From positions 248,001 through 312,000 of the forward strand of contig JAFLYY010000001.1 of assembly GCA_029785825.1 (NCBI GenBank): DNA of 64,000 nt, in the 5' to 3' direction. This stretch comes from Nitrososphaerota archaeon. GTDB lineage: Archaea; Thermoproteota; Nitrososphaeria; Nitrososphaerales; Gagatemarchaeaceae. The first letter of the stretch is position 1; each line of letters begins with the position of its first letter. Shown piece by piece: positions 1-64,000 of this stretch. The translations under genes and the position numbers were made by a program. The notes under the pieces were generated by a model that was not told where the DNA came from, searched no databases, and was given only the letters and a program-made list of their open reading frames with translations.

Positions 1-96
1 GACGGCATAATGATACTGCAGGGAGACCATAGGGAGAACGCCGCCAAGATGCTCAAGGAGAACGGGTTCTCCGAGAGCACTATAGAGATAATCTAG
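1..96 (+). CDS. Translation initiation factor aIF-1 (SUI1/eIF1 family), C-terminal end only
   Basis: The first 31 codons of the window read through to a TAG stop and give the end of an SUI1-fold protein: an I-L-Q-G-D-H-R-E stretch followed by a helix and G-F-S. The QGDHRE element is the hallmark of the C-terminal half of eIF1/SUI1, which monitors start-codon choice on the small ribosomal subunit. The gene begins outside the window, so its length and start cannot be seen. It lies 88 bp upstream of nuoH on the same strand and is separated from it by a clear TATA box, so it is probably a separate transcription unit. Confidence 0.8.
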   Translation, partial: DGIMILQGDHRENAAKMLKENGFSESTIEII

Positions 97-140
97 ACGA
101 CCGTCGCTATCCGCGTCTCATATCGGCGAGGCGTCTCAAG

Positions 141-150
141 CTTTTAAAGG
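141..150 (+). promoter_or_regulatory. TATA-type promoter of the nuoH-N cluster
   Basis: CTTTTAAAGG is centred 39 bp before the TTG start of nuoH. Transcription about 26 bp downstream of the box would give a leader of roughly 12 nt. That leader holds a GGTGAG ribosome-binding site at 174-179, so nuoH looks leadered, unlike many genes in this window. Confidence 0.6.
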
Positions 151-184
151 GTAACTCGGGGCGCAGCAAACGGGTGAGGTCACT

Positions 185-1354
185 TTGTCGAAGCCAATTA
201 CGAACTTCGAAGACTTCATCAGGCGCATACTGACAATAGTCTTCTGGATCGCCCTCTTCTCCGTTGTGGTCATCCTCCCGATCTACTATCTCCTCGACTC
301 CATCTTCCACTTCCCCGTGGATTTCATCGGCCTGGCCATCGACCCCAGCCTAGCCATACCCTTTACGCTGAACCTCCTCTCCACCGAGCCGTTCCACACC
401 CTGTTCACCCTCGCCGTTTTCCCGGGTTTCAGCTTCGTGGCCGTGTATGGGACTATATTCATGGGGTGGGTCGAAAGGAAGATGACGGCCAAGATCCAGC
501 TCAGGACAGGGCCGATGTACGCGGGGAGGCTCGAAGGGATACTCCAGAACGTGGCAGACTTCTTCAAGCTCGCCTTCAAGGAGATGGTCATCCCGAGCGG
601 CGTCGACAGGGCGGTCTTCGTCGCCGTCCCCTTCGCCCTGATGGCAGTCGCGGGAGCCCTGGTGTCTCTGGTCCCGCTCTCTCCCACCGTCTTCATCGCG
701 GACCCCGCTGTGGGGGCTGTCCTCGTCTTCGCGATCCTGGGCTTCACGCCGCTCATAACCCTCCTGGCCGGATGGGCGAGCAACAGCAAGTACCCGTTCC
801 TGGGAGGGCTTCGGGCGCTCCACCAGCTGGTCGCGTACGAGATCCCTATGATTCTCTCCCTCGTCGGGGCAGTCATCCTGGCAGGTTCCTTGAACCTCAT
901 GGACATTGTCAACGCCCAGGCGGGGCTCTGGTACATCGCCCCCGAAATTCTCGCGGCCATAGTGTTCTACGTGGGAGCCCTGGCCGAGCTGGAGAGGATC
1001 CCGTTCGACATCCCCGAGGCCGACTCCGAGCTCGTCGCCGGGTGGCAGACGGAGTACACGAGCATGCTCTTTGGGAGCTTCCAGTTGGCTAACTTCACCA
1101 GGATGTATGTGATGGCGGGGCTGTTCACGACCTTCTTCCTAGGAGGGTGGCTCGGGCCGGCCCCTGTCCCCCCGCTGGTCTGGTTCATGGTCAAGGTGAC
1201 CATCGTGGAACTCTTCCTGATGCTCCCGCGCAGCATAATGCCGAGGCTGAGGATCGACATGCTCATCAGGGCAGGATGGGTGAAGCTCCTCGCCCTCTCC
1301 TTCGCCAACCTTTTCATCACCATGCTGATCGTGTCTCTGGGAGTGCTTCACTAG
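185..1354 (+). CDS. nuoH: NADH-quinone oxidoreductase subunit H (complex I membrane anchor)
   Basis: NuoH/ND1 joins the peripheral arm of complex I to the membrane arm and forms much of the quinone chamber. The 389-residue protein has about eight to nine hydrophobic segments. It carries the family's G-W-V-E-R-K loop near residues 93-108 and the acidic E-R-I-P-F-D-I-P-E-A-D-S-E-L loop near 269-285, which couples quinone reduction to ion transfer. The N-terminal helix and loop before residue 85 are a little long for the family. The TTG start has a GGTGAG site a few bases upstream. It is the first gene of nuoHIJK-M-L-M-N; nuoI starts one base after its stop. Confidence 0.95.
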   Translation: MSKPITNFEDFIRRILTIVFWIALFSVVVILPIYYLLDSIFHFPVDFIGLAIDPSLAIPFTLNLLSTEPFHTLFTLAVFPGFSFVAVYGTIFMGWVERKMTAKIQLRTGPMYAGRLEGILQNVADFFKLAFKEMVIPSGVDRAVFVAVPFALMAVAGALVSLVPLSPTVFIADPAVGAVLVFAILGFTPLITLLAGWASNSKYPFLGGLRALHQLVAYEIPMILSLVGAVILAGSLNLMDIVNAQAGLWYIAPEILAAIVFYVGALAELERIPFDIPEADSELVAGWQTEYTSMLFGSFQLANFTRMYVMAGLFTTFFLGGWLGPAPVPPLVWFMVKVTIVELFLMLPRSIMPRLRIDMLIRAGWVKLLALSFANLFITMLIVSLGVLH

Positions 1355-1355
1355 G

Positions 1356-1871
1356 ATGGGCACCTGGAGCTACATCAAGGGGGTCGGGCTGGCAACCTGG
1401 ACCGGCCTGAGGCATCTCTTCCACCCTAGGATGACGCTGAGGTACCCAGAGCAGAAGCTCGACCTCGAGGGGCCAGGGTACCACTACGACGCTAAGCAGG
1501 GGGTGGGCCTGGCGGGGTTCAAGGGGAGGCACATCCTAAAGTTCGAGAAGTGCACGGGCTGCCAGCTCTGCGCCATCGCCTGCGATGGGGTAGCGGTGGC
1601 TATCGAGATGCAGAAGCTGGAGAAGGGGAAGCCCCAGAACAAGAAGCAGATCTGGCCGGCCGTGGACTACGGCAGGTGCGTCTTCTGCGGCCTGTGCGTA
1701 GACGCCTGCCCCTTCGACGCCCTGGACATGACCAACGAATTTGAGCTCGCGGCCTACGACAAGATGGGGCTGAAGTACACCCCGGACATGCTCTCCGTCC
1801 CCCCCAAGCTCGAAGGAAGGAGATACAAGGTGAAGTTCGACACGGAGAAAGGAGTGGTAACCTACGGCTGA
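1356..1871 (+). CDS. nuoI: NADH-quinone oxidoreductase subunit I (2x[4Fe-4S])
   Basis: NuoI carries clusters N6a and N6b, which pass electrons toward N2 on NuoB. Two ferredoxin motifs are intact: C66-x2-C69-x2-C72-x3-C76 and C108-x2-C111-x2-C114-x3-C118 followed by P. At 171 residues it has normal length for this family. The ATG lies directly behind the nuoH stop, so translation is probably coupled. No NuoE, F or G genes are in this window, so the electron donor to the chain is not defined here; ferredoxin or another reduced carrier is a common proposal for such archaeal enzymes. Confidence 0.95.
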   Translation: MGTWSYIKGVGLATWTGLRHLFHPRMTLRYPEQKLDLEGPGYHYDAKQGVGLAGFKGRHILKFEKCTGCQLCAIACDGVAVAIEMQKLEKGKPQNKKQIWPAVDYGRCVFCGLCVDACPFDALDMTNEFELAAYDKMGLKYTPDMLSVPPKLEGRRYKVKFDTEKGVVTYG

Positions 1872-1887
1872 TGCCATCTTCCTGGCC

Positions 1888-2367
1888 ATGGCCGCGGTGA
1901 CTTTGGCGAGCGCCATCTTCTCCCTCGAGGCGAAGGAGATAGTCTACGGAGCTATCGGGCTGGCCGGGTCACTCTTCGGGGTCGCCGCGCTCTTCTTCCT
2001 CCTCGACGCCCCATATGTGGCCGTCTTCCAGATAGCAGTGTACATAGGGGCCGTGGCCGTCCTGATACTCTTCACCGTGATGCTGGTCAGACAGGAGAGG
2101 TGGGCGAATGAGGTCAAGGCGACCTCCGGCACAACCGTCGCCGGTGCGATCACAGGAGTCGCCGTGGTCGTCGCGCTCGCCTTCGCCGTGGTGGACGCGA
2201 ACCTCTCAAGGTTCAACAGCGTCTCCAACACGGCGACTTTCGTCGACATCGGGAAGCTCATCTCTACGGGGTACGCCCCCGTCCTCGAAGTGTTGGCCTT
2301 GGTCCTGGCGGCTTCCATAGTCGGAGCCCTCGCCCTATCCAGGGTCGACAGGGAGGGCTCCAGTTGA
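1888..2367 (+). CDS. nuoJ: NADH-quinone oxidoreductase subunit J
   Basis: NuoJ/ND6 is a small membrane subunit with five helices; the third contains the pi-bulge important for coupling. The protein has 159 residues. The A-P-Y-V-A-V-F-Q-I-A-V-Y-I-G-A-V-A-V-L-I block is the best-conserved part. Codons just upstream of the ATG at 1888 read A-D-A-I-F-L-A in the same frame and look like the usual NuoJ N-terminus. There is no ATG, GTG or TTG there; only a CTG at 1882. The start is therefore uncertain by about six residues. The last bases overlap nuoK. Confidence 0.9.
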   Translation: MAAVTLASAIFSLEAKEIVYGAIGLAGSLFGVAALFFLLDAPYVAVFQIAVYIGAVAVLILFTVMLVRQERWANEVKATSGTTVAGAITGVAVVVALAFAVVDANLSRFNSVSNTATFVDIGKLISTGYAPVLEVLALVLAASIVGALALSRVDREGSS

Positions 2368-2681
2368 ACACCCTCGCCGACTTCGTCATACTTTCCGCGA
2401 TGCTCTTCGGCATCGGGGTATACGGCCTCGTGACGAAGAGGAACGCGCTCAGGCTCCTCTTCGCCGTGGAGCTGATGATAAACGCGGCGAACCTGAACTT
2501 CGTCGCCTTCAACCAGTATCTCCCCTACGCGCAGCAGGCTAACGCCTTCGGCCAGACGTTCGTCCTCTTCTCCATAGCCCTGGCCGCGGCAGAGGCTGCC
2601 GTGTTGCTTTCCATAGTCATAGTGGCCTACAGGCTGCACAACGACATCGACGTCAGCGAGATGAGGACCCTGGAGGGATAG
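2364..2681 (+). CDS. nuoK: NADH-quinone oxidoreductase subunit K
   Basis: NuoK/ND4L is a three-helix membrane subunit related to MrpC. Its 105 residues include the conserved E-L-M-I-N-A-A-N-L-N-F-V-A-F segment of the second helix, with the buried Glu needed for ion transfer. A second acidic residue sits in the third helix (A-A-E-A-A-V). The TTG start overlaps the nuoJ stop (TTGA), so it is translated by coupling. An 87-bp gap follows before the first antiporter-like subunit. Confidence 0.93.
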   Translation: MNTLADFVILSAMLFGIGVYGLVTKRNALRLLFAVELMINAANLNFVAFNQYLPYAQQANAFGQTFVLFSIALAAAEAAVLLSIVIVAYRLHNDIDVSEMRTLEG

Positions 2682-2768
2682 CTGATAGATATGCCCCCTC
2701 TCCTTCCGCCTCTCGTACGTAGGACTGGAATGCGTCTGTCGCAGGGCCCGGCAAAGTAGGTATTGGGC

Positions 2769-4271
2769 ATGGAGTATATCCTCCTTCAGACAGTGGCAGT
2801 TCCCCTAATCGTTGCCCCATTGGCTTTGCTCCTCGGGAGGAAGCTCGGCAGGAACGTGGGCTGGATAGCCTTCGCCTCGCTGCTGTACACGACGGCGCTT
2901 CTGGCTTCTCTCGCATATTCTCTCTTCAACGGCGGCGCGGCCGTGCAGGAGAGCTACACCTGGGCGCCGGTCTCCGGGCTGGTCTTCGGGTTCCTCGGGG
3001 ACAACCTGAGCGTACCCGTCGCCCTGACCATGAACATCGTGGTAACGGCTACATCGGTCTACTCGATGGGGTACATGAAGCACAGGCTGGAGGCCATGTA
3101 CGGCGAGGAACGGAAGGGGCAGTACTCTCTCTACTTCCTCAACTTCATGCTCTTGGACGCCGGGCTGATCGGGATCTCCCTGTCCACCAACCTCCTGGAG
3201 CTGTACATGTTCCTCGAGCTGATGCTGATCCCTTCCGCCTTCATGATGGCGCTCTTCGGTTATGTCGACAAGGAGCGGGTCGCGATAATGTACTTCATCT
3301 GGAACCACCTCGGGGCGTTCATCTTCCTCGCCGGCATAGTCGTGGTCTACACTGCGACGGGGAGCTTCCAGATCTCGGCTCTCTCCTCGATTCCGCTGGG
3401 GACTATCGCGTATTGGGCGGTCGGCCTGATCCTCGTCGGCTGGCTCATCAAGATGGCAGTCTTCGGGGTACACATGTGGCTCCCCTACGCCCACGCTGAG
3501 CACCCCACGTCTTTCGCTCCGATAATGGCCACCATCGTGGCCGTCGGCAACTACGTCGTGGTCAGGCTGCTTGTCGAGGGGATGCCTGCGGCGTTCCTCC
3601 CGTTCTCCTTCCCGCTGATGGTGATCGCGCTGATCACGATGGTCTTCGGAGGGGCTATGACCCTGGTCCAGAACGACGTGAAGTACGTCTATGCCTGGTC
3701 CACCATAAGCCAGAACGCCTACTCTCTCCTCGGGATCGGGAGCATCACCCTCCTGGGGGTGTCCGGGGGCGTCTTCTACTTCCTCAACCACATAATCGGC
3801 AAGACCATCCTCTTCTGCGTCGCCGGGATCCTGGTGTCTCAGGTGGGGACGAGAGACATCCGGAAGATGGGAGGGCTGGCGTCGAAGATGCCCTTGACCG
3901 CGGCGCTAGTCCTGATCGGAACGATGGTGATATCGGCGGTCCCGCCCACTGGAGGGTTCCAGGCCGAGTGGATCCTCTTCGAAGGGGTCTTCGCCAGGGG
4001 GACGACTGGAGCCCTCGGATGGAACCTGTTCGTCGCCATCGGCGGGCTGGCCGCCACGATCTTCACCGTGGCTTACACGTTCTGGCCGGTGAGGAAGATA
4101 TTCTTCGGGCCGCTACCCGCCGAGCTGAATGATGTCAAGGAGGCCCCGCTGATCATGACTCTCCCGATTCTCTTCCTTGCGATACTGGCAATCGTCATAG
4201 GCATCTATCCCGACCTCTTCTTCAGGTCGCTCTACCACTTCGCGAGCAGCATCGGACTGGGGGCCCGCTGA
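2769..4271 (+). CDS. nuoM: NADH-quinone oxidoreductase subunit M, first copy (NuoM-1)
   Basis: An antiporter-like, ion-pumping subunit of complex I with 501 residues and about 14 hydrophobic segments. It has the NuoM-type F-L-E-L-M-L-I-P motif with its essential Glu in helix 5, and the L-I-K-M-A-V-F-G-V-H-M-W-L-P motif near residue 225 with the central Lys. It is followed by L and then by a second M-type gene, so the locus encodes two M subunits. An in-frame TTG lies two codons upstream, but AGGT at 2757-2760 is better spaced for the ATG at 2769. The gene is preceded by 87 bp without an obvious separate promoter. Confidence 0.9.
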   Translation: MEYILLQTVAVPLIVAPLALLLGRKLGRNVGWIAFASLLYTTALLASLAYSLFNGGAAVQESYTWAPVSGLVFGFLGDNLSVPVALTMNIVVTATSVYSMGYMKHRLEAMYGEERKGQYSLYFLNFMLLDAGLIGISLSTNLLELYMFLELMLIPSAFMMALFGYVDKERVAIMYFIWNHLGAFIFLAGIVVVYTATGSFQISALSSIPLGTIAYWAVGLILVGWLIKMAVFGVHMWLPYAHAEHPTSFAPIMATIVAVGNYVVVRLLVEGMPAAFLPFSFPLMVIALITMVFGGAMTLVQNDVKYVYAWSTISQNAYSLLGIGSITLLGVSGGVFYFLNHIIGKTILFCVAGILVSQVGTRDIRKMGGLASKMPLTAALVLIGTMVISAVPPTGGFQAEWILFEGVFARGTTGALGWNLFVAIGGLAATIFTVAYTFWPVRKIFFGPLPAELNDVKEAPLIMTLPILFLAILAIVIGIYPDLFFRSLYHFASSIGLGAR

Positions 4272-4274
4272 GCC

Positions 4275-6416
4275 ATGACCGCCGTACCCGTCCCGTCGTA
4301 CTTCGTTTGGCTCATCTTCATCCTCCCATACGTGGGGACGTTGGCCGCCCCTCTGACCGGGAAGGGGAAAGTCAGGGACATCGCGGCGGTGTTTTTCCCG
4401 TTCCTGTCCGCGATATTCGCTCTCTATCTGCTCATCCCCGTGCTGCAAGGTGACACCATCTCGCTGTTCAACTCGATAATCCCTACGTCCGTTCCATGGA
4501 TACCTGAACTGGGGATCAACTTCGGGGTCCTCTCTGACCCATTCACCGTCATCATAGCGAACCTGGTCGCATGGATCAGCCTCCTCGTGATGGTCTACAG
4601 CGTGGACTACATGAAGGGAGACAGCGGCCTCACCAGGTATTGGTTCTTCATGAGCTTCTTCATCGGCAGCATGCAGCTCATAGTGCTGTCGGACAACCTG
4701 CTCGGGCTCTTCATCGGGTGGGAGGGGGTCGGCCTGTGCAGCTACGCCCTCATCGGGTACTATTATCACGACGAGAAAGAGAACTGGGTAGGGACCCCGG
4801 GATCGAAGGCCCTCGGGGAGGAGCAGGCCTATCCTCCGTCACATGCGGGGATGAAGGCGTTCTTCATGACCAGGGTGGGAGATCTGGCGATGCTCGCCGG
4901 AATACTCATCCTGTTCGTCTTTTCGGGGACCTTCAGCTATCACGCCCTGGCCACCTCCACAGGGTGGGCGGCGTCCCTGGCGGCCGCAGGGCTCCTCGTG
5001 CCGGTCGCGCTTCTCATCTTCGGCGGCGCCATAGGGAAGTCTGCCCAGTTCCCGCTCCAGGAGTGGCTTCCGGACGCGATGGCCGGCCCGGCGCCTGTCT
5101 CGGCCCTGATACACGCCGCGACCATGGTCAACGCGGGGGTCGTCCTTGTGGCCCGGATAGGCCCGATCTTCTACTTCGCGATGGCCGCCAACCCCGCCCT
5201 GATCCAGCCATTCTTCATGGTGGTGGCGTGGATAGGGGCGTTCACAGCGTTCCTGGCTGCCACCCAGGCCATGGTGGGGTTCGAGCTCAAGAAACTCTTG
5301 GCGTACTCCACGGTCTCCCAGATAGGATACATGATGCTGGCACTAGGACTTGCCGGCCTCTCCACGAACTTCGCGGAGGGGCTGTCGGCCGGCCTCTTCC
5401 AGCTCATGAGTCACGCCGTTTTCAAGGCCGCGCTCTTCCTGATGGCCGGAGTCCTCATACACCTGACGGGGACGAAGTACATCAACGAGATGGGCGGGCT
5501 CAAGGATAAGCTGAAGACGACATTCGCCGTCTTCCTGATTGCGGCTGCGGCGCTGTCGGGCATCCCTCCGCTCAGCGGGTTCTGGTCCAAGGACGCCATC
5601 CTCGCCACGGCATGGGGGTCGGGGCAGTACGGTCTCTTCCTGGTGGGGGCGGCGACCGCCGGGCTCACCGCCTTCTACGCCTTCAGGATGTTCGGCCTGG
5701 TGTTCTATGGGCTCAGGGGGAAGCCAGGACATGAAGCGCCTGGGCACGAGCTCAAGGAGCCGTCCCCGCTGAGCTGGGTCCCCTACTCCGCCCTCGGCGT
5801 CGGTACCGTCATCATAGGCATCCTGGGGTTCTTCAACCTGGGCGGCTTCCTGCAGGCTTCCTCGATCACGTACATCTACAGCCTATTCACCGGGGCGCTG
5901 TTCGGCGGGCTGAGTCCCGTGTCCCAGTTCAACTTCGTTTCATCCCTGATCACGCTCGGCTTTGTAGTCATAGGCCTGTTCGTCTCGACTCAGCTGTACG
6001 TAAGGAGGAAGATAGCGCCGTCGAGCATAGTGAAGGACTCCGGTTTGGCGCACGACGTCCACACCTTCCTCGAGAACAGGTGGTACATCAACGCCGTCTA
6101 CTACAAGGTCTTCGTAAACGCCCCGCTCAGGGCGTCATACTGGGCCTTCGACAACTTCGAGATAGGCGTGCTCGAAAGGGTCAACAACGGAGCCAGAGCC
6201 CTCGCACTCTGGTTCTCGGCCGGAGGGAACTGGTTCGACAGGAACGTGGTTGAAGCGGCCGCAGACGGCTTCGCCAGGGTCGGGCAGGTCCTCTCGCGCA
6301 CCTTCCGCAGGCTCCAGACCGGGATCCTCGAACAGTACGCGCTGGTCCTCGCGGTCGGTCTCATCATCCTGCTGCTGCTTTTCCTGCTGCTCTCGGGGGT
6401 GTACATCGCGATATGA
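4275..6416 (+). CDS. nuoL: NADH-quinone oxidoreductase subunit L
   Basis: The distal antiporter-like subunit of complex I, 713 residues. Residues near 147-163 contain G-W-E-G-V-G-L-C-S-Y, and those near 253-275 contain the G-K-S-A-Q-F-P-L-Q-E-W-L-P-D-A-M motif with the key Lys. The long C-terminal part after residue 560 matches the lateral helix and final membrane segment of NuoL, which clamps the other antiporter subunits. It begins 3 bp after the first nuoM and overlaps the second nuoM by 4 bp. Confidence 0.95.
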   Translation: MTAVPVPSYFVWLIFILPYVGTLAAPLTGKGKVRDIAAVFFPFLSAIFALYLLIPVLQGDTISLFNSIIPTSVPWIPELGINFGVLSDPFTVIIANLVAWISLLVMVYSVDYMKGDSGLTRYWFFMSFFIGSMQLIVLSDNLLGLFIGWEGVGLCSYALIGYYYHDEKENWVGTPGSKALGEEQAYPPSHAGMKAFFMTRVGDLAMLAGILILFVFSGTFSYHALATSTGWAASLAAAGLLVPVALLIFGGAIGKSAQFPLQEWLPDAMAGPAPVSALIHAATMVNAGVVLVARIGPIFYFAMAANPALIQPFFMVVAWIGAFTAFLAATQAMVGFELKKLLAYSTVSQIGYMMLALGLAGLSTNFAEGLSAGLFQLMSHAVFKAALFLMAGVLIHLTGTKYINEMGGLKDKLKTTFAVFLIAAAALSGIPPLSGFWSKDAILATAWGSGQYGLFLVGAATAGLTAFYAFRMFGLVFYGLRGKPGHEAPGHELKEPSPLSWVPYSALGVGTVIIGILGFFNLGGFLQASSITYIYSLFTGALFGGLSPVSQFNFVSSLITLGFVVIGLFVSTQLYVRRKIAPSSIVKDSGLAHDVHTFLENRWYINAVYYKVFVNAPLRASYWAFDNFEIGVLERVNNGARALALWFSAGGNWFDRNVVEAAADGFARVGQVLSRTFRRLQTGILEQYALVLAVGLIILLLLFLLLSGVYIAI

Positions 6417-7909
6417 TCCCTATCCTCTCCATCGTGTTGTTCCTCCCCATAGTCGCATCGGTCCCGGCCTACCTCCTGCTAAAGAGGAGCAGAGCCTCAG
6501 GAATGTGGTTCACTCTGGGGGTGACGGTCGTCGAGCTACTGCTCGCCCTCTACGTCTTCTACTTCGTCTACGCCAACTTCGGGGGCCTTGCGGGGTCCGG
6601 GACGGGCCAGTACGCCCTGACCGAGGAGTACAGCTGGGTCAGCGTCGCCTCCTTCGGGGTCAACTACCTGGTCGGGGCCGACGGGCTCAGCTCTCCCCTG
6701 GTCTTGGCCACGGCCCTCCTGACCGTGTTCGCCGTCATCGGGTCCAGGAGGCTGATAGACAAGGACGAACCGGTCTACTATGCGCTGATACTCCTGTTCG
6801 AGGGGGCGATAGTCGGGGTCTTCCTCTCCCTCAACCTCGTGCTGTTCTACTTCTTCTGGGATCTCGTCATGGTGCCCATGTTCTTCCTCGTAGGGATCTG
6901 GGGGGGAGACAGGAAGACATACGCGGCCATGAAGTTCATGATATTCATCTTCACGGGCAGCATGATCCTGCTGCTCGCCCTGATGGCCGCCTACATGGGG
7001 GTCTCCCCCACGACCTTCGACATCCCCTCGCTCGCCGGTAAGATTCCCGCCGCCATCCAGTATCTCCCCCTCCTGGCTTCGTTCATCGGTTTCGGGATCA
7101 AGCTCCCCGTCTTCCCACTGCACAGCTGGCTCCCGGACGCCTACACCCAGGCGCCCGCGCCTGTAGCCGTCCTTCTCGCGGGGGTCCAGTCGGCCATGGG
7201 CGGATACGGGCTCATCAGGATAAGCATCGGTCTCTTTCCAGAGGCTGCCCACCAGTGGGCTTGGGCGTTCATGGCGGTCGGGGCGGTGACGATGTTCTAC
7301 GGTGCCGGGGTCGCTATCCTGTCAAAGAACCTGAAGTCGATGTTCGCATACACGAGCCTAGCCGGCATGGGGTTCGTCGTGTTCGGCTCCTTCTCGACCA
7401 TGGCGTCCGGGAGCATCATAGGGATGCAGGGGGCTATCCTCGAGATGTTCGTCCATGCGTTCACGGCCGGGTCCCTCTTCATGCTGGCGGGCTACATCCA
7501 GAAGGGGCTCGGGACCACAGACATCTCTCTGATGAACGGACTGCAGCGCCTGATTCCGAGGGGAGGGCTGCTCTTGGTCTTCTCGTGCGTCGGGGCCATG
7601 GCGCTTCCTCCGTTCGGGAGCTTCGTCGCCGAGGTCCTGGTGATCGTGGGCGGGATACACGCCACCCCCTACGCCGCGGTCACGATACTCGTCCCTGTGA
7701 TGATTGGAGGATACATGCTCTGGATGATCAAAAGGGTGGTCCTGTCCCCGCCGCCCACCGGAGCCTCGGGGGTTGACATCCAGGCCCTGGACGCCGGTGT
7801 CCTGGCGCTCTATCTTGTCCCTCTCATCGTCATGATGTTCTTCTCGGTCCTGGTCCTCGGGCCGGCCGCCCCGGTCGTGCAACACATCCTCCAGCTGGTG
7901 AGCCACTAG
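6413..7909 (+). CDS. nuoM: NADH-quinone oxidoreductase subunit M, second copy (NuoM-2)
   Basis: The second M-type antiporter-like subunit, 498 residues and 14 predicted helices. It has the helix-5 F-F-W-D-L-V-M-V-P-M-F motif. Asp replaces the usual Glu here, as also occurs in some NuoM proteins. It also has G-I-K-L-P-V-F-P-L-H-S-W-L-P-D-A-Y with the central Lys near residue 229. It differs from NuoM-1 in most loops, so this is not a recent tandem duplication. The start overlaps the nuoL stop (ATGA) and nuoN begins 1 bp after its stop. Together with NuoM-1 it makes this an M-L-M-N arrangement. Confidence 0.93.
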   Translation: MIPILSIVLFLPIVASVPAYLLLKRSRASGMWFTLGVTVVELLLALYVFYFVYANFGGLAGSGTGQYALTEEYSWVSVASFGVNYLVGADGLSSPLVLATALLTVFAVIGSRRLIDKDEPVYYALILLFEGAIVGVFLSLNLVLFYFFWDLVMVPMFFLVGIWGGDRKTYAAMKFMIFIFTGSMILLLALMAAYMGVSPTTFDIPSLAGKIPAAIQYLPLLASFIGFGIKLPVFPLHSWLPDAYTQAPAPVAVLLAGVQSAMGGYGLIRISIGLFPEAAHQWAWAFMAVGAVTMFYGAGVAILSKNLKSMFAYTSLAGMGFVVFGSFSTMASGSIIGMQGAILEMFVHAFTAGSLFMLAGYIQKGLGTTDISLMNGLQRLIPRGGLLLVFSCVGAMALPPFGSFVAEVLVIVGGIHATPYAAVTILVPVMIGGYMLWMIKRVVLSPPPTGASGVDIQALDAGVLALYLVPLIVMMFFSVLVLGPAAPVVQHILQLVSH

Positions 7910-7910
7910 A

Positions 7911-9389
7911 ATGGACTACATCCTCGCTGCGGTGGTGGTGCTGGGAGCGGCCGCACTGGGCACGCCGGTACTCCAGACCGTGGAAAGCCGGTTCAGAGCA
8001 GGAGCTTACGCCTCGATGGCCGCCCTGGCCCTGGCCATCGTCATGGTGGCGGCGAACACCGTCAACGGGGGGACAGGCATGGTCCCCTACTTTGGGAACC
8101 TGCTGGTGTCCGACCTCCTGGGGGACATATTCGCCCTGGTGGTGCTCTCGGTGACCCTGGCGGTGGCGGTGGCATCGCTCTACTCGTCACCGAACGGGCC
8201 GAACATCCCATCCTACTACTCTCTTCTGGTCTTCTCCGCTCTGGGGATGGTCCTCCTTTCGTACTCAGCGGACCTCCTCATGCTGTTCGTCGCATGGGAG
8301 TTGATGAGCCTTCCGACCTACGTGCTGGCGGGGTTCGACAAGAAGAGGGTCCAGTCGAACGAGGCCGCCGCGAAGTACGCCATACTCGGGGCGCTTTCGT
8401 CGGCGATCATACTCTACGCCATCAGCTTGACCTACGGGGTGGCGGGAACCACTCAGATGTCCGGAGTCGTGGCGAGGCTTGCCCTCGAGCCGTTCAATCC
8501 CCTCGTTAGCGTCGCTATCCTGCTCTTCGTCGTGGGCTTCGGGTTCAAGATGTCCATAGTCCCGTTCCACATGTGGGTCCCCGACGCCTACGAGGGTTCT
8601 CCACCAGCCATTGCCACCCTCTTCGCGACGGCTACCAAGAAAGCAGGTTTCGTGGCCGCCATCAGGGTCGTCCTGGTCATCGCCACCGTCTACGCCCTCG
8701 CCCCGAACTCCGTGTTTACCCTGGCGAATGTCCTTGCGGTCCTGGCTGTCATCACGATGACTCTTGGGAACGTCGCTGCACTCACGCAGAAGAGCATGAC
8801 CCGGCTGCTGGCCTACTCCAGCATCGCCCAGGCCGGGTACATCCTGGTCGGCTTCGCCATCTTCGCCTACAGCCAGCAGACAGGTGCCTTCGCCTACAAC
8901 GGCCTGCTCGGGCTGACGGGGTCGATCTTCCACATCGTCAACCATGCGATAATGAAGGGGGCCGCTTTCCTTGTGGCGATGGTCGTGCTCATGCAGCTCA
9001 AGAGAGGAGACCTCGGCGCGTACAACGGCCTGGCCAAGAGGATGCCTATCGCTGCGTTCACCCTGGCAGTCTCCTTCCTCGCGCTGGCGGGAGTCCCTCC
9101 TCTCAACGGCTTCTGGAGCAAGCTCCTGCTCTTCGTCTCGGTCATCAACACCCCCCTGGCCTGGGTGGCGGTCGCGGCGATACTGAACAGCGCCTTCAGC
9201 CTCGGATACTACTTCTGGGTCATCAAGCGCATGTATCTGGACCCGGGAGAGAGCACGGAGAGGGTCAAGGAACCTCTCTGGTCCGTGGCTCTGTTCGCGG
9301 TCCTGGTCGGCCTGATGATCGGGATAGGCCTATTCCCCCAGCAGTTCATCAGTCTCGCGTCAAGCGCGGCGTCGAGCGTCATCCCGTAG
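7911..9389 (+). CDS. nuoN: NADH-quinone oxidoreductase subunit N
   Basis: NuoN/ND2, the antiporter-like subunit nearest the quinone module, 492 residues. Diagnostic stretches include F-V-A-W-E-L-M-S-L-P-T-Y-V-L-A-G near residue 125 with the helix-5 Glu, and F-K-M-S-I-V-P-F-H-M-W-V-P-D-A-Y-E-G-S-P near residue 210 with the central Lys. It is the last gene of the membrane-arm cluster. A T-tract follows within 18 bp of the stop and the ATP synthase promoter comes next, so this is the likely operon end. Confidence 0.95.
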   Translation: MDYILAAVVVLGAAALGTPVLQTVESRFRAGAYASMAALALAIVMVAANTVNGGTGMVPYFGNLLVSDLLGDIFALVVLSVTLAVAVASLYSSPNGPNIPSYYSLLVFSALGMVLLSYSADLLMLFVAWELMSLPTYVLAGFDKKRVQSNEAAAKYAILGALSSAIILYAISLTYGVAGTTQMSGVVARLALEPFNPLVSVAILLFVVGFGFKMSIVPFHMWVPDAYEGSPPAIATLFATATKKAGFVAAIRVVLVIATVYALAPNSVFTLANVLAVLAVITMTLGNVAALTQKSMTRLLAYSSIAQAGYILVGFAIFAYSQQTGAFAYNGLLGLTGSIFHIVNHAIMKGAAFLVAMVVLMQLKRGDLGAYNGLAKRMPIAAFTLAVSFLALAGVPPLNGFWSKLLLFVSVINTPLAWVAVAAILNSAFSLGYYFWVIKRMYLDPGESTERVKEPLWSVALFAVLVGLMIGIGLFPQQFISLASSAASSVIP

Positions 9390-9402
9390 CCAAGGATGCC
9401 CC

Positions 9403-9407
9403 TTTTT
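9403..9407 (+). terminator. T-tract terminator after nuoN
   Basis: A CCCTTTTTCC run lies 13-18 bp after the nuoN stop codon. Archaeal RNA polymerase can terminate at such U-rich tracts without a hairpin. It lies just before the promoter of the ATP synthase genes. Confidence 0.4.
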
Positions 9408-9435
9408 CCGTCAGACGCGTTTCATTTGATGAACT

Positions 9436-9445
9436 CCTAAATAGG
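9436..9445 (+). promoter_or_regulatory. TATA box of the ATP synthase operon
   Basis: CCTAAATAGG is centred 28.5 bp upstream of the TTG start of the subunit E gene. With the usual 25-28 bp spacing from TATA to transcription start, the mRNA would begin at or within a few bases of the start codon, so the first gene is probably translated as a leaderless message. Confidence 0.65.
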
Positions 9446-9468
9446 TAACCCGAAGCCCTCGTCTGTCC

Positions 9469-10056
9469 TTGGGCCTCGAAGAAATCGTAGCCAAGATCAG
9501 CCAGGACGCGGACGAGCAGGCGGCTAGACTAACGTCGGATGCCAGAGACGAGGCCAAAAAGGCAACAGATTCCGCAAGGGCCCAGGCAGACTCGATTATT
9601 TCTGACGCGAAGGCTGAGGCAGAGAGAGAGGCGCGCGCCGAAAGGCTCAGGTCCGTGGCCGCGGCGCGGCTCGCCGCGAAGAGAGAGCTGCTCCAGGCAC
9701 GGGAGGAAGTCCTCAGTCGCTACGAGGACGTCCTGCGCAAGTCAGTAGACGACTTCATGGAGTCGGATGAGTACCTCGACTTCCTCGCGGGCGTCATAAA
9801 GGACGGGGTCTCGAAGATCGGAGAGGGGGCGATAGTCCACGTGACACCAGAAGACAGGAGTCGTCTGAAAGGCAAGAAGCTGCCAGGCGAGATGTCGAAG
9901 GACCAGGTCGACTTCAGAGGCGGGGCGCTCGTCATTTCAGTCGACGGCAAGCGGCGAGTAGACAACTCCATCGACTCCCTGCTCCGAGAGAGGAGCGACG
10001 CCATCAGGCTGAGGCTGGTCGAGAAGGTCTTTGGGGACGGGAAGAGCACCGCTTAG
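9469..10056 (+). CDS. atpE: A/V-type ATP synthase subunit E (peripheral stalk)
   Basis: Subunit E pairs with subunit H/G in the peripheral stalk that holds the A3B3 head still. The 195-residue protein starts with about 100 residues of Ala-, Glu- and Arg-rich heptad-like helix (A-R-D-E-A-K-K-A-T-D-S-A-R-A-Q type) and ends in the globular domain that contacts A and B, including V-D-F-R-G-G-A-L-V-I-S and V-D-N-S-I-D-S. The TTG start fits the promoter spacing and has no Shine-Dalgarno sequence. It is the first gene of the operon. Here atpE means the archaeal E subunit, not the bacterial c subunit. Confidence 0.88.
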   Translation: MGLEEIVAKISQDADEQAARLTSDARDEAKKATDSARAQADSIISDAKAEAEREARAERLRSVAAARLAAKRELLQAREEVLSRYEDVLRKSVDDFMESDEYLDFLAGVIKDGVSKIGEGAIVHVTPEDRSRLKGKKLPGEMSKDQVDFRGGALVISVDGKRRVDNSIDSLLRERSDAIRLRLVEKVFGDGKSTA

Positions 10057-10070
10057 CAGGTGGGCCGACC

Positions 10071-11135
10071 GTGGTTGACGCGATGTACGCCTACGCGAAC
10101 GCGAGAGTGAAGGCAATGCAGTCGGACCTATTCTCCCAGCAGAAGTTCGAGTCGCTGGTCTCGACCAAGGACTTCGGGGAGCTCACTCACGAGCTGAACC
10201 TGACCGTCTACAAGGACGACCTGGCGACCCTCGCCGTAAAGTACTCTGGGGCGGACCTCCTCGAGGCAGCCGTCCACAGGCACCTCGTCAGGATTTCGAA
10301 GAGCGTTCTGCTTCTCACGCCGGACGACTCGAAGGACGTCGTGTCCCTCATCCTCGGGAGGTGGGACATACGCAACGTCAGCCTGATCATAACCTCGAAG
10401 GCGATGGGTTATCCCCTCGGACAGATGACTGACGTCTTCCTCGTCTCCAGCACCGACTTCCCGCTCGGCCCCATGGCCGGGGTCCTTTCGTACTACGAGC
10501 TCAAGGAGCTCGCCGAAATGAAGGACGTGGCCGGTGTGGTGACCTGGGCGAGCAAGAGGTACGGAGGGGACTTCGAGGTCTATCTTGAGAAATACAGGAC
10601 GGACGGGGACATCGGCCCGCTCCTCCTCCAACTCGAGCTCACCTACCTCAGGCGGCTCATCCTTTCCGTCCAGGGGAGGTCCGGGGCGGACGCCAGGGTC
10701 GCGGTGGCGCTGAAGTCCTCGATCGACGAGAAGAACATCATTGCAGTGCTGAAGGGGAAGGCGCGCGGCGTGGGAGCCCAAGACATCGTACGATATCTCG
10801 TGGAGGGGGGAAATCTCTCTGTGGCGTCCCTGGCAGAGCTGTACAGGGGGGCGAACGTGGAAGAACTGGTCGAGGGGCTCAGGCAGCAGTATGACCTTTC
10901 AGAGGCGCTCCCGGCATACAGAGAGAGCGGCTTGGTCGCGCTCGAAAACCTCCTCAGCAGGAGGATAGCCCAGAAGTCGATAGCATCCCTGAGGGTCGCC
11001 CCTCCGTCCCTGTCGTCAATCGTAGCGTACATAATGCTCAAGGATCTGGAAATCGACAACCTCGTGAAGGTCATCCGGGGGAAGGAGTACAAGGTCCCTG
11101 ACAAGGAGATCAGGAGCTCCCTTGTCTATGCATAG
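10071..11135 (+). CDS. atpC: A/V-type ATP synthase subunit C (V-type d-like)
   Basis: Subunit C is the funnel-shaped adaptor between the central rotor (D/F) and the membrane c-ring. The protein has 354 residues and begins with Y-A-Y-A-N-A-R-V-K-A-M, the typical start of the family, followed by three related helical modules. The GTG at 10071 has AGGTGG at 10058-10063. An ATG four codons later is the only plausible alternative. It lies between E and F, as in the common archaeal order E-C-F-A-B-D. Confidence 0.9.
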   Translation: MVDAMYAYANARVKAMQSDLFSQQKFESLVSTKDFGELTHELNLTVYKDDLATLAVKYSGADLLEAAVHRHLVRISKSVLLLTPDDSKDVVSLILGRWDIRNVSLIITSKAMGYPLGQMTDVFLVSSTDFPLGPMAGVLSYYELKELAEMKDVAGVVTWASKRYGGDFEVYLEKYRTDGDIGPLLLQLELTYLRRLILSVQGRSGADARVAVALKSSIDEKNIIAVLKGKARGVGAQDIVRYLVEGGNLSVASLAELYRGANVEELVEGLRQQYDLSEALPAYRESGLVALENLLSRRIAQKSIASLRVAPPSLSSIVAYIMLKDLEIDNLVKVIRGKEYKVPDKEIRSSLVYA

Positions 11136-11181
11136 GGCGCGCAGCGCGGACTGGCGTGACCCAGCCGGGAGGGAGCCCTAG

Positions 11182-11511
11182 ATGGCTGAGAGGACAGACA
11201 AAACGATCGTCGTGGGGGATGACAAGGTCACCTTGGGGTTCAGACTCGCTGGGGTCTCCGAGTGGTACACTGTCGAAGGGGCCGAAGGGGCGAAGAAATT
11301 GTCCGAGCTGCTCGGTCGGGACGACGTCGGGATCATCATCGCCAGCAACTCTCTCAGGAAAGCCATGGACTGGAAGCTCCAGAACAGGGTGGAGTCCTCA
11401 TCCAAGCCGATAGTCGTCTTCGTCCCCAGCAGGGCCGGGGACGAGGAGGGGGCAGAAGAGACCTCGCTCCAGGACCTCATCAGAAGGTCGATAGGGATAA
11501 ATCTGGAATGA
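11182..11511 (+). CDS. atpF: A/V-type ATP synthase subunit F
   Basis: Subunit F is a small CheY-like rotor protein that binds subunit D in the central stalk. The 109-residue protein has the expected [10 protein letters not shown] strand-turn and the K-P-I-V-V-F-V-P-S strand. Its last 25 residues form a charged helix of the kind that inserts into the head. It follows subunit C by 46 bp and precedes subunit A by 22 bp. Confidence 0.85.
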
Positions 11512-11533
11512 GAAGGGGAGGGAAAACCATCTC

Positions 11534-13321
11534 TTGGGCATCATAGTAAAGATCTCGGGGCCGGTGGTCGAAGCGGAGCAGATGAGGGACGCCAAGATGT
11601 ATGACGTCGTCAGGGTCGGCGAGGAAGGGCTCATCGGGGAAGTCATCAGACTCTCCGGACCCAGGGTGGCCATCCAGGTCTACGAAGACACGGCCGGCAT
11701 CAAGCCGGGAGAAAAGGTCGAGAACACAGGCGCCCCGCTGTCGGCTGAGCTCGGGCCGGGGCTCGCGACGTCAATCTTCGACGGCATCCAGAGGCCTCTC
11801 CCGGTCATAAAGGAAAGGGTCGGGGACATCATCAAAAGAGGAGTCTCGGCCGAGGCCCTCGACAAGAAGAAGAAGTGGAAGTTCGTCCCTGTGGCGAAGC
11901 GCGGAGACAGGGTCACCGTTGGGGACGTGGTGGGGACGGTCCAGGAGACGGCCTCTACCCTCCACAAGGTGCTTGTCCCCCAGGGGGTGGCCGGGGAGAT
12001 AGCGGAGATCTCCGACGGGTCGTTTACGGTCGAAGAGCCGGTCTACGCGGTCAAGGGGGCGGACGGGACGAAGCGCCTGCCCATGATGCAGAGGTGGGAG
12101 GTCAGGAGACCGAGGCCCTACGCCCAGAAGCTCCAGCCCGAGAAGCCTCTGATCACCGGACAGAGGGTCATCGACGCCTTCTTCCCCATCGCCAGAGGAG
12201 GCTCGGCCTGCATACCCGGGCCTTTCGGCAGCGGCAAGACGGTCACCCAGCAGAGCCTGGCGAAATGGTCCGACGCAGACGTAGTCGTTTATGTCGGGTG
12301 CGGGGAAAGGGGGAATGAAATGACGGAGGTCCTCACCACGTTCCCCGAACTGGAAGACCCGAGGAACAAGAGGCCCCTGATGGAGAGGACGGTGCTGATA
12401 GCGAACACCTCCAACATGCCCGTGGCTGCCAGAGAGGCGAGCATATACACGGGGATAACGATAGCCGAATACTACAGGGACATGGGGTACGCGGTGGCGC
12501 TGATGGCCGACAGCACTTCGAGGTGGGCAGAAGCACTCAGGGAGATCAGCGGGAGACTGGAGGAGATGCCCGGCGAGGAAGGATACCCCGCTTATCTCGG
12601 GAGGAGGTTGGCCGAGTTCTATGAGAGGGCCGGAAGCGTCATCACTCTCGGCAGAGAGAAGAAGGAAGGGTCCGTAAGCGTGATTGGAGCCGTTTCCCCG
12701 CCGGGCGGGGACATATCGGAGCCCGTCTCCCAGAACACCCTCAGGGTCACCCGGGCGTTCTGGGGGCTTGACGCGAGCCTCGCCTCCAGACGGCACTTCC
12801 CGTCCATCAACTGGCTGACGAGTTATTCGCTCTACAAGGACGTGCTCGCAGGCTGGTATGCAGCCAATGTCTCCACAGACTTCCTCGAGATGCAGTCGAA
12901 GGCGATGCTCATCCTCCAGCAGGAAGCCGAACTCCAGGAGATTGTGCAACTCGTGGGGCCAGACGCCCTTCCAGAAAGGGAACGGGCGGTCCTCGACGCG
13001 GCGAGGATGATCAGGGAGGACTTCCTGCAGCAGAGCGCCTTCAGCGAGGTGGACGCGTTCACTTCGATGAAGAAGGAGAGGCTGATGCTCAGGGTCATAC
13101 TTTCATTCCACGACATGGAGCTGAAGGCAGTGGAGTCCGGGATCCCCCTCGCCAGGGTCCTCTCTCTTGAGGTCAGGGGGAGGATCGGGAGGATGAAAGA
13201 AATCCCCGAGGACAGGGCGGAAAGCGAGATATCCAGCCTCCTGGGGGACACGGAGGCCTCCTTCAGGTCGCTTGCACCGGAAGCGCAATCAGATGCGGCG
13301 GCAGGGAAGGGAAGTCCATGA
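11534..13321 (+). CDS. atpA: A/V-type ATP synthase catalytic subunit A
   Basis: The catalytic nucleotide-binding subunit, 595 residues. It has the N-terminal beta-barrel, the archaeal non-homologous insert, and the Walker A motif G-P-F-G-S-G-K-T near residues 229-236, followed by G-C-G-E-R-G-N-E-M with the catalytic Glu. No intein is present, although this subunit is a known intein site in some archaea. The TTG start gives [12 protein letters not shown], the usual N-terminus. Its end overlaps the subunit B start by 4 bp. Confidence 0.97.
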
Positions 13322-14712
13322 GCCAGATAGAGTACACTTCGGTCACGAGGGTCGCCGGGCCGCTCCTCTTTCTAGAGGGGGTCAAGGACGCCGGCTACAA
13401 CGACCTGGTGGAGATCACGCTCCCTAACGGCGACACGAAGAACGGCCAGGTCCTTGACACGAGCGCCGGACTGGCAGTCGTCCAGATTTTCGGGACAACC
13501 ACAGGGCTGGACCTTCCGAACACCAGGGTGAAGTTCAAGGGCGAGACGGTCAAGCTCCCTGTCTCCGATGCGATGCTGGGGAGGATCTTCAACGGGCTGG
13601 GAGTCCCCAGGGACGGCGGTCCGCGGATTGTCTCCAGCGAACGACCAGACATCTCAGGGGGAGCGATCAACCCTTACTCCAGGGCCGAGCCGTCGGAGTT
13701 CATCCAGTCCGGGATATCCTCCATCGACCTCATGAACACGCTTGTGAGAGGACAAAAGCTCCCGATCTTCTCTGGGGCAGGGCTGCCGCACAACGACCTA
13801 GTGGCCCAGATCGCCCGCCAGGCGAAGGTCCTCGGCAAAGAGGAGAGCTTCGCAGTGGTCTTCGGGGCCATGGGGATGACGAGCGAAGAGGCAAACTTCT
13901 TCATCCGCGACTTCGAGAACACCGGAGCCCTCGAGCGGGCCGTGCTGTTCCTCAACCTGGCGGACGAGCCTTCCATGGAGCGCATCATCACCCCCAGGAT
14001 GGCCCTCACGACCGCCGAGTATCTCGCCTTCTCTCAGGACATGCACGTCCTGGTGATACTCAGTGACATGACCAACTACTGCGAATCGCTCCGCGAGGTC
14101 TCTTCAGCCAGGGAAGAGGTGCCGGGACGAAGGGGGTATCCTGGGTACATGTACACGGACCTCTCATCCATCTACGAGAGGGCGGGGAGGATCAAGGGGA
14201 AGAAGGGGTCGATCACCCAGATCCCGATACTCTCCATGCCTGGGGACGACATCACCCACCCGATTGCAGACCTCACAGGGTACATCACTGAAGGGCAGGT
14301 GGTCATGAGCCGCGACCTGCACCGCAGAGGGGTGTACCCGCCCATCGACGTCCTCCCGTCACTGTCAAGGCTGATGAACCAGGGGATTGGGAAGGGGAGG
14401 ACCCGCGAAGACCACAGAGGAGTCGCGGACCAGCTCTATGCCGCCTACGCCCAGGGGAAGGACCTCAGGAGCCTCAGCGCCATAGTCGGAGAGGCCGCCC
14501 TCACAGAGACCGACAGGGTCTATCTGAGGCTGGCTGACAAGTTCGAAAAGGAGTTCGTCACTCAGGGGAAGTATGAGGACAGGACCATCGAGGACGACCT
14601 CAGGATAGGCTGGGGGATTCTCAGCGCTCTCCCTGAGGGGGACCTGAAGAGGGTCAAGAAGGAGTTCATCGACAGGTACTACAAGGCGCCCGCTGCCGCC
14701 AAGACGCCCTGA
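13318..14712 (+). CDS. atpB: A/V-type ATP synthase regulatory subunit B
   Basis: The non-catalytic nucleotide-binding subunit, 464 residues, which alternates with A in the hexameric head. The P-loop region is the degenerate [10 protein letters not shown] near residue 150, as is normal for B. The [19 protein letters not shown] block near 275-295 is strongly typical. The start overlaps the subunit A stop (ATGA), which would help make equal amounts of A and B. Confidence 0.97.
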
Positions 14713-14730
14713 AAGAGGGAGTAGACAGTC

Positions 14731-15369
14731 ATGTCCGCCCGCGAGTCGGTCAAGCCGACCAGGATGGAGCTCCTCAGACTGAAGTCGAGGATACGCCTGG
14801 CCAACAAGGGGCTCAGCCTCCTAAAGCGGAAACGGGCCGCGCTGATCGTCGAATTCTTCAAGATAAACAGGAAAGCGCTAGACCTGAGGAAGAAGCTCAA
14901 GCAGACCATGGACAGGAGCTACACCTCGCTCAAGGTGGCCGAGATGTATCACGGGAGGATAACGCTGGAGAGCGTTGCCTACAGGGCAACGAGGATGAAG
15001 GGCCTCTCCATAACCACCAGGAACGTCATGGGGGTCAAGATCCCTGAGATCGCAGGGAGGGACGCGCAGTACAAGGTGATGAACGAGCAGTACGCCCTGG
15101 TGGGGCTGTCGGTCAAGACGGAGGACGCTATGGCGGGGTTCGCCGAGGCGCTACGGATCAGCCTCGACATCGCGGAGGTCGAGAACACCCTGAGAAAGAT
15201 ACTGGCAGAGGTGGAGAAGACCAAGAGGAGGGTAAACTCCATAGAGAACGTCCTGATACCCCGCCTCCAGGGCCAGGCGAAGTACATCTCCATGAGGTTC
15301 GATGAGATGGAGAGGGAGAACTTCGTCACCCTGAAAACGGTGAAGGCGAAGCTGTCCGCGGAAAAATGA
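14731..15369 (+). CDS. atpD: A/V-type ATP synthase subunit D (rotor shaft)
   Basis: Subunit D is the long coiled-coil rotor axle. The 212-residue protein begins with P-T-R-M-E-L-L-R-L-K-S-R, the family's N-terminal signature, and consists of two long helices broken by a central region, ending in a second coiled coil (N-S-I-E-N-V-L-I-P-R-L). Its stop overlaps the start of a 41-codon membrane microprotein, which is not part of the usual operon description. Confidence 0.93.
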   Translation: MSARESVKPTRMELLRLKSRIRLANKGLSLLKRKRAALIVEFFKINRKALDLRKKLKQTMDRSYTSLKVAEMYHGRITLESVAYRATRMKGLSITTRNVMGVKIPEIAGRDAQYKVMNEQYALVGLSVKTEDAMAGFAEALRISLDIAEVENTLRKILAEVEKTKRRVNSIENVLIPRLQGQAKYISMRFDEMERENFVTLKTVKAKLSAEK

Positions 15370-15491
15370 AGAGCAGCGGGTCTGACACCCGTCGCGGCTG
15401 GCTCGTCAGGAACTTCTGGCTGCTGACGATGCTCGTCAATCTGGTTATCCTCTTCGTCTTTCTCGTCGTCCTGATTATCGTGCTGTCCTGA
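15366..15491 (+). CDS. 41-residue single-span membrane microprotein in the ATP synthase operon
   Basis: ATG at 15366 overlaps the subunit D stop codon (ATGA). The frame runs 41 codons to TGA at 15489. The peptide has a polar, basic N-terminus (M-K-S-S-G-S-D-T-R-R) and one long hydrophobic helix from about residue 17 to the end, rich in Leu, Val, Ile and Phe. The basic side predicts a cytoplasmic N-terminus. Tight coupling to subunit D and a clean membrane helix argue that it is a real gene. I do not recognise it. Its position next to the stalk and membrane subunits suggests an assembly or accessory role in the membrane sector, but that is inference. Confidence 0.6.
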   Translation: MKSSGSDTRRGWLVRNFWLLTMLVNLVILFVFLVVLIIVLS

Positions 15492-15533
15492 AGGCCACAA
15501 CCTATTAATGCCGTCGATGGCGGGCCGGAAAAG

Positions 15534-15887
15534 ATGGCCGGAGCCGCCAAAGACCAGACTCAGCAGGCCGTTCAGCCTGAGCAGGCAGCAGTCCTTGAGC
15601 GCGTGAAGAGGGCAGAGGTGGAGGCGAGAGCAAAGCTCGAAGCGGCGGCGTCTCAGTCGGAGAAGATCAAAGCGGAGGCGAAGGAAGAGGCGGACGGGAT
15701 CGTCGCCGAAGCAACGAAAAAGGCGTCCGCTCTACGCTCTGAACTTCTACGGGCAGGAAGAGCAGAAACTGAAAGGGAGCTGGATTCCATAAGGCACGAG
15801 GCTTCCGAAGCGGCCGAAGGGGTCAGGCGCCAGAAGGAGAGAAAGATCCCCACTAAGGAGATACTCGACTCCGTCCTCACCCTGTAG
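15534..15887 (+). CDS. A/V-type ATP synthase subunit H (peripheral stalk, AhaH-like)
   Basis: The 117-residue protein is almost entirely one Ala/Glu/Lys/Arg-rich coiled coil (residues about 18-100), ending in the short R-Q-K-E-R-K-I-P segment. That is the form of subunit H (V-type G), which makes the heterodimeric peripheral stalk with subunit E. Similar low-complexity coiled coils occur elsewhere, but its place between D and I supports the call. It follows the microprotein by 42 bp and precedes subunit I by 11 bp. Confidence 0.78.
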   Translation: MAGAAKDQTQQAVQPEQAAVLERVKRAEVEARAKLEAAASQSEKIKAEAKEEADGIVAEATKKASALRSELLRAGRAETERELDSIRHEASEAAEGVRRQKERKIPTKEILDSVLTL

Positions 15888-15898
15888 GTAGAAGCGCT

Positions 15899-17836
15899 TT
15901 GCTAACCCCGGTCCCCATGGAGAGGGTAAGGGTCGTCGCCCTCAGAGAAGATCTCTCAGGGATCCTCTCTTCCCTCCATGAGGCGAAGGCGATGCAGCTA
16001 GAGCAGGTCGAAAGGAGCCCCGCGGACGGTTTCGGGGAACCGGCCCCTCCGGAGCTCCAACGGAAGGTGGCAGACGAGAGCTTCAGGTTCGAAGGGCTGG
16101 TGGCGGCGCTCCCGCCGGTGCCGTTCGAGGGCCAGGTGCAGTTCGACGGAATCGATGACGTCCTGAAGAAAGCGGACGAGCTCAAGATAGACGAAGACGT
16201 CAGAAAGTTCAAGACCGAGATTGAGGGCATCGACGTCAGGCTGGCAAGGAACAAGGCATACCTGCAGAGCCTCGAGAGGGTCGCGTCTTTCCGGAGTGAC
16301 CTGTCCGTCCTCACAGCTTCGGCCCTGATATCCGGGTTCTATGCGGTCCCTCGGGATTCGTACGACGCGTTCCGGGCCGAGCTTACGGCCGCTGCCAAAG
16401 ACGGCGTTGTGGAGAGCTACTCCATGTCCGACGGAGACGCGATGGCCCTGGTGGCGGTCCCGAGGAAGGCTGAAGAGCAGGTGAAGCCCGTGTTCGAGAA
16501 GTACAAGGCGCTCAAGGTGGACCTCCCCTACGACCTCGGGAGCCCGGAGCAGGCCAGGAAGAAGCTCGAGGAGGAGTCCGCCGCCCTCGGCGCGTCCAGG
16601 TCCAAGGCCGAAGCGGGCTTGAAGGAGATTTCCAAGAAGCGTTACGGGGATGTCCTTGCAATCCGCGAGGCGCTTGCCATCGAAACCCAGAGGCATGAGG
16701 CCATCGGCAAGCTGGCCCAGAGCGACAGGACGGTCCTCTTGGAGGGGTGGGTCCCGAAGCCCCGGCTGGGGCCGCTGGAGGAGAGCCTCCGCGCGTCGGC
16801 GTCGGGAAGGGTGGTGTTCCTGAAGGTGCGGGGGCGAGAGGAGGACGCTCCCACCCTAATGGAGAACAGCGGGAGAGTCAAGCCATTCGAGTTCCTGGTC
16901 AGGTTCTTCTCCCTCCCTAAGAGCGGCGAGATCGACCCTACGCTGACCTTCTCCATCGTCTTTCCGATCTTCTTCGGCCTGATGGTGGGAGACGTGGGGT
17001 ACGGGGCCGTGATCTTCATGACAGGGCTCTACTTCATGAGGATAGGGACCGGAAAGAGCAGCGCCAAAGCCATCCCCAAGGCCATCCGCTCTTTCGGGAG
17101 GGGGATGATGGGGAAGAGGACCTTGGGGACTGTCGGGAAGATCCTGATGACCGGCGGGGTCTCCGCCATGTTGTTCGGCGTCCTCTTCAACGAATACTTC
17201 GGAGCCGCCCTACCCTGGTACGCAGCATTCCTCAACGTCGTCGTCCAGCTCCCCCTGCTCATGGTGATCACCATATTCATCGGGATCGGGCACATCACCC
17301 TCGGCTACCTTTTCGGGATCTACCTCGGGTTCAAGACCGGCCACAGGAAGCATGCCATCGGGAAGATAGGATGGCTCGGGTTCATGTGGAGCGGAACGGT
17401 GGGGTTCGCCGACTTCTTTGACCGGTCGCTGTTCCCGTCTCCGCTCACTGCGGCCTACGTGTGCATCGCCTCACTTGTCGCCTTCGGGGTCGTAGTGGGG
17501 GTGAGCGAGGGGCCGAGGTTCGTGATGGAGATTCCTACCCTGGGGAGCCACGTGATGTCCTACGCGAGGATCCTCGGGGTCTTGCTCGCGTCCGTCCTGC
17601 TCGCTTCTATCGTCGACACGAGCCTCGCTTCCAGCGTGGGGAGGGCCCCGATCACGGCTGTGGTCCTGGTCGCCGTCATCACCCTGATGGTCCACCTGCT
17701 CAACATAGTCCTCGGCATATTCGAGCCGTCCATCCAAGGGGTGAGGCTCCACTACGTCGAGTTCTACACCAAGTTCTTCGAAGGGAACGGCAAGCAGTTC
17801 GCTCCGTTCGCTGTAAGGAAGAGATACACGAAGTAG
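15899..17836 (+). CDS. atpI: A/V-type ATP synthase subunit I (stator a subunit)
   Basis: Subunit I (V-type a) has an N-terminal cytoplasmic domain that meets the stalks and a C-terminal membrane domain that provides the ion half-channels. The 645-residue protein fits: about 330 soluble residues with two long helical hairpins, then seven to eight membrane segments. L-T-F-S-I-V-F-P-I-F-F-G-L-M-V-G-D-V-G-Y-G is the classic motif at the soluble/membrane boundary near residue 360. The TTG start gives an N-terminus of the usual type, with M-E-R-V-R-V-V-A-L as the first strand. Confidence 0.93.
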   Translation: MLTPVPMERVRVVALREDLSGILSSLHEAKAMQLEQVERSPADGFGEPAPPELQRKVADESFRFEGLVAALPPVPFEGQVQFDGIDDVLKKADELKIDEDVRKFKTEIEGIDVRLARNKAYLQSLERVASFRSDLSVLTASALISGFYAVPRDSYDAFRAELTAAAKDGVVESYSMSDGDAMALVAVPRKAEEQVKPVFEKYKALKVDLPYDLGSPEQARKKLEEESAALGASRSKAEAGLKEISKKRYGDVLAIREALAIETQRHEAIGKLAQSDRTVLLEGWVPKPRLGPLEESLRASASGRVVFLKVRGREEDAPTLMENSGRVKPFEFLVRFFSLPKSGEIDPTLTFSIVFPIFFGLMVGDVGYGAVIFMTGLYFMRIGTGKSSAKAIPKAIRSFGRGMMGKRTLGTVGKILMTGGVSAMLFGVLFNEYFGAALPWYAAFLNVVVQLPLLMVITIFIGIGHITLGYLFGIYLGFKTGHRKHAIGKIGWLGFMWSGTVGFADFFDRSLFPSPLTAAYVCIASLVAFGVVVGVSEGPRFVMEIPTLGSHVMSYARILGVLLASVLLASIVDTSLASSVGRAPITAVVLVAVITLMVHLLNIVLGIFEPSIQGVRLHYVEFYTKFFEGNGKQFAPFAVRKRYTK

Positions 17837-17876
17837 CGCTGGCGGCCCGCAAATCTGTTCCGTCCAGCGAGTAACA

Positions 17877-17884
17877 GTTAAAAG
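17877..17884 (+). promoter_or_regulatory. TATA box of the c-subunit gene
   Basis: GTTAAAAG is centred 36.5 bp before the ATG of the proteolipid gene, giving a leader of about 8-10 nt with GGGA before the start. A separate promoter would allow extra c-subunit synthesis relative to the rest of the operon. Confidence 0.5.
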
Positions 17885-17916
17885 TCCCTCACAGCGGAGC
17901 GGGAAAAGAATCGGGA

Positions 17917-18159
17917 ATGGCGTTCGTAATGGACCTGCCGACGGCCCTGACGTTCATCGCAGCAGCCATCGCCATGGCGGGTGGCCTCATCGCTACAGGA
18001 ATCGCGCAGTCCGGCATCGGCGCGGCAGGGATGGGAGTGGTTGCTGAGAAACCCGAAAGGACGGGGACGGTCCTCTTCTTCCTGGTCATCCCTGAGACCC
18101 TCTTCATATTCGGGTTCGTCGTCGCCCTGATAATGATGCTGCAGATACTGCACCCGTAG
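17917..18159 (+). CDS. atpK: A/V-type ATP synthase subunit K (c-ring proteolipid)
   Basis: The ion-translocating rotor proteolipid, 80 residues forming one two-helix hairpin. Helix 2 contains I-P-E-T with the essential carboxylate at Glu60, and helix 1 contains a Gln at position 31. The residue after P-E-T is Leu, where many archaeal proteins have Gln (PETQ). Whether the ring carries protons or sodium cannot be decided from this alone. The gene stands 80 bp behind subunit I with its own TATA box. Confidence 0.92.
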   Translation: MAFVMDLPTALTFIAAAIAMAGGLIATGIAQSGIGAAGMGVVAEKPERTGTVLFFLVIPETLFIFGFVVALIMMLQILHP

Positions 18160-18204
18160 CGAAACTGCTGTCCGGATACCGGTTCGGGGCGCGCTCTTCG
18201 CTGT

Positions 18205-19071
18205 TCAGTACTGCCTGAGAATCGAGAAGTCTGAGAGGTCCTCGAGGAGGACCGTCGCTTCGTTCCTGGGAAGGTGCATCAGCATCCGCTTCGCCTCTTC
18301 GGCAAAGGACTGCGCCTGTGCAGTCATTTTCCCGACCACCTCGCTCTCGCTGTGGGTCTTCAAGAGGCCCAGAGAGACCTTGTCCTTAGACCTCCAGTCG
18401 AGAAGGTCGTCCTTGAGCTGGTAAGCGACTCCGATGCACCTGCCGTACTCTGCCAGTGCCTGCACCTCCTTCTCTCCTCCTCCGGCGATCAAAGCACCCA
18501 GCTTCGAGGAGGTCTCGAAGAGGGCTGCAGTCTTCTCCGTTACTATCCTGATGTACTCGTCCCAGGTCAGCTTGTAGATCTGGGGGTCGATGGTCAGCTC
18601 CGAGTACTCTCCCTCTGACATCTGGAGCGCGGCATAGCTCAACTCCTCCGCGACCCTGCTGTCTTCGTACCGGGCGGCTATCGCTAGGATCATGGCGAAG
18701 ACGAAATCAGCGCTGAGAAGGGAGGCGCTGTACCCGTACTTCAGGTGGAACGGCATCTTGGCCCTCCTGACCTTCTCCTCGTCAATGACGTCGTCATGGA
18801 TTATCGATTCCGTGTGCAGCAGCTCGACCGCCGTGGCGGCCCCTAGTACCGAGTCGTCTTTACAGCCGAGGGCTTCGGCGGAAAGCATGAGCATGACGGG
18901 CCTGACGCGCTTCCCCCCTTCGATCGAGTAGACGAGGGGATCGTGGAACCTCGAGTGGGCGTAGAGCTTGAGCTCTCGCTCAAGGGCCGAGTCCACACGC
19001 TTGGCATATGACCGCATACGGGCTTCCAGCGCTTCGAGTGTGACCGCCCCGTCGTCTCCCCCTCTCCCCAT
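18205..19071 (-). CDS. Polyprenyl diphosphate synthase (geranylgeranyl diphosphate synthase type)
   Basis: A trans-isoprenyl diphosphate synthase, 288 residues. The first aspartate-rich motif is D93-D94-x2-D97 inside H-D-D-V-I-D-E-E and the second is D221-D222-x2-D225 inside L-K-D-D-L-L-D-W. G-G-K-R-V-R-P at residues 52-58 binds diphosphate. These enzymes build C20 or C25 chains for archaeal ether lipids; chain length is set by residues before the first motif and I cannot fix it here. The ATG start lies 29.5 bp from the centre of a palindromic TATA box shared with the divergent gene at 19129, so the message is probably leaderless. Confidence 0.9.
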   Translation of the reverse strand: MGRGGDDGAVTLEALEARMRSYAKRVDSALERELKLYAHSRFHDPLVYSIEGGKRVRPVMLMLSAEALGCKDDSVLGAATAVELLHTESIIHDDVIDEEKVRRAKMPFHLKYGYSASLLSADFVFAMILAIAARYEDSRVAEELSYAALQMSEGEYSELTIDPQIYKLTWDEYIRIVTEKTAALFETSSKLGALIAGGGEKEVQALAEYGRCIGVAYQLKDDLLDWRSKDKVSLGLLKTHSESEVVGKMTAQAQSFAEEAKRMLMHLPRNEATVLLEDLSDFSILRQY

Positions 19072-19095
19072 GCCGACGTCGAAGGGGTTAGGCTC

Positions 19096-19105
19096 ATTAT
19101 ATAAT
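19096..19105. promoter_or_regulatory. Palindromic TATA box shared by two divergent genes
   Basis: ATTATATAAT reads the same on both strands. Its centre is 28.5 bp from the TTG at 19129 (plus) and 29.5 bp from the ATG at 19071 (minus). No other TATA-like element lies between the two genes, so one box probably fires in both directions. Confidence 0.65.
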
Positions 19106-19128
19106 CGGTTCCCCTAAGCGTTCGAGGG

Positions 19129-19827
19129 TTGTTTCCATTCAGGGTCCATCAATTGAAGATAGGAATGCTGCACTTCATCCTCCTCCCCAAGCTGAACCGG
19201 GCCCAGTCTAACTTTCTAGTGTCCGCATTCGAAAGGAGAGGGTACGCCGTAGAGGGGCGCGGGCGCATCTGTGCGAGGCGACGCAGGGAGAGGGTGCACG
19301 TGGAACCAGCCGGCTACTGCTGGTCTGCCACAGACCCGGCCGACCTTATCCTTCCTCTTGTCCAGGACCTCATCTCATTCCCCAAAGAGAGGGTGTCTCC
19401 GAAGGAGCTGGAAGGCATGTACCTCCTGGCCGACGGGTCATCTGGACGGGGAGCCGTCAGGTTGTCTCCCAGGCTCGAGACGTACAGCAGGTGGGCGCGG
19501 CTTCGCAGGGAAGGCGGGTGCGGGCTGTCACCCGACGAGGGGTTGGTTGCGTCGTCGCTGATGGGCAGTTCCGAGGGTCCCTGTTCCATGGTGACCGACT
19601 ACTACAGCGACGGAGCGGTCCCGGTCATATGGGGAAGAAGGCGGTACTTCGAGGCTTCTTTGCCTCCGGAGGAGGCGTCAAGAACTCTGCGAAGCGTGGG
19701 GGTGAAAGGGGTAAGGAACTCCTACCTGCCGATGGGGGGCTCTCCCTTGCCCAGAAGCATGGAGGTGGCCAGGGGATGGGCCTCGGATATCGCACTGGGC
19801 GACTGGTGCTTCTTCACCTCCTCGTAG
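19129..19827 (+). CDS. Hypothetical protein, 232 residues, divergent to the prenyl synthase
   Basis: I do not recognise this family. The protein is soluble, rich in Arg and Gly, with no signal peptide and no membrane helix. A central part (D-P-A-D-L-I-L-P-L-V-Q-D) and a C-terminal part (Y-Y-S-D-G-A-V-P-V-I-W-G-R-R-R-Y) look structured. The TTG start at 19129 is 28.5 bp from the shared TATA box, which fits a leaderless message. An ATG at 19165 is the alternative and would give 220 residues. Sharing a promoter with the lipid-chain synthase hints at a related role, but the sequence shows no enzyme motif. Confidence 0.6.
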   Translation: MFPFRVHQLKIGMLHFILLPKLNRAQSNFLVSAFERRGYAVEGRGRICARRRRERVHVEPAGYCWSATDPADLILPLVQDLISFPKERVSPKELEGMYLLADGSSGRGAVRLSPRLETYSRWARLRREGGCGLSPDEGLVASSLMGSSEGPCSMVTDYYSDGAVPVIWGRRRYFEASLPPEEASRTLRSVGVKGVRNSYLPMGGSPLPRSMEVARGWASDIALGDWCFFTSS

Positions 19828-19866
19828 CGGGAAAGCTCTAATTGGCGAGCCGGCTGGGGCGTCCCA

Positions 19867-19957
19867 GCCCCGGTAGTATAGTCCGGTCAAAGCTAGGCTG
19901 CCGAAAGTATGCTGGCCTTTCGAGTCGGCGACCCGGGTTCGAATCCCGGCCGGGGCA
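19867..19957 (+). tRNA. tRNA-Glu (anticodon UUC) with a 16-nt insertion in the D-arm
   Basis: Acceptor strands GCCCCGG (19867-19873) and CCGGGGC (19950-19956) pair fully, with discriminator A at 19957 and no encoded CCA. The T-arm CCGGG-TTCGAAT-CCCGG is perfect. The anticodon loop CTTTCGA gives UUC at 19919-19921 on a stem with two G-U pairs. Removing 16 nt (about 19891-19906) leaves a normal 75-nt Glu tRNA with a weak GUAU/GUAU D-stem, as tRNA-Glu often has. The extra piece is probably a non-canonical intron in the D-arm, but a clear bulge-helix-bulge could not be drawn. Confidence 0.8.
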
Positions 19958-20074
19958 TGATTTTTCGGGTTTGGTCTGACGCTTTCGGGGTCAGGATGGC
20001 TCGCTGAACAACAACCCTGCCCTCGTATCTCCTTGGGGGCCAGATGAAGTGAAATCTGCAACGGGAAGGCTTCG

Positions 20075-20485
20075 TCAGGGGAGGACGGCGGTTACGTCCA
20101 ACTCGATTAGCATGTCTGGTCGTGCTAACCCGTCGACCAAGACCAGAGTGCTCGCGTAGTCAGGTGGAGAAGTCAAGGAATTCGCTTTCACCCAGGACTC
20201 TCTGGCCGCCCTGTATCCGTCTAGGTTCTTCCTACCCACTACGTAGGCCACAAGCTTGACGATATGGTTGACGTCGGTCCCTGCTTCCCCGAGCCGGGTG
20301 CTGACTTTTTGGAGCGCGACTGTCGTCTGCGTCTCAACATCCTGCCCACACTCACCTGTAGAAGGATCTATGCCTTCAACTCCTGACAGATAGACACTCT
20401 TGTTCGCGACGATTCCTTTGGTCCACATCATCTTCTTTCCGCCGTAGGTTATCCCTCCGATGGGCTTCGTCGACGAGCTTTCCAA
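20075..20485 (-). CDS. RidA/YjgF-type protein
   Basis: A 136-residue protein of the RidA (YjgF/YER057c/UK114) fold. Members usually form trimers, and many hydrolyse reactive enamines or imines made by PLP enzymes. The family pattern is visible: V-Y-L-S-G-V-E-G-I-D-P-x-T-G-E early, then E-T-Q-T-x-x-A-L-Q-K-V, and an I-E-L-D-V-T-A-V end. The stretch that should carry the substrate-binding Arg reads Y-A-S-T-L-V-L-V-D-G-L-A-R-P, so the Arg is displaced or missing. That makes a true 2-aminoacrylate deaminase role doubtful. It starts with TTG. Confidence 0.75.
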   Translation of the reverse strand: MESSSTKPIGGITYGGKKMMWTKGIVANKSVYLSGVEGIDPSTGECGQDVETQTTVALQKVSTRLGEAGTDVNHIVKLVAYVVGRKNLDGYRAARESWVKANSLTSPPDYASTLVLVDGLARPDMLIELDVTAVLP

Positions 20486-20607
20486 ATGGAGTGTTATCAG
20501 GGTGCCGTTACTTGATGTTATTGCCGCGAGTAGGGTTCATCGTGCATGCACCTAGACAAAGTCGCCTCGGTCCAACGCCAAAGCCCGGAGCCGGCGCGGC
20601 GGCACCG

Positions 20608-22239
20608 CTAATGCGCTCCCCCGCTCTCCTGTTCGTCCAAGGACTCGACCAGCCTCCTCAGTATCTCCCTCTCCAGTATCGTCCCCAGCAGTCTCCCGGA
20701 GCCGTCGACCACCGCGACGATAGGGACGTTGGTCTCCCTGAAAAGCACCGTAAGGTTGAGGCCGGGTTCGCTTTCTTCCACCTCGACCAGCTCCGCCAGC
20801 GGGGCTTCCGACACCTTGCCCGCCATCTCCCGTCTTGAAAGACCGGTGACGTCGCGCATCAGAAGGGTAGCCACAGGCTTCCCTGCCTTGAGGACCACGG
20901 CTGCGCGCGCGTCGAAATCAAGGAGCGTCTTGAACGCATGTCTGACCGGCTCGTCGTCACTGACCGCCACCGTCGGCAGGGTCTTGCAGATGTCACCCGC
21001 CGTCATCGATTGGAGGTGTAGCTTGACCACCTTCTTCTGAGTGCTCCCCTCGTGGTCAATCGAGACTAGTTCGGCACGGCGCCTGAAGAGGAGAGGCGAG
21101 GTCAGGGAGAGGAATACGATCCCTATGGCCGTAGCAGAGTAGAGGAAGCTCCCTATAAGCGCGGTTCCCGCGGTGAAAGCAGAAACGAGCAGCGCCGCGT
21201 CCACCCCTCCTTTCACACTCGTCCCGAACGCGTTACGCCATCGGTCCATGTGGAAGAAGCCGGCCGAGGCTGCTCCCACAGCAGCGTCTGAAGCAAGGGC
21301 GACTCCGAAAATGCCCAAGCCGACGGCGATAAGAGCTGGCGTGACGTGGATGAAGTAGAGGCCGAGGCCGGCGAAGAACATAGGCTCGAAGAAACCATAG
21401 GTGAACGCACGCAGCTTCTCCATCAGGACCGGCCTGGCGGCGAGGAACTTCTGCATCAGCAACCCCAGGAAGAGGGCTACGATCGCCGCGTTGAAGCCTG
21501 TGACCTGGCCGACGAACCCCGCAATCAGGAGAATGGAGATGATTATCGCAAAGACGGCTTCGCGGCTCTTCAGGTGGACTTCGACCCACTCCAGAAGCGG
21601 GACCATCACATACCTGCCGAATACCACGATTCCGAGAATCGCGGCCACGAGCTCCCCTGCGGTGACGGCCACGGACAGGAAGGTGATGGCTCTGCCGGCG
21701 AGGTCGAAGATGAACGAGTATAGGATTACGGCGGCGACCTCTATGACGAGGACCTGGGAGAAGATGGTCGTGCCTTCGTCAGTCCTGGCGAGCCCGGTGT
21801 CGGTAAGTAACCTGGACAGCGGTCCCGCGCTGCTCATACCAGCAACGACGCCTACGACCAAGGCCTCGGTCAGCTGCCTGAACAGGAAATAGGATATCAC
21901 GGTGATTGCCAGGAACCGAACAACGAACTGTGCCAGGGAGACCACGAGCGAAGACTTCTTGGCAAACGCCCCCCTGAGCCTTGCAGCCTCGAACTCCTCG
22001 GCCCCGCTCACGAAAAGAAGGAAGTCTATTCCGATTGAAACGAACAGTGCGATGGTCGGGAGCACTTCTACCGCATTGAGGACGCCGGGGCCGAGCAGCA
22101 TGCCGACCAGGATGGCGCCGACGAAGGGGATGAGACCCGCCCTGCGGAACGCCTCTTCACCGAGCTTTGCGGCGATGAGCAGGATTCCGAGATATGCGAG
22201 CGAAGATACGGCCAGTGGAAAACTCGCTAGGATCGCCAA
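20608..22239 (-). CDS. CPA2-type monovalent cation/proton antiporter with C-terminal CBS domains
   Basis: A 543-residue Kef/NapA-like antiporter. Residues 1-385 hold about 12 membrane helices, including G-L-I-P-F-V-G-A-I-L-V-G-M-L-L-G-P-G at helix 2 and an F-N-A-A-I-V-A-L-F-L-G-L-L segment. Residues about 415-535 form a CBS pair (M-T-A-G-D-I-C-K-T-L-P-T-V and a closing L-G-T-I-L-E-R-E-I). CBS pairs usually bind adenine nucleotides and gate the transporter. It likely exchanges Na+ or K+ for H+ for pH or ion control. A GTTAAAAA box on the minus strand at 22279-22287 is a plausible promoter. Confidence 0.85.
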   Translation of the reverse strand: MAILASFPLAVSSLAYLGILLIAAKLGEEAFRRAGLIPFVGAILVGMLLGPGVLNAVEVLPTIALFVSIGIDFLLFVSGAEEFEAARLRGAFAKKSSLVVSLAQFVVRFLAITVISYFLFRQLTEALVVGVVAGMSSAGPLSRLLTDTGLARTDEGTTIFSQVLVIEVAAVILYSFIFDLAGRAITFLSVAVTAGELVAAILGIVVFGRYVMVPLLEWVEVHLKSREAVFAIIISILLIAGFVGQVTGFNAAIVALFLGLLMQKFLAARPVLMEKLRAFTYGFFEPMFFAGLGLYFIHVTPALIAVGLGIFGVALASDAAVGAASAGFFHMDRWRNAFGTSVKGGVDAALLVSAFTAGTALIGSFLYSATAIGIVFLSLTSPLLFRRRAELVSIDHEGSTQKKVVKLHLQSMTAGDICKTLPTVAVSDDEPVRHAFKTLLDFDARAAVVLKAGKPVATLLMRDVTGLSRREMAGKVSEAPLAELVEVEESEPGLNLTVLFRETNVPIVAVVDGSGRLLGTILEREILRRLVESLDEQESGGAH

Positions 22240-22371
22240 TCGAACAGTTCTACTCTGCCCTCACAGCTGCGTTACGGGGTTTTTAACAGGATGTCCTCGT
22301 CCCGTGTCAATAGGCACACAGAGGTCAGCCGTTGTCGCAGCCGCGCGCTGACCACCCTGTGCTGGCTTCAC

Positions 22372-22782
22372 TCACGCGTTGAAGATCGGGATGAATGGTG
22401 TCACCAGCATGCTGAAGAGGAGGAGGGCGAGCACGACTAGCGTGATCTTGACATATGTCATGTCCTTCTCTGCGGCGAACAGGAGAATGGAGAAGAAAAC
22501 CCTCGACACCGGGGTCGCGATGAGAACGATCACCCCGAGCTCGATGATGGAGAAGGGATCTAGCCTGGCCACCCCAAGGGCCAGAGAGGAGAAGGACGGG
22601 CTGAAATTACTCTGAGTCACTTGGCCTGGGACGTACCTCAGGAAGACCGAAGAATCGCTGAAGCTGTAGCTCGCAATCAGCAGCACGGTCCCGACGACGA
22701 GGATTGCGGCTGAGATCAAGACCCCGTATCTCAGGACGCGACTTATCACGTCGTTCATCGCTTCTCGGTCGCTGAGGTTCAT
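22372..22782 (-). CDS. DUF1634 membrane protein
   Basis: A 136-residue protein with three membrane helices (about 18-39, 77-98 and 110-132), starting with a short polar segment that contains V-I-S-R-V-L-R-Y-G-V. This matches DUF1634 proteins, which are commonly encoded next to TauE/SafE-type transporters. Here it follows such a gene by 7 bp in the same direction, so the two probably form one operon and perhaps one complex. The substrate is not known. Confidence 0.8.
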   Translation of the reverse strand: MNLSDREAMNDVISRVLRYGVLISAAILVVGTVLLIASYSFSDSSVFLRYVPGQVTQSNFSPSFSSLALGVARLDPFSIIELGVIVLIATPVSRVFFSILLFAAEKDMTYVKITLVVLALLLFSMLVTPFIPIFNA

Positions 22783-22789
22783 CTCCGAA

Positions 22790-23626
22790 TCATACTCCGA
22801 GGGCCCTGATTATCATCTCGACCGCAGAGATTGCCAGCACTATTGCGAAAATCTTCCTGACTGTCGGGTTCCTCGCTCTCAACAGGAATCTGGTCCCAAT
22901 GAAGGCGCCGATGAGGATCCCAATGGCGACGGGTGCGACGATGAAGGGGTTGACGTCACCCCTCGCAAAGTAGATGCCTGCACTCGCCGCCGCGGTGACG
23001 CCAATCATGAAGTTGGAGGTGGTCGTCGAGACCTTCATGGGGAGCTTCATCGCCAGGTCCATGGATAGGACCTTGAACGTCCCGCTCCCGATTCCCAGCA
23101 GCCCCGAGATGAGCCCGGCCGCGAACATGCCGACGAGGCCGCGCTCGGGTCTGGTGGCATTGTAGTTTATCGTCGACCCGTCTACCTCGGTGTAGGATCC
23201 CTGAAGCGATAGGCGCTTGGCGAGACCCACCAGTTCGGGGTTGGTGGGGATGTCCTCGCCAATCTGTCTGATTAGGGGGACTAGCGACACCAGCAGAATG
23301 CCCCCGAAAATGAGCTCAAGGAGGAAGGCATTGGTGTATGCCGCGATGGCCGCCCCGATGATCGCCCCCGCTGTCGTCGCCAGCTCTAGGAACATGCCGA
23401 TACGCAGGTTAGTCATCTTGTCCTTGACATAGGTCGCGGCCGCTCCGCTGGACGTCGCTATGACCGAGACGATGCTGGCCCCAATGGCAAAGTGGATGTC
23501 CACCCCAAGTAGTATCGTAAGTATGGGGATGATTATCACGCCACCCCCGAGGCCCACGATCGACCCCAGCGCCCCCGCCATGATTGAGGCGAAGAAGACG
23601 ATGATGAGAAATTCGAATCCTATCAA
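22790..23626 (-). CDS. TSUP (TauE/SafE) family anion transporter
   Basis: A sulfite-exporter/TauE-type permease. The N-terminal repeat has the diagnostic G-S-I-V-G-L-G-G-G-V-I-I-I-P turn, and a second one (L-L-G-I-G-S-G-T-F-K-V) follows a cytoplasmic loop. The protein has eight or nine membrane helices. The frame is open to 23797, but the first 57 extra residues are polar and unlike the family. I prefer the TTG at 23626, which puts the first membrane helix at the N-terminus (279 residues). TSUP proteins export sulfite, sulfoacetate or related small anions; the substrate here is unknown. Confidence 0.8.
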   Translation of the reverse strand: MIGFEFLIIVFFASIMAGALGSIVGLGGGVIIIPILTILLGVDIHFAIGASIVSVIATSSGAAATYVKDKMTNLRIGMFLELATTAGAIIGAAIAAYTNAFLLELIFGGILLVSLVPLIRQIGEDIPTNPELVGLAKRLSLQGSYTEVDGSTINYNATRPERGLVGMFAAGLISGLLGIGSGTFKVLSMDLAMKLPMKVSTTTSNFMIGVTAAASAGIYFARGDVNPFIVAPVAIGILIGAFIGTRFLLRARNPTVRKIFAIVLAISAVEMIIRALGV

Positions 23627-23928
23627 CGAAAGTGCGTCCGTCTCGGGTGTAAAAACGAGTGGATTTACGCATTCCAAACCCAGGCAGACTCCAAGGGGTA
23701 TCAGAGTCCGGTCGCCTTCCGGAGATGACAAACTCCCCCCGGCGGCCGCCTGCCGGCCGAAAGCGACCTCGAGCTTCACTCGGTCGTCTGCGGCCATGCG
23801 GCAGTCATCAAAGCATGTTCGGCGCTCCTCTGCGCGGGGTGGCAGACAGCCCCGAGCTGCAGAAGCGCGTCGATTTTAGCTGCCGCGCCTGCTGTGTTGG
23901 GCTTCCACATGAGGAAGCGCGGGCCGCT
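23627..23928. other. Intergenic stretch without a clear gene
   Basis: If the transporter starts at 23626, about 300 bp lie between it and the end of the M29-like gene, both read on the minus strand. A GTGTAAAAAC element at 23647-23656 could be its promoter. I see no tRNA, repeat or convincing small gene. The stretch contains an in-frame extension of the transporter that looks non-coding. Confidence 0.4.
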
Positions 23929-24987
23929 CTAGCCTACGAGCCTGCCCCCGGACACGACGGCCTTCCCGTCGACGGCGAGGGTTCCCTTCTTCACCTGGCC
24001 CCTGAAGCCGAAGCCGCTCAAGGAGAGCGACCCGGCCACGAACCTGTCCTGCCCCCACCCATATCCTAGCTTCGGGTTGAGCCCGAGGCTGAAGAAGTTG
24101 ACCTTCCTCCGCCCGGGAGCCGACGACTCGACCAGCTTCTTCACCTTGGCACTCTCGGGCGACTCCCAGGATGCCAGCCTCCCTTTCTCGAACTGGAGCT
24201 TGATCTTGGATATCACCCCCAGCTCGGTCAGGGTGTCGGTGAACACGACTGTCCCCTCAGCGCTTTCAGGGTCCACTTCCTTTCCAACGAACCCGGGAGG
24301 GACATAAGCCATGTTGGCCCCTGCCTTTCTGTCCTCGTCGTCAACGCTTCCGTCCTCCGTCTGGAGTTCTCCTTTCAGCGAGAAGGTCATCCGCCCTCCC
24401 GCCGTGAGCAACTCTGCCTGGGCCCCGTCAGCGAGGGCAGGTGTAATCTTCCCGGCCGACGCCGACAGGCTGCCAAAATCAACTAGCGCCGCCTCGAGTT
24501 GGGCACGAACCAGGTCCTCCGCCCTCTTACCGAGGACCCGGGCAAGGTCCTTTCCCACATAGCCAAAAGAAAGCCTGGCTCCCCTGAGCCCCGCCTTCTC
24601 GGCGGCCTGGTACCATGAGGAGTTGTAGCGGGTGGACTTCACCCGCTCGCCAGGTTTCAGAGTCTTGGAATATGGCCCCAGCGCCTGACCAGGGATGAAG
24701 ACATAGGCGTCGGTCGTTGAGAGAAGGCCGTGTTCGTTCCGCCCCATTGCGCCGACCGAGTCGTCCGGGGCCCTCCTGACGCCTTCTACGTAGGCCCTCT
24801 CGTCCTCGTAGACCAGAATCGCCGGGCACCCAAGGGCCCGGGCCTCCGCGAGCACCCGTCTGGCGAAGGGGATCCCGTTGTCCCACGACTCGACCGTGAC
24901 GGAGTCCCCTTTCCTTACATGGAGGGTCTCCTTCAGGACCTTCTGTGCGACCTTCGTGTAGAGAGTCTCGAGTTTGTCTCCAGCCAT
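23929..24987 (-). CDS. M29-type aminopeptidase homologue lacking the usual metal ligands
   Basis: The 352-residue protein follows the overall pattern of peptidase family M29. It has an N-terminal domain with V-R-K-G-D-S-V-T-V-E, a mid region A-N-M-A-Y-V-P-P-G-F-V-G, a G-L-N-P-K-L-G-Y-G-W segment, and an end of the form V-D-G-K-A-V-V-S-G-G. Active M29 enzymes bind two metal ions through Glu, His and Asp residues in the C-terminal half, including an H-x-D near the end. Here the C-terminal half has no His at all and the expected H-x-D region reads S-G-F-G-F-R-G. It may be an inactive homologue or have another function. Confidence 0.7.
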   Translation of the reverse strand: MAGDKLETLYTKVAQKVLKETLHVRKGDSVTVESWDNGIPFARRVLAEARALGCPAILVYEDERAYVEGVRRAPDDSVGAMGRNEHGLLSTTDAYVFIPGQALGPYSKTLKPGERVKSTRYNSSWYQAAEKAGLRGARLSFGYVGKDLARVLGKRAEDLVRAQLEAALVDFGSLSASAGKITPALADGAQAELLTAGGRMTFSLKGELQTEDGSVDDEDRKAGANMAYVPPGFVGKEVDPESAEGTVVFTDTLTELGVISKIKLQFEKGRLASWESPESAKVKKLVESSAPGRRKVNFFSLGLNPKLGYGWGQDRFVAGSLSLSGFGFRGQVKKGTLAVDGKAVVSGGRLVG

Positions 24988-25035
24988 GCCCTACCGGTCT
25001 GAACTCCACTATATACGGCGCGTTCTCGCCCTAGG

Positions 25036-25341
25036 TCAGTAGATCCAGGCCTGCAGGGGCCTTCTGAGGAGTTCCTTCAACGCCCCCTCCGCCGCCTCCA
25101 CTCCGTTGACTTCCATTGTCCCTAACTTCCTCCCCGGGAACCCTCCTATTCCCACGGAGTAGGTCATGATGGTATATCTCAGGCCGAACCTGGTCACGAA
25201 CACCAGGGCCCTCTTCCCCCCGTACCTCCCCACCAGCCTGACCCCGGAGTCCTGATCCAGGACCGTCAGTCTCTTCTTCAGCCCTGCGACTGAGGTCACC
25301 CTGTCCTCGTAGAACACGGGATGACGCTCCCCCTCCCTCAT
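25036..25341 (-). CDS. Hypothetical protein, 101 residues
   Basis: I do not recognise this protein. It has no signal peptide or membrane helix. It alternates beta-like strands (V-R-L-V-G-R-Y-G-G-K-R-A-L-V-F-V-T, Y-T-I-M-T-Y-S-V-G-I) with a C-terminal helix (A-A-E-G-A-L-K-E-L-L-R-R). Codon pattern and composition match neighbouring genes. It ends close to the start of the M29-like gene and is divergent from cysS. The ATG at 25341 lies directly after an AT-rich stretch (25341-25355) that could carry promoter elements for both genes. Confidence 0.55.
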   Translation of the reverse strand: MREGERHPVFYEDRVTSVAGLKKRLTVLDQDSGVRLVGRYGGKRALVFVTRFGLRYTIMTYSVGIGGFPGRKLGTMEVNGVEAAEGALKELLRRPLQAWIY

Positions 25342-25395
25342 TCAAAAACAAATACCCGGGTCTTTGCGGTGGCTGGAGCGTTGAAGGGCACCCCT

Positions 25396-26565
25396 ATGCT
25401 CTATGACACCCTGACCGGGCGGAAGAAGCCCCTCCGCCCCCTCGTCCCGCCCAAGGTGCGCATGTTCGTCTGTGGTCCGACGGTCCAGTCGGCGATTCAC
25501 ATGGGGCACGCCAGGACGTTCATCTATTTCGACGCCCTCGCGAAGTATCTGGGTCACCTCGGGTATGATGTCGAATTTCTCATGAACATAACAGACGTCG
25601 ACGAGAGGGTAACCCGGGCCGCAGCCACGACCAGGGAGGACCCCTTGGCCTACTCGGAGAGGATGATCCGCTCCATGCTCGAAGACGTCAGGAACCTGAA
25701 CATTACCTCGGTTTCCCGCTTCGAGCCGGTCTCTCGTCACTTCGACGAGGCGATCAGGCAGGTCGGGGTGCTGCTCGAAAAAGGGTTCGCCTACGAAGCA
25801 GACGGATGGGTCTACTTCGACACCACCAAGTTCACCCCATGGGGGCGCCTGTCCCACCAGTCCAAGCGCGACCTTTCCCTTCGGCCCCTTGAGCTCTCCC
25901 CCAGGAAGAGGAACCTGAACGACTTCGCGCTTTGGCGTCCTGAAGTCCTCGTCGAGGGGCGTTGGAAGAGCCCCTGGGGCCTGGGCTCCCCCGGCTGGCA
26001 CATACAGGACACCGCCGTGACCGTCCCCATCCTGGGCGACCAGTACGACATCCACGGGGGGGCATACGAGCTGGTCTACCCCCACCACGAAGCAGAGATT
26101 GCCCAGGCCGAGTCTCTCACGGGCGCCAAGCCACTGGTCAAGCACTGGATGCACACCAACCTCCTCAAGGCCGACGGGCTGAAAATGTCGAAGTCCCTCG
26201 GCAACGCCGTCACTGTAAATGACGCCCTCGGGTCCACTACGGCGGACGAGATGAGGCTCACGTTCCTATCCATCCACTACCGGAGAGAGGCGGACTTCTC
26301 GGGGTTGGGCGCTGCTAGGGCGAGGCTCCGGACCATGAAGGCGGCAGCACGGGAGCTCGGCATGGGTGGAGAGGAGGGTGGGGACATGGTCCCCTTCGAG
26401 AACGCACTGAACGACGACTTCGACACTCCGCGTGCGGTCGACTGGGCAGAGCGGACGCTCAGGGCTGCCTCCAAGCGCTCCAACACGAAGGACGCGAGAG
26501 CAATGGCTGCGCCTGCCATAGAGGGGCTGAGGATCCTGGGGGTGGACCTCCTCGCGAGTCCCTGA
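25396..26565 (+). CDS. cysS: Cysteinyl-tRNA synthetase, short form with altered zinc site
   Basis: A class I synthetase: H-M-G-H at residues 35-38 (HIGH motif) and K-M-S-K-S at 263-267. The catalytic core is clear, with G-W-H-I-Q-D-T-A and Y-P-H-H-E-A-E-I-A-Q. In most CysRS the residue after H-I-E is a zinc-binding Cys; here position 205 is Asp. The protein is 389 residues, shorter than the usual 450 or more, because the C-terminal anticodon-binding part is reduced. The ATG at 25396 gives the normal M-L-Y-D-T-L-T start. A TTG at 25381, about 29 bp from CAAATAC, is also possible as a leaderless start. Confidence 0.85.
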   Translation: MLYDTLTGRKKPLRPLVPPKVRMFVCGPTVQSAIHMGHARTFIYFDALAKYLGHLGYDVEFLMNITDVDERVTRAAATTREDPLAYSERMIRSMLEDVRNLNITSVSRFEPVSRHFDEAIRQVGVLLEKGFAYEADGWVYFDTTKFTPWGRLSHQSKRDLSLRPLELSPRKRNLNDFALWRPEVLVEGRWKSPWGLGSPGWHIQDTAVTVPILGDQYDIHGGAYELVYPHHEAEIAQAESLTGAKPLVKHWMHTNLLKADGLKMSKSLGNAVTVNDALGSTTADEMRLTFLSIHYRREADFSGLGAARARLRTMKAAARELGMGGEEGGDMVPFENALNDDFDTPRAVDWAERTLRAASKRSNTKDARAMAAPAIEGLRILGVDLLASP

Positions 26566-26767
26566 CCAGGCCGACGCCGAGCTGAACGAGCTCGGCTGGT
26601 GGTCGAAGTGGGCGAAGCTCAGGCGGCATGGGGACGGCTACCTGCTGCTTTCCAACGTCCTCAAGGAGCGGTTCTTCAACCGGGCAGGCTCGCTGTCCTG
26701 TCAGGGGGTAACGTCCACCACCGCCTGGGCCGAGCCTCTCTTCGCGCGAGTCCGTGCGCCCCCGACC

Positions 26768-27292
26768 ATGCTCGTCTATGACTCGTGTGAGGCCGTCGAG
26801 CCCCTCCTCGCTTCGGGGTACAGGCAGTCTGATACCATGACTACGCTTTTTTCGAGGGGGCCGATAGGGCGGAGCGGCGATGGAACTCCCGTCGTCTCAA
26901 CCGACCCCGGCAGGTGGGTGGCGGGGTACCTCAGTTCCTTCTACGGTACCACGGAACTGGCCGAGGCGCTTTCTCGAATCGTCTCCTCTCTTCTGGACGT
27001 GAAGTCTGTGACGCTAATGGAGTCGAGGGTCGGGGGACACACAGCCGGGGTCCTGGCTCTGTTCAGGACGCCAGGGGTGGTCGGCGCCTACTGCGTCGGC
27101 ACGGTGCCCGAGCAAAGGGGACGGGGAGTCGCGACGGGACTCCTGGAGAAGGCGAAGGAGGTTGCCGACTCCGAAGGGAGGGCGCTCATCTTGCAGACGC
27201 TCGCTTCGGACGGCGTGCTAGGGTTCTACGTCGACAGAGGGTTCGAGATTATGTACGCGAAGAGGATGCTGGAGAAAAAAAGGCTCAAATGA
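26768..27292 (+). CDS. GNAT-family N-acetyltransferase
   Basis: The acetyl-CoA binding signature E-Q-R-G-R-G-V-A-T-G-L-L is present near residue 115, followed by the G-F-Y-V-D-R-G-F-E strand-turn of the GNAT fold. The substrate is unknown. From the ATG at 26768 the protein has 174 residues. The same frame stays open upstream to 26531 and encodes protein-like sequence (E-L-G-W-W-S-K-W-A-K-L-R-R from about 26588) with no ATG, GTG or TTG. A CTG at 26582 or a frameshift might account for this. Its stop overlaps the next gene's start. Confidence 0.75.
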   Translation: MLVYDSCEAVEPLLASGYRQSDTMTTLFSRGPIGRSGDGTPVVSTDPGRWVAGYLSSFYGTTELAEALSRIVSSLLDVKSVTLMESRVGGHTAGVLALFRTPGVVGAYCVGTVPEQRGRGVATGLLEKAKEVADSEGRALILQTLASDGVLGFYVDRGFEIMYAKRMLEKKRLK

Positions 27293-27804
27293 CCAACGAG
27301 CAGCAGGACAATGTCGTGGACCTGGGTGTAGCGATAGAGAGGAGTTCGGCGATAGGCCACCACCCGTTCACGAGCGTCTTCGTGGGGTTCGAAAAGGTGC
27401 GCGCGGTCAAGGCTATCTTCGGGAAAGAAACTTCTGAAGTCCTCCGAGCGTTGTCTGTTGAGGTAGCCGAGGGGAGAGGGTACATGAAAATCAACGACCA
27501 CGCTGGGTCCATAGTTGTGAGTGCGAAATACCTCAGGGAGGGCAAGGAAGTCGACGTCTACCTTGACGTGATACACGAGCTGGTCCACATCCGCCAGCAC
27601 AGGGAGGGCAAGGAACTCTGGGACAAGAAATTCGAATATGTTGACAGGCCCACCGAGATAGAGGCCTACAAGGCAGCGGTCAAGGAGGCCCGCAGGCTTG
27701 GGTTGGACGAGAAACAGGTCGCAGACTATCTCTTGGTAGAGTGGATTCCCCAGGAGGTCTTCGAACGCTTCCTGAAGAACGTCGGAGTGAAGCCTCGGGC
27801 CTAG
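27289..27804 (+). CDS. Small HExxH metallopeptidase-like protein
   Basis: The 171-residue protein contains H96-E-L-V-H100, the zinc-binding HExxH motif, within D-V-I-H-E-L-V-H-I-R-Q-H. About 25 residues later P-T-E-I-E-A-Y offers Glu123 or Glu125 as a third ligand, which would make a gluzincin-like site. No signal peptide or membrane helix is seen, so it should act in the cytoplasm. The ATG overlaps the stop of the acetyltransferase gene (ATGA). I do not know a characterised member; a peptidase role is inferred from the motif alone. Confidence 0.7.
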   Translation: MTNEQQDNVVDLGVAIERSSAIGHHPFTSVFVGFEKVRAVKAIFGKETSEVLRALSVEVAEGRGYMKINDHAGSIVVSAKYLREGKEVDVYLDVIHELVHIRQHREGKELWDKKFEYVDRPTEIEAYKAAVKEARRLGLDEKQVADYLLVEWIPQEVFERFLKNVGVKPRA

Positions 27805-28181
27805 GGTCCGAGAAGCTCGATCCAGACTCCGTCGGGGTCCTTCACATACACTTCTGTCCCCTTCGACTCCCCTGGGGTCACAGCCGGCGTCGCGCCCTTG
27901 CTGAGGAGCAGGTCGTACGCCTTCTTCACGTCTTTCACCCTGAACGCCAGGTGGTCCAGCTCTTCTCCGACTGCGTATTCCGTGTAGAACCGGGACCCTT
28001 CGGGGTACCAGTTCAGCTCGAGGGTCTGGTCCGAGCCCTTCCCCCTGAGTTGCACCCACTTTCCCCCGTGGGGCATGGTGCCACTACCAGTGACCTTCAT
28101 CCCGATTGCTTTCATGTAAAACTCCTGCGATCTCCTGAGGTCTCTGACCCTGATTCCGCTATAGTAGAATCTGAAGTCCAC
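27801..28181 (-). CDS. VOC-family (glyoxalase/dioxygenase fold) protein
   Basis: A 126-residue vicinal-oxygen-chelate protein. It shows the first beta-alpha-beta unit (S-G-I-R-V-R-D-L-R-R-S-Q-E-F-Y) and the second with L-D-H-L-A-F-R-V-K-D, and ends with D-P-D-G-V-W-I-E-L-L. Metal ligands would be His in L-D-H and Glu in I-E-L. The substrate is unknown; methylmalonyl-CoA epimerase or glyoxalase-like activity is possible. The GTG at 28181 is about 26 bp from a minus-strand CTTTTATC box (28204-28211), so I chose it over upstream starts. Its stop codon overlaps that of the HExxH gene on the other strand. Confidence 0.78.
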   Translation of the reverse strand: MDFRFYYSGIRVRDLRRSQEFYMKAIGMKVTGSGTMPHGGKWVQLRGKGSDQTLELNWYPEGSRFYTEYAVGEELDHLAFRVKDVKKAYDLLLSKGATPAVTPGESKGTEVYVKDPDGVWIELLGP

Positions 28182-28203
28182 CCCAGGCGCAGGGTAAGCG
28201 CCT

Positions 28204-28211
28204 GATAAAAG
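28204..28211 (-). promoter_or_regulatory. TATA box of the VOC-family gene
   Basis: Read on the minus strand, CTTTTATC is centred about 26 bp upstream of the GTG start at 28181. The spacing supports a leaderless message and decides between several possible starts. Confidence 0.5.
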
Positions 28212-28266
28212 GTCGAACTCCAAGCCCGGCAAAAAACAAAAAGGAGACGGTCGGGCAGGCTCCCGT

Positions 28267-28812
28267 ATGGCTACCGAGCAACGACGGTTCTGCCGCTTCG
28301 CGCGGAGCGTCCCCGAGGCGGGACTCGAACCCATCTATACGACGGAGATTCCCGAGGGCGGGTTCTGCCTTTCCACTTTCCTTGCTATCACCGACGGGGA
28401 GGGTCGGGTCTTGATGGGGCTCCTGAACCCGGAGGCAGACTGGGCCCGCATCGGCGCCCTGGACGCCGACCGCGCGAAGATCCACGGCAAAAGGTGGATG
28501 CTCCCGTCGTCCCATCTCATGTTGTACGAGTCCCCTCAGGAATCCGCCCAAAGGATCCTGAAGGAGCAGCTCGGGATGGAGCTAGAGCTGTCGGGGCCGA
28601 CCGCGCTGGCAGAGGTATGGTCCCCCGGGAGGTTCCCTGGCCAAAGGCACTGGGACCTCGAGTTCATTTTCAAGGGAAAAGTCCCGAATGGTACCTCTCC
28701 GAGCCACGAGGCCTGGAGGGAGCTGAGGTTCATAGACACGGGGAAGACCCCGAGGGCCGAGATCGCCCGTTCTCACGACGACGTGTTAGTGAACGCCGGC
28801 TTCAAGTTCTGA
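28267..28812 (+). CDS. NUDIX-like protein with degenerate box
   Basis: A 181-residue protein with the mixed alpha/beta layout of NUDIX hydrolases: a first strand F-L-A-I-T-D, then G-K-R-W-M-L-P-S-S-H-L, then a helix E-S-P-Q-E-S-A-Q-R-I-L-K-E-Q-L-G in place of the canonical G-x5-E-x7-R-E-U-x-E-E-x-G-U. Only part of the metal-binding set remains (R-I-L-K-E-Q for R-E-U-x-E-E), so hydrolysis of nucleoside diphosphate-linked substrates is uncertain. It is divergent from the VOC gene. A poly-A stretch at 28230-28244 about 30 bp upstream may be its promoter. Confidence 0.6.
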   Translation: MATEQRRFCRFARSVPEAGLEPIYTTEIPEGGFCLSTFLAITDGEGRVLMGLLNPEADWARIGALDADRAKIHGKRWMLPSSHLMLYESPQESAQRILKEQLGMELELSGPTALAEVWSPGRFPGQRHWDLEFIFKGKVPNGTSPSHEAWRELRFIDTGKTPRAEIARSHDDVLVNAGFKF

Positions 28813-29004
28813 GCCGAGACCCCAGGCGGCCGGCCAGTATTCACCACGCCGATGCACCTCGGATCTCTTTGAGAGGCGCTGGATGTTCCGGCCGCCGGCG
28901 CTTGCGCGCCCTTGGCGAGCGCATGCCTGACCTTCGCCCGGGACAGTTTCAAATACAGGGTCGGGAGCGAGGGGCGAAATCTCCCCAGAGGACCTTGTGG
29001 TAGC

Positions 29005-30498
29005 ATGGAGTACAAGTGGAAAGCGCTTTCGGTCACGTCGCTGGGCGCCCTAATGGCTGCCGTGGACAGCACCGTCGTGCTCCTTGCCCTCTTCCCGATG
29101 GCAGCAGACCTGAAGTCTGACTTCGTGACTATGATTTGGGTGATCGTAGCCTACCTTGTCGTCAACACCGCCCTCGTCCTCAGTCTCGGGAGGCTCGCCG
29201 ACATGTACGGTAGAAAGCGCCTTTACAACGTGGGGTTCGTGATATTCACTGCCGGGTCTGCCCTCTGCGGCCTGGCCCCGACTGGGCTGACGCTTGTCGC
29301 CTTCCGGGTGGTCCAGGGGACCGGGGCCGCCCTCATAACTTCGAACGCCTTCGCCATCCTGTCTGAGGCCTTCCCGCGCAACGAGACTGGTCGGGCGTTC
29401 GGCCTGCAGGCGGTCGTCTGGGGCCTGGGGAACGTCCTCGGGATCATCCTCGGAGGCGTCATAATCACTTTCACCTCCTGGAGGTGGATTTTCCTGATCA
29501 ACGTCCCCATAGGGATCTTCGCCACGGTGTGGGCCTACAGAACCCTCAGGACGGTCAAGCCGCTGGGGCAGCGGGGCTCCTTCGACGTCCCCGCCGCCGC
29601 GACCTTCACCGCCGGGCTCCTCTCCCTGCTTGTCGGGATAAGCTGGGGGCTGCTCTACGCCTGGCATGACGCCATAACGATAGGCGCCCTCGTGCTCTCG
29701 CCCGCCTTCTTCGCCGCTTTCGTCGCCTGGGAGGTCAAGTACAGCAAAGACCCCATACTGGATCTCGCTTTCTTCAGGAACAGGACCTTCGCGTTTTCGA
29801 TCTTTGCGGCCTTGTTCCAGTCCCTGGCGTTCTTCAGCGTCAACTTCCTCCTCCTGTTCTATCTCGAAGGGATAGCCGGCCTTCCGGTGCTCACTGCGTC
29901 TTATCTAATCATACCATTCGCAGTCGCGGGGGCGATAATCGGTCCCCTGGGAGGAGCGCTCTCAGACAGGTTCGGTTTCCGGCGGATCTCTGCCGTGGGT
30001 CTCCTCATCACTGCGGCTTCCCTTTTTCTTTTCAGCCGGCTTGTGGTGAACACCACGCTCCTCCAGATAGGGGTCTTGGAAGCGTTTTCGGGGGTGGGGC
30101 TCGCGTTCTTCTGGCCTTCGAACACGTCTGCGATCATGTCTTCGACCCCACCTGACAAGTACGGCGTTGGGTCCGGGGCAATGAACACCTTCAGGAACAC
30201 GGGGATGATCTTGAGCTTCGCCCTCTCTCTGACGGCTGCGACCGCGGTCATTCCGGCCCGGATAGTCTATCAGCTCTTCATAGGGAACCTCTCGGGGAAG
30301 CTTTCCCCCGCCTACGCCAGCTCGTACCTCTCCGGCCAGAGCTTCGCCTTCGAGATATCGGCGTTTCTGGTCCTTGTCGCCCTGGCGTTCGTCCTCCTGA
30401 GCGGCGAACGTAGGGGGTGGTCGCACGGGGACGCCGGAAGTAAAGAGTCTGTCCGGACGCCGGCCGACGCGCCCCTCGAAGCCCCTGAGAGCGGTTAA
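29005..30498 (+). CDS. MFS multidrug exporter, DHA2-type (EmrB/QacA)
   Basis: A 497-residue transporter with about 14 membrane helices. Motif A is G-R-L-A-D-M-Y-G-R-K-R between helices 2 and 3, followed by R-V-V-Q-G-T-G-A-A in helix 4 and a motif C-like G-x-x-x-G-x-x-x-G-G in helix 5. The N-terminal M-A-A-V-D-S-T-V-V-L-L-A-L helix carries the acidic residue typical of DHA2 proton/drug antiporters. It probably exports toxic organic compounds. The ATG at 29005 gives a short cytoplasmic N-terminus; a TTCAAATA box lies about 53 bp upstream. Confidence 0.88.
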   Translation: MEYKWKALSVTSLGALMAAVDSTVVLLALFPMAADLKSDFVTMIWVIVAYLVVNTALVLSLGRLADMYGRKRLYNVGFVIFTAGSALCGLAPTGLTLVAFRVVQGTGAALITSNAFAILSEAFPRNETGRAFGLQAVVWGLGNVLGIILGGVIITFTSWRWIFLINVPIGIFATVWAYRTLRTVKPLGQRGSFDVPAAATFTAGLLSLLVGISWGLLYAWHDAITIGALVLSPAFFAAFVAWEVKYSKDPILDLAFFRNRTFAFSIFAALFQSLAFFSVNFLLLFYLEGIAGLPVLTASYLIIPFAVAGAIIGPLGGALSDRFGFRRISAVGLLITAASLFLFSRLVVNTTLLQIGVLEAFSGVGLAFFWPSNTSAIMSSTPPDKYGVGSGAMNTFRNTGMILSFALSLTAATAVIPARIVYQLFIGNLSGKLSPAYASSYLSGQSFAFEISAFLVLVALAFVLLSGERRGWSHGDAGSKESVRTPADAPLEAPESG

Positions 30499-30500
30499 AT
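30494..30500 (+). promoter_or_regulatory. TATA box of the dipeptidase gene
   Basis: GTTAAAT is centred 27 bp before the ATG at 30524, overlapping the stop codon of the exporter gene. The spacing fits a leaderless message and a separate transcription unit from the exporter. Confidence 0.5.
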
Positions 30501-30523
30501 CCGTTCTCGGGGACGAGACTGGT

Positions 30524-31516
30524 ATGGTCGTAGACCTCCACGAAGACATAGGCTACTATTATCTGATGGGTGGCTCCACGCCGTTCGACCAGAACCTCAG
30601 GGGCCGCCAGGCCGACATCCCGAAATACAAGGCAGCCGGGATGAAGGTCGTCCTGGGTTCCATCTTCCCTATGGTCGGGAGCCTGAACAGAAGGAAGATC
30701 GACGCCATGCAGAAGATGTATGGATACTGGTCTTCGTCGTCGGCGCTTGTAGCCCCCCGTGACGTAGCCATCGAACTGATCAAGATCTACTACTCGCTTG
30801 AAGAGCTCTATCCTGACCACCTCAAGATAGTGAGGACGAAGGAGGATTTGGAGTCCCTGGGGAAGAGGGTGGGGATCGTTCTGCACATCGAAGGATGCGA
30901 AGCTCTGGGCGAGCCTGAAGACCTCAGGGTGTTCTTCAACCTGGGAGTCCGTTCCATAGGACTGACCTGGAACTACGACAACAAATTCGCAGCCTCTTGC
31001 CTCTCCACCAAGGACTACGGGCTCACCGGCGAAGGCGAAGCTCTCGTCGCGCTGGCAGACAAGCTCGGCGTCATGGTCGACCTTTCGCATGCCTCGCCGA
31101 AGACGTCGTCCGACGCGCTGAACGTCGCCGTCCTCTCACCCTTCTTCAGCCACTCCGACTCAGCAGGAGTACAGTCCAACCGGAGAAACATCTCGGACGA
31201 CCTGGTACGCGAGACTGGAAGGAGGGGCGGAATAGTCGGGCTCACCTTCATCCGGAGCTGCATCGGTCGTCCGTTCACCGCCGCTAGGCTCGCGGATCAC
31301 GCCAAGCGCTTCGTCAAGGTCGGCGGCCCGGCCGCACCCGCCCTGGGGACCGACTTTCTGGGTATGTCGAGAGCCCCTGAGGGGATGGGCGACATATCAA
31401 GGGTGGGGAAGTTCCGGAGAGCCCTGGTCGAAGCGGGGATCCCTACAGGCCAAGCGGAAGCGATCATGCACGCCAATGCCTACAGGTTCATCATAGAACA
31501 CTCGTCGCACTGGTGA
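30524..31516 (+). CDS. Membrane dipeptidase-type metallopeptidase (family M19)
   Basis: A 330-residue TIM-barrel enzyme of peptidase family M19, which hydrolyses dipeptides, often with a D- or unusual C-terminal residue. Zinc-ligand motifs are visible in order: D-L-H-E-D at the N-terminus, H-I-E-G-C-E near residue 126, V-D-L-S-H-A-S near 190, S-H-S-D-S near 210, and G-T-D-F near 281. No signal peptide or anchor is present, so this copy should be cytoplasmic. It sits with a serine peptidase-like gene and an exporter, suggesting peptide breakdown. Confidence 0.88.
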   Translation: MVVDLHEDIGYYYLMGGSTPFDQNLRGRQADIPKYKAAGMKVVLGSIFPMVGSLNRRKIDAMQKMYGYWSSSSALVAPRDVAIELIKIYYSLEELYPDHLKIVRTKEDLESLGKRVGIVLHIEGCEALGEPEDLRVFFNLGVRSIGLTWNYDNKFAASCLSTKDYGLTGEGEALVALADKLGVMVDLSHASPKTSSDALNVAVLSPFFSHSDSAGVQSNRRNISDDLVRETGRRGGIVGLTFIRSCIGRPFTAARLADHAKRFVKVGGPAAPALGTDFLGMSRAPEGMGDISRVGKFRRALVEAGIPTGQAEAIMHANAYRFIIEHSSHW

Positions 31517-31534
31517 GCTGCGACCGCGGCACAT

Positions 31535-31542
31535 CTTTTAAG
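31535..31542 (+). promoter_or_regulatory. TATA box of the serine beta-lactamase-like gene
   Basis: CTTTTAAG is centred 25.5 bp before the ATG at 31564, supporting that ATG over upstream in-frame starts and implying a leaderless message. Confidence 0.55.
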
Positions 31543-31563
31543 CTGAAACCTGCAACTCCTCCC

Positions 31564-32955
31564 ATGGTAGCTTTCGACGCCCAGAGGTTCGACGACCTGG
31601 TCTTCGCGAAGATGAGCGAGACCAAGATTCCCAGCGTGTCTGCAGCGGTCATTAATGACGGGGAGCTGGTGCACGCGAGGGGTTTCGGATGGAAGGACGC
31701 CACAGGCGCCAGCCCAGCGACCCCGCGGACACTCTACGGCATAGGCTCCGTCACAAAGTCATTCGTCGCCCTCGCTGTCGGCAAGCTCGTCGAATCAGGC
31801 AATATGGACTTCCACGACCCGATAACCAAGTTCGTCCCGCTCAAGCAAAGGGCTTGGGAAGGGGTCGAGATCCACCATCTGCTCTCCCACACGAGCGGGA
31901 TTCCGGGGTTGGGGTCTCTCGAGGTCATCCTATTCAGCGCGTTCAGGGAGTACCACCACTGGCTCCCCATAGCCAGCTTCGACGACATGGCCTCCTTCTT
32001 GGACGGCGTTGACGACTGGGCCGTGTCCAGGCCGGGAGTGAAGATGCACTACCTCAACGAGGGGTTCGTCCTCCTGGGCGAGGCGATATCGAGGGCGAGC
32101 GGCCGCCGCTGGTTCGACTACCTCCGGTCTGAAATCCTGGCGCCGCTGGAAATGAAGAGGACCTTCCTCGACAAGCTGGACATCTCGGCTGACATCGACG
32201 TCGCTACCCCCTACGCCATAAGAGGCGCGAAGTTGACGCCCACCCCAGTCCCCTATGGCAGCGACGCGGCAGGGGGGATCATGAGCTGCGCCGCCGACCT
32301 TTCGAACTATGTGACCATGTTAATCAACGGCGGGGAGTTCAAAGGGAAGAGAGTGATCTCCATGGATACCCTCTCAAAGATGGAAGCGCCCTACGCGAAG
32401 TGGCCCATCGAAAACTACGGGGGCGACTCCTATGGCTACGGGCTCCTGACGATCCCGGACTTCCACGGACACAAGATCGTCCGTCATGGGGGCTCGGTGG
32501 ACGTCTACACCTCAGACATGGAGTACGTCCGGGACACAGGGTCAGGAGTCGTGCTGCTGTCGAACGGCACCGGATACAGCATGGGTCTTCTTGGAATGTC
32601 CGCGGTATCCCTCCTACTGGGAGTCAACCCAGGCGAGCTGAGGGCAGTCAAGCTGGAAAGACTACTCAAGAAACTGGAGGGCCAATACATGACCTACAAG
32701 GGCACGCTCGTCGCCGAAGTGAAGAGGGTCGGGAGCTTTCTCATGCTCTCCGGGGAGGATATAGGCAACAACGTCGTACTCGTCCCTGACGGCGAGGAGG
32801 GGGACGAGGCGCGGTTCTTCACCCTCGAAGGGGCCGCGAGGATGGAGGTCGTCTTCAAATTCGACCAGCACGGGGTTGAGCTGTTCTTCGAGAGGTACAG
32901 GTACCGGAGGTCGGGTCCCATGCCGCCTCGCGTTGAGACCACGTGGCCGAGCTGA
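31564..32955 (+). CDS. Serine hydrolase of the beta-lactamase / D-aminopeptidase fold
   Basis: A 463-residue penicillin-binding-fold protein. Motif 1 is S62-V-T-K65, motif 2 is Y163-L-N165, and motif 3 is H308-G-G, the full class C-like set. The last 110 residues form a beta-rich domain of the lipocalin-like type often seen in archaeal and bacterial relatives. There is no signal peptide, so a cytoplasmic esterase, peptidase or D-aminopeptidase role is more likely than antibiotic resistance. It lies 47 bp downstream of the M19 dipeptidase gene and has its own promoter. Confidence 0.85.
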   Translation: MVAFDAQRFDDLVFAKMSETKIPSVSAAVINDGELVHARGFGWKDATGASPATPRTLYGIGSVTKSFVALAVGKLVESGNMDFHDPITKFVPLKQRAWEGVEIHHLLSHTSGIPGLGSLEVILFSAFREYHHWLPIASFDDMASFLDGVDDWAVSRPGVKMHYLNEGFVLLGEAISRASGRRWFDYLRSEILAPLEMKRTFLDKLDISADIDVATPYAIRGAKLTPTPVPYGSDAAGGIMSCAADLSNYVTMLINGGEFKGKRVISMDTLSKMEAPYAKWPIENYGGDSYGYGLLTIPDFHGHKIVRHGGSVDVYTSDMEYVRDTGSGVVLLSNGTGYSMGLLGMSAVSLLLGVNPGELRAVKLERLLKKLEGQYMTYKGTLVAEVKRVGSFLMLSGEDIGNNVVLVPDGEEGDEARFFTLEGAARMEVVFKFDQHGVELFFERYRYRRSGPMPPRVETTWPS

Positions 32956-33074
32956 TGCCATGGCAAAGGCCGTGGTCAACGGGGGAGCGGCAAAGCAGGC
33001 GGGACTTCTCGGGCTTCGCACGGCTGTACTGTAGGGCTTTTTAGTCACCCCGACACTCGAGAGGCCGTGACGGA

Positions 33075-34748
33075 ATGGCCCGGTTCGTTCTCGTCTCTGA
33101 CGTCACTCTCTCCCGAAGCTACAGGAATGTCCCTCTGCTCGATTTCCTAGCGAGCGCGCCTTCCGACACCATCCCCTGTTCTCTGTACTCATTCCTTAGG
33201 GGCCCGCCCCCGCCCGCGGTAGGAGGGAGAGCGGCGGTCGCCCCCTACGCGGTCAGGAAGCTGGAGGCTGCCCTCCTGAACGACCACACAGAGGCCGAAG
33301 TGGTCGTGGCCCAGGAGGAGCACCTGGCGGATTTCGTAGGAGACGACACCGAGGTCATCGGGGTGTCCACCATGGACCCCCTCGGCCTGGGGCCCCTCAC
33401 CATGTCCTACGCCGTCTTCTTCGAGACCGCGGCCCCAGCCTACGTGCAGAAAGATTTCGAGGGACTTGTGTCCCGGATCAACGCGGCGAGGAAGGGGAAG
33501 AAGGCGAAGCTGCTCGTGGGCGGCCCCGGCGTCTGGGAGCTCACGGTCAGGCCCGAAGAGCTGGAGCGGAACCACATCGACTACGCGTTTCAGGGGGAGG
33601 CGGACGACATCGCCTCAGACCTCTTCAGGTACGTGACGGAAGGCGGCGGGGAGAACACCGAATTCTTCAGAGGCTACCAGACCTTCAACGAGGCGTTCCG
33701 GAGAGAGTGGGAGCCCAGCTCGAGGTTCGTCAGCAGGTACCCGTTCTCCAAGCAGTTCCCTTCCATTGAAGAGATACCTGAAATCGTCAACCCCACGGTG
33801 AAGGGGATGGTAGAGGTCATGCGCGGGTGCGGGGTCGGGTGCGACTTCTGCGAGGTAACCCTGAGACCCCTGAGGTACTATCCTCCCGAGAAGGTGCGGA
33901 AGGAGATAAGCGTGAACGCGAGGGCGGGGATGGGGAACGCATGGCTGCACAGCGACGAGATATTCGCTTACCAGCACGGGCGGAACTACGTCCCCAACGA
34001 AGACGCCCTTATGGACCTCCTCACGACCGTGATGACGACTCGGGGGATGGGTCACACCAACCCTACCCACGGCCGGATCTCGATTCCGGCCGCTTACCCT
34101 GACCTTATGAGGAAGGTGTCAGGGGCGATCCGTTCGGGGCCCGACAACTGGATAGGCGTTCAGGTCGGGATAGAGACAGGGAGCGACAGGCTCGCCGCCA
34201 AACATATGCCCAACAAGACCTTGCCGCTGAAGGTCGGCCCCGATGGCTCGTGGTCCGACATCGTCTGGAGAGGGACCTATATCATGAACAAGTACTACTG
34301 GAGGCCCGCATTCACCGTCCAGGTGGGACAGGCTGGGGAGACCTCGGAGGATAACTGGGAGACTGTAGCTCTGATCAACAGGATGAGCAGCTCGACACTC
34401 GAAAATGGGGTGCCATTCGAGTTCACCGTCACCCCAATGCAGAATGTCCCCCTGGGGCTCCTGAAAAGCAGAGACTTCGGCTCGGTGAAACTGGACCCGT
34501 CGCAGCTGGCAGTCTATTACGCGGCCTACAGGCACCTGGCGAAGATGGCCGCGAGGAACGCTTCGCACGCTTCCAGCGAAACTGGACTTGCCTCGAGGTA
34601 TGTCGCCGGCGCCCTCATCGGGGTCGGCGGGCGGGTGATGTTCGGGCTGGTACGTTCGGTGTGTAAGAAGGGCGGGCTGGACATAGAGAAGGCAGCCGCC
34701 TACGGCCTATCCGGAGGGCCGCACCAGCCTCTGGTCGTGGCGAAGTAA
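33075..34748 (+). CDS. B12-binding radical SAM protein
   Basis: A 557-residue enzyme. Residues about 80-200 form a B12-binding-like Rossmann domain (L-L-V-G-G-P-G near 155). The radical SAM domain follows with C252-x3-C256-x2-C259, which ligates the [4Fe-4S] cluster, then V-Q-V-G-I-E-T-G-S-D. Such enzymes catalyse methyl transfers, ring formation and other difficult C-C chemistry. Some archaeal members make GDGT lipid rings, but I cannot assign this one. A CTTTTTAG box lies about 34 bp before the ATG. The next gene encodes an HPr-kinase-like protein with its own promoter. Confidence 0.85.
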   Translation: MARFVLVSDVTLSRSYRNVPLLDFLASAPSDTIPCSLYSFLRGPPPPAVGGRAAVAPYAVRKLEAALLNDHTEAEVVVAQEEHLADFVGDDTEVIGVSTMDPLGLGPLTMSYAVFFETAAPAYVQKDFEGLVSRINAARKGKKAKLLVGGPGVWELTVRPEELERNHIDYAFQGEADDIASDLFRYVTEGGGENTEFFRGYQTFNEAFRREWEPSSRFVSRYPFSKQFPSIEEIPEIVNPTVKGMVEVMRGCGVGCDFCEVTLRPLRYYPPEKVRKEISVNARAGMGNAWLHSDEIFAYQHGRNYVPNEDALMDLLTTVMTTRGMGHTNPTHGRISIPAAYPDLMRKVSGAIRSGPDNWIGVQVGIETGSDRLAAKHMPNKTLPLKVGPDGSWSDIVWRGTYIMNKYYWRPAFTVQVGQAGETSEDNWETVALINRMSSSTLENGVPFEFTVTPMQNVPLGLLKSRDFGSVKLDPSQLAVYYAAYRHLAKMAARNASHASSETGLASRYVAGALIGVGGRVMFGLVRSVCKKGGLDIEKAAAYGLSGGPHQPLVVAK

Positions 34749-34815
34749 CCCTCGCCGGCGCCGCCCGGGGAGATACCTTCGACGTTCGGAGAAGTGTGAT
34801 GGCAACCCGTCAACG

Positions 34816-34823
34816 GTTTTAAG
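34816..34823 (+). promoter_or_regulatory. TATA box of the HPr-kinase-like gene
   Basis: GTTTTAAG is centred 30.5 bp before the ATG at 34850, so transcription should start at or just before the first codon. Confidence 0.5.
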
Positions 34824-34849
34824 GACTTGGGGCCGGCCGGCCCTAACGC

Positions 34850-36037
34850 ATGAGGGCCATGGCGTTCAACAACTATGACACGCAGTCCCGAGCGAGGGTG
34901 AAGGGGGACAAGAACACCTCGGCGTCGGACTTTCGCAGGCTGCTGGGGAAGACCGGGGGTTCCCTTGCTGGAGCCAGATCCCTGAAGGCTAATCTGAACG
35001 GCGTGGTGATCGAGCTCGTCACCAACAGCCCTCACCAGGCGGAGTTCTGGCAGAACAATTGGTGGGCGGCTGATGGCGGCCACGTTCAGGCCAGGATCTA
35101 TTCGGCGGTCGGTGTCGAGGGGATGGAGCCCTCGGCGTATTACTCCCCGGAGCTCCGCTCCGCGCTCTTCGTGAACACCGAATATTATGGGCAGTGCAAG
35201 TCCTGGGCGCTGGGGATCGTGGCCGCCATCCTCGAAAGGGAGTCCAACACGCTCTCGATACATGGGGCGACCGCCCTTCACAGGGGGCGGGGGGTCGTCA
35301 TCATCGCACCCACGGGGACCGGCAAGACGACCCAGTCCTTCCTCATCTTCATGAACGGCGAAGGAAAGATATGCGGTGACGACTGGGCCTACGTCCGGTT
35401 CCCCGACCCTCTACCGGACGACCCGACGGATGACCTGGTGGCCAGACAGCCCGAGAGGTCGTTGTACATGAGGACGGAATCCCAGAAGGAGCAGGGCTGG
35501 CTGAGGGGCGTCTTCGACAGGTCCACCAACGAAAACGTCACGACGAGGAAGGAAGATTGCGACTACGTGGAGGGGGCTGAACTATGCTCCACCACGCGCC
35601 AAAGGTGCGTCTTCAACGAGGGGATGGGGTGGTGCTACTACGCCTTCGGCAATTCAAGGGTCTTGGTCAGGAGAGAGGACATACTGGGCGCGAGCAAGGT
35701 GGTGAACGAGGTGCCGATCAACCTCGTCGTGCTTTTGAGGAGGGACGACCACAGCCCGGCCGAAGCCAGGCTTTCGCCCGGAGATGCGATAGGCGTCCTG
35801 AGAAGGGGAGAGTACATGGTGCTGCCGGGGGCGGGGCCGAAGGAGAAGTGGGGGACGACGTCGTATGAACCCTGGTACAATCCGTACCTCCTGGAGAGGG
35901 ATGACGACAGGCAGGCCGCATTCTTCCGACTGATGTTCGAGAAGTGGAAGGTCCCATGTGTCATACTGAACACCGGCGTGGAGGGGCCCCAGCAGAGCCA
36001 CGAAAGGATAGTCGCCGCCCTCGAGACCTCCCGGTAG
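34850..36037 (+). CDS. P-loop protein resembling HPr kinase / PEP carboxykinase fold
   Basis: The 395-residue protein contains S-I-H-G-A-T-A-L-H followed by V-V-I-I-A-P-T-G-T-G-K-T-T, with the P-loop at residues 153-160, and then I-C-G-D-D-W at 175-179. A His-bearing strand, a P-loop and a downstream Asp-Asp in this order is the pattern of the HPr kinase C-terminal domain and related PEPCK-fold kinases. The flanking 130 N-terminal and 170 C-terminal residues are unlike HprK, and no HPr gene is visible. It may phosphorylate another protein or small molecule. A second in-frame ATG lies three codons in. Confidence 0.65.
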   Translation: MRAMAFNNYDTQSRARVKGDKNTSASDFRRLLGKTGGSLAGARSLKANLNGVVIELVTNSPHQAEFWQNNWWAADGGHVQARIYSAVGVEGMEPSAYYSPELRSALFVNTEYYGQCKSWALGIVAAILERESNTLSIHGATALHRGRGVVIIAPTGTGKTTQSFLIFMNGEGKICGDDWAYVRFPDPLPDDPTDDLVARQPERSLYMRTESQKEQGWLRGVFDRSTNENVTTRKEDCDYVEGAELCSTTRQRCVFNEGMGWCYYAFGNSRVLVRREDILGASKVVNEVPINLVVLLRRDDHSPAEARLSPGDAIGVLRRGEYMVLPGAGPKEKWGTTSYEPWYNPYLLERDDDRQAAFFRLMFEKWKVPCVILNTGVEGPQQSHERIVAALETSR

Positions 36038-36199
36038 GTCTGCGTCGACACACCGACTGCGCCGAGAGGAGGAACTGCCTCTATGTCCAGGCCCGATTCT
36101 GTAGTCCAGGCGATTATCCTGCGCGGCACGCTCCGCCCCCGCGCCCCGAGGTCGAGGTCCTCCGCTCTGCATATCTAGCCCCCGGAGCAGGAGAGCGCC

Positions 36200-36901
36200 T
36201 TGCCAAAGACGGCTGTCTTCTTCGACCTCGGCGGGACCCTCATGGTGATGAGGAGGGACGTGATAATCAGCTCCATCCTCTCAGGCTGCGGCTACCCCGC
36301 AACTCCGGAGCAGGTCCATGCCGCCTACTTCAGGGTCGAGCCCGGATGGCTCTCCGCTTATGGCAGTAGGGACGCGACTCGGGACCAAGTAGAAGAGTCG
36401 TACCGGGTCTTGGATTCCATGGTATTCGACCACCTTTTTCCCGGGCGCCCCAGAGGAGAGAGCACCCACGCCACATCGCTGATGAGGACCATGTGGGACG
36501 AGACGCAGCGGTCGGTGCCCCTGAAGCTGTACCCGGACGCAGAGCCTACGCTGCGCCGCCTGAAAGATGAAGGATACAAGTTGGCACTCGTATCCAATGC
36601 CCCGTCAGACACGTCGAAGACCGTCGAGTCGCTGGGGCTCTCGCGTTACATCTCGGTGACGGTGTTCTCCGGAGCGGTGGGGGTGTCGAAGCCGAATCCG
36701 GAGATATTCAGGATCGCGCTGCGAAAGGCAGCGGTCGAACCTTCGGAGGCGCTCCACGTCGGAGACCTCTACGAAGCGGACGTGGCGGGAGCAAGGAACG
36801 CCGGGGTCGACGGGGTCCTGATAGACAGGGAAGGGAACTACGGGGCGACCGACTGCCTCAAGATCGCCGGGCTCGACGAGGTCTTCGGCCTTCTGGGGTA
36901 G
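36200..36901 (+). CDS. HAD-superfamily hydrolase
   Basis: A 233-residue class IA-type HAD protein. Motif I is F-F-D9-L-G-G-T with the nucleophile Asp9 and Gly at the +2 position, where phosphatases usually have Asp. Motif II is L-V-S-N-A-P-S; the motif III Lys is in V-S-K-P-N-P; motif IV is V-G-D-L-Y-E-A-D-V-x-G-A. The cap lies between motifs I and II. The Gly at +2 weakens a plain phosphatase call. The TTG start is about 26 bp from a CATATCT box. Its 3-prime end overlaps the convergent LigB-type gene by 64 bp. Confidence 0.85.
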   Translation: MPKTAVFFDLGGTLMVMRRDVIISSILSGCGYPATPEQVHAAYFRVEPGWLSAYGSRDATRDQVEESYRVLDSMVFDHLFPGRPRGESTHATSLMRTMWDETQRSVPLKLYPDAEPTLRRLKDEGYKLALVSNAPSDTSKTVESLGLSRYISVTVFSGAVGVSKPNPEIFRIALRKAAVEPSEALHVGDLYEADVAGARNAGVDGVLIDREGNYGATDCLKIAGLDEVFGLLG

Positions 36902-37710
36902 CCGGCGCAGAGCATCCCGAAGTAAGTCGGGACCTGGTAGGAGTGAAGCCTCCCCTCTATGGGGACAACGGAGAGCGCTCCCGCGAGCATGGCCATCTGC
37001 CACAGGCTGTCAGGTTTGGCCTTGTCGACTAGGCTGGCCCTGACCTCTAGGACTGACTCGAGCCTGTTCTTCCTTACCGCGTCTACCACCAGGCTGTCAT
37101 ACTCCGCTGCAGCAGGGCTGTAGCCGTAGGGCCCTCCCTTCTTGTGGGCGTGCGCCTGGTCTGAGCTGGCGATGAAGGCAGTTCGTTTCGTCTGCGCTTC
37201 CGCGACCCGCGCTATCACTTTCCCGAACTCGAAGTCCTGGTAGAGAGGTATCCCTCTCGACGGCGTGACTATCACTATCTTGCTCCTGAGGCGGGTCCCC
37301 CTGACGAGGAACCAGAGCGGGACCAGGGTCCCCCAGTCCATGGCCATGTCCGACAGTGGCCCCTCGTTCACCCCGTAGGCAGCGCCCACGACCGGGAGCC
37401 CTTGCCCTTCGGCCGTCAGGACCAGCCTTTCCGCGAACTCCACGTCGCACCTGGCTCTGAGCCTGATCTCCCTGCCCGCCTCCCGCAGCACACCCGAGGA
37501 GTTCTCTGCCGTGACCACGCCGATGTGCCTGTGGAGCCTGAGGTTGTGGGGGGTGGCCACCACCACAGTGTCAGGGCGCGCCTCCTTGATTTCCTCCGCC
37601 AGCTTCCGCATCCCGGCTCTCGTCTGACTGAAGCGCGCGGACTTCGTCCCTGCCAGTGCAGGGACCACTTCGCTCCCGTGGGGCGCTATGCAGGCATAGA
37701 CCAAAGGCAT
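36838..37710 (-). CDS. LigB-type class III extradiol dioxygenase-like protein
   Basis: A 290-residue protein of the LigB/MEMO fold. It has A-P-H-G near residue 8 (first iron-ligand His), V-A-T-P-H-N-L near 51, M-D-W-G-T-L-V-P-L near 123, and S-S-D-Q-A-H-A-H-K near 182. These match the conserved segments of class III extradiol dioxygenases that open catechol rings using Fe(II). The aromatic substrate is unknown, and some archaeal relatives may not be dioxygenases. It starts 26 bp downstream of the MBL gene on the minus strand. A GATATTCA box overlaps the end of that gene. Confidence 0.75.
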   Translation of the reverse strand: MPLVYACIAPHGSEVVPALAGTKSARFSQTRAGMRKLAEEIKEARPDTVVVATPHNLRLHRHIGVVTAENSSGVLREAGREIRLRARCDVEFAERLVLTAEGQGLPVVGAAYGVNEGPLSDMAMDWGTLVPLWFLVRGTRLRSKIVIVTPSRGIPLYQDFEFGKVIARVAEAQTKRTAFIASSDQAHAHKKGGPYGYSPAAAEYDSLVVDAVRKNRLESVLEVRASLVDKAKPDSLWQMAMLAGALSVVPIEGRLHSYQVPTYFGMLCAGYPRRPKTSSSPAILRQSVAP

Positions 37711-37735
37711 GACGGGGCGGGACCCGTCGAGATAT

Positions 37736-38638
37736 TCAAGCGTTCTTTTCCAGATAGTGCATTATGCCCATGGTGGATGTTCTGACGGATATCTTCGCGT
37801 AGATGGGGAGTCCCTCCGCTCCCGCGTCCGCCGCCACGGTCCGCTCCATCTCCTCTGAGGCCTCGTCCAGCGTCATCTTCTGCTTCCACATTTCTTTCAC
37901 CCTGCCCACCCAGCTCTCCACCAGCTCCGCGGTCCTGTCGAACACCCAGTCGACGTCCTTCCGCGCCCCAAAGTGGGGGACGAGGAGTTCGCCGGGGGTC
38001 GTCTGCTTCAGCCTAGTGATCGTGGCCACAAGCTCCGACGGGTGGAAGCTCGGAGGCGGTGTGGTGGGGATCAGCGCCCCCAGTCCAGGATAGACAATCC
38101 CCACCGAGTCCGCGGTGAGGAGAACCTTGGTCCTGTCGAGGCTCACTGAAATCTGATGGGGGGCGTGCCCCGGGGCATGCATGAGGGTCGCGGTGATCCC
38201 GTCCCCCAGGTCCAGGGATGCCTCCTCTCCAACGGCCGTGACCCTGGAGGCCGGTATGGGATCGGGAGCGCCGTACAGTTCCATCATCTCCTTGCCGAAG
38301 ACTTTGGCGGAGCTCTCCACCAGGCGGGTCGGGTCGACGAGATGGGGGACTGCCCTCTCCTGCGCGAACACCTCGGCGTTGGGCATCTCCCTGAGCAGCT
38401 TCCCTGCGGCCCCGGCGTGGTCGAGATGGACGTGGGTCGGGATCACATATCTCACATCTGATGGCATGACCCCCACCTCTGATAGGCCGCGCAGCACGCT
38501 CGCGTAAGAAGAGGCGTACCCGCAGTCCACCAGCGCGGGTTTAGGTCCCTTCACGAGGTAGGCGCCGACCGTCCCGGGCACTCCGAGCGCATAGGTGTCC
38601 AGAAGGTAGACCCGCTCGGAGACCCTAGTGGCGAACAA
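37736..38638 (-). CDS. Metallo-beta-lactamase-fold hydrolase
   Basis: A 300-residue MBL hydrolase. The metal motif is T-H69-V-H71-L-D73-H74, followed by H-A-P-G-H about 85 residues later, L-T-A-D-S and V-P-H-F-G. This full set supports two metal ions. After residue 230 a helical domain follows. Substrates of this subfamily include thioesters, lactones and phosphodiesters; none can be chosen here. The TTG start lies 4 bp behind the M20 gene, preceded by GAGTGAAAAG, so the two genes are probably co-transcribed. Confidence 0.85.
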   Translation of the reverse strand: MFATRVSERVYLLDTYALGVPGTVGAYLVKGPKPALVDCGYASSYASVLRGLSEVGVMPSDVRYVIPTHVHLDHAGAAGKLLREMPNAEVFAQERAVPHLVDPTRLVESSAKVFGKEMMELYGAPDPIPASRVTAVGEEASLDLGDGITATLMHAPGHAPHQISVSLDRTKVLLTADSVGIVYPGLGALIPTTPPPSFHPSELVATITRLKQTTPGELLVPHFGARKDVDWVFDRTAELVESWVGRVKEMWKQKMTLDEASEEMERTVAADAGAEGLPIYAKISVRTSTMGIMHYLEKNA

Positions 38639-38642
38639 CTTT

Positions 38643-39839
38643 TCACTCCTGGGCTCTGCCGCCTGACCTCCCGAATTCGAACGCCAGCGAAGCCAGCGAA
38701 GCCGCCCCGATCTTGAGCACGTCCTCGTCGACCTTGAACTTCGAGCTGTGGTTAGGATAGACGCACCCCTTCGCGGGGTTAAGGCTCCCCAAGAAGTAAA
38801 AAGTCCCCGGCGCCCTCTGCAGGAACCTGGAGAAGTCCTCTCCGCCGAGTATGGCTTCAGCCTTCTTCACCTTGGCCCCGCGGACCTTCTCGAGGACTGC
38901 CCTCGCCTTGGCTGTCGTCCTCGGGTCGTTGACGGTCACTGGGTATGCATCCTTCTCGAAGGTCACTTCTGCGGACCCTCCGAACGCCCTGCAGACTTCC
39001 TTCACCACGCTCGTCACCTTCCTCTTTGCAAGGCGCCTCGTCTGCTCGTCAAGCGTCCTGATGGTCCCATGCAATTCTGCCGTGTCGGGTATCACGTTCT
39101 CCTTCGTCCCAGAGTGGATGGACCCGACCGTGATCACGAACGGCCTGACCGGGTTGATCATCCTCGATGACACTCCCTGCAGCGCGAGGATTACGTGGGC
39201 CGCCAGATAGATCGGGTCTACGGTCTCGTGGGGGGCCGACCCATGGCCTCCCTTGCCCGCTATCTTCACCACGAAGGAGTCCGGCGCGGCCATTATCGGG
39301 CCCTCCCTCACCCCGAACACCGCCGACCTCCTGGCGCAGTCTATGTGTAGCCCGAAGACGTAGTCCACCTTTGGGTCTTTCATCACTCCGGCTTCAATCA
39401 TAGGTAGCGCCCCGCCCCTCCCGCCGTGCTCTTCAGCAGGCTGGAAGAGGAACTTCACGGTCCCGCACAGCTCTTCTTTGTGACCTGACAGGAGCTTCGC
39501 CGCTCCCAGGAGCATCGCCATGTGCGTGTCATGCCCGCACGCGTGCATTACCCCGTCCACCTTCGATCTGAACTCCACGTCGGCCGCTTCCGTGACAGGG
39601 AGCGCATCCATGTCCGCCCTCAGCGCTACCACCTTCCCCCTCTTGGCTCCCTTCAAGGTGCCCAGCACCCCCGTCCCCCCGGCCATCCTCCTGACCTCCA
39701 CCCCCATCGCTTCGAGGCTCCGCGCCACATACTCCGAAGTCCATTCCTCGTGGTAGGAGAGCTCCGGATGTTGGTGGAGCTTCCTCCTGTTCGCGATTAT
39801 CTCCGGCTCGATGCGCTTCGCTTCCGCCGTGAAGTCCAT
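38643..39839 (-). CDS. M20-family amidohydrolase (M20D type)
   Basis: A 398-residue zinc/manganese amidohydrolase like hippurate hydrolase or N-acyl-amino acid deacylase. Visible motifs are R-R-K-L-H-Q-H-P-E-L-S near the N-terminus, M-H-A-C-G-H-D-T-H-M near residue 98 with the bridging Cys and His ligands, F-Q-P-A-E-E near 132, and a dimerisation domain with G-K-G-G-H-G-S-A-P-H. M20D enzymes remove acyl groups from amino acids. A minus-strand TATA box (39863-39870) lies 27.5 bp before the ATG. It is the first gene of a likely two-gene unit with the MBL hydrolase. Confidence 0.9.
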   Translation of the reverse strand: MDFTAEAKRIEPEIIANRRKLHQHPELSYHEEWTSEYVARSLEAMGVEVRRMAGGTGVLGTLKGAKRGKVVALRADMDALPVTEAADVEFRSKVDGVMHACGHDTHMAMLLGAAKLLSGHKEELCGTVKFLFQPAEEHGGRGGALPMIEAGVMKDPKVDYVFGLHIDCARRSAVFGVREGPIMAAPDSFVVKIAGKGGHGSAPHETVDPIYLAAHVILALQGVSSRMINPVRPFVITVGSIHSGTKENVIPDTAELHGTIRTLDEQTRRLAKRKVTSVVKEVCRAFGGSAEVTFEKDAYPVTVNDPRTTAKARAVLEKVRGAKVKKAEAILGGEDFSRFLQRAPGTFYFLGSLNPAKGCVYPNHSSKFKVDEDVLKIGAASLASLAFEFGRSGGRAQE

Positions 39840-39862
39840 GGCCCGGCGCTCGCATGGGCGGC

Positions 39863-39870
39863 GTTTAAAG
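39863..39870 (-). promoter_or_regulatory. TATA box of the M20-MBL unit
   Basis: On the minus strand CTTTAAAC is centred 27.5 bp before the ATG at 39839. It separates the M20 gene from the upstream ThDP-enzyme gene, whose stop is at 39878. Confidence 0.55.
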
Positions 39871-39877
39871 CAGGCCC

Positions 39878-41521
39878 TTAGAACATGAGCGAGCCCTGGA
39901 TGTTGATCGGAGGGAGGTCCTCCGGGTCAACCCTGAGCTCTAGGACCAGCGGGACGTCCGACTTCTCCATGATGAACTCTACGGCGTCTCCCGCCCTCTC
40001 GTCCGAGTCGACCACCATCCCCCGCGCGCCGAATGTCTCGGCGACCTTCGCGAAGTCAGGGTTGGCATGCATGGTCCCAAACACCCTCCCCATCTTCTGT
40101 ATCTTCTGCCTCATCAGGAGCACCCTGTAGGAGTTGTCGTTCACCACGACAACCTTCGCCCCTATCTTCTCCCTTACCGCCGTCTCCATGTCCTGAAGAG
40201 TCATCATGAACTCCCCGTCCCCCATGACCCCCACGACCTCCCTTTCCGGGAGTGCCATCTTCGCCCCGAGGACGGCCGGGAAGACGAATCCCATGGAACC
40301 CATGTTGGTGGCCGCGAGGAAGCTGCGGCTGGACCTGACCTTCAGGCACGCGTACGAGTACACCTGGTGGAGCCCCTGCCCCGCCGCAAGGATGGCATCC
40401 CTCGGAAGGGCCCCGTCGAGGGCCGAAAGGAAGCGAGCCGGGTTCGCATATCCTGGCTTGTGACGCCTTTCCGCTTCGCCCAGAACCACACGCCACGCTT
40501 CTTTCTCGTCTTCGATCCTGCTCTTCCAGCCGTCTTTCGCCCTCGCTTCGACCACGGCCGCGAGCCTCTTCGCGAACCCTGAGGCATCCGCATCCGAATG
40601 CATGGCGTAGGGGATGGGCTTCTTGTCCCAGAGAGGGTCCATGTTCACCGCGTAGACTTCGCCCCTGGGAGCGGTGTTGAAGCCATAGGTCGAGACGTCA
40701 GAAAGGCCACATCCGAGGCAAAGGACCATGTCGGCCTGGGCGAGGGCGGCGTCGGCGACCCTGACCCCGCCGAACCCTGTCCTTCCCAGCGACATAGGGT
40801 TATCCTCAGGCACCGCTCCCCTACCATTCCCGGTTGACACAGCAGGCATCTCCGTCTTCGACAGTAGGTCTGCGAGCGCCTCCGACCCCCGTGGGGAGTT
40901 GATTCCTCCGCCGACCACCACAAGGGGCCTTTCGGCCTTGACCAGGGCTTCGGCGGCGAGCTTCACCTCTTCTTCCCTGGCCGGCTTCTCTTCAGCCGCG
41001 GATACCTGGACTACCTGTCTTCCTGCCTCTTGGGACCAGACATCGTCCGGGACTTCGAGGTAGACCGGCCCTGCCGGCGCCGAGGCAGCCAGCGAGAACG
41101 CGTCAGCGAAGGCCCTTCCCGCTCCCGTCCCCTTTTCGATCCGCCAGGCTCCCTTGACCAGGCTCTTTGCCATTTCCGTCTGGGGTATCTCCAGCCAGGA
41201 GTCCATCCCCGACATCCTCCGCTTCACGGCCCCCGCCACGAGAAGCATGGGGGAGCCGTCCTTCCACGCATTCGCCAGGCCGACCAGGGAGTTCAGGAAA
41301 CCCGGCCCACCGTGCACCAGCGCGACCCCCGGACTTCCCGTGACCCTCCCTTCTGCGTCAGCCATGCTCACCGCGACCTGCTCGTGTCTGGTGGAGACGT
41401 ATCTGATTCCGCTCCCAGAGAGCGCGTCCATCAGGTCGAGGACCGAAGTACCGATGAGCCCGTAGGCCCTCTTGACGCCGTACCCTTCGAGCGAGGCGAC
41501 GAGGAGCTCGGAGACTTTCAT
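39878..41521 (-). CDS. Thiamine diphosphate-dependent enzyme (acetolactate synthase / 2-oxoacid decarboxylase family)
   Basis: A 547-residue three-domain ThDP enzyme. The N-terminal PYR domain has R-H-E-Q-V-A-V-S-M-A near residue 45 with the catalytic Glu; the middle domain has V-V-V-G-G-G-I; the C-terminal domain has G-D-G-E-F-M-M-T-L followed by V-V-N-D-N-S-Y, the ThDP/Mg motif. It could be an acetolactate synthase-like carboligase or a 2-oxoacid decarboxylase. The 4-bp overlap with the upstream D-2-hydroxyacid dehydrogenase gene argues that it acts on the oxoacid made by that enzyme. No small regulatory subunit gene is adjacent. Confidence 0.85.
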   Translation of the reverse strand: MKVSELLVASLEGYGVKRAYGLIGTSVLDLMDALSGSGIRYVSTRHEQVAVSMADAEGRVTGSPGVALVHGGPGFLNSLVGLANAWKDGSPMLLVAGAVKRRMSGMDSWLEIPQTEMAKSLVKGAWRIEKGTGAGRAFADAFSLAASAPAGPVYLEVPDDVWSQEAGRQVVQVSAAEEKPAREEEVKLAAEALVKAERPLVVVGGGINSPRGSEALADLLSKTEMPAVSTGNGRGAVPEDNPMSLGRTGFGGVRVADAALAQADMVLCLGCGLSDVSTYGFNTAPRGEVYAVNMDPLWDKKPIPYAMHSDADASGFAKRLAAVVEARAKDGWKSRIEDEKEAWRVVLGEAERRHKPGYANPARFLSALDGALPRDAILAAGQGLHQVYSYACLKVRSSRSFLAATNMGSMGFVFPAVLGAKMALPEREVVGVMGDGEFMMTLQDMETAVREKIGAKVVVVNDNSYRVLLMRQKIQKMGRVFGTMHANPDFAKVAETFGARGMVVDSDERAGDAVEFIMEKSDVPLVLELRVDPEDLPPINIQGSLMF

Positions 41522-42510
41522 GGGTTCACTACGTTCAGAGGCGGCTGGCCGAGGGCTACCCTTACCACGTTCTCCACCGTCGCCTGGATTATCCTGAGCC
41601 TCGCATCATTCGTCGCGCCCGCGATGTGCGGAGTAAGGATCACGTTCGCCCCGTCCTTTGCCGCCAAGAGGAGGGGGTTGTCAGGGGAGACGGGCTCTTG
41701 AGCGAACACGTCCAACCCCGCGCCTCCGATCCACCCCTGAGTGACCGCCCTGGCCAGAGCGGCCTCGTCGTTGAGCTCACCCCTGGAGACGTTGATGTAG
41801 ACAGCATAGGACTTCATCAGCCTGAACTCCCTCTCCCCGAACATCGCCTTTGTGCTCTCTGTCAGGGGTACATGTACGCTCACGACGTCGCTCTCGGAAA
41901 GCAGGCGGGAAAGCGGGAGGAACGACGCTTCTAGCGTCTTTTCATCGTCGTCGGCGAGCTTCACCAGGTCATTGTAGACGACGTTGGCGCCCAGGAACCT
42001 CGCCCTCTGCGCGACCTCCTTCCCTATCCGTCCCATCCCGACGATCCCCCAGGTCTTCCCGTGCACCTCCGCGGAGACGTTCAGGAGCTCTTCCTGGACC
42101 CACACTCCCTCGGTTATCCTGCGGTGGGCGTAGCCCATCCGCTTGAGGAGGACCAGCGCGGCTGCCAGGGTGTGTTCTGCAACCGAGATGGCGTTGGCCC
42201 CCCCGATATTCGTCACCTGGATTCCCTTCTTCCTGCAGGCCGCCAGGTCGATATGATTGTAGCCGGTGCTGGGCTGCGCAATCAGCCTGACCTTGTCCAT
42301 CGAGGCCACCTCTCTCTCGGTTATCGGGATTCTGAACGTGTAGTCCCCGATTACCATGTCTGCCTTCGAAAGCTCCTCCATCAGTCTCGGAGAACCGGGG
42401 TCGCTCACGGTGACGAACTCTGCGTCGATCTTGTACTTCTCTAGGCTCTCGGCGAAAAAGAGCCTGACGAGCCCTTCTGGCATCGGCGAGAGGACGAGTA
42501 TCCTCAGCAC
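41518..42510 (-). CDS. D-2-hydroxyacid dehydrogenase
   Basis: A 330-residue NAD(P)-dependent dehydrogenase. The nucleotide motif is G-M-G-R-I-G near residue 153. Catalytic residues are the Arg in V-S-R-G, the Glu in F-A-Q-E-P and the His in L-T-P-H-I-A-G. It interconverts 2-oxoacids and D-2-hydroxyacids; glyoxylate/hydroxypyruvate, lactate and 3-phosphoglycerate are possible substrates. The GTG start has GGGGAGA upstream, so it is leadered. Its stop overlaps the start of the ThDP enzyme by 4 bp, giving a coupled two-gene operon. Confidence 0.9.
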   Translation of the reverse strand: MLRILVLSPMPEGLVRLFFAESLEKYKIDAEFVTVSDPGSPRLMEELSKADMVIGDYTFRIPITEREVASMDKVRLIAQPSTGYNHIDLAACRKKGIQVTNIGGANAISVAEHTLAAALVLLKRMGYAHRRITEGVWVQEELLNVSAEVHGKTWGIVGMGRIGKEVAQRARFLGANVVYNDLVKLADDDEKTLEASFLPLSRLLSESDVVSVHVPLTESTKAMFGEREFRLMKSYAVYINVSRGELNDEAALARAVTQGWIGGAGLDVFAQEPVSPDNPLLLAAKDGANVILTPHIAGATNDARLRIIQATVENVVRVALGQPPLNVVNP

Positions 42511-42601
42511 GGGGTCTCCCCGCCGGCGACGGCTCCATCCGACGACCTCATGCCCCTTCCCGGCCGAACCCGCATCTTTTTAGCGTAACCCAAAACATGC
42601 A

Positions 42602-43213
42602 GTGCCGTTGGGCTGGAGCAATGCCAGGAAGGCCGGTGCGCTGCTCTTCTTCGGTGTGGCGCAGTTCGCCCTCTTCGAGATGGTAGCTGAGTTCGTCTAC
42701 CCGGGGTACAGCGTCTCTCAGAACTACATCAGCGACCTGGGGCCGCCCTGCGTGAACGGGGGAGGGTGCCCCTCTCAGACCTCCTGGCTCATCTTCGACA
42801 CGTCTATCGCGATCATGGGCGTCGCAGTGATTCTGTCGGGGCTAATGATCCAGCGCCACTACAGATGGAAGCCGCTCTCCGGAGTCGTCGTCCTCGCAGG
42901 GATCGGGGCGCTCGGAGTGGGAGTCTTCAACGAGACGGCGCCATATGGCCTCCACGATATCTTCTCGCTGATCACCTTCGTCGGCATAGGCCTGACCGCG
43001 ATTCTTTCTTACAAGCTGCAAAAGGCCCCGCTTTCTTACTTCGGGGTGATCTTGGGCCTCCTCACCCTCGCCTTCCTCGTCCTCTACATCCCGGGCACCG
43101 GAGCCGAGGGGACTGCGATGGGGATTGGTCCCGGAGGGCTCGAGCGGCTTATCGTCTATCCCGTCCTCATCTGGAGCCTGGCCTTCTCTGGCCACCTGAT
43201 GGCTACGGATTAG
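42602..43213 (+). CDS. DUF998-type membrane protein
   Basis: A 203-residue protein with six hydrophobic segments. After the first helix it has Y-S-V-S-Q-N-Y-I-S-D-L-G, the conserved loop of DUF998 proteins, whose function is not established. The loop at residues 50-60 has two Cys (P-C-V-N-G-G-G-C) that could form a disulfide outside the cell. The GTG start at 42602 is about 24 bp from a CTTTTTAG box. It is convergent with the acetyl-CoA synthetase gene. Confidence 0.8.
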   Translation: MPLGWSNARKAGALLFFGVAQFALFEMVAEFVYPGYSVSQNYISDLGPPCVNGGGCPSQTSWLIFDTSIAIMGVAVILSGLMIQRHYRWKPLSGVVVLAGIGALGVGVFNETAPYGLHDIFSLITFVGIGLTAILSYKLQKAPLSYFGVILGLLTLAFLVLYIPGTGAEGTAMGIGPGGLERLIVYPVLIWSLAFSGHLMATD

Positions 43214-43322
43214 TGTCCGCCTTCTCTGGGGGAACCGACGCACCCGCTGGCTCTTCCGCGGCTGCGAGTCCGTTCACCGCCGCCAGCTCACACCTTCGGC
43301 GCGACCGCCGCGCCTGCCGATC

Positions 43323-45359
43323 CTACGGTGCCTGGACCTGCTTCCGGATGGTCTCGACGACGTCAGGGTTGGCGAGTGTCGTGACATCGCCGTAGTCCTT
43401 CCTGTCTGAAATCGAAGCGAGCACCCTCCTCATTATCTTCCCTGACCTCGTCTTTGGGAGGTCTGGGACCACGTACACGAACCTCGGCCTGGCTATCGGC
43501 CCGAGCTGCTTCACCACGTTCCCCCTGATGGCGTCTTCCAGCCCCCCTGTGGGGACGCTGCCGGGCTTTAGGGCCACGTACACGACAGGGACATGCCCTC
43601 TGAGCTCGTCTTCCATGGCTATGGCTGCCGCCTCTGCGACCTCCGGCGTCGTGAGCACCGCGTTCTCTATCTCTTTGGTTCCGAGCCTGTGCCCCGCCAC
43701 CTTGATGACGTCGTCGACCCTCCCGAGGATCCGGAAATATCCGTCCGCTGCCTGGACCGCTCCGTCGCCTGCAAAGTAGGGCCAGTCGCGCCAGTCCTTG
43801 CTCTGCCTGTCGCGGTTGTATTTCGAGTAGTATACGCTCACGAACCGGTCAGGGTCTCCCCAGACGGTCTGCATGATTCCAGGCCACGGGTTCCTGATGC
43901 AGATGTTCCCCGCCCTGTTCTGACCGGGAGGGACCTCCGCGCCGTTTTCGTCATAGATGACCGGGTATATCCCGGGCATGCCTGGACCGGCACTCCCCGG
44001 TTTCATCGGTGCTACAGCTGGTATGGTGGAGCAGAGGAACCCACCTGTCTCGGTCTGCCACCAGGTGTCGGTGATCACCGCCTCCCTCTTCCCCACGGCT
44101 TCATAGTACCACTTCCATGCTTCCGGCTCTATGGGTTCCCCCACCGTGGTCATGGCCTTGAAGCGATAGTGGTACTTTGCGGGTTCGTCTGGACCCGCCT
44201 TTCTCAGCATGCGGATGGTGGTGGGGGCCGTGTGGAATATGTTGACTCCGAGGCGCTCGGCGATCCTCCAAGGCCTCCCGGGGTCCGGGTACAGCGGGAC
44301 TCCCTCGTACATCACCGAAGTCGCCGCGTTGGTCAGCGGACCGTAGACTATGTACGAGTGGCCAGTGATCCACCCGATGTCGGCGAAGCACCAATAGACG
44401 TCTTCAGGGCGTATGTCCTGCACGAACCTCGTAGTCCCCGCTACATAGGCCAGGTAGCCGCCGGTCCTGTGCTGAACCCCCTTGGGCACCCCGGTGGAGC
44501 CGCTGGTGTACATCAGGAAAAGAGGCGCCTCGGCATCCATCGAGACCGGAGCTATGGTCTTCCCTCTGAACGGCTTCACCACCTCGTCCACGAAGAAGTC
44601 CCTCCCTTCGATCATGGGGGACCGGGAGATGTACTTCCCCGGATGCCTCCTCCAGACGAGCACCTTCTTGACCTCGACTCCCAGCTTCTCGGCCTCCTCT
44701 ACTGTGACGTCTGCTTCCTTCTTCTTGTCAATCAATCCGCCGTTCCTGTAGTAACCGTCGATCGTGACCAGGACGGTGCTCTCGGAGTCCTCCATGCGTT
44801 CGGCGCACGCCTTCGCGCTGAATCCTCCGAACACCTGGTTGTGGATTATCCCCAGCCTCGCCGCTGCCAGCATCGAGATGGGGAGCTCAGGGACCATGGG
44901 GAGATGGAACGTTATCCTGTCTCCTGTGTTCAGGCCCGCGAACTCCCTCAGGACCAGGGCGAACCCGTTGACCCTGTTGTAGAGCTCCTGGTAGGTGATG
45001 ACCTGAGTGGCCTCGTCCTCAGATTCCGGGACCCAGATGAGCGCCGCCTTGTTCCTATGCTTCGGGAGGTGCCTGTCGACGGTGTTATAGGACGCGTTCA
45101 GCTTCCCGCCGACGAACCACTTCCAGAAGGGAGGTCTGCTCGTGTCAAGGACTGTGTGCCATCTGCTGTCCCAGCTCAGCAGGTCTGCATACTCTTCGAA
45201 GCACTGGGGGAAATTCTTCTCGGAGAAGCGTTCAAAGACGGACGAGTCGCTCATGTTGGCCTGCTTCACGAAGCTCTGTGGCGGCTGTATGAGTGGTTCC
45301 TCCTTCCAGTGCACTGCGATGTGGGCTTCGGAAACCTCGGCCCCCGTGCCGGCCGTCAT
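43323..45359 (-). CDS. acs: Acetyl-CoA synthetase (AMP-forming)
   Basis: A 678-residue ANL-family enzyme converting acetate, ATP and CoA into acetyl-CoA. The N-terminal region has F-V-K-Q-A-N and W-F-V-G-G-K-L-N-A-S-Y-N typical of Acs. Adenylation motifs are Y-T-S-G-S-T-G-V-P-K-G and D-T-W-W-Q-T-E-T-G-G, and the C-terminal P-K-T-R-S-G-K-I-M-R-R holds the Lys needed for adenylation and often acetylated for control. The frame extends upstream to 45545, but a minus-strand TATA box about 31 bp before the ATG at 45359 and the family pattern support this start. It supplies acetyl-CoA to citrate synthase. Confidence 0.93.
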   Translation of the reverse strand: MTAGTGAEVSEAHIAVHWKEEPLIQPPQSFVKQANMSDSSVFERFSEKNFPQCFEEYADLLSWDSRWHTVLDTSRPPFWKWFVGGKLNASYNTVDRHLPKHRNKAALIWVPESEDEATQVITYQELYNRVNGFALVLREFAGLNTGDRITFHLPMVPELPISMLAAARLGIIHNQVFGGFSAKACAERMEDSESTVLVTIDGYYRNGGLIDKKKEADVTVEEAEKLGVEVKKVLVWRRHPGKYISRSPMIEGRDFFVDEVVKPFRGKTIAPVSMDAEAPLFLMYTSGSTGVPKGVQHRTGGYLAYVAGTTRFVQDIRPEDVYWCFADIGWITGHSYIVYGPLTNAATSVMYEGVPLYPDPGRPWRIAERLGVNIFHTAPTTIRMLRKAGPDEPAKYHYRFKAMTTVGEPIEPEAWKWYYEAVGKREAVITDTWWQTETGGFLCSTIPAVAPMKPGSAGPGMPGIYPVIYDENGAEVPPGQNRAGNICIRNPWPGIMQTVWGDPDRFVSVYYSKYNRDRQSKDWRDWPYFAGDGAVQAADGYFRILGRVDDVIKVAGHRLGTKEIENAVLTTPEVAEAAAIAMEDELRGHVPVVYVALKPGSVPTGGLEDAIRGNVVKQLGPIARPRFVYVVPDLPKTRSGKIMRRVLASISDRKDYGDVTTLANPDVVETIRKQVQAP

Positions 45360-45386
45360 CCTGACCCTGAAATGGACGTGTCGCGC

Positions 45387-45394
45387 ATTTAAGA
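45387..45394 (-). promoter_or_regulatory. TATA box of the acetyl-CoA synthetase gene
   Basis: On the minus strand CTTAAATG is centred about 31 bp before the ATG at 45359. It excludes the longer upstream start, which would lie on the other side of this box. Confidence 0.5.
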
Positions 45395-45519
45395 GTGGCT
45401 GAACCCTCTCACTTTCTTCCGCCGCGCCGAGGGCCCTTGGAGAGCCTGGCTGAGGATGGTTCCAGTACACCAATGACGCTATGGACCAATCATGCCATCC
45501 GCGCAATGCTGACGCGAGG

Positions 45520-45900
45520 ATGTCCCAGTTCACGTCGGCGGTCAAGAACCAGACGGAGGCGCAGCCGTTCTACACCAAGAACGTCGGTTTCGAGAAGAAG
45601 ACAGACTCCACCCCTCCAGGGGGTACAGGTGGGTGACAGTCGGGGCAGAAGGGCCCAAGTTCTGGAGCTGGCGCTCTTCCAGGGTGGGACGGCTGACTTG
45701 AATCACTGGTCGGCCAACTGGTGGCCAGTGACATCCCAGCCGATCGTGCTTCGCGTGGACGACTGCCGGAAGACCGCCGCCGAGCTGAAGGCGCGCGGCG
45801 TGCCGTCCAGCGCAGAGCCGAAGGACTACCCGTGGGGGATATCGCTACCTTCGCAGGCCCCGACGGCAACCTCTTCTTGATCAACCATTCCCCTTCCCAA
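45520..45900 (+). pseudogene. Frameshifted VOC-family (glyoxalase-like) gene remnant
   Basis: Pieces of one VOC protein appear in order in different frames. The first reads from ATG 45520 and includes Q-P-F-Y-T-K-N-V-G-F-E-K-K-T-D. A short piece reads Y-R-W-V-T-V-G-A-E-G-P. A third includes L-E-L-A-L-F-Q-G-G and later V-L-R-V-D-D-C-R-K-T-A-A-E-L. The last reads F-A-G-P-D-G-N-L-F-L-I. Together they match a YaeR/PhnB-type domain, but at least three frame changes are needed. Either the gene is decaying or the assembly has several indels here. It lies directly beside tRNA-Leu. Confidence 0.75.
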
Positions 45901-45949
45901 CAGTGGTCGGATGGCTGGAGTCAGAGCAGTCCGGCGATTTTTGCACTGG

Positions 45950-46050
45950 TGCGGGGGATGGGATTCGAACCCACGAACCCCTAAGGGAGGGGATCTCTCG
46001 GGCTGCGCCGCTTAAGTCCCCTGCTTTTGGCCAGGCTTAGCTACCCCCGC
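45950..46050 (-). tRNA. tRNA-Leu (anticodon UAA) with a 16-nt intron
   Basis: Acceptor strands GCGGGGG and CCCCCGC pair fully, with discriminator A and no encoded CCA. The anticodon stem GGGGA/TCCCC has loop CTTAAGA after removal of a 16-nt intron at 45995-46010, at the canonical 37/38 position; the anticodon UAA is at 46012-46014. The intron forms a bulge-helix-bulge: a GGC/GCC inner helix, a short central helix between CTT and GAG, and AGC and AGA bulges at the two cut sites. A long variable arm (TCC..GGG type) is present, as expected for Leu. Spliced length is 85 nt. Confidence 0.92.
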
Positions 46051-46090
46051 GAAAGCCGCGATGCAAGGTTCTGTTATTAACATTGGAGAC

Positions 46091-47779
46091 CTATGAGACG
46101 AGCCTTACGAGCGCCTTCAGCCCCCCTGCGTTCGCGACGCCGTCGGCCTGCACCCAGCCCCTTCTCGCCACGGTCACGCCGTAGCCGACGTTGTCGAGTT
46201 CGCCCACCGAATGGGCGTCAGAGTCTATCACGAGGGGTACCCCCTCCTCAATGGCTTTCTTGGCCCAAAGTTCATCCAAGTCGAGTCGCTTGGGCTGTCC
46301 GTCGACTTCGAGCATCTTCCCGTTGTCTTTGGCTGCCTTGATCACCCTGACGAGGTCGATGGGGTTCCCCTCTCTTCTGCCGATCAGCCGGTTCGTCGGG
46401 TGGCAGAGGAAGTCGACCGAGGGGTGAGCAAGGGCCTTCAGCACTCTTTCTGTGAGCCTCTCTGGGTCCTGCTTGAAGTTCTGGTGCAGCGACGCCCCGA
46501 CCACGTCAAACTCGTCGAGGAACTCCCTGTCAAAGTCAAGCGACCCGTCGTTCCTGATCTCGACCTCAACCCCTTTCAGTATAGTGAACGGCGCCAGCAG
46601 TTCGTTGAGCCTGTCGATCTCCTTCCACTGGCGTCTGAACCTCTCTTCCGTTAGCCCGTTGGCCACCCTCACCGACACGGAATGGTCTGTGACCGCGATG
46701 TACTCGTACCCCCTCCCCTTCGCCGCCAGGGCCATGGCTTCAAGCTCCTCCGACCCGTCGCTCCATGTAGTATGCATCTGCAGGTCTCCCCTGATGTCGT
46801 CGAACTCCAGGAGCGCCGGGAGCCTATGCTCCAATGAGGCCTCGATCTCTCCCCTGTTCTCCCTCAGCTCCGGGGGGATGTATTCCATCCCTAGCTCCTG
46901 ATACACCCCCTCTTCAGTTTCCCCTGCTCGCCTCCTCCCCTCCCTGTCGAACAGCCCGTACTCGTTGAGCTTCCAACCCTTCTCGATGGCAAGGTTCCTC
47001 ATAGCGATGCTGTGGTCCTTGGAGCCGGTGAAATAGAGCAGAGCGGCCCCGCACTCTTCCTTGGTGAAGAGCCTGACGTCGACCTGGACGCCGTTCCCCT
47101 GCTTGACACTCGCCCTTCTCGGCCCACTCTCGACGACCTCGGCGATCCCGGGACACCCTTTGATGGCTTCCAGCACCCTTGGGTCCGTCGAGAGGAGGTC
47201 CAGGTCTCCTACGGTGCCCCTCCCTCTCCTGAGGCTCCCTGCCATCCTAACGCTTATTCCGAGCGCTTCAAAGTAAGACTCCAGTTTCCTGAACTCCCCT
47301 TCGGCTTCGGGGATGAGCATCCGCTTCCCATAGCTCGCCAGCCTCTCTATCCCTTCCCTGAACGACGCCCGCACCGTCGGGCCGAATTCCCTGTCCAGCC
47401 TTCCGCTCTCCAGGGCCTCCTTCAATTTGTCCACGCTGTCTATCCCGAGGTCGTGCGACAGATGATAGGCGGTCCTCGGCCCTATCCCCTGGACTCTCGT
47501 CAGAAGGGTGACCCCTGGTGGCGTCATCTCTTCCAGCTTCTCAAGGAGCCGCAACCTCCCGGTCGTCAGATACTCATCGATTTTCTTGGATATCCCCTCC
47601 CCGATGAAACGGATGTCTTCGAGCCTCCCCTCCCTCCACACGAGTTCAACGTCCTCGTCTAGGTTCCTGACGCTCGTCGCCGCGCGGTGGTAGGCTACGA
47701 CCTTGAACCTGTCCTCTCCGTTGGCTTCCGCCAGGTCGCCCAGTCTGTCTAGGAGCTCAGCCACCTCTCCGTTCTTCAA
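46091..47779 (-). CDS. PolX-type DNA polymerase with PHP domain
   Basis: A 562-residue family X protein for DNA repair synthesis. Residues 1-85 form the 8-kDa-like domain (D-R-F-K-V-V-A-Y-H-R-A). A helix-hairpin-helix follows (V-Q-G-I-G-P-R-T). The nucleotidyltransferase core has G-S-L-R-R-G-R-G-T-V-G-D-L-D with two catalytic Asp. The C-terminal PHP domain starts with D-L-Q-M-H-T-T-W-S-D-G and may give 3-prime exonuclease or phosphatase activity. The TTG start at 47779 is 28.5 bp from the centre of a TTTTAAAA box shared with the divergent Lrp-like gene. Confidence 0.92.
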   Translation of the reverse strand: MKNGEVAELLDRLGDLAEANGEDRFKVVAYHRAATSVRNLDEDVELVWREGRLEDIRFIGEGISKKIDEYLTTGRLRLLEKLEEMTPPGVTLLTRVQGIGPRTAYHLSHDLGIDSVDKLKEALESGRLDREFGPTVRASFREGIERLASYGKRMLIPEAEGEFRKLESYFEALGISVRMAGSLRRGRGTVGDLDLLSTDPRVLEAIKGCPGIAEVVESGPRRASVKQGNGVQVDVRLFTKEECGAALLYFTGSKDHSIAMRNLAIEKGWKLNEYGLFDREGRRRAGETEEGVYQELGMEYIPPELRENRGEIEASLEHRLPALLEFDDIRGDLQMHTTWSDGSEELEAMALAAKGRGYEYIAVTDHSVSVRVANGLTEERFRRQWKEIDRLNELLAPFTILKGVEVEIRNDGSLDFDREFLDEFDVVGASLHQNFKQDPERLTERVLKALAHPSVDFLCHPTNRLIGRREGNPIDLVRVIKAAKDNGKMLEVDGQPKRLDLDELWAKKAIEEGVPLVIDSDAHSVGELDNVGYGVTVARRGWVQADGVANAGGLKALVRLVS

Positions 47780-47802
47780 GGCGGTCGTTTCACGGCGATT
47801 CG

Positions 47803-47811
47803 TTTTTAAAA
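47803..47811. promoter_or_regulatory. Palindromic TATA box shared by polX and an Lrp-like gene
   Basis: TTTTAAAA (47804-47811) is centred exactly 28.5 bp from the TTG of polX (47779, minus) and 28.5 bp from the GTG of the Lrp-like gene (47836, plus). No second TATA-like element lies between the two starts. Confidence 0.7.
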
Positions 47812-47835
47812 GGAATGCCGGGCTACCAAGTAACA

Positions 47836-48105
47836 GTGCCAGTCTTTCAGAAGGCCTTCGTCCTGCTCAAGGTTGTTCCGGGACACGAAAGGGAAGTGAT
47901 CAGTAATCTGTTGAAGATTCCCGATGTAATGGAAGCCCACGTGGTCCCCGGTGACTGGGATGTCCTCGCCGTGATCAGCTCCCAAAAGGAGGTGCTCATG
48001 CCGAGCGACGAGAAGGTGTATCGCCTGGTCATGGACAAGATTCAGAAGATAAAGCATATCCAAGACACCAACACGATGGTGTCCCAGTTCTCCCAGTCGA
48101 AGTAG
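47836..48105 (+). CDS. Lrp/AsnC-type ligand-binding domain protein (no HTH)
   Basis: An 89-residue stand-alone RAM domain of the Lrp/AsnC family, which usually binds amino acids and forms octamers. It shows F-V-L-L-K-V-V-P-G-H-E-R-E-V, then P-D-V-M-E-A-H-V-V-P-G-D-W-D-V-L-A-V-I, the typical beta-alpha-beta-beta pattern. It has no DNA-binding helix-turn-helix, so it may act by joining full-length Lrp proteins or as a small sensor. An ATG seven codons upstream lies only 7 bp from the TATA centre and would be outside the transcript, so I chose the GTG at 47836. Confidence 0.82.
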   Translation: MPVFQKAFVLLKVVPGHEREVISNLLKIPDVMEAHVVPGDWDVLAVISSQKEVLMPSDEKVYRLVMDKIQKIKHIQDTNTMVSQFSQSK

Positions 48106-48106
48106 A

Positions 48107-49207
48107 CTATCTCCACCAGCCGTACTGTTTCGGAGCGTCCGTGATGGGGACGCCGCGCCTGCCTCGAATCAGGACGTCGTCTTCTATCCTCACTCCGAAC
48201 TTCCCCATGATGTAGGCGCCGGGCTCCACGGTGAAGCACATGCCTTGACGGAGCTTCTCCTTCCCACCTTCTACGATGTAGGGCGCCTCGTGGATCTCGA
48301 GTCCCAGGCCGTGGCCCGTCCTGTGGAAGAAGTACCCTCCGAGCCCCGCCTTGGCCAAGACCCGGCGCGCAGCGGAATCGACCCTCCCCACGGAGGCACC
48401 TTCTACAGCGGCGCCGATGGCAGACTCCTGAGCCTCGAGGACCCTGTCATAGACCCGCTCCAGCTCCTTCGACCTGCCGAGGCAGAAAGTCCGGGTGATG
48501 TCGGCGTAGTATCCGCCATATGTCGCCCCGACGTCCACCAGCACGCTTTCGCCACGGGCCAGTTTCTTCTTCGAAGGCAGGTGATGGGGGTCGGCAGCCG
48601 CCGGCCCGGCCTGGACCAGCATGTCATCCACCTTGGTGGCCCCCTTCGCGTAGATGACCTCGGTCATCCTCCTGGCCAGCTCCTGCTCTGTCTGACCTTC
48701 ATTGATGTGGCCTGGAAACTCTTCGAACGCCCTGCTCAGGATATCAGCGGACTTCTTGAGCAGGGCCACCTCTGCCTGGTCTTTGATCTCCCTCATGGCC
48801 TGCAGAATCGGCTCCGCGCTCCTGAACTTGGGCGATGATTCTTCCATCAGCTTCGAAATGTACTGGTACGGCGCCCTCCCCTCCACCCCCCATTCCCCCT
48901 CCAGCCCCGCGCCTGCCGCTGCCTCCTTCACGGCCGCTCCAGGGCCTTCTGAGTCGGTCCAAGCGAGTACTCTCATGCGCAGCCGCGCTTCTCCGTAGGG
49001 TCCAGCCTCGAGCTTCGGTGCGACAAGGTGGGGGACCCCTTCGGCGGGGAAGAGGAGCATGAACGGGCGCTCGAGCATCAGCGAATCGACCCCGGTGAGG
49101 TACTTCAGGTTCGGCCCGGGAACCAGCACCGCTCCCTGGAGCCCTTCTTTCCGGATGGCGTCCTTCAGCCTCCTCATCCGGCCGCCAAGGTCTGAGCCCG
49201 CTGCCAT
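48107..49207 (-). CDS. Xaa-Pro peptidase (family M24)
   Basis: A creatinase-fold metallopeptidase that cleaves the bond before proline in short peptides. It has 366 residues from the ATG at 49207. The N-terminal creatinase domain is followed by the metal-binding set: D-V-G-A-T-Y-G-G-Y-Y-A-D-I-T-R-T (two Asp), H-R-T-G-H-G-L-G-L-E-I-H-E (His), V-E-P-G-A-Y (Glu) and R-I-E-D-D-V (Glu). A GTG two codons upstream is an alternative start. It is divergent from proline dehydrogenase, and both starts are 30 bp from one TATA-like box, which suits joint control of proline use. Confidence 0.9.
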   Translation of the reverse strand: MAAGSDLGGRMRRLKDAIRKEGLQGAVLVPGPNLKYLTGVDSLMLERPFMLLFPAEGVPHLVAPKLEAGPYGEARLRMRVLAWTDSEGPGAAVKEAAAGAGLEGEWGVEGRAPYQYISKLMEESSPKFRSAEPILQAMREIKDQAEVALLKKSADILSRAFEEFPGHINEGQTEQELARRMTEVIYAKGATKVDDMLVQAGPAAADPHHLPSKKKLARGESVLVDVGATYGGYYADITRTFCLGRSKELERVYDRVLEAQESAIGAAVEGASVGRVDSAARRVLAKAGLGGYFFHRTGHGLGLEIHEAPYIVEGGKEKLRQGMCFTVEPGAYIMGKFGVRIEDDVLIRGRRGVPITDAPKQYGWWR

Positions 49208-49230
49208 TCTCACCCCCTACATTCATGTGC

Positions 49231-49241
49231 ACTGTTAATAT
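49231..49241. promoter_or_regulatory. Shared TATA-like box between Xaa-Pro peptidase and proline dehydrogenase
   Basis: ACTGTTAATAT contains TTAATAT centred near 49237, 30 bp from the ATG of the peptidase gene (49207, minus) and 30 bp from the ATG of the proline dehydrogenase gene (49267, plus). It is the only AT-rich element in the interval. Confidence 0.6.
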
Positions 49242-49266
49242 GTGGTCTCTCCGGCTCGGCCAGGCC

Positions 49267-50112
49267 ATGGGGCTCAAGGAGCTGGTCGTCCTCCCTGTCG
49301 CGAAGAAGTGGATAGCCGGACCTGACCTCGAGTCTGCAGTCAAGGACGCCCAGGGCGCCAACTCCAGAGGGATCGGCGTAGTTGTCAACTTCCTGGGCGA
49401 GGATATCACGGATTTGGCGGCCATGGACGCCCAGGTCGAAGAATATCTCAGGCTCCAGCAGGCGATGGCAGACAACGCCGTCAGGGGGTTCGTGTCCGTG
49501 AAGCTCACCCAGTTGGGACTGGGCGCAGACGAGGGCGGAATGAAGGGACGCCTCGAAAGGGTGATTGCGAACGCCGAAAGACTGTCACAGCTGCTCTGGA
49601 TTGACATGGAAGGGTCCGCGTTCACCGGCAAGACTGTGGCCGCCTACCTTGAAGCCCACCAGAAGCACCCGGACACCGGGGTGGCCATCCAGGCATATGC
49701 CCGGCGGAGCGAGGCGGACGTGAAGGCGATCCTAGACGCCGGGGGCCGTATACGACTGGTAAAGGGGGCGTACAGAGAGCCCCAGGACTTCGTCTTCCCC
49801 ACCAAGGACGACATCAGGATGAACTTCGACCGCCTGATGGTCTCTCTCTTCGAGAGGGGGGACGCCTTCGCGATTGCCACCCACGACAGCGTGCTCATAG
49901 ACAGGGCTAAAGCGCTGTCAGACTCCAGCCACGCCCGCTTCCGTTTCGAGTTCCTCAAGGGAATCAGGGACGAGCTGAAGGACGAACTGGTCGCTTCCGG
50001 CTATGAGGTCGTGGAGTACCTCCCATACGGAGGCAGCTGGTGGGCCTACTCCAAGCGGCGCATCACAGAACACCCGAGCAACATCTGGCTCTTGCTGCGT
50101 TCGGTCGTCTGA
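49267..50112 (+). CDS. Proline dehydrogenase
   Basis: A 281-residue FAD-dependent TIM-barrel enzyme that oxidises proline to pyrroline-5-carboxylate and passes electrons to the respiratory chain. Family marks are I-D-M-E-G-S near residue 115, R-L-V-K-G-A-Y-R-E-P near 163, A-T-H-D-S near 208, and the substrate-binding Y-L-P-Y-G-G-S-W-W-A-Y-S-K-R-R-I at 253-268. Length fits the short monofunctional type. The frame opens at 49225, but the ATG at 49267 fits the promoter and the family's N-terminus. Confidence 0.9.
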   Translation: MGLKELVVLPVAKKWIAGPDLESAVKDAQGANSRGIGVVVNFLGEDITDLAAMDAQVEEYLRLQQAMADNAVRGFVSVKLTQLGLGADEGGMKGRLERVIANAERLSQLLWIDMEGSAFTGKTVAAYLEAHQKHPDTGVAIQAYARRSEADVKAILDAGGRIRLVKGAYREPQDFVFPTKDDIRMNFDRLMVSLFERGDAFAIATHDSVLIDRAKALSDSSHARFRFEFLKGIRDELKDELVASGYEVVEYLPYGGSWWAYSKRRITEHPSNIWLLLRSVV

Positions 50113-50188
50113 GTCATCCCTGCGGGTAGCCACCGTTGATTACTGGCTCAAATAACGTAGACCCTGCTCGCAAAATACCGGAGAGAGG

Positions 50189-50386
50189 ATGAAAGGGCAG
50201 GTCAAACAAATGGCCGAATATCAGAAAGGGCAAGTCTGGGGAGCCCTCCGCAAGGCGTGGAAGGGCTACCGAATAGCCAAGGTCCAGGGTGACAACGCCC
50301 GCATGAGGGAGTACGCCACCCGCATCAAGACCCTCCAGGGCCAACTTGGAGTTCCTCAGGCGAGCTTTCCAAATCTAGGAATGTAG
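50189..50386 (+). CDS. Small basic hypothetical protein, 65 residues
   Basis: A short, Lys/Arg/Gln-rich protein (W-G-A-L-R-K-A-W-K-G-Y-R-I-A-K-V) likely to form two helices. No known domain is recognised. GGAGAGAGG immediately precedes the ATG at 50189; an in-frame ATG at 50210 (M-A-E-Y-Q-K) is another possible start. TCAAATAAC about 35 bp upstream may be the promoter. A strong hairpin plus T-tract follows the stop at once, which supports this being an expressed gene. Confidence 0.6.
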   Translation: MKGQVKQMAEYQKGQVWGALRKAWKGYRIAKVQGDNARMREYATRIKTLQGQLGVPQASFPNLGM

Positions 50387-50413
50387 AGGAGCTTCCGCTC
50401 CTCTATCCCTTTT
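50385..50413 (+). terminator. Hairpin terminator between convergent genes
   Basis: AGAGGAGC-TTCC-GCTCCTCT forms a perfect 8-bp stem (50385-50404), followed by a T5 tract at 50409-50413. It overlaps the stop codon of the 65-residue protein gene and lies at the end of the convergent ArsR-like gene. Confidence 0.6.
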
Positions 50414-51078
50414 TAGTCGGTGTCGAGCTCTTTTTCCATCTCTTCCAGAATGTCGCCGACGACCTGTTTCTGGATTCCGAGTGACGAGCAGATAGATAGG
50501 ATGTCGTCTCCGTCTTCTCTCATCAGGTAGCGGAGGGCCTTCTTCCTGTCGACCCCAGGGAGGGAGGTCGTTATCCGTGCGGCTTCCCTTAGCGCGAGGC
50601 TCCTTATGTAAAGCAGTACTGCCCTCTCTTCTTCCATCTCCTTCAGCTTCCTGTCGACGTCAGCTACGACCCGAGTCAGGGGGCGGACGCGTGCGGCGCC
50701 TTCCGGGTACTTCTGGATCTCACTGATCTGGGTCATCATCTGGGCGTGTTCGTCACTCTCTTCGATTCCTGGGACCGCCCCGAATGAGAATATCCTCGTC
50801 CTGAAGAGGTTGGGCGCTAGGTCCACGGTGACCGAGAAGCTGTTCTTCAAGAGGTACTCCTTCCTCTGCGGTCCCCTAGGGCTATCCTGGGAGATAGTGC
50901 TGACGAGCCCCGCCCTCTCCATCGTGACCAGGTGCTTCGCGACCAGCTGTTGGCTGATCTTCAGTTCTTTGGAGAGCTGCAACTGATAGTTCGGTTCTTC
51001 GCTGATCCTTGATATGATCCGCCTTCGGATGGGGTTCTCAACGGTTCCGAGTATGGCGTCTAGTTCAGACTGGCTCAA
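50413..51078 (-). CDS. ArsR-like winged-helix transcriptional regulator
   Basis: A 221-residue protein. Residues 8-75 form a winged helix of ArsR type (E-N-P-I-R-R-R-I-I-S-R-I, then L-S-K-E-L-K-I-S-Q-Q-L-V-A-K-H-L as recognition helix, then a wing ending in R-K-E-Y-L-L). Residues 115-221 are helical, with a coiled coil (V-D-R-K-L-K-E-M-E-E-E-R). No metal-binding Cys pair is seen. The TTG start is divergent from the GGT gene. An inverted repeat around its own TATA box suggests that it controls itself and perhaps the GGT gene. Confidence 0.82.
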   Translation of the reverse strand: MSQSELDAILGTVENPIRRRIISRISEEPNYQLQLSKELKISQQLVAKHLVTMERAGLVSTISQDSPRGPQRKEYLLKNSFSVTVDLAPNLFRTRIFSFGAVPGIEESDEHAQMMTQISEIQKYPEGAARVRPLTRVVADVDRKLKEMEEERAVLLYIRSLALREAARITTSLPGVDRKKALRYLMREDGDDILSICSSLGIQKQVVGDILEEMEKELDTD

Positions 51079-51091
51079 TGGTTATCTCCCG

Positions 51092-51110
51092 ACGGTTGTA
51101 TAGAAACCGT
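51092..51110. promoter_or_regulatory. Inverted repeat, probable operator of the ArsR-like regulator
   Basis: ACGGTT, a 7-bp spacer and AACCGT form a perfect inverted repeat. The spacer GTATAGA contains the minus-strand TATA-like element of the regulator gene, and the repeat ends 6 bp before the GGT TATA box. Binding here would block both promoters. Confidence 0.55.
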
Positions 51111-51115
51111 TTGTT

Positions 51116-51123
51116 CTATAAAT
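51116..51123 (+). promoter_or_regulatory. TATA box of the gamma-glutamyltransferase gene
   Basis: TATAAATA is a near-consensus archaeal TATA box centred 27.5 bp before the ATG at 51147, predicting a leaderless message. Confidence 0.65.
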
Positions 51124-51146
51124 AGATTCCCGACACCGTCTATCTG

Positions 51147-52649
51147 ATGGCATTCAGCAAGACGCTGGTAGGACGACGCTCGGCCGTGGCCAGCGAGCAG
51201 CCCCTCGCGACCCTGGCGGGATACGACGTCCTGAGAAAAGGCGGGAACGCTTTCGACGCCGCGGTTGCGACCAGCTTCGCGCTGGCGGTGACGTTCCATC
51301 CGGCAGGAGGACTGGGCGGGGACTATTTCGGCATGTTCTACGAAGCGAAGTCCGGAAAAGTCCACTGCCTGAACTCCAGCGGGTGGTCTCCATCAGGACT
51401 GACCGTGGACCTGATCAGGGAAAAGGCGGGCGGAGAAGTCCCTCTCTTCGGGCCCCTCACCTGCGCCGTCCCGGGATACGCGGCCGGAGTCTGGGAGATG
51501 CACAAGAAGTTCGGGATCCTCGACTTCGGCGACCTACTGAAGCCCGCGATCAGCCTTGCCTCGGATGGATTTCCCGCGGGAGAGGGGATATGCAGATCGG
51601 TTGCGGGCGCTTACAATGAACTCTCGGAAGACGCCAGGAAGGTGTTCGCCCCTGGCGGGAAGCCGCCGGTTCCGGGAGATCTTATCAGACAGCCAGCACT
51701 CGGGAAGGTGATAGCAGAGATCGCCCGCTCCGGTCCTGAGGGTTTCTATTCCGGATGGCCGGCGGAGAAGATGGCATCCGCGATCGAGTCTCTCGGCGTC
51801 CCCTGCACCCTGGCCGACTTCGCCGACTTCAGGCCCGAGTGGGTCTCCCCGCTCGCGCTCGACTATCGGGGGACCACGGTCTACGAAGTGCCTCCTAACA
51901 GCATGGGTGCGACCAGCCTGCTCATACTCAAGCAACTGCTTGAAACCGACCTTTCGGCCGTCGGCCCGCTCTCGAAGGAGAGGATAGAGAAGACCATGGA
52001 TGCGGCGCTCGTGGCGTACGGGCGCAGAGACCTGATGCTGGGAGACCCCCGGTTTGTTCACGTCGACATGAGTTCCTTCATGTCAGCGAAGGGACCCACA
52101 GCCTTCCCCAACTCGAGGATAAGGTCCGGAGACACCACTGCCTTCTCCGTAGCGGACTCGGAGGGGAACATGGTATCAGGGATACAGAGCCTGTTCCACC
52201 ACTTCGGCTCGAGGGTCTTCGTCCCAGAGGTGGGTATCGCCTTGAACAACAGGGGCTCTGCCTTCGCCGTCTCTGGGCCTAACAAGGCGGAGCCGAGGAA
52301 GCGCCCCCTGCACACCCTGTCTTCGCTCATCCTCGAGCGGGGAGGGGCCCCCTACCTCGCCATCGGAGCGAGCGGGGGGGACTACCGCCCGATGCAGCAT
52401 GCACTCTTCGTGACCAACTCAGTCGACTATTCGATGCCTGCAGAGGTGAACGTCGCCCACCCCCGGTTTCTCTGGGGTGGGGGGAAGAAACTGCTCGTGG
52501 AGAGTGGGTACGACATCCCCTACGGCTTCGAGGTCCAGAGCCTTCCCATGCCCGGCCGGACCGGGGTCTGCCAGGCCGTGGAGGTGGCTCCCGGTTACAG
52601 GAAAGCGGTCTGCGACGTCAGGGGAGACGGGGTCCCGGCAGGATTCTAG
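51147..52649 (+). CDS. Gamma-glutamyltransferase family protein
   Basis: A 500-residue Ntn-hydrolase. The precursor is expected to cut itself before the nucleophile Thr at G-D-T330-T-A-F-S-V-A-D-S-E-G-N. Canonical enzymes have T-T-H; here His is replaced by Ala. Other family segments are A-V-A-T-S-F-A-L-A-V near the N-terminus, H-F-G-S-R-V-F-V and A-L-N-N-R-G-S-A-F, and G-A-S-G-G-D in the small subunit. Substrates may be glutathione-like or other gamma-glutamyl compounds, or acyl groups as in related acylases. No signal peptide is present, so it should be cytoplasmic. Confidence 0.88.
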   Translation: MAFSKTLVGRRSAVASEQPLATLAGYDVLRKGGNAFDAAVATSFALAVTFHPAGGLGGDYFGMFYEAKSGKVHCLNSSGWSPSGLTVDLIREKAGGEVPLFGPLTCAVPGYAAGVWEMHKKFGILDFGDLLKPAISLASDGFPAGEGICRSVAGAYNELSEDARKVFAPGGKPPVPGDLIRQPALGKVIAEIARSGPEGFYSGWPAEKMASAIESLGVPCTLADFADFRPEWVSPLALDYRGTTVYEVPPNSMGATSLLILKQLLETDLSAVGPLSKERIEKTMDAALVAYGRRDLMLGDPRFVHVDMSSFMSAKGPTAFPNSRIRSGDTTAFSVADSEGNMVSGIQSLFHHFGSRVFVPEVGIALNNRGSAFAVSGPNKAEPRKRPLHTLSSLILERGGAPYLAIGASGGDYRPMQHALFVTNSVDYSMPAEVNVAHPRFLWGGGKKLLVESGYDIPYGFEVQSLPMPGRTGVCQAVEVAPGYRKAVCDVRGDGVPAGF

Positions 52650-52914
52650 GGCCTGCTTGGTCCATACCGTCAGGTTATGGTGGCGGACCGTCTCCTCTCG
52701 GGTGATGGGAGCTCGAGCTTAGAGGCTCGGGACGGCCCGCTCTACGAAAAGCTTCGCCGCGGCAGCGCCTGCCATAGTCGGACGTTATCCCTACGACAGA
52801 CTTGACCCCCGTTCGGCTACGAGGGAGGAAGTGGAACCACCCTGCCTCGGCCGCTGGGCGTACCACCTCGAGCCGGCGATGTCTCTCGCTCGGATGGGAA
52901 CCTGTTCTCGAAAG

Positions 52915-53055
52915 CGGGCCCGGTGCGATTTGAACGCACGACCTCTGCGAGCGCAGGGCTCACTACAGCTATCTTCGGGAGGATAGGAGGCTCGGTCTCG
53001 ACGAGTCTGCCGCGCTATCCGTACTTCGCTCGAAGACGATCTGCGCTACGGGCCC
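52915..53055 (-). tRNA. tRNA gene with long insertions (141 nt; isotype uncertain, perhaps Arg-CCU)
   Basis: On the minus strand GGGCCCG (53055-53049) pairs with CGGGCCC (52922-52916), with discriminator G. The T-arm GTGCG-TTCAAAT-CGCAC is perfect, and D-stem arms GCGC/GCGC are present. Between them the gene is about 65 nt too long. The D-loop holds a stable hairpin, CTTCGAGCGAAG. A CTCCTA loop flanked by CGAGC, with GCTCG further on, would give anticodon CCU, but it leaves an 8-nt variable region and extra bases after the D-stem. Probably a tRNA with two or three introns, or a degraded one. Confidence 0.6.
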
Positions 53056-53115
53056 GATTTTGCCCGGCTTGGGTTGGACGTTATAACGGTTACCGACTCG
53101 TGCCATCTGCATGTC

Positions 53116-53574
53116 TTATGTGCTGCTGACCAGGTCAAAATCCAGCTCCAGCTCCCTCTTGGAGTTCCTGAACCTCACCTTCCCAATGGCGATTCTCCCT
53201 ATCTGGAGGGTGTTGTCCACATGGGCTTCATTGCAGCAGTTTATGTTCCAGTCAGGGATCCTCGCTATCTTGAGAAGGGTGACCTCCGCAGGCACTGGAA
53301 AGAGGTCATAGATCGCATCTCCAAAGTGTCCCTCGGCCTCATGCCTCTCCATCTCGAACTCCAGCACCTCGGCCCCCTCGGCGACCTTCGCGTTGGCCAG
53401 CCGCTCTATCGTCGCCAGCTCTTCGTCGGTCGGCTTCCTTTCGAACTGTAGCGTGAGCCTTCCGTGCTTGCCGGACACGTAGACGGACGCCGTCCACTTC
53501 GCTCCAAGCGCCTTCTGGGCGGCTCCCTTGAGCACGTGGACAGCCGAGTGCGTCCGGAGCTCTTCCGAGCTCAA
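53116..53574 (-). CDS. AlaX-type alanyl-tRNA editing protein
   Basis: A 152-residue stand-alone editing domain related to the second additional domain of AlaRS and ThrRS. Zinc ligands are in H9-S-A-V-H13 (HxxxH) and C114-N-E-A-H118 (CxxxH), followed by N-T-L-Q-I-G. AlaX proteins hydrolyse Ser- or Gly-tRNA(Ala) made by mistake. The short length matches the small AlaX class. The TTG start sits directly behind the TAG of the geranylgeranyl reductase gene, so the two are translated from one message. Confidence 0.85.
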   Translation of the reverse strand: MSSEELRTHSAVHVLKGAAQKALGAKWTASVYVSGKHGRLTLQFERKPTDEELATIERLANAKVAEGAEVLEFEMERHEAEGHFGDAIYDLFPVPAEVTLLKIARIPDWNINCCNEAHVDNTLQIGRIAIGKVRFRNSKRELELDFDLVSST

Positions 53575-54600
53575 CTACATCCTCGTTACGATCTTGTAGA
53601 AGTCGCCGAGCCTGGTCTCGAGCCCGTAGCGCGTCGTGTTCCCCCTCATGTACAGGAAGACAGAGAGGAGGGTGGGCCACATCTTCATCAGGCTGAACCT
53701 TCCTTCTACCTTCGCCTTGATGAATTCGTAGACCTTCGCGTAGATGGCGTAATGGTCCAGCACCGCCTTCCTGTACCCCTCCATGTCTCCGATGTGGTCG
53801 ACGAAGAGGTTGACGCATTGCATGCTCGGGATTATTCCCTCTCCCAGCATCGGGTAGACGGTCCCGATAGACTCTCCGACCCCCACAACCTTCCCGTCGA
53901 AGAACGGCTCCATGAGCTTGGGTGGCGTTACCCTCACCGGCCTCCCTATCCTCCTCACAACTTCGCAGTGGTACTTCTTCACGAACTCCTCCATCTCTCC
54001 GCGGTATCTGCCTAGGACGTCGCCTGCGCCTACATGGGCCATCCCGTCTCCTAGCGGGAAATACCACCAGTACCCCGTCAGCCCCGGATAGGGTTTGATC
54101 ACAAAGTCGTCGTAGGGGAGCTCTTTCGACTTGACCTGAATCTCGAACGACGGGACCACGAGGTCTTCCTTGACCTTCGGCAGGAGGGACCTGTGCAGCC
54201 CCGTCGCGTCGACCACCTGGTCGAACCCCTGCATGCTCCCATTTGCCCCCTTGATCTGGGCGCCCCAGTGTATCTTCTTCCCTTTCAGCATGTCCTCCGT
54301 AAGCCGGTGCTTGTCGTATGTTACAAGCCCCCTGAGGGGTATCTCTACCTCTTCGTCCCCAAGGTCGACGAGCATCTTCTTCCCCTTGTGGAGCACGTAG
54401 TCGTCGAAGTTGAACCCGGCCTCCCTCACAAGATCGGTGATGAACGGCTGGCTCGTCCCCCAGGCGCAGACAGTGTACCAGTTCTTCTCAGTCCGCATCT
54501 CGAAGGCCTCCGCGTCGACCCCCGAGGGGAGTCGGTTCAACAAGTAGGCCCCTGCTACCCCAGTTCCGACCACCGCGAGACGCGTCTTGGAAGACCCCAT
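53575..54600 (-). CDS. Geranylgeranyl reductase family flavoprotein
   Basis: A 341-residue FAD-dependent reductase. The N-terminal dinucleotide motif is V-V-G-T-G-V-A-G near residue 10, V-D-A-T-G-L-H-R lies near 112, and Y-W-W-Y-F-P-L-G-D-G-M-A-H-V-G-A-G-D covers the FAD and active-site region near 175. These enzymes saturate the isoprenoid chains of archaeal lipids or reduce menaquinone side chains. A GGTAAAAAG box on the minus strand about 24 bp before the ATG is the likely promoter. It pairs functionally with the prenyl synthase at 18.2 kb. Confidence 0.85.
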   Translation of the reverse strand: MGSSKTRLAVVGTGVAGAYLLNRLPSGVDAEAFEMRTEKNWYTVCAWGTSQPFITDLVREAGFNFDDYVLHKGKKMLVDLGDEEVEIPLRGLVTYDKHRLTEDMLKGKKIHWGAQIKGANGSMQGFDQVVDATGLHRSLLPKVKEDLVVPSFEIQVKSKELPYDDFVIKPYPGLTGYWWYFPLGDGMAHVGAGDVLGRYRGEMEEFVKKYHCEVVRRIGRPVRVTPPKLMEPFFDGKVVGVGESIGTVYPMLGEGIIPSMQCVNLFVDHIGDMEGYRKAVLDHYAIYAKVYEFIKAKVEGRFSLMKMWPTLLSVFLYMRGNTTRYGLETRLGDFYKIVTRM

Positions 54601-54703
54601 CTGTCCCCGTGCCTCGTCCTCTTTTTACCCTGTCGCCCTGACAGGCTTCGCTTCAAGCAGAGCCAAAACCTAATAAACCCAAAATATTGAATATAATAAC
54701 AGA

Positions 54704-55951
54704 ATGCCCATGCCAAAGAACCCAGAGGCCGACTCCACGACCGTGAAGCTATCCAGGGAGACCTACTCAAAGCTGGCCGCCCTCGGCAAGTACGGGGACA
54801 CCATGGACCAGATCATACAGCACCTGACCGCGCAGGCAAGAGGTCTGGAGGACGTGGTGGCGGGGAAGAGTTCGATCACCTACATCGATGGCCGAGAGGG
54901 GCGGCTTCTCTACCGCGGGTATGACATCGCGGACCTCACGGCTCACTCGAACTACGAAGAGACCACGTTCCTCCTCTGGAACGGGCGCCTCCCCACCTCG
55001 GGGGAACTGAAGTCGTTCAGGGAAGATCTCGGGGCGAAGAGGGCGATCCCACGCGAGTTGGTCTCGATCCTCACGACCCTCCCGCAGAACTGCGATACTA
55101 TGGACGCCCTGCGAGTGGGAGTGGCGGCTCTGGGGATCTTCGACGACCCCATGTATACCCAACTTGAGCGGGCTATGTCCATCGCCTCGAAGGCGGGGAC
55201 GATAGTGGCCGCGATACATAGGCACAAGCACGGCCAGGCCATAATCCCTCCGCGCGAGGACCTGTCGTTCGCTTCCAATTTCCTCTACATGGTGACAGGG
55301 AAGGTGCCTTCGGAAGGGGACGAGAATCTGATGAACGTCCTCCTGATTCTACACGCCGACCACGAGTTCAACGCTTCCACCTTCACCGCCCGCGTGATCG
55401 CCTCGACCCTCTCCGACGTCTACTCAGCGACAACGGGCGCGGTGGGAGCCCTGAAAGGGCCCCTTCATGGCGGGGCAAACGAGAAGGTCGTCGAGATGAC
55501 ACTCGAGATCGGGACCCCTGACAGGGTGGACCCCTACATCCGTGAGAAACTGGCGAACAAGGTCAAGATCAACGGCTTCGGCCACCGGGTCTACAAGACC
55601 ATGGACCCGAGGGCGAAGATCCTGAAGGACATGGCGGAGCGCTTCGTCAGGACTGAGAAGGAAAAGCAGTCGCTGGAGATCATCGAAAGGACCGAGGCGA
55701 TCCTGCTCAGGGAGAAGAACTTGCACCCCAACCTGGACCTCTATTCCGGACTCGCACTCAACCACATTGGCGTCCCTGCCTACCTGTTCACCCCGGTCTT
55801 CGCGGTCGGCCGCGCCCCAGGTTGGCTCGCCCACGTCCTCGAGCAGTTCGCCGACAACAGGATAATCAGGCCCATCGCTGACTACGCCGGTCCCCCGCTG
55901 ACCAAATACGTGCCCATCGAGAAACGTGCTTCCTCGGGTGCGGGACGTTGA
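54704..55951 (+). CDS. Citrate synthase with an N-terminal ribbon-helix-helix-like domain
   Basis: Residues about 48-415 are a complete citrate synthase condensing acetyl-CoA and oxaloacetate. The family start is L-E-D-V-V-A-G-K-S-S-I-T-Y-I-D-G, and active-site residues are in P-L-H-G-G-A-N, N-G-F-G-H-R-V-Y and N-L-D-L-Y-S-G. Residues 12-43 are extra: T-T-V-K-L-S-R-E-T-Y-S-K-L-A-A-L-G then D-T-M-D-Q-I-I-Q-H-L. This is the pattern of small archaeal ribbon-helix-helix (VapB-like) DNA-binding or antitoxin domains. An internal ATG at 54806 would not restore a normal start. AT-rich promoter sequence lies at 54671-54690. Confidence 0.9.
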   Translation: MPMPKNPEADSTTVKLSRETYSKLAALGKYGDTMDQIIQHLTAQARGLEDVVAGKSSITYIDGREGRLLYRGYDIADLTAHSNYEETTFLLWNGRLPTSGELKSFREDLGAKRAIPRELVSILTTLPQNCDTMDALRVGVAALGIFDDPMYTQLERAMSIASKAGTIVAAIHRHKHGQAIIPPREDLSFASNFLYMVTGKVPSEGDENLMNVLLILHADHEFNASTFTARVIASTLSDVYSATTGAVGALKGPLHGGANEKVVEMTLEIGTPDRVDPYIREKLANKVKINGFGHRVYKTMDPRAKILKDMAERFVRTEKEKQSLEIIERTEAILLREKNLHPNLDLYSGLALNHIGVPAYLFTPVFAVGRAPGWLAHVLEQFADNRIIRPIADYAGPPLTKYVPIEKRASSGAGR

Positions 55952-56373
55952 GGGTCGAGGCCCTTCTGAAGCGGGACCCGGTCACCATCAGCCCAGGTGC
56001 CACCATAAGGCAGGCTGCCGAGGTCTTCGCCAGGGAGAAGATCGGGCTGCTGGTGGTCGCCCAGGCTGCGACCCCCAAAAAGCCTCAGGCGGTCATATCC
56101 GAGCGTGATGTGGTCAGGGCGGTGGCGAAGGGAACCCCCCTCACTGCGAAGCTCGAGTCCGTGGCCACGAAGAAGCTGGTCAGCATCAGGCGCTCAGACA
56201 GCCCGTCGACTGCGGCGAAACTGATGATGGAGAACGGGATCCGCCACCTGGTGGTGGTGAACGACGACGGGACCCTTTTCGGAGTCCTCTCCATCCGGGA
56301 CTTCTTCCGCGAGGCGAAGCTACTCGGCTCGCTCAAGAAAGACGAGGCTGAAGAGACTCACGGAGTGGACTGA
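55948..56373 (+). CDS. CBS-domain pair protein
   Basis: A 141-residue protein made of two CBS domains: V-E-A-L-L-K-R-D-P-V-T-I-S-P to L-V-V, then K-K-L-V-S-I-R-R-S-D-S to G-V-L-S-I-R-D-F. CBS pairs bind AMP, ATP or similar ligands and control partner proteins. The TTG start overlaps the citrate synthase stop (TTGA), so the two genes are co-translated. It may therefore sense energy state for citrate synthase. That link is inference from the overlap. Confidence 0.85.
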   Translation: MRVEALLKRDPVTISPGATIRQAAEVFAREKIGLLVVAQAATPKKPQAVISERDVVRAVAKGTPLTAKLESVATKKLVSIRRSDSPSTAAKLMMENGIRHLVVVNDDGTLFGVLSIRDFFREAKLLGSLKKDEAEETHGVD

Positions 56374-56541
56374 GAAAGGCTACCGCTCCTAAGCCCGCCA
56401 GTGCGTTCTCCCCTCGGCTTGGGTGCCCCTCGCGCCGACGCCCCCTGCAGAGAGCGGGCATCTGACCGCCGGGATGACCTGATGTCGAGACGGGCCGGAT
56501 AGCCATGTCTGGGGGCTCTCTTCACGGAAGCGTCGACAGGG

Positions 56542-57507
56542 TCATGAGGACGCGGAAGTCTTCCCCGACTCCGCGGCCGGCCTGATGAACGACTCGTAGG
56601 ACTGATAGTACCTTCCGTACCCCACCACTCCGTTGTGATTGACGTCGAACACCGCGGGCTCGATGTAGAGCGAGCCGTCAGGGTCAGCGGTCAGGGTCAG
56701 CATAGGCTCAGCATTTGTCGGCGGCGGCTGGGTGCTTGCCGGGCCAGCTATCGAGAGCGCGTCGGGGAGACGGTACACGCTCCCATGGCACGGGCACTGG
56801 TACGTCTCGTCACTCGGGTTGTCCGAGTTCTCGGGGTCGTAGTTGGGGCTGCACCAGAGATGGACGCACACCTCGCTGAAGGCCACGAAAGCCGTCGCCG
56901 CCTTCTGGTCCCCTCCCAGGCTGGAGGGCATCCTGATGAGCCGCCACTTGACGAACGTGTCAGGGTTCTGGGAGTCCAGCGTCAGGTTGCCGGACGAAGG
57001 ATAAGTGATCAGCCAGGAGCTGTTCGGCGGGAACGTCGTAAGGTCGTTGACGTTGACGGGCTTCCCGCTTGCGGCGCCGTTGAATTTGTTGATGTCGGTC
57101 GTCACCTTTTGGCGCTTCGGCGTCCCTGGGCTGGAGACCGACGAGGATAGGTACTTCCCCCAGGGGACGAAGGGAATCGCGGTGAGCACCGCCGCGAACG
57201 TGAGGAGGACCTTGAAGAAAGACCTCCTGCTCGTCTTCGCTTGTGGGGTTGGCCCGGGTGGCGTTGGCGGGGGAGGAAGTCCGGGCTTCACGGCGGCCGA
57301 AGGCTGCCGGCGCCCAGAGAGAGGATCCGTGGCTGGGCGAAGAGGAGCTCCCGGGGCAGAAGTCTTTTCGGGCGTACCCTGACCTGTCTCTCCGCCTGCA
57401 GTCGGCCCTCCTGGCGACTGGCGTTTCTCTTCTTGCTTGCTCTCTTCAGACATTGCAACCACCGTTTGGAAGACGCTTCGTAGCAAGATGCGCGTGAACA
57501 TGTTCAT
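56542..57507 (-). CDS. Rieske [2Fe-2S] protein with TAT-type anchor
   Basis: A 321-residue respiratory Rieske protein. Cluster ligands are in C214-V-H216-L-W-C219 and C238-P-C240-H241-G-S, with C219 and C240 able to form the usual disulfide. A twin-arginine segment, S-R-R-S-F-F-K-V at residues 93-100, precedes the membrane helix at 101-116. The first 92 residues are Pro-, Gly- and Glu-rich and probably cytoplasmic. No cytochrome b gene is adjacent. ATG at 57507 is 28.5 bp from the box shared with the divergent regulator; an ATG at 57453 would shorten the protein by 18 residues. Confidence 0.85.
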   Translation of the reverse strand: MNMFTRILLRSVFQTVVAMSEESKQEEKRQSPGGPTAGGETGQGTPEKTSAPGAPLRPATDPLSGRRQPSAAVKPGLPPPPTPPGPTPQAKTSRRSFFKVLLTFAAVLTAIPFVPWGKYLSSSVSSPGTPKRQKVTTDINKFNGAASGKPVNVNDLTTFPPNSSWLITYPSSGNLTLDSQNPDTFVKWRLIRMPSSLGGDQKAATAFVAFSEVCVHLWCSPNYDPENSDNPSDETYQCPCHGSVYRLPDALSIAGPASTQPPPTNAEPMLTLTADPDGSLYIEPAVFDVNHNGVVGYGRYYQSYESFIRPAAESGKTSASS

Positions 57508-57529
57508 TTACGACTTCGGTTTCGAAAAT

Positions 57530-57540
57530 CCAAAAATACC
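57530..57540. promoter_or_regulatory. TATA-like box between Rieske and winged-helix genes
   Basis: CCAAAAATACC is centred near 57535, about 28.5 bp from the ATG at 57564 (plus) and 28 bp from the ATG at 57507 (minus). It is AT-rich but not palindromic, so bidirectional use is less sure than at the other shared boxes. Confidence 0.5.
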
Positions 57541-57563
57541 GGAAACTCAGAAACTACATCGTC

Positions 57564-58163
57564 ATGGAGACATCTAGAACAAAGTCCTACCTGACGCACA
57601 TACCTGTGCGGTCCCCACTGGAGGCTGACGCCCTCTCGAAGGAGAGCACCTGGAACATACTCAGGCTGGTAAGGGATGCAGGCGCGCAGGGAGCGTCGGC
57701 CGACGAGCTCGTGAAGAGGCTCAGACTCCCCCCGTCTGCCGTCTACGCAACGCTCAAGGAACTGAGACGCCTCGAGTTCGTCTCCGTCCTTCCACGGGAG
57801 AACAAGAGGAAGGGAGAGCGGAAAAGGAGGTTCGTCTGCGAACGGACCACCTGGGGGAAGTACAGGATCGACGGCGCGTTCCTGGACGCCATAACCTATG
57901 AGGGCATCACGGAGCAGGTCACCGAAGGGCTAGGCGGCGCATTGTCGCAGGTGCTGGGTAGGCTGTTCGACGAGTTCGGGAGGAATCCGAGGCTACTACA
58001 GTATCTCCCTGTGGCGGCTGAAGGGAGAATCTGCCCGATCTGCGGGAGGAACCACGAAGCAACAGACTTCGCGTTCGCAGTCGTGCTCGCTGCCTTGGAC
58101 ACATACATCACGGAGTCGGCGGACTTCTTGGGCCTGCTCAGGAAGAAAGCCTACGCGAAATAG
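57564..58163 (+). CDS. Winged-helix transcriptional regulator with a C-terminal zinc-type motif
   Basis: A 199-residue protein. Residues 25-90 form a winged helix (E-S-T-W-N-I-L-R-L-V-R-D, A-D-E-L-V-K-R-L-R-L-P-P-S-A-V-Y-A-T-L-K-E-L). Near residue 155 the segment I-C-P-I-C-G-R-N-H-E offers Cys, Cys and His as metal ligands. The rest is helical. It is divergent from the Rieske gene and seems to share its promoter region, so it may regulate Rieske or respiratory genes. A second role in redox or metal sensing is possible but not shown. Confidence 0.78.
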   Translation: METSRTKSYLTHIPVRSPLEADALSKESTWNILRLVRDAGAQGASADELVKRLRLPPSAVYATLKELRRLEFVSVLPRENKRKGERKRRFVCERTTWGKYRIDGAFLDAITYEGITEQVTEGLGGALSQVLGRLFDEFGRNPRLLQYLPVAAEGRICPICGRNHEATDFAFAVVLAALDTYITESADFLGLLRKKAYAK

Positions 58164-58187
58164 CCTGCACAGGAGGGGCGGGGCAAC

Positions 58188-58195
58188 ACTTTATC
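58188..58195 (+). promoter_or_regulatory. TATA box of the CPTC membrane protein gene
   Basis: ACTTTATC is centred 30.5 bp before the TTG at 58222, consistent with a leaderless or near-leaderless message. Confidence 0.5.
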
Positions 58196-58221
58196 GGCTC
58201 CAGCGCCCGGCTCCCTCCGGA

Positions 58222-59169
58222 TTGTCGCGGCCGAAGGTCTTCTCTGGCAAGCAGGGGCTCGCCGTCGGTCTCGCCTTCGGGGGAGCGGGAGGGGTCCTCG
58301 CCCTCCTGGACATGTCTCTCTGGGCAGAGAACCAGTATGTCCTGGCTCTCTCCAGAGGGGTCGGAGCCGGCATCGGCGTCGTCGAGTTCTTTGCCTCCGA
58401 AGCGGCGGTCCTGGCGGTCATGGCTTCCGGCATCTATCTGGTCTACAGGGGAGCGATGGCTTCGGAACCCGGGAACCTCTCCTTGCCGTCGATAATCGGC
58501 GCGGCATTCTCCTCCAGAAAGACCATGAGGCTCGCAGTGACGGGGGGCGTCCTCTACGCCTTCGCCTTCCTCTTCCTTTCGGGGACCTTGGTCTACCAGC
58601 CGACTGTCGACTTCAGCGAGGTGTACGGGGCGTCCTCCCCCGGCTGGGCCTCCGCCGTCTGCTGCGGCACCCTCGGGTCAGTCCCCGAACTGAAGTTCTA
58701 CCTCTCCCCGGCGCTCCACCTGGGAGCGCAGCTCCTTCCTCTCACGCTCCTGATGCTCGTCCTGGTCCCTCCCCTCGTAACCCTGAACATCGCGGTGGCT
58801 CTGGGGTCCCTGAGGCAGAAGGCGCTCAGGTCGGGCCGGCTGGTCACCTCCGTAGGGGCTCTGGTGGGTCTCGTGACCGGATGCCCCACCTGCGCAGGAT
58901 ACTTCCTCCTGAGCGCCGCAGGAGGGCTGGGCGCTTCAGCCTTCACCTTCGTCCTTGCGCCGTATCAGCTACTGTTCGTCGTCGTAAGCCTCCCGTTGCT
59001 CGTCATAGGTCCGTTCCTGACCGCCTATGGGCAGAAGAAAGCGCTGTCTTCAGCTTGCGAGGTCCCGGGCGCTCCCGACCAGGCGCCCCCGACTCCGGTG
59101 GCCCCTGCCAAGACCATGGATGGGGCAACGGGTTCCACTGCGAGCGATTGCCGACGGTGCTGCGCCTGA
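58222..59169 (+). CDS. Polytopic membrane protein with conserved-looking Cys pairs
   Basis: A 315-residue protein with six to seven membrane helices. A large loop at about 130-155 has vicinal Cys (V-C-C-G-T). A later loop or helix start has T-G-C-P-T-C-A-G-Y near residue 220. The tail ends with C-R-R-C-C-A. These Cys clusters could bind metal or perform thiol chemistry. I do not know its function. It lies directly upstream of nuoABCD but the latter has its own promoter. The TTG start fits the promoter spacing. Confidence 0.65.
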   Translation: MSRPKVFSGKQGLAVGLAFGGAGGVLALLDMSLWAENQYVLALSRGVGAGIGVVEFFASEAAVLAVMASGIYLVYRGAMASEPGNLSLPSIIGAAFSSRKTMRLAVTGGVLYAFAFLFLSGTLVYQPTVDFSEVYGASSPGWASAVCCGTLGSVPELKFYLSPALHLGAQLLPLTLLMLVLVPPLVTLNIAVALGSLRQKALRSGRLVTSVGALVGLVTGCPTCAGYFLLSAAGGLGASAFTFVLAPYQLLFVVVSLPLLVIGPFLTAYGQKKALSSACEVPGAPDQAPPTPVAPAKTMDGATGSTASDCRRCCA

Positions 59170-59300
59170 CCAACGGCCCTGACTGGTGCTCCGCACCCGG
59201 GTGCCAAGGAACTGCAACCTCGCCGTCCGCTTTCGCCGCGCTGGTGGCCGGCCACGAACTTTGCTTTCCGCCCTTAGAGGTGGGCGAGCACCCCACCAAT

Positions 59301-59308
59301 CTTAAATA
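59301..59308 (+). promoter_or_regulatory. TATA box of the nuoABCD operon
   Basis: CTTAAATA is centred 29.5 bp before the ATG of nuoA at 59334, predicting transcription start at or next to the first codon. Confidence 0.65.
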
Positions 59309-59333
59309 GCGTGAGACGGTCGCAATTTTTGAA

Positions 59334-59705
59334 ATGGCTCTCTTCGGGGACATAGGGACGGTCTTCGCGATGGGCCTGGTCGGCATGGGGTTTACCCTCC
59401 CGGTCGTCCTACTTCCGCGCCTCTTCGGGCCGAGGCACCCCAACCCCCTGAAAAACGCCCCCTTCGAGTCCGGGCAGGTCCCCCAGGGGGCCGGGAAGAT
59501 GCACTTCATGATGCAATACTACGCCTACCTCCTGATGTTCATCGTTTTCGACGTCCTCGGGATGTTCCTCTACGCCTGGGCGGCAGCCTACAAACCGCTC
59601 TCGCTCGGTTTATCATCTGACTGGGCGGTCACGCTCTTCATCGGGATGCTTTTCATCCCCATGGGGTTCGCCCTGGTCCTGGCGGGGAGGCGCGACCTGT
59701 GGTAG
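59334..59705 (+). CDS. nuoA: NADH-quinone oxidoreductase subunit A
   Basis: NuoA/ND3, 123 residues with three membrane helices. The loop after helix 1 contains N-A-P-F-E-S-G-Q, where many NuoA proteins have Y-E-C-G; the Cys is Ser here. Helix 2 has [15 protein letters not shown] with the conserved Asp. It overlaps nuoB by 7 bp. It begins the second complex I locus, about 50 kb from nuoH-N. Confidence 0.93.
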
Positions 59706-61360
59706 TCGCCCAGCAGCAAAAGTCAGGGGCCTTCCAGGTCTTGGTCGGGAAGATAGACGACATCCTCCAGTATGCCATAGGCGATCCGATGCGCTACCTC
59801 GCAAACTGGGGGCGCCTCTACTCCCTCTGGCCCGTCCATCTAGAGACGGCATGCTGCGTCCCTCCGGAAACCGTCATCCTGGGGGACAACAAGCAGATTT
59901 CTGAATACGAACCTGGCGACATGGCCGCCTCGGCTTCAGGGCTCGTCACTGTCACCAGGACCTTCAAGCGGCAGTACAGCGGTCACATCCTCGAAGTCAC
60001 GGGGCGCGGGATGCTCCCCATCCGTCTGACCCCGGAGCACCCAGTCCTCGTCGCTTCGCGGTTGCTCAGGAGCGGCAAGGGAGAATACCTTCCTGGAACC
60101 AGTTGGAAGAAGGCGTCAGAGCTGGTCAGCGCCCCGCCGGTAAAGGTGAACGGCGAGTTCGTCTTTCCTACGATGGCACACGACTGCCTCCTGATACCGA
60201 GGATCAAAGGGCACGTCGAGCTGACCAGCATCCCTCTCAGCCCCTATGCGAATCGCCGCGGCCTTGCTGTCCTGAAAGGCCGACGGGATAGCCCGCCCTT
60301 GGACTTTCCGCTCAATGCGAGGACCGCGTGGCTCCTGGGTGTCTACGTTGCGGAAGGCTGGACCACCGAGAACCACGACGTCTTCTTCTCACTTGGGAAG
60401 CACGAGAGGAGCCTCGCCAGGCGCATCTCGCTCCTGGCGAAGTCCCTGGGGTACTCGCCACAGGTCAGGGAAAGGGAGACCGCGCTTGTCGTGAGGTTCT
60501 CATCCAGCATCCTCGCAAGGGCCCTGAGAGAGTGGTGCGGGCACCTCGCGGAGAACAAGAAAGTTCCCGACTTTATACTCTACCACAGGAGCGAACACCT
60601 GTTGCGTTCGTTCCTCAGCGGCTACCTGAAGGGAGACGGAAGCGTCACCGTCGACAACAGGGGCCCCACTTTCGACCGTGCGAGCACAACTTCGAAGATC
60701 CTTGTCCTCCAGTTGCAGCTGGCGTATGCTAGGCTTGGGCGTTTCGCAAGAATCAGACTGGAGCGCCGAGAGGGGGTCGCCCATATTGAGGGAAGGACAG
60801 TCAAGACGAGGGATGCATACTCTCTTTTCCTACTCACATCGAAAAGGAAGGTCGCCGGCTTCTGCATCAACCCAGATTACATCGTCGTCCCGATAAGGAA
60901 GATCTCGAAGCTACCCTACTCCGGTCAGGTGAGGAACCTTGAGACAAGCGACAGCACGTATCTCGTGTCGAACGCCGTCGTCCACAACTGCAGCGTCGAG
61001 GTCGGAGCGGCCGCAGGGTCGAGGTTCGACATGGAGAGGTTCGGCGCCCTCGAAGCGTTCGGCTCCCTCCGCGCCTGCGACCTGATCATAGTCATGGGTA
61101 CTGTCACCCGCAAGCTCGCCCCCAGGCTGAAGTTCATCTACGACCAGATGGCCGAGCCCAAGTGGGTCATGGCGATGGGCGCGTGCAGCATCACCGGGGG
61201 GCTCTACTTCGACTCGTACAACGTCCTGAGAGGAATCGATGACATCATCCCGGTCGATGTCTACATCCCCGGCTGCCCACCAAGGGCCGAAGCCGTGCTC
61301 CAGGGCCTCGTCCTGCTCCAAGAAAAGATCAGAAGGGCTCCATCTCTAAGCGGCCGGTGA
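59699..61360 (+). CDS. nuoB: NADH-quinone oxidoreductase subunit B precursor containing an intein
   Basis: NuoB binds cluster N2, the last iron-sulfur cluster before quinone. The 553-residue precursor has a host sequence (W-P-V-H-L-E-T-A-C52) broken by a 378-residue intein and resumed at C431[13 protein letters not shown]. After splicing the protein would be 175 residues with the normal adjacent Cys-Cys pair, plus the other N2 ligands in G-A-C-S-I-T-G-G and P-G-C-P-P-R. The GTG start overlaps nuoA. Without splicing, complex I could not form cluster N2. Confidence 0.95.
59855..60988 (+). mobile_element. Intein with LAGLIDADG homing endonuclease, inserted in NuoB
   Basis: The intein starts at Cys (C-V-P-P-E-T-V, block A), has T-P-E-H-P near residue 70 (block B with the TxxH motif), and ends V-V-H-N (block G) followed by Cys at +1. 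Those are the residues for canonical class 1 protein splicing. In the middle lie two LAGLIDADG-type motifs: L-L-G-V-Y-V-A-E-G near intein residue 160 and [10 protein letters not shown] near 252, each with an acidic catalytic residue. At 378 residues it is a full-length, possibly active homing element. The insertion point is between the two neighbouring Cys codons of NuoB. Confidence 0.95.
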
Positions 61361-61367
61361 CACCTGC

Positions 61368-61943
61368 ATGAGCAAGGCACAAGCCCCGCAGCCTGCACCG
61401 TCTCAACCCCCGACTGCCGCGCCGGCCACTCCTCCGCGCGTCCAGGCTCCTCCAGCCGCGACCGCTCCCACGAACCCAGAGCCCGTCAGGGCTAAGGAGT
61501 TCGCCGCGAAGTTCACAGCAAGGTTCCCCGGTGCTAAGGTGGACTGGATGAAGGAGCACAGAGTCAAGTTGACCGTGACCCCTCAGGAGATCGGGGAAGC
61601 GGCACTCTTCGTCCGTGACTCTCTGAAGTTCGATCACATAAGCGCCGTCAGCGGGATTGACTGGATCGCGAAGAACGAACTCGAGGTAGTCTACTTCGTG
61701 GGCTCCTCGGTCCCCGGACTGGAAGACTTCGTCTTTGCCTTGGCTGAGCGCGTCCCCAGAGACGACCCTGTGGTCCCGACCCTCATCGGGGTCTGGAGGG
61801 GAGCGGAGTACCAAGAGCGCGAGACGCACGAGATGTTCGGGATCAACTTCAAAGGGCACCCCAACCAAGCCCACATGTTTCTCCCCGAGGACTGGAACGA
61901 CCTCCCTCCTCTCCGCAAAGACTACGTGTCGCCAGGAAGATGA
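61368..61943 (+). CDS. nuoC: NADH-quinone oxidoreductase subunit C
   Basis: NuoC (30-kDa subunit), 191 residues, part of the quinone-binding peripheral module. The family signature R-E-T-H-E-M-F-G-I-N-F-K-G-H-P is near residues 145-160, followed by P-E-D-W-x-x-x-P-L-R-K-D-Y. The first 45 residues are an unusual low-complexity stretch of Pro, Ala, Gln and Thr. It follows nuoB by 7 bp and overlaps nuoD by 4 bp (ATGA). Confidence 0.92.
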   Translation: MSKAQAPQPAPSQPPTAAPATPPRVQAPPAATAPTNPEPVRAKEFAAKFTARFPGAKVDWMKEHRVKLTVTPQEIGEAALFVRDSLKFDHISAVSGIDWIAKNELEVVYFVGSSVPGLEDFVFALAERVPRDDPVVPTLIGVWRGAEYQERETHEMFGINFKGHPNQAHMFLPEDWNDLPPLRKDYVSPGR

Positions 61944-63064
61944 ACATGGCCCAGGAATCGGAATACTCCCCAGACTCCGACAGAATCATGGCTGTCTCCC
62001 TGGGGCCGCAGCACCCGGGCGCAGGTCACTTCCGCATCCGCCTCTGGCTCGACGGGGACTACGTCGTCCGGTCCGAACCTGACCCGGGGTACGTCCACCG
62101 GGGAGAGGAAAAGATGAGCGAGTACAGGAACTACATCCAGAACGTCCCGCACCTTGAGAGGCCCGTCATACTCGACAGCTCGAACATCCTCTTCCCGTAC
62201 GCCTTGGGGGTCGACGAGCTCATGGGGAGCAAGATCCCACCCAGGGGACAGTACCTCAGGGTGATCATGTCAGAGATAAACCGCATCATCTCCCACATGT
62301 ACTTCCTCGCCATCCAGGGGTACTTCATGGGGCACACGACTATGATCACTTGGTGCATGGGTGACAGAGATTTTTGGATCGACCTCGGCGAGCGCATAGG
62401 CGGAGCCCGGGTCACCTTCGCCTATGTCATCCCAGGAGGGGTGAGGAACGACATCCCCGAGTACGCCATAGACAAAGGGCTCAAGACCTGCGACTGGTTC
62501 GACAAGCGGATGGACGAGTACGAGAAGATCTTCTTCGACAACCCCATGGTCCACCAGCGCTCCGACCGGGTCGGGGTTCTGTCGAAGGAGGACGCAATAG
62601 CCTTCGGGACGACTGGGACGGTGGCGCGCGCCTCGGGGTTGGCCTTCGACGTCCGCAAGGACGAGCCCTACAGCTCCTACGGAGACTTTGAGTTCAAGAC
62701 CCCCATGCTCACTCAGGGAGACTCTTGGGCGAGGGCGTACGTGGCCCTCCTGGACATGAGGGAAGCCGTGAAGATCATCCGTCAGGCCCTGAAGAAGCTT
62801 CCACAGGGTTCAGTCAGGCTGAAGCTCGGTCCCCAGCCGAGGGTCCCGGCGGGGGAGGTCTACTCCAGGACCGAAGGGGCCAGAGGGGAGATGTCCTACT
62901 ATATCATCAGCGACGGGTCGCCCCGCCCCTACAGGCTGAAGATAGGGGTTCCGTCGGCGAAGAACCTGAGGGTCCTCCCCCACCTGTTGAAGGGCGTCCA
63001 CGTGGCAGACATCCCCGTGATATACTGGGGTCTGAACTATTGGCCGGTAGAAGCCGACAGATAA
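61940..63064 (+). CDS. nuoD: NADH-quinone oxidoreductase subunit D
   Basis: NuoD (49-kDa subunit), 374 residues, lines the quinone site opposite NuoB. Motifs are L-G-P-Q-H-P-G-A-G-H with the quinone-binding His, G-Y-V-H-R-G-E-E-K, R-I-I-S-H-M-Y, and the C-terminal L-R-V-L-P-H-L-L-K-G-V-H-V-A-D-I-P-V-I. It closely follows the hydrogenase large-subunit fold but lacks the NiFe Cys ligands, as expected. It is the last gene of this operon; no nuoE, F or G follows. Confidence 0.95.
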   Translation: MNMAQESEYSPDSDRIMAVSLGPQHPGAGHFRIRLWLDGDYVVRSEPDPGYVHRGEEKMSEYRNYIQNVPHLERPVILDSSNILFPYALGVDELMGSKIPPRGQYLRVIMSEINRIISHMYFLAIQGYFMGHTTMITWCMGDRDFWIDLGERIGGARVTFAYVIPGGVRNDIPEYAIDKGLKTCDWFDKRMDEYEKIFFDNPMVHQRSDRVGVLSKEDAIAFGTTGTVARASGLAFDVRKDEPYSSYGDFEFKTPMLTQGDSWARAYVALLDMREAVKIIRQALKKLPQGSVRLKLGPQPRVPAGEVYSRTEGARGEMSYYIISDGSPRPYRLKIGVPSAKNLRVLPHLLKGVHVADIPVIYWGLNYWPVEADR

Positions 63065-63240
63065 GCATCTTTAAGCTCCGTTCTGCAGAATCTGCCCGAT
63101 TCAAGCCCTTCTTTCTGCTCAGGCTTGGCATCAGCCCTTGACGCGGGAATGCTAGCGCTGCTTCGTCTACAAAAGCGTCGCAATCCGCATGTACCTGTTG
63201 CTTGGGCGACTCCAGCTCGGGTGTCGTCGCCGCTTGGCTT
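63065..63240. other. Intergenic region after nuoD
   Basis: About 175 bp between convergent genes. ATCTTTAAGC at 63067-63076 looks like a TATA box or a short U-tract just behind the nuoD stop, but no convincing gene or tRNA follows it on the plus strand. It may simply be a termination region. Confidence 0.3.
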
Positions 63241-64000
63241 TCAGCTCTGACTCGGCGTCACCCCTCCTGCGGGGGGTGCGAACGGCTCGGCCTCGGGACC
63301 CTTCTCACCCCTGTGGAATACGTAGACGCCGACGAGGATAAGCGCTCCCCCGAAGATCTGGGCGAGAGTAATCTGCTCGCCCAGGACCACCAGCCCAAAG
63401 ACCGCCCCGAACACCGTGGAACTGGACCAGACCAGCAGCATCCTGATGGCGCCGAGCCTCTTCACGGCCGCTATGAACAGGACGGTCCCACCGGTGACGA
63501 CCGCCCCGAGCAGCAGCAGGATGGAGGCGCTGTATGCAGTGAACCTGAGGTGCGCCCCAGCTGCTAGGAAGACGGCTGTCAGCGCGGTCCCGCCTATCAA
63601 GTTCCTGTACTTGCTGATGAGCGAGGTGTCGAACCGTTTCGTCGCCAGGGCCATGATGTTGTTCTCGAAGGCCCAAGCGACCCCCGACCCGAGGACGAGC
63701 AGGTTCCCGGTCAGCCCTTGGAAAAAGGCGATATGCGACAGGTCGAGGTTCGTCGAGACCACAACCAGCCCTGCGACTATGAGCAGCCCGCGCAGGGCCT
63801 GGCCCCGGCGGAGCGACTCACCGAACACCGAGAAAGCTAGGATGGTGGTGAAGAGCACCTCCCCGTTTGCCAGGAGGGCGGCGTTCACCACCGTGGTCTC
63901 GTCCAGCCCCGCGGTGTACATCAGAGGGGCCAGGGCTGCCCCCACGAGCCCGAAGAACACCAGGTACCTGAGGCTGCCAGGAGCCGGCCCCCTTCTAGGC
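63241..64000 (-). CDS. EamA/DMT-family transporter, N-terminal part outside the window
   Basis: A drug/metabolite transporter of the EamA type. The visible 250 or so residues contain eight membrane helices with the two-repeat layout: E-V-L-F-T-T-I-L-A-F-S-V-F-G-E in the first repeat and V-F-G-A-V-F-G-L-V-V-L-G-E-Q-I-T in the second, each with the conserved G-E. The frame stays open to the window edge (codons read R-R-G-P-A-P-G-S-L-R-Y), so the start lies beyond 64000. The substrate is unknown. The C-terminal tail is short and polar. Confidence 0.85.
   Translation of the reverse strand, partial: PRRGPAPGSLRYLVFFGLVGAALAPLMYTAGLDETTVVNAALLANGEVLFTTILAFSVFGESLRRGQALRGLLIVAGLVVVSTNLDLSHIAFFQGLTGNLLVLGSGVAWAFENNIMALATKRFDTSLISKYRNLIGGTALTAVFLAAGAHLRFTAYSASILLLLGAVVTGGTVLFIAAVKRLGAIRMLLVWSSSTVFGAVFGLVVLGEQITLAQIFGGALILVGVYVFHRGEKGPEAEPFAPPAGGVTPSQS

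Follow-up and report, generated by a model that had tools for sequence, protein, structure and literature searches.

A tRNA-Arg(CCU) gene of a soil thaumarchaeon that is probably interrupted by four short introns

Can a single archaeal tRNA gene be cut by four introns and still supply a normal tRNA? The question is posed by a locus in the window, the whole 64,000-nt stretch of DNA analysed here, for which an earlier note had proposed a tRNA gene carrying about 65 extra nucleotides. The reading favoured here, with a probability of roughly 93%, is that this locus, the one tRNA-Arg(CCU) gene detected in the genome, is cut by four short bulge-helix-bulge (BHB) introns and would be spliced to a normal AGG-reading tRNA. 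The host is a thaumarchaeon that belongs to or stands near Ca. Subgagatemarchaeum (GTDB f_UBA183, Gagatemarchaeaceae), since the relative G010 (SubAcS15-57) falls in the window's genus; the tRNA sequences of G010:C150 and JAPCJK010000098.1 are identical. SubAcS15-57 is placed by PMC10640624 in Ca. Subgagatemarchaeum, Group I.1c and f_UBA183, with an origin in acidic subsoil and an optimum of 39 C predicted in silico. By analogy with this relative, the host may be mesophilic.

The gene occupies the interval that had been assigned to it and is read from the minus strand, running from G1 at 53055 to position 73 at 52915 (Table 1). The earlier description of a perfect acceptor stem and T-arm and a D-stem that is present is borne out: all pairs of the acceptor stem (GGGCCCG/CGGGCCC) are intact, and the two strands of the D-stem (GCGC/GCGC) match perfectly. 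The surplus comes to 66 nt and is distributed over four blocks, as found both by a parsing script and by ortholog comparison, and a 75-nt cloverleaf is left when the four introns are taken out. ARAGORN identifies this spliced sequence as tRNA-Arg(cct), either with native flanks or with an added CCA, and returns no call for the unspliced precursor in the same two settings. The anticodon CCU, previously the best candidate, is given by the script and by ARAGORN on the spliced sequence. Arginine tRNAs are identified by A20, with G73 allowed, and the spliced sequence has A20 together with the permitted G73. The exons all lie in order inside 141 nt, so that the gene is neither split nor permuted. 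An AT-rich box stands at about the same upstream distance in orthologs, as judged by eye and without motif statistics. The ORF upstream of the tRNA shows weak similarity over residues 7-134 to part of proteins of about 900 aa, in a region that we take to be labelled as an AlaX-like editing domain.

Table 1. Features of the putative tRNA-Arg(CCU) locus, in positions of the window
Feature	Positions	Strand	Remarks
152-aa ORF upstream of the tRNA	53116..53574	minus	Syntenic anchor for the ortholog search
TATA-like box TTATAA	53081..53086	minus	26-31 nt upstream of G1; read by eye, without motif statistics
pre-tRNA-Arg(CCU) gene, positions 1-73	52915..53055	minus	141 nt; no CCA encoded
Intron 1, D-loop, 15/16	53024..53040	minus	17 nt; HBh'-like BHB
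Intron 2, anticodon stem, 30/31	52991..53006	minus	16 nt
Anticodon CCU (34-36)	52985..52987	minus	From the script and from ARAGORN on the spliced sequence
Intron 3, canonical position, 37/38	52971..52983	minus	13 nt; hBH-like
Intron 4, variable loop, 45/46	52943..52962	minus	20 nt
T-arm GUGCG-UUCAAAU-CGCAC	52923..52939	minus	Perfect; read by eye

Starting from the two ends of the gene, the script permits introns in the D, anticodon and variable regions but none in the acceptor stem or T-arm, and scores the fit to a cloverleaf and to BHB motifs. Because its weights were set by hand after the orthologs had been seen, it serves as a consistency check and not as a blind test. In the best solution, introns of 17, 16, 13 and 20 nt follow positions 15, 30, 37 and 45, the anticodon is CCU and the score is 26.6; a second parse of the D-loop scores 26.28. 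The several introns that had been suggested for a tRNA-Arg(CCU), non-canonical ones included, thus become three non-canonical introns and one canonical intron. The main run was limited to four introns, and four are still obtained when the ceiling is raised to five. No dinucleotide shuffle of the core reaches the observed score (0 of 300; best 17.48), and a solution of any kind is found for 31 of them, with four introns in 15, three in 14 and two in 2. When 15 orthologs are put through the script, 14 are solved and 13 of these match the comparison, the disagreement being in the D-loop of G023 and the unsolved sequence being L056.

The strongest evidence that the four blocks are introns is that each is cleanly dispensable in some orthologs. 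The orthologs were located by a protein search with the 152-aa ORF, which is followed by the same tRNA in relatives, and by a pattern search for the CCU gene, and were aligned by exon anchors into a table of 29 rows. The table contains some redundancy, as L058 has the sequence of G130, L054 has that of G107, and G009a and G174a share the tRNA of G013. The pattern search covered an even sample of 400 genomes from a larger group within the order and matches 24, all of them within the 31 genomes of this genus. The pattern is unmatched in the other 7 of these 31, several of which are incomplete, and its silence outside the genus says little because it fixes much of the exon sequence.

Of the 24 genomes with the locus, 7 carry all four introns (G000, G009, G013, G174, G012, G020 and G130), in five distinct sequences; public contigs with the four-intron gene include JAKAUC010000020.1, JAKACC010000061.1, JACWAI010000057.1 and JASHVT010000090.1. 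The 15/16 intron is absent from 10 of the 29 rows (G002, G107 and its twin L054, G006, G008, G011, G016, G019, G009b and G174b), the 30/31 intron from 17, the 37/38 intron from five (G002, G107 and its twin L054, G007 and L056) and the 45/46 intron from 16. The reduced sets consist of 15/16 and 37/38 only (G005, G001, G010, G023, G017, G022, G024, G085 and G162), 37/38 only (G006, G008, G011, G016, G019 and the second loci of G009 and G174), 30/31 and 45/46 only (G002 and G107), 15/16 with 30/31 and 45/46 (G007), and 15/16 with 45/46 (L056). At each of the four positions the missing intron leaves exons that are nearly identical. Across the orthologs the introns vary in sequence and length and the exons are almost invariant. 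Compensatory changes can be read by eye in the T-stem: some relatives have G-C for C-G at 52-62, and L056 has such a change at 50-64.

A gene tree of the neighbouring protein, made from 29 rows of which 24 are different and leaving out G174a, which has no protein, places the four-intron genes in three places, with 7 of its 21 inner branches well supported. This tree fits either an ancestral set of four introns followed by losses or a repeated arrival at four. Three side observations were made among the orthologs. L056 has C for U at position 33 (offset 2496; CCCCUAA), which may be a sequencing error, decay or a real C33. The MAGs G009 (L148/L165) and G174 (L147/L164) each contain one four-intron and one one-intron CCU gene, and are probably mixed assemblies, or else have a duplicated tRNA with different introns. 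G010 has a further copy of the opening 15 bp of the CCU gene some 700 bp upstream of the complete gene (offsets 1992 and 2695 on the reverse strand of L020), an arrangement that an element inserted at the 5' part of the gene might leave.

Four introns would exceed the upper range given in passages of six papers, which read 'a maximum of three introns' (PMC4033280), 'up to three introns' (PMC4390854), 'as many as three introns' (PMC3293823), 'two or even three' (PMC3218864), 'two or three' (PMC6379350) and 'two or three introns' (PMC8450103). A literature search over titles and the starts of abstracts brought no archaeal tRNA gene with four introns. Against this stands a passage of PMC11291895 (2024), according to which three Asgard genomes have 228 tRNA introns between them and more than half of the tRNA genes are multi-intronic. 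Four introns in one tRNA gene are therefore a probable record and not a certain one, and it is a serious, if minority, possibility that the gene is real and spliced while other tRNA genes with at least four introns exist elsewhere.

The pairing of the proposed introns agrees with the relaxed BHB classes hBH and HBh'. The H helix has three or four of its four pairs in all four introns, and an inner helix of three to four pairs is present in three. The motifs are assigned to the relaxed class because three of the four introns have one H mismatch; the strict hBHBh' motif would also have both flanking helices in full, which none of the four has. The 30/31 intron has three of four H pairs here, and all four in G020, G012 and L058, with the inner helix CUC/GAG. 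For the 45/46 intron all four H pairs are formed (CUGU/GCAG) and the inner helix is GAGC/GCUC. The 37/38 intron lacks an inner helix, uses the five pairs of the anticodon stem as its outer helix and has three of four H pairs, with a C34-A mismatch that is shared by each of the five distinct four-intron sequences and by G010; the intron of G006 at this position is nearly strict (H 4, inner 2, outer 5). From comparison alone the intron borders carry a register ambiguity of 1-2 nt. Alternative borders for the 37/38 intron were dropped because orthologs without it show the loop CUCCUAA. The relaxed classes are named in passages of PMC6379350, whose HBh' and hBH types the four introns resemble, and according to which introns of these types are efficiently removed only by (alpha-beta)2 and epsilon2 enzymes.

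The minimum-free-energy fold of the precursor does not contain the BHBs, with -56.5 kcal/mol versus -48.3 kcal/mol when three BHBs are enforced; the BHB structure alone has -37.8 kcal/mol in the same program, and the folding z of the precursor is -0.64. Since this program also fails to give a cloverleaf for the spliced tRNA, folding is a weak judge of the BHBs.

The block in the D-loop is the one most likely to be questioned, since the mature tRNA could keep it as a larger D-loop, and only three introns would then remain. It can fold into a compact hairpin, and its H helix has three of four pairs and no outer helix. In its BHB the block would form an inner helix (UCG/CGA) and also pair CGC/GCG. 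Retention is nevertheless given a slim chance, as the block is precisely missing from 10 of the 29 ortholog rows, whose D-loop then measures 10 nt, and as the block varies from 16 to 19 nt across orthologs with the AG before the cut kept. In addition, the best solutions of the script start a D-loop intron immediately behind nucleotide 15, the cut being preceded by AG, in five tRNA genes of this genome (L001, Asn; L096, CAU; L132, Arg-UCU; L134, Arg-CCU, the target; and L095, Ser-GCU), which makes this a recurrent insertion site. The CTTC-GAGC-GAAG hairpin pointed out in the earlier note can be drawn, but it is probably not the working pairing of the block, for which a BHB fits better. By eye, the orthologs vary the CUUC letters but keep the GCGA-type end. 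A BHB with CUUC/GAAG as a helix was also considered and was dropped because the D-loop that it gives appears in none of the 29 ortholog rows.

The gene is one that general tRNA searches overlook. In the window, ARAGORN calls one other tRNA and Rfam at its gathering thresholds matches two others, neither reporting the CCU gene. Across the genome Rfam gives 41 tRNA matches at E up to 10, and the gene is not among these either. The acceptor pattern GGGCCCGTAGC has eight matches in the genome: five Arg genes (UCU, CCU, GCG, CCG and UCG, each once), one Lys(UUU), one CAU tRNA and one non-tRNA. The CCU pattern has a single match. A second tRNA-Arg(CCU), which the earlier note had held would, together with a lack of expression here, mark this locus as a pseudogene, was not found in the genome by either the acceptor or the CCU pattern, searches that a gene with another acceptor or altered exons could escape. 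Of the 102 Arg codons in five nearby ORFs, 53 are AGG, more than for any other; a UCU anticodon could read AGG by wobble. That the locus is a decaying tRNA pseudogene with accumulated insertions, as its being missed by general tRNA finders and the presence of a tRNA-Arg(UCU) that could cover AGG might suggest, has a probability close to nil: neither broken stems nor lost conservation nor a redundant functional copy is found, all stems being perfect, the exons hardly varying within the genus, the T-stem showing compensatory changes, all four sites being occupied in 7 genomes and the gene being the sole one found here for CCU, which serves the commonest Arg codon of those ORFs.

A close counterpart is the tRNA-Arg(UCU) gene of the same genome (L132; G000:C1:193607, minus), which has nearly the same exons and three of the four intron sites (15/16, 30/31 and 45/46) and differs in its anticodon and in lacking the 37/38 intron. 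This gene, too, is outside the Rfam tRNA matches of the whole genome. A tRNA-Arg(UCU) pattern matches 10 of the 31 genus genomes, and the 37/38 intron is in none of these 10 genes. The two paralogs differ in intron content in other species as well. The UCU gene of G006 and G014 shares an identical 15/16 intron with the CCU gene of G022 and G024, which suggests that introns may be exchanged between the paralogs by conversion or transposition.

To place the locus in its genome, 37 tRNA genes were put through the script, an incomplete census in which one further Ile gene was left out. Solutions are obtained for 33 genes, 27 of which are best solved with one or more introns (L082 being unsure) and 7 of which have two or more; the target is the only one of the 37 with four. 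When two D-loop introns are permitted in a rerun of 12 sequences, one of which is unsolved, tRNA-Arg(GCG) L092 (G000:C1:635829, plus) is best parsed with four introns, in two tied parses. It contains a D-loop insert of about 58 nt and two more introns; when it is compared by eye with its sibling L002, the D-loop insert looks like one long intron, for a total of three, and L092 could still be a second four-intron gene in the genome. The tRNA-Ser(GCU) gene (L095/L197; G000:C1:1516494, minus) has three introns, one of them in the T-loop as read by eye. A count of four was rejected for it because its orthologs, also by eye, show a long variable arm. This tRNA was found in 24 other genus genomes with one to three introns and with T-loop inserts of very different lengths.

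Two other tRNA loci of the genome were recorded. At G000:C2:150895-151549, near the end of a 154-kb contig, there is a tandem array of five divergent tRNA genes (L006, L069, L082, L083 and L087), of which one is read as intronless, three are unsolved and one is unsure. The array contrasts with the scattered tRNA genes elsewhere in the genome and is possibly from a plasmid, a virus or a contaminant. Near a contig start, L100 (G000:C1:1192, minus) is a 3' tRNA fragment that has no evident 5' half and resembles the 3' end of the GAA (Phe) tRNA L093, a possible integration remnant.

The genome contains two tRNA_int_endo (PF01974) genes, at C1:698699 and C1:1415312, and an RtcB gene, a set that would fit a two-subunit endonuclease and a ligase. 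The catalytic triad of the tRNA splicing endonuclease is Tyr/His/Lys. One of the gene products matches solved archaeal tRNA-splicing endonuclease chains nearly end to end and keeps the residues around the catalytic Tyr, His and Lys, and the second endonuclease-domain protein is without the His. The top matching chains are presumably those of two-subunit crenarchaeal enzymes.

Sequence and comparison establish the four insertions, their borders to within 1-2 nt and an intact spliced tRNA. From these genes and from the pairings described above we infer that splicing occurs, by which enzyme and in which order. A two-subunit, (alpha-beta)2-type endonuclease would most likely excise each intron, and RtcB would join the exons into a normal tRNA for AGG. 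The non-canonical BHBs would occupy exon strands 10-13, 25-28 and 40-43, which are needed for the D-stem and anticodon stem, with the H strands of the introns standing in for the exon partners (GCAG for 27-30 and GCG for 22-24). The D-stem and anticodon stem could then not form until the 15/16, 30/31 and 45/46 introns have been removed. The 37/38 intron is predicted to be removed last because its BHB needs the finished anticodon stem as outer helix, which the BHBs of the other three would block.

Several described systems are comparable in part. The three-intron genes of Thermoproteales, pre-tRNA-Glu(UUC) of Pyrobaculum calidifontis and pre-tRNA-Pro(UGG) of P. islandicum in passages of PMC4390854, likewise combine several BHB introns, canonical and non-canonical, in one gene. 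They differ from the present gene in having three introns and not four, three of the four here being non-canonical, and in belonging to hyperthermophilic crenarchaea and not to a soil thaumarchaeon. The earlier note had associated multi-intron tRNAs mainly with Thermoproteales; the multiple introns stand, but the host does not belong to that group. Multiple non-canonical tRNA introns of the BHB type are described for Thaumarchaeota, the same phylum, in part of the tRNAscan-SE 2.0 paper (PMC8450103), with two or three per gene versus four here. Atabeyarchaeia and Freyarchaeia, as presented in passages of PMC11291895, are also soil archaea in which most tRNA genes are interrupted, often at non-canonical positions, and they belong to a different phylum from the host.

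The full proposal has several parts: a first described four-intron tRNA gene, present in five sequence versions in one genus of soil archaea, whose introns come and go and whose stand-ins for stem strands would force an ordered splicing that ends with the intron of the anticodon loop. Taken as a whole, it is evenly balanced between being right and being wrong. The four-intron gene would push up the stated limit of tRNA gene disruption, and dense non-canonical tRNA introns would not be confined to hyperthermophiles. General tRNA searches can miss such genes, so that AGG may wrongly be reported as having no cognate tRNA. As introns are present and absent within one genus at four sites of a syntenic gene, and at 15/16 and 30/31 also in a close paralog, the gain, loss and transfer of archaeal tRNA introns may be directly tracked here.

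Follow-up and report, generated by a model that had tools for sequence, protein, structure and literature searches.

Introduction

Enzymes that carry a DNA-binding domain of their own are few. In bacteria there are proteins resembling citrate synthase that begin with an HTH domain, and in the trifunctional PutA of Escherichia coli a ribbon-helix-helix (RHH) domain is found at the N-terminus of a metabolic enzyme. PutA acts as an autogenous repressor within an intergenic region that a divergent gene shares (PMC5293562, PMC8249747); it binds only between its own gene and the divergent putP, and represses when its substrate is absent (PMC8249747, PMC5293562). As indicated by the title of a reference in PMC5293562, Lys9 of PutA has been studied in connection with DNA recognition, and trigger enzymes in E. 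coli have been counted as five (PMC8249747). Furthermore, the citrate synthase CitA of Caulobacter is reported to have a regulatory role that is independent of catalysis, namely in a cell-cycle checkpoint (PMC7083601).

Here we describe a citrate synthase (CS) gene with an N-terminal RHH-like extension, found in a stretch of 64,000 nucleotides of archaeal DNA, hereafter called the window. The lineage comprises uncultured soil and acid-drainage archaea. As in PutA, an RHH-type domain precedes the enzyme part of this protein (RHH-CS), and from the comparison of genes and promoters presented below we consider it likely that RHH-CS is a PutA-like trigger enzyme, which would bind its own promoter and repress the operon that CS forms with a downstream CBS-pair gene.

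The citrate synthase and its N-terminal extension

The features of the locus are collected in Table 1. In the gene product, the Pfam domain Citrate_synt (PF00285) was identified with an E-value of 3e-131 and the NCBIfam model TIGR01800 with 459 bits against a cut-off of 421, both in agreement with the complete citrate synthase that had been called here in the preliminary description. Its full-length domain and conserved catalytic residues place the protein among the type II citrate synthases, and H220, H255 and D301, which we take to be the catalytic residues of CS, do not vary across the 24 sequences of alignment A4. Type II and archaeal citrate synthases of solved structure, i.e. those of Metallosphaera sedula (6abx), Thermus (1ixe) and Pyrococcus (1aj8), align end to end with residues 46-409 at about 45% identity, whereas none of these chains aligned to the RHH-like extension. 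A second CS-like gene, unfused and 38% identical, is situated elsewhere in the same genome (G000:C1:419624-420730, minus strand).

A mis-called start, with CS beginning at an internal methionine, had been put forward as an alternative, with the start at 54806. The methionine in question actually lies at 54803, and it is an unlikely start because three orthologs (L024, L026 and L028) have leucine in its place and conservation extends to the residues before it.

Residues 12-43 had been noted as RHH/VapB-like, a reading that now finds support in family profiles, in stand-alone relatives from archaea and in the predicted helices. The profile searches gave a divided outcome: matches to DUF7557 and VAPB_antitox were obtained, while the window's own protein reaches no curated cut-off among the RHH-type family profiles. 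Its match to DUF7557 (PF24434), over residues 12-41, scored 18 bits, under the Pfam gathering score of 25, and the first 52 residues alone gave an E-value of 0.0018. Among 16 homologous extensions, DUF7557 was found in 15 (best E-value 9e-6) and VAPB_antitox (PF02697) in six (best E-value 0.0013). When the extension profile was compared with the PDB, the top match was a weak one, to the antitoxin MazE7 (E-value 0.03). The invariant K15 aligns with Lys9 of PutA (sequence verified against PDB 2gpe), the profile comparison between the two being weak (probability 3%).

An AlphaFold2 model of the extension as a monomer has an extended N-terminus, helices at residues 18-28 and 34-46 and no strand, at a low pLDDT of about 60; the full-length model displays similar extension helices, a low-confidence linker and a confident CS domain. 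The ribbon of an RHH fold is formed by two chains, and since the model is a monomer it is consistent with this fold but falls short of proof. A Foldseek search with the isolated domain gave nothing significant, its three matches, at E-values of 8-10, being entries for plant TCP-type transcription factors.

In 400 genomes of the class, the extension profile also retrieved many small ORFs, mostly of 42-130 aa, from other Nitrososphaerales families (best E-value 7.5e-10). Since such stand-alone relatives occur in other families of the order, the extension is most simply read as a captured archaeal RHH/VapB-like domain. Its closest relatives are stand-alone proteins of Nitrososphaerales. It has a short strand-helix-helix sequence pattern in common with the small archaeal DUF7557 and VAPB_antitox proteins; these are stand-alone, whereas the window's version is fused to an enzyme and has no PIN toxin gene adjoining. 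A VapBC remnant was considered and rejected on the latter ground, the downstream gene encoding a CBS-pair protein and the upstream gene being divergent. VapB-like genes beside PIN-like ORFs, as judged by eye, were seen elsewhere in the genome.

Table 1. Positions in the window of the RHH-CS gene, its parts, its promoter boxes and its neighbors.
Feature	Position	Strand	Remarks
Divergent flavoprotein-like gene	53575..54600	-	Weak geranylgeranyl reductase-type match, below cut-off
Box 1 (TAAAC)	54674..54678	+	Overlaps TATA-like element CCTAATAAACC; from alignment of 20 promoters
Box 2 (AATAT)	54683..54687	+	9 bp after box 1; degenerate in this species
Box 3 (TATAA)	54692..54696	+	9 bp after box 2, 12 bp before ATG
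Citrate synthase (CS) with N-terminal RHH-like extension, 415 aa	54704..55951	+	PF00285 at residues 47-390, TIGR01800 at 46-408
RHH/VapB-like extension, residues 1-46	54704..54841	+	DUF7557 in 15 of 16 homologs; AlphaFold2 helices; conserved in genera g1-g5
Predicted parts of the extension			Ribbon strand ~12-17, helix A ~18-28, helix B ~34-43
CS catalytic domain, residues 47-408	54842..55927	+	H217, H220, H255 and D301 invariant in alignment A4
CBS-pair protein, 141 aa	55948..56373	+	PF00571, E-value 5e-23; overlap conserved in fused orthologs

Conservation and distribution of the fusion

The extension is kept in homologs that are 67-95% identical over the whole protein, with K15, S17, T20, L24, K29, D35 and Q44 invariant. 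Mean dN divided by mean dS gives about 0.26 for the extension, compared to about 0.15 at the start of the CS domain, and third codon positions are 2-3 times more variable than first and second positions. The extension is under purifying selection.

When citrate synthases of related genomes were surveyed, including 46 genomes of the Nitrososphaerota family of the Gagatemarchaeaceae type to which the window's organism belongs, the extension was found to be conserved in five genera of this family (g1-g5) and absent from two sister genera, namely g6, which has CS and the CBS gene without RHH, and g7, where CS has neither. One fused homolog (L048) is from genome SubAcS15-57 and one unfused homolog (L053) from AcS1-27, which have been assigned to Ca. 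Subgagatemarchaeum and Ca. Gagatemarchaeum, respectively (PMC10640624). No RHH-CS fusion was identified outside the family among 400 genomes of the class and 398 of the phylum, and none of the N-termini of the outgroup CS loci carried one. In a tree of the CS domain the fused genes formed one group with moderate support (83/52), beside a group of unfused genes (99/96). A single origin of the fusion is thus suggested with moderate support, i.e. allowed rather than strongly shown, because of the 83/52 support for the fused group.

Each of the bins G009, G030 and G017 contains a pair of fused CS genes (identity to that of the window 95% or 83%, and 81%), which represent either a strain mixture or a true duplication. 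In G016, a 97% complete genome of the same genus, the fused CS was not found, owing to either loss or an assembly gap.

Operon structure and neighboring genes

The TTG start codon of the CBS gene (55948-55950) overlaps the CS stop codon TGA (55949-55951) in the four nucleotides TTGA, and orthologs have TTGA, ATGA or GTGA at the same position. The overlap reported in the preliminary description was thereby verified, and a shared CS-CBS operon is supported as well, as implied by the description of enzyme and CBS gene as one unit. The CBS gene is separable from the fusion, since it is present in genus g6 without the RHH domain.

On the other side, an intergenic region of 103 bp is common to CS and the divergent flavoprotein-like gene, and this arrangement is kept in nearly all loci of the family. 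One variant was seen in genus g4 (L127; G033:C9:43218-46110), where the flavoprotein gene is replaced by a second CS-like gene, 38% identical, across the fused CS promoter. Further away in the window (59699-61360, plus strand), a complex I subunit (Oxidored_q6, NuoB type) is split by an intein-like insert with a LAGLIDADG homing endonuclease domain.

Repeated boxes in the promoter

Each of the 20 fused genes examined has short boxes, set at exactly 9-bp pitch between its TATA box and its start codon. Usually there are three successive boxes, of which the first overlaps the TATA box. The box unit is T-A/T-A/T-A-C, often in the form of GTATAC, GTAAAC or GTTTAC, which are palindromes or mutual complements, and these three forms are also those of box 2 in the orthologs. 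Repeated short boxes near the promoter, a common but not strictly defining trait of RHH proteins, are thus present in the fused genes.

Direct repeats at a lag of 9 were scored in the 30 nt before the start codon. The mean best 7-nt match was 5.65, versus 3.24 in shuffled sequences (z about 10, a value reached by none of 1000 shuffles), where z-scores overstate independence because the 20 promoter sequences are related. None of the other lags from 4 to 15 was raised in these promoters, no lag-9 repeat was found upstream of five unfused CS genes of the family, and as a control only 6% of 48 ORF starts in the window reach a score of 5 at this lag. A three-box model reached 13.0 of 15 at pitch 9, compared to 9.5-10.7 when the pitch was varied and 9.2 when applied to unfused genes; this score is partly circular because the pattern was derived from these same promoters, the pitch and the contrast between fused and unfused genes being less so. 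The contrast with the unfused sisters, together with the differing box sequences, is safer evidence than the z-scores.

In the window and its closest relatives, the same positions are occupied by AT-rich variants of the boxes. Taken alone, the window promoter scores 5 of 7 at lag 9, and lags 5, 7 and 12 score equally. Because they are AT-rich and other lags do as well, the boxes of the window are unconvincing on their own; the window promoter by itself was consequently rejected as evidence for an operator, for which only the comparison with orthologs works.

Apparent joint exchange of the extension and the promoter

Between the loci L016 and L045-L047 on the one hand and L007 and L009 on the other, the CS domain is 91-92% identical, whereas the RHH core is only 53% identical. 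Correspondingly, nucleotide identity rises sharply at the junction between RHH and CS, from 50-69% to 91-94%, and the promoter boxes of the L016-type loci are of the GTAAACCAGGTTTACC type seen in other clades. This pattern suggests that the RHH domain and the putative operator were replaced jointly in the L016 lineage. Recombination is favored over fast divergence because the change in similarity is abrupt, at a single position, and the replaced part most resembles other clades, and the exchange counts as one event because the three L016-type loci are 100% identical. When strand residues were compared with box types, TTVKLS was found with ATATTG-like boxes, and TTVKVS with GTATAC (L012 and L018) and with TATTC/TAATG (L017).

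RHH folds dimerize and type II citrate synthases are oligomers, and the extension could accordingly be an RHH-type dimerization or oligomerization module, or a degenerate captured antitoxin, that stabilizes or assembles CS without binding DNA. The weak profile scores would fit such a role, and DNA binding by RHH-CS is itself a prediction. We nevertheless regard this alternative as unlikely, given that the strand residues K15 and S17 are invariant, that the box array is tied to the presence of the extension, and that RHH domain and promoter appear to have been swapped together in the L016 lineage. The preliminary description had left the choice between DNA binding and a dimerization module; the former gains from the fusion-linked array and the RHH-promoter exchange, and the latter, as the sole function, loses. 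The promoter evidence favors predicted DNA binding at the gene's own promoter.

Similar sites elsewhere in the genomes

Genome-wide occurrence of the boxes was assessed by pattern search only. With at most one mismatch allowed, the double box GTWWACCNRGTWWACC has a single occurrence in the complete genome G005 (1.5 Mb), and this lies at the CS promoter. Of 18 fused genomes, 10 had a match to a three-box pattern at the CS promoter, and in G005, G008, G009 and G026 this was the sole match in the genome, while other three-box matches were mostly at chance level, similar to a reversed-pattern control. A conserved regulon elsewhere was rejected, as searches with the window-type 17-mer (at most two mismatches) and with the GTWWAC pattern returned essentially only the CS promoter.

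A perfect three-box array was found in G035, a genome of genus g6 with unfused CS, directly before a stand-alone RHH-like gene (L138), as expected for the arrangement of an autoregulated RHH protein. In G012, another stand-alone RHH-like protein (L188, TTVKVSKETASKLAALQK...) has TATACTGGTATACCGATATAG upstream, with similar boxes at 8-bp pitch. Furthermore, the HxlR-type genes L136, L139 and L163 (in G063, G032 and G067, respectively; family assigned by eye) are immediately preceded by a GTATACTTTGTATA or GTATACTTAGTATA-like element that resembles the CS boxes, and these elements are probably their own operators.

The boxes before CS might then be read by another regulator, either an HxlR-type winged helix protein or a stand-alone RHH protein, with the RHH domain of CS doing something else. 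The GTATAC-containing sites at the promoters of HxlR-type genes in three genomes of the family speak in favor of this, as does the same array before the stand-alone gene in G035. We find it quite improbable, since the array is absent from the unfused CS promoters of the family, since a separate regulator would have its own gene and a site elsewhere whereas the CS promoter holds the only three-box match in the four genomes named above, and since domain and promoter were apparently exchanged as a cassette. Even less credible, in our view, is that RHH-CS activates its own promoter, or chiefly controls the divergent flavoprotein gene or distant genes. The intergenic region is common to the divergent gene in nearly all loci, and AmrZ is among the RHH proteins that both activate and repress (PMC3325190), but the boxes extend from the CS TATA element to the start codon, a position expected to block initiation, and other box matches in the genomes are few.

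Discussion

Repression of its own operon by RHH-CS is the reading we prefer. A DNA-binding-type domain on a metabolic enzyme, the trait of PutA-type trigger enzymes, is present as a single ORF in five genera, and as the promoter of the same gene has repeated boxes to match this domain, the enzyme probably regulates its own synthesis. A stand-alone RHH domain of the VapB/DUF7557 type would have been fused once to a type II CS, in the ancestor of the five genera, with the fused enzyme presumably remaining a citrate synthase. Paired RHH domains would then bind the roughly three short near-palindromic boxes, which cover the stretch from the TATA box up to the start codon. Judging by the layout of archaeal promoters, the array is positioned where a repressor would block transcription, and from this position we infer that RHH-CS may block the promoter and thereby repress the CS-CBS operon; DNA binding and repression are both inferred steps. 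A metabolic switch is also conceivable, for which the substrates of CS are candidate signals, as is an adenine nucleotide bound by the CBS protein. In a fuller scheme, up to three CS dimers would sit next to one another on the 9-bp boxes across the TATA element, their release would be gated by oxaloacetate or acetyl-CoA, the co-transcribed CBS protein would contribute an energy-charge input, and the cassette of RHH domain and operator could pass between lineages by recombination; in its entirety this scheme is offered as tentative and rather doubtful.

If the main proposal is true, entry into the citric acid cycle would be controlled at the transcriptional level by CS itself. The natural swap of RHH domain and promoter, along with the paired fused and unfused sister genera, makes up a ready test system that needs no culturing. 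Literature searches, with most subscription journals outside their coverage, did not bring up a description of an RHH-citrate synthase. The trigger enzyme is a kind already known, while the enzyme, the host and the operator are new within the reach of these searches.

Of the described systems, Caulobacter CitA would be similar in being a citrate synthase with a non-catalytic regulatory role, and differs in that no fused DNA-binding domain is described for it in the passages of PMC7083601 consulted. PutA has an enzyme unrelated to that of RHH-CS, which is furthermore archaeal, has a different box sequence and pitch, and occurs as a fusion confined to one family. Lastly, DNA binding and the ligand switch are known for PutA, whereas for RHH-CS DNA binding is a prediction and a ligand switch hypothetical.
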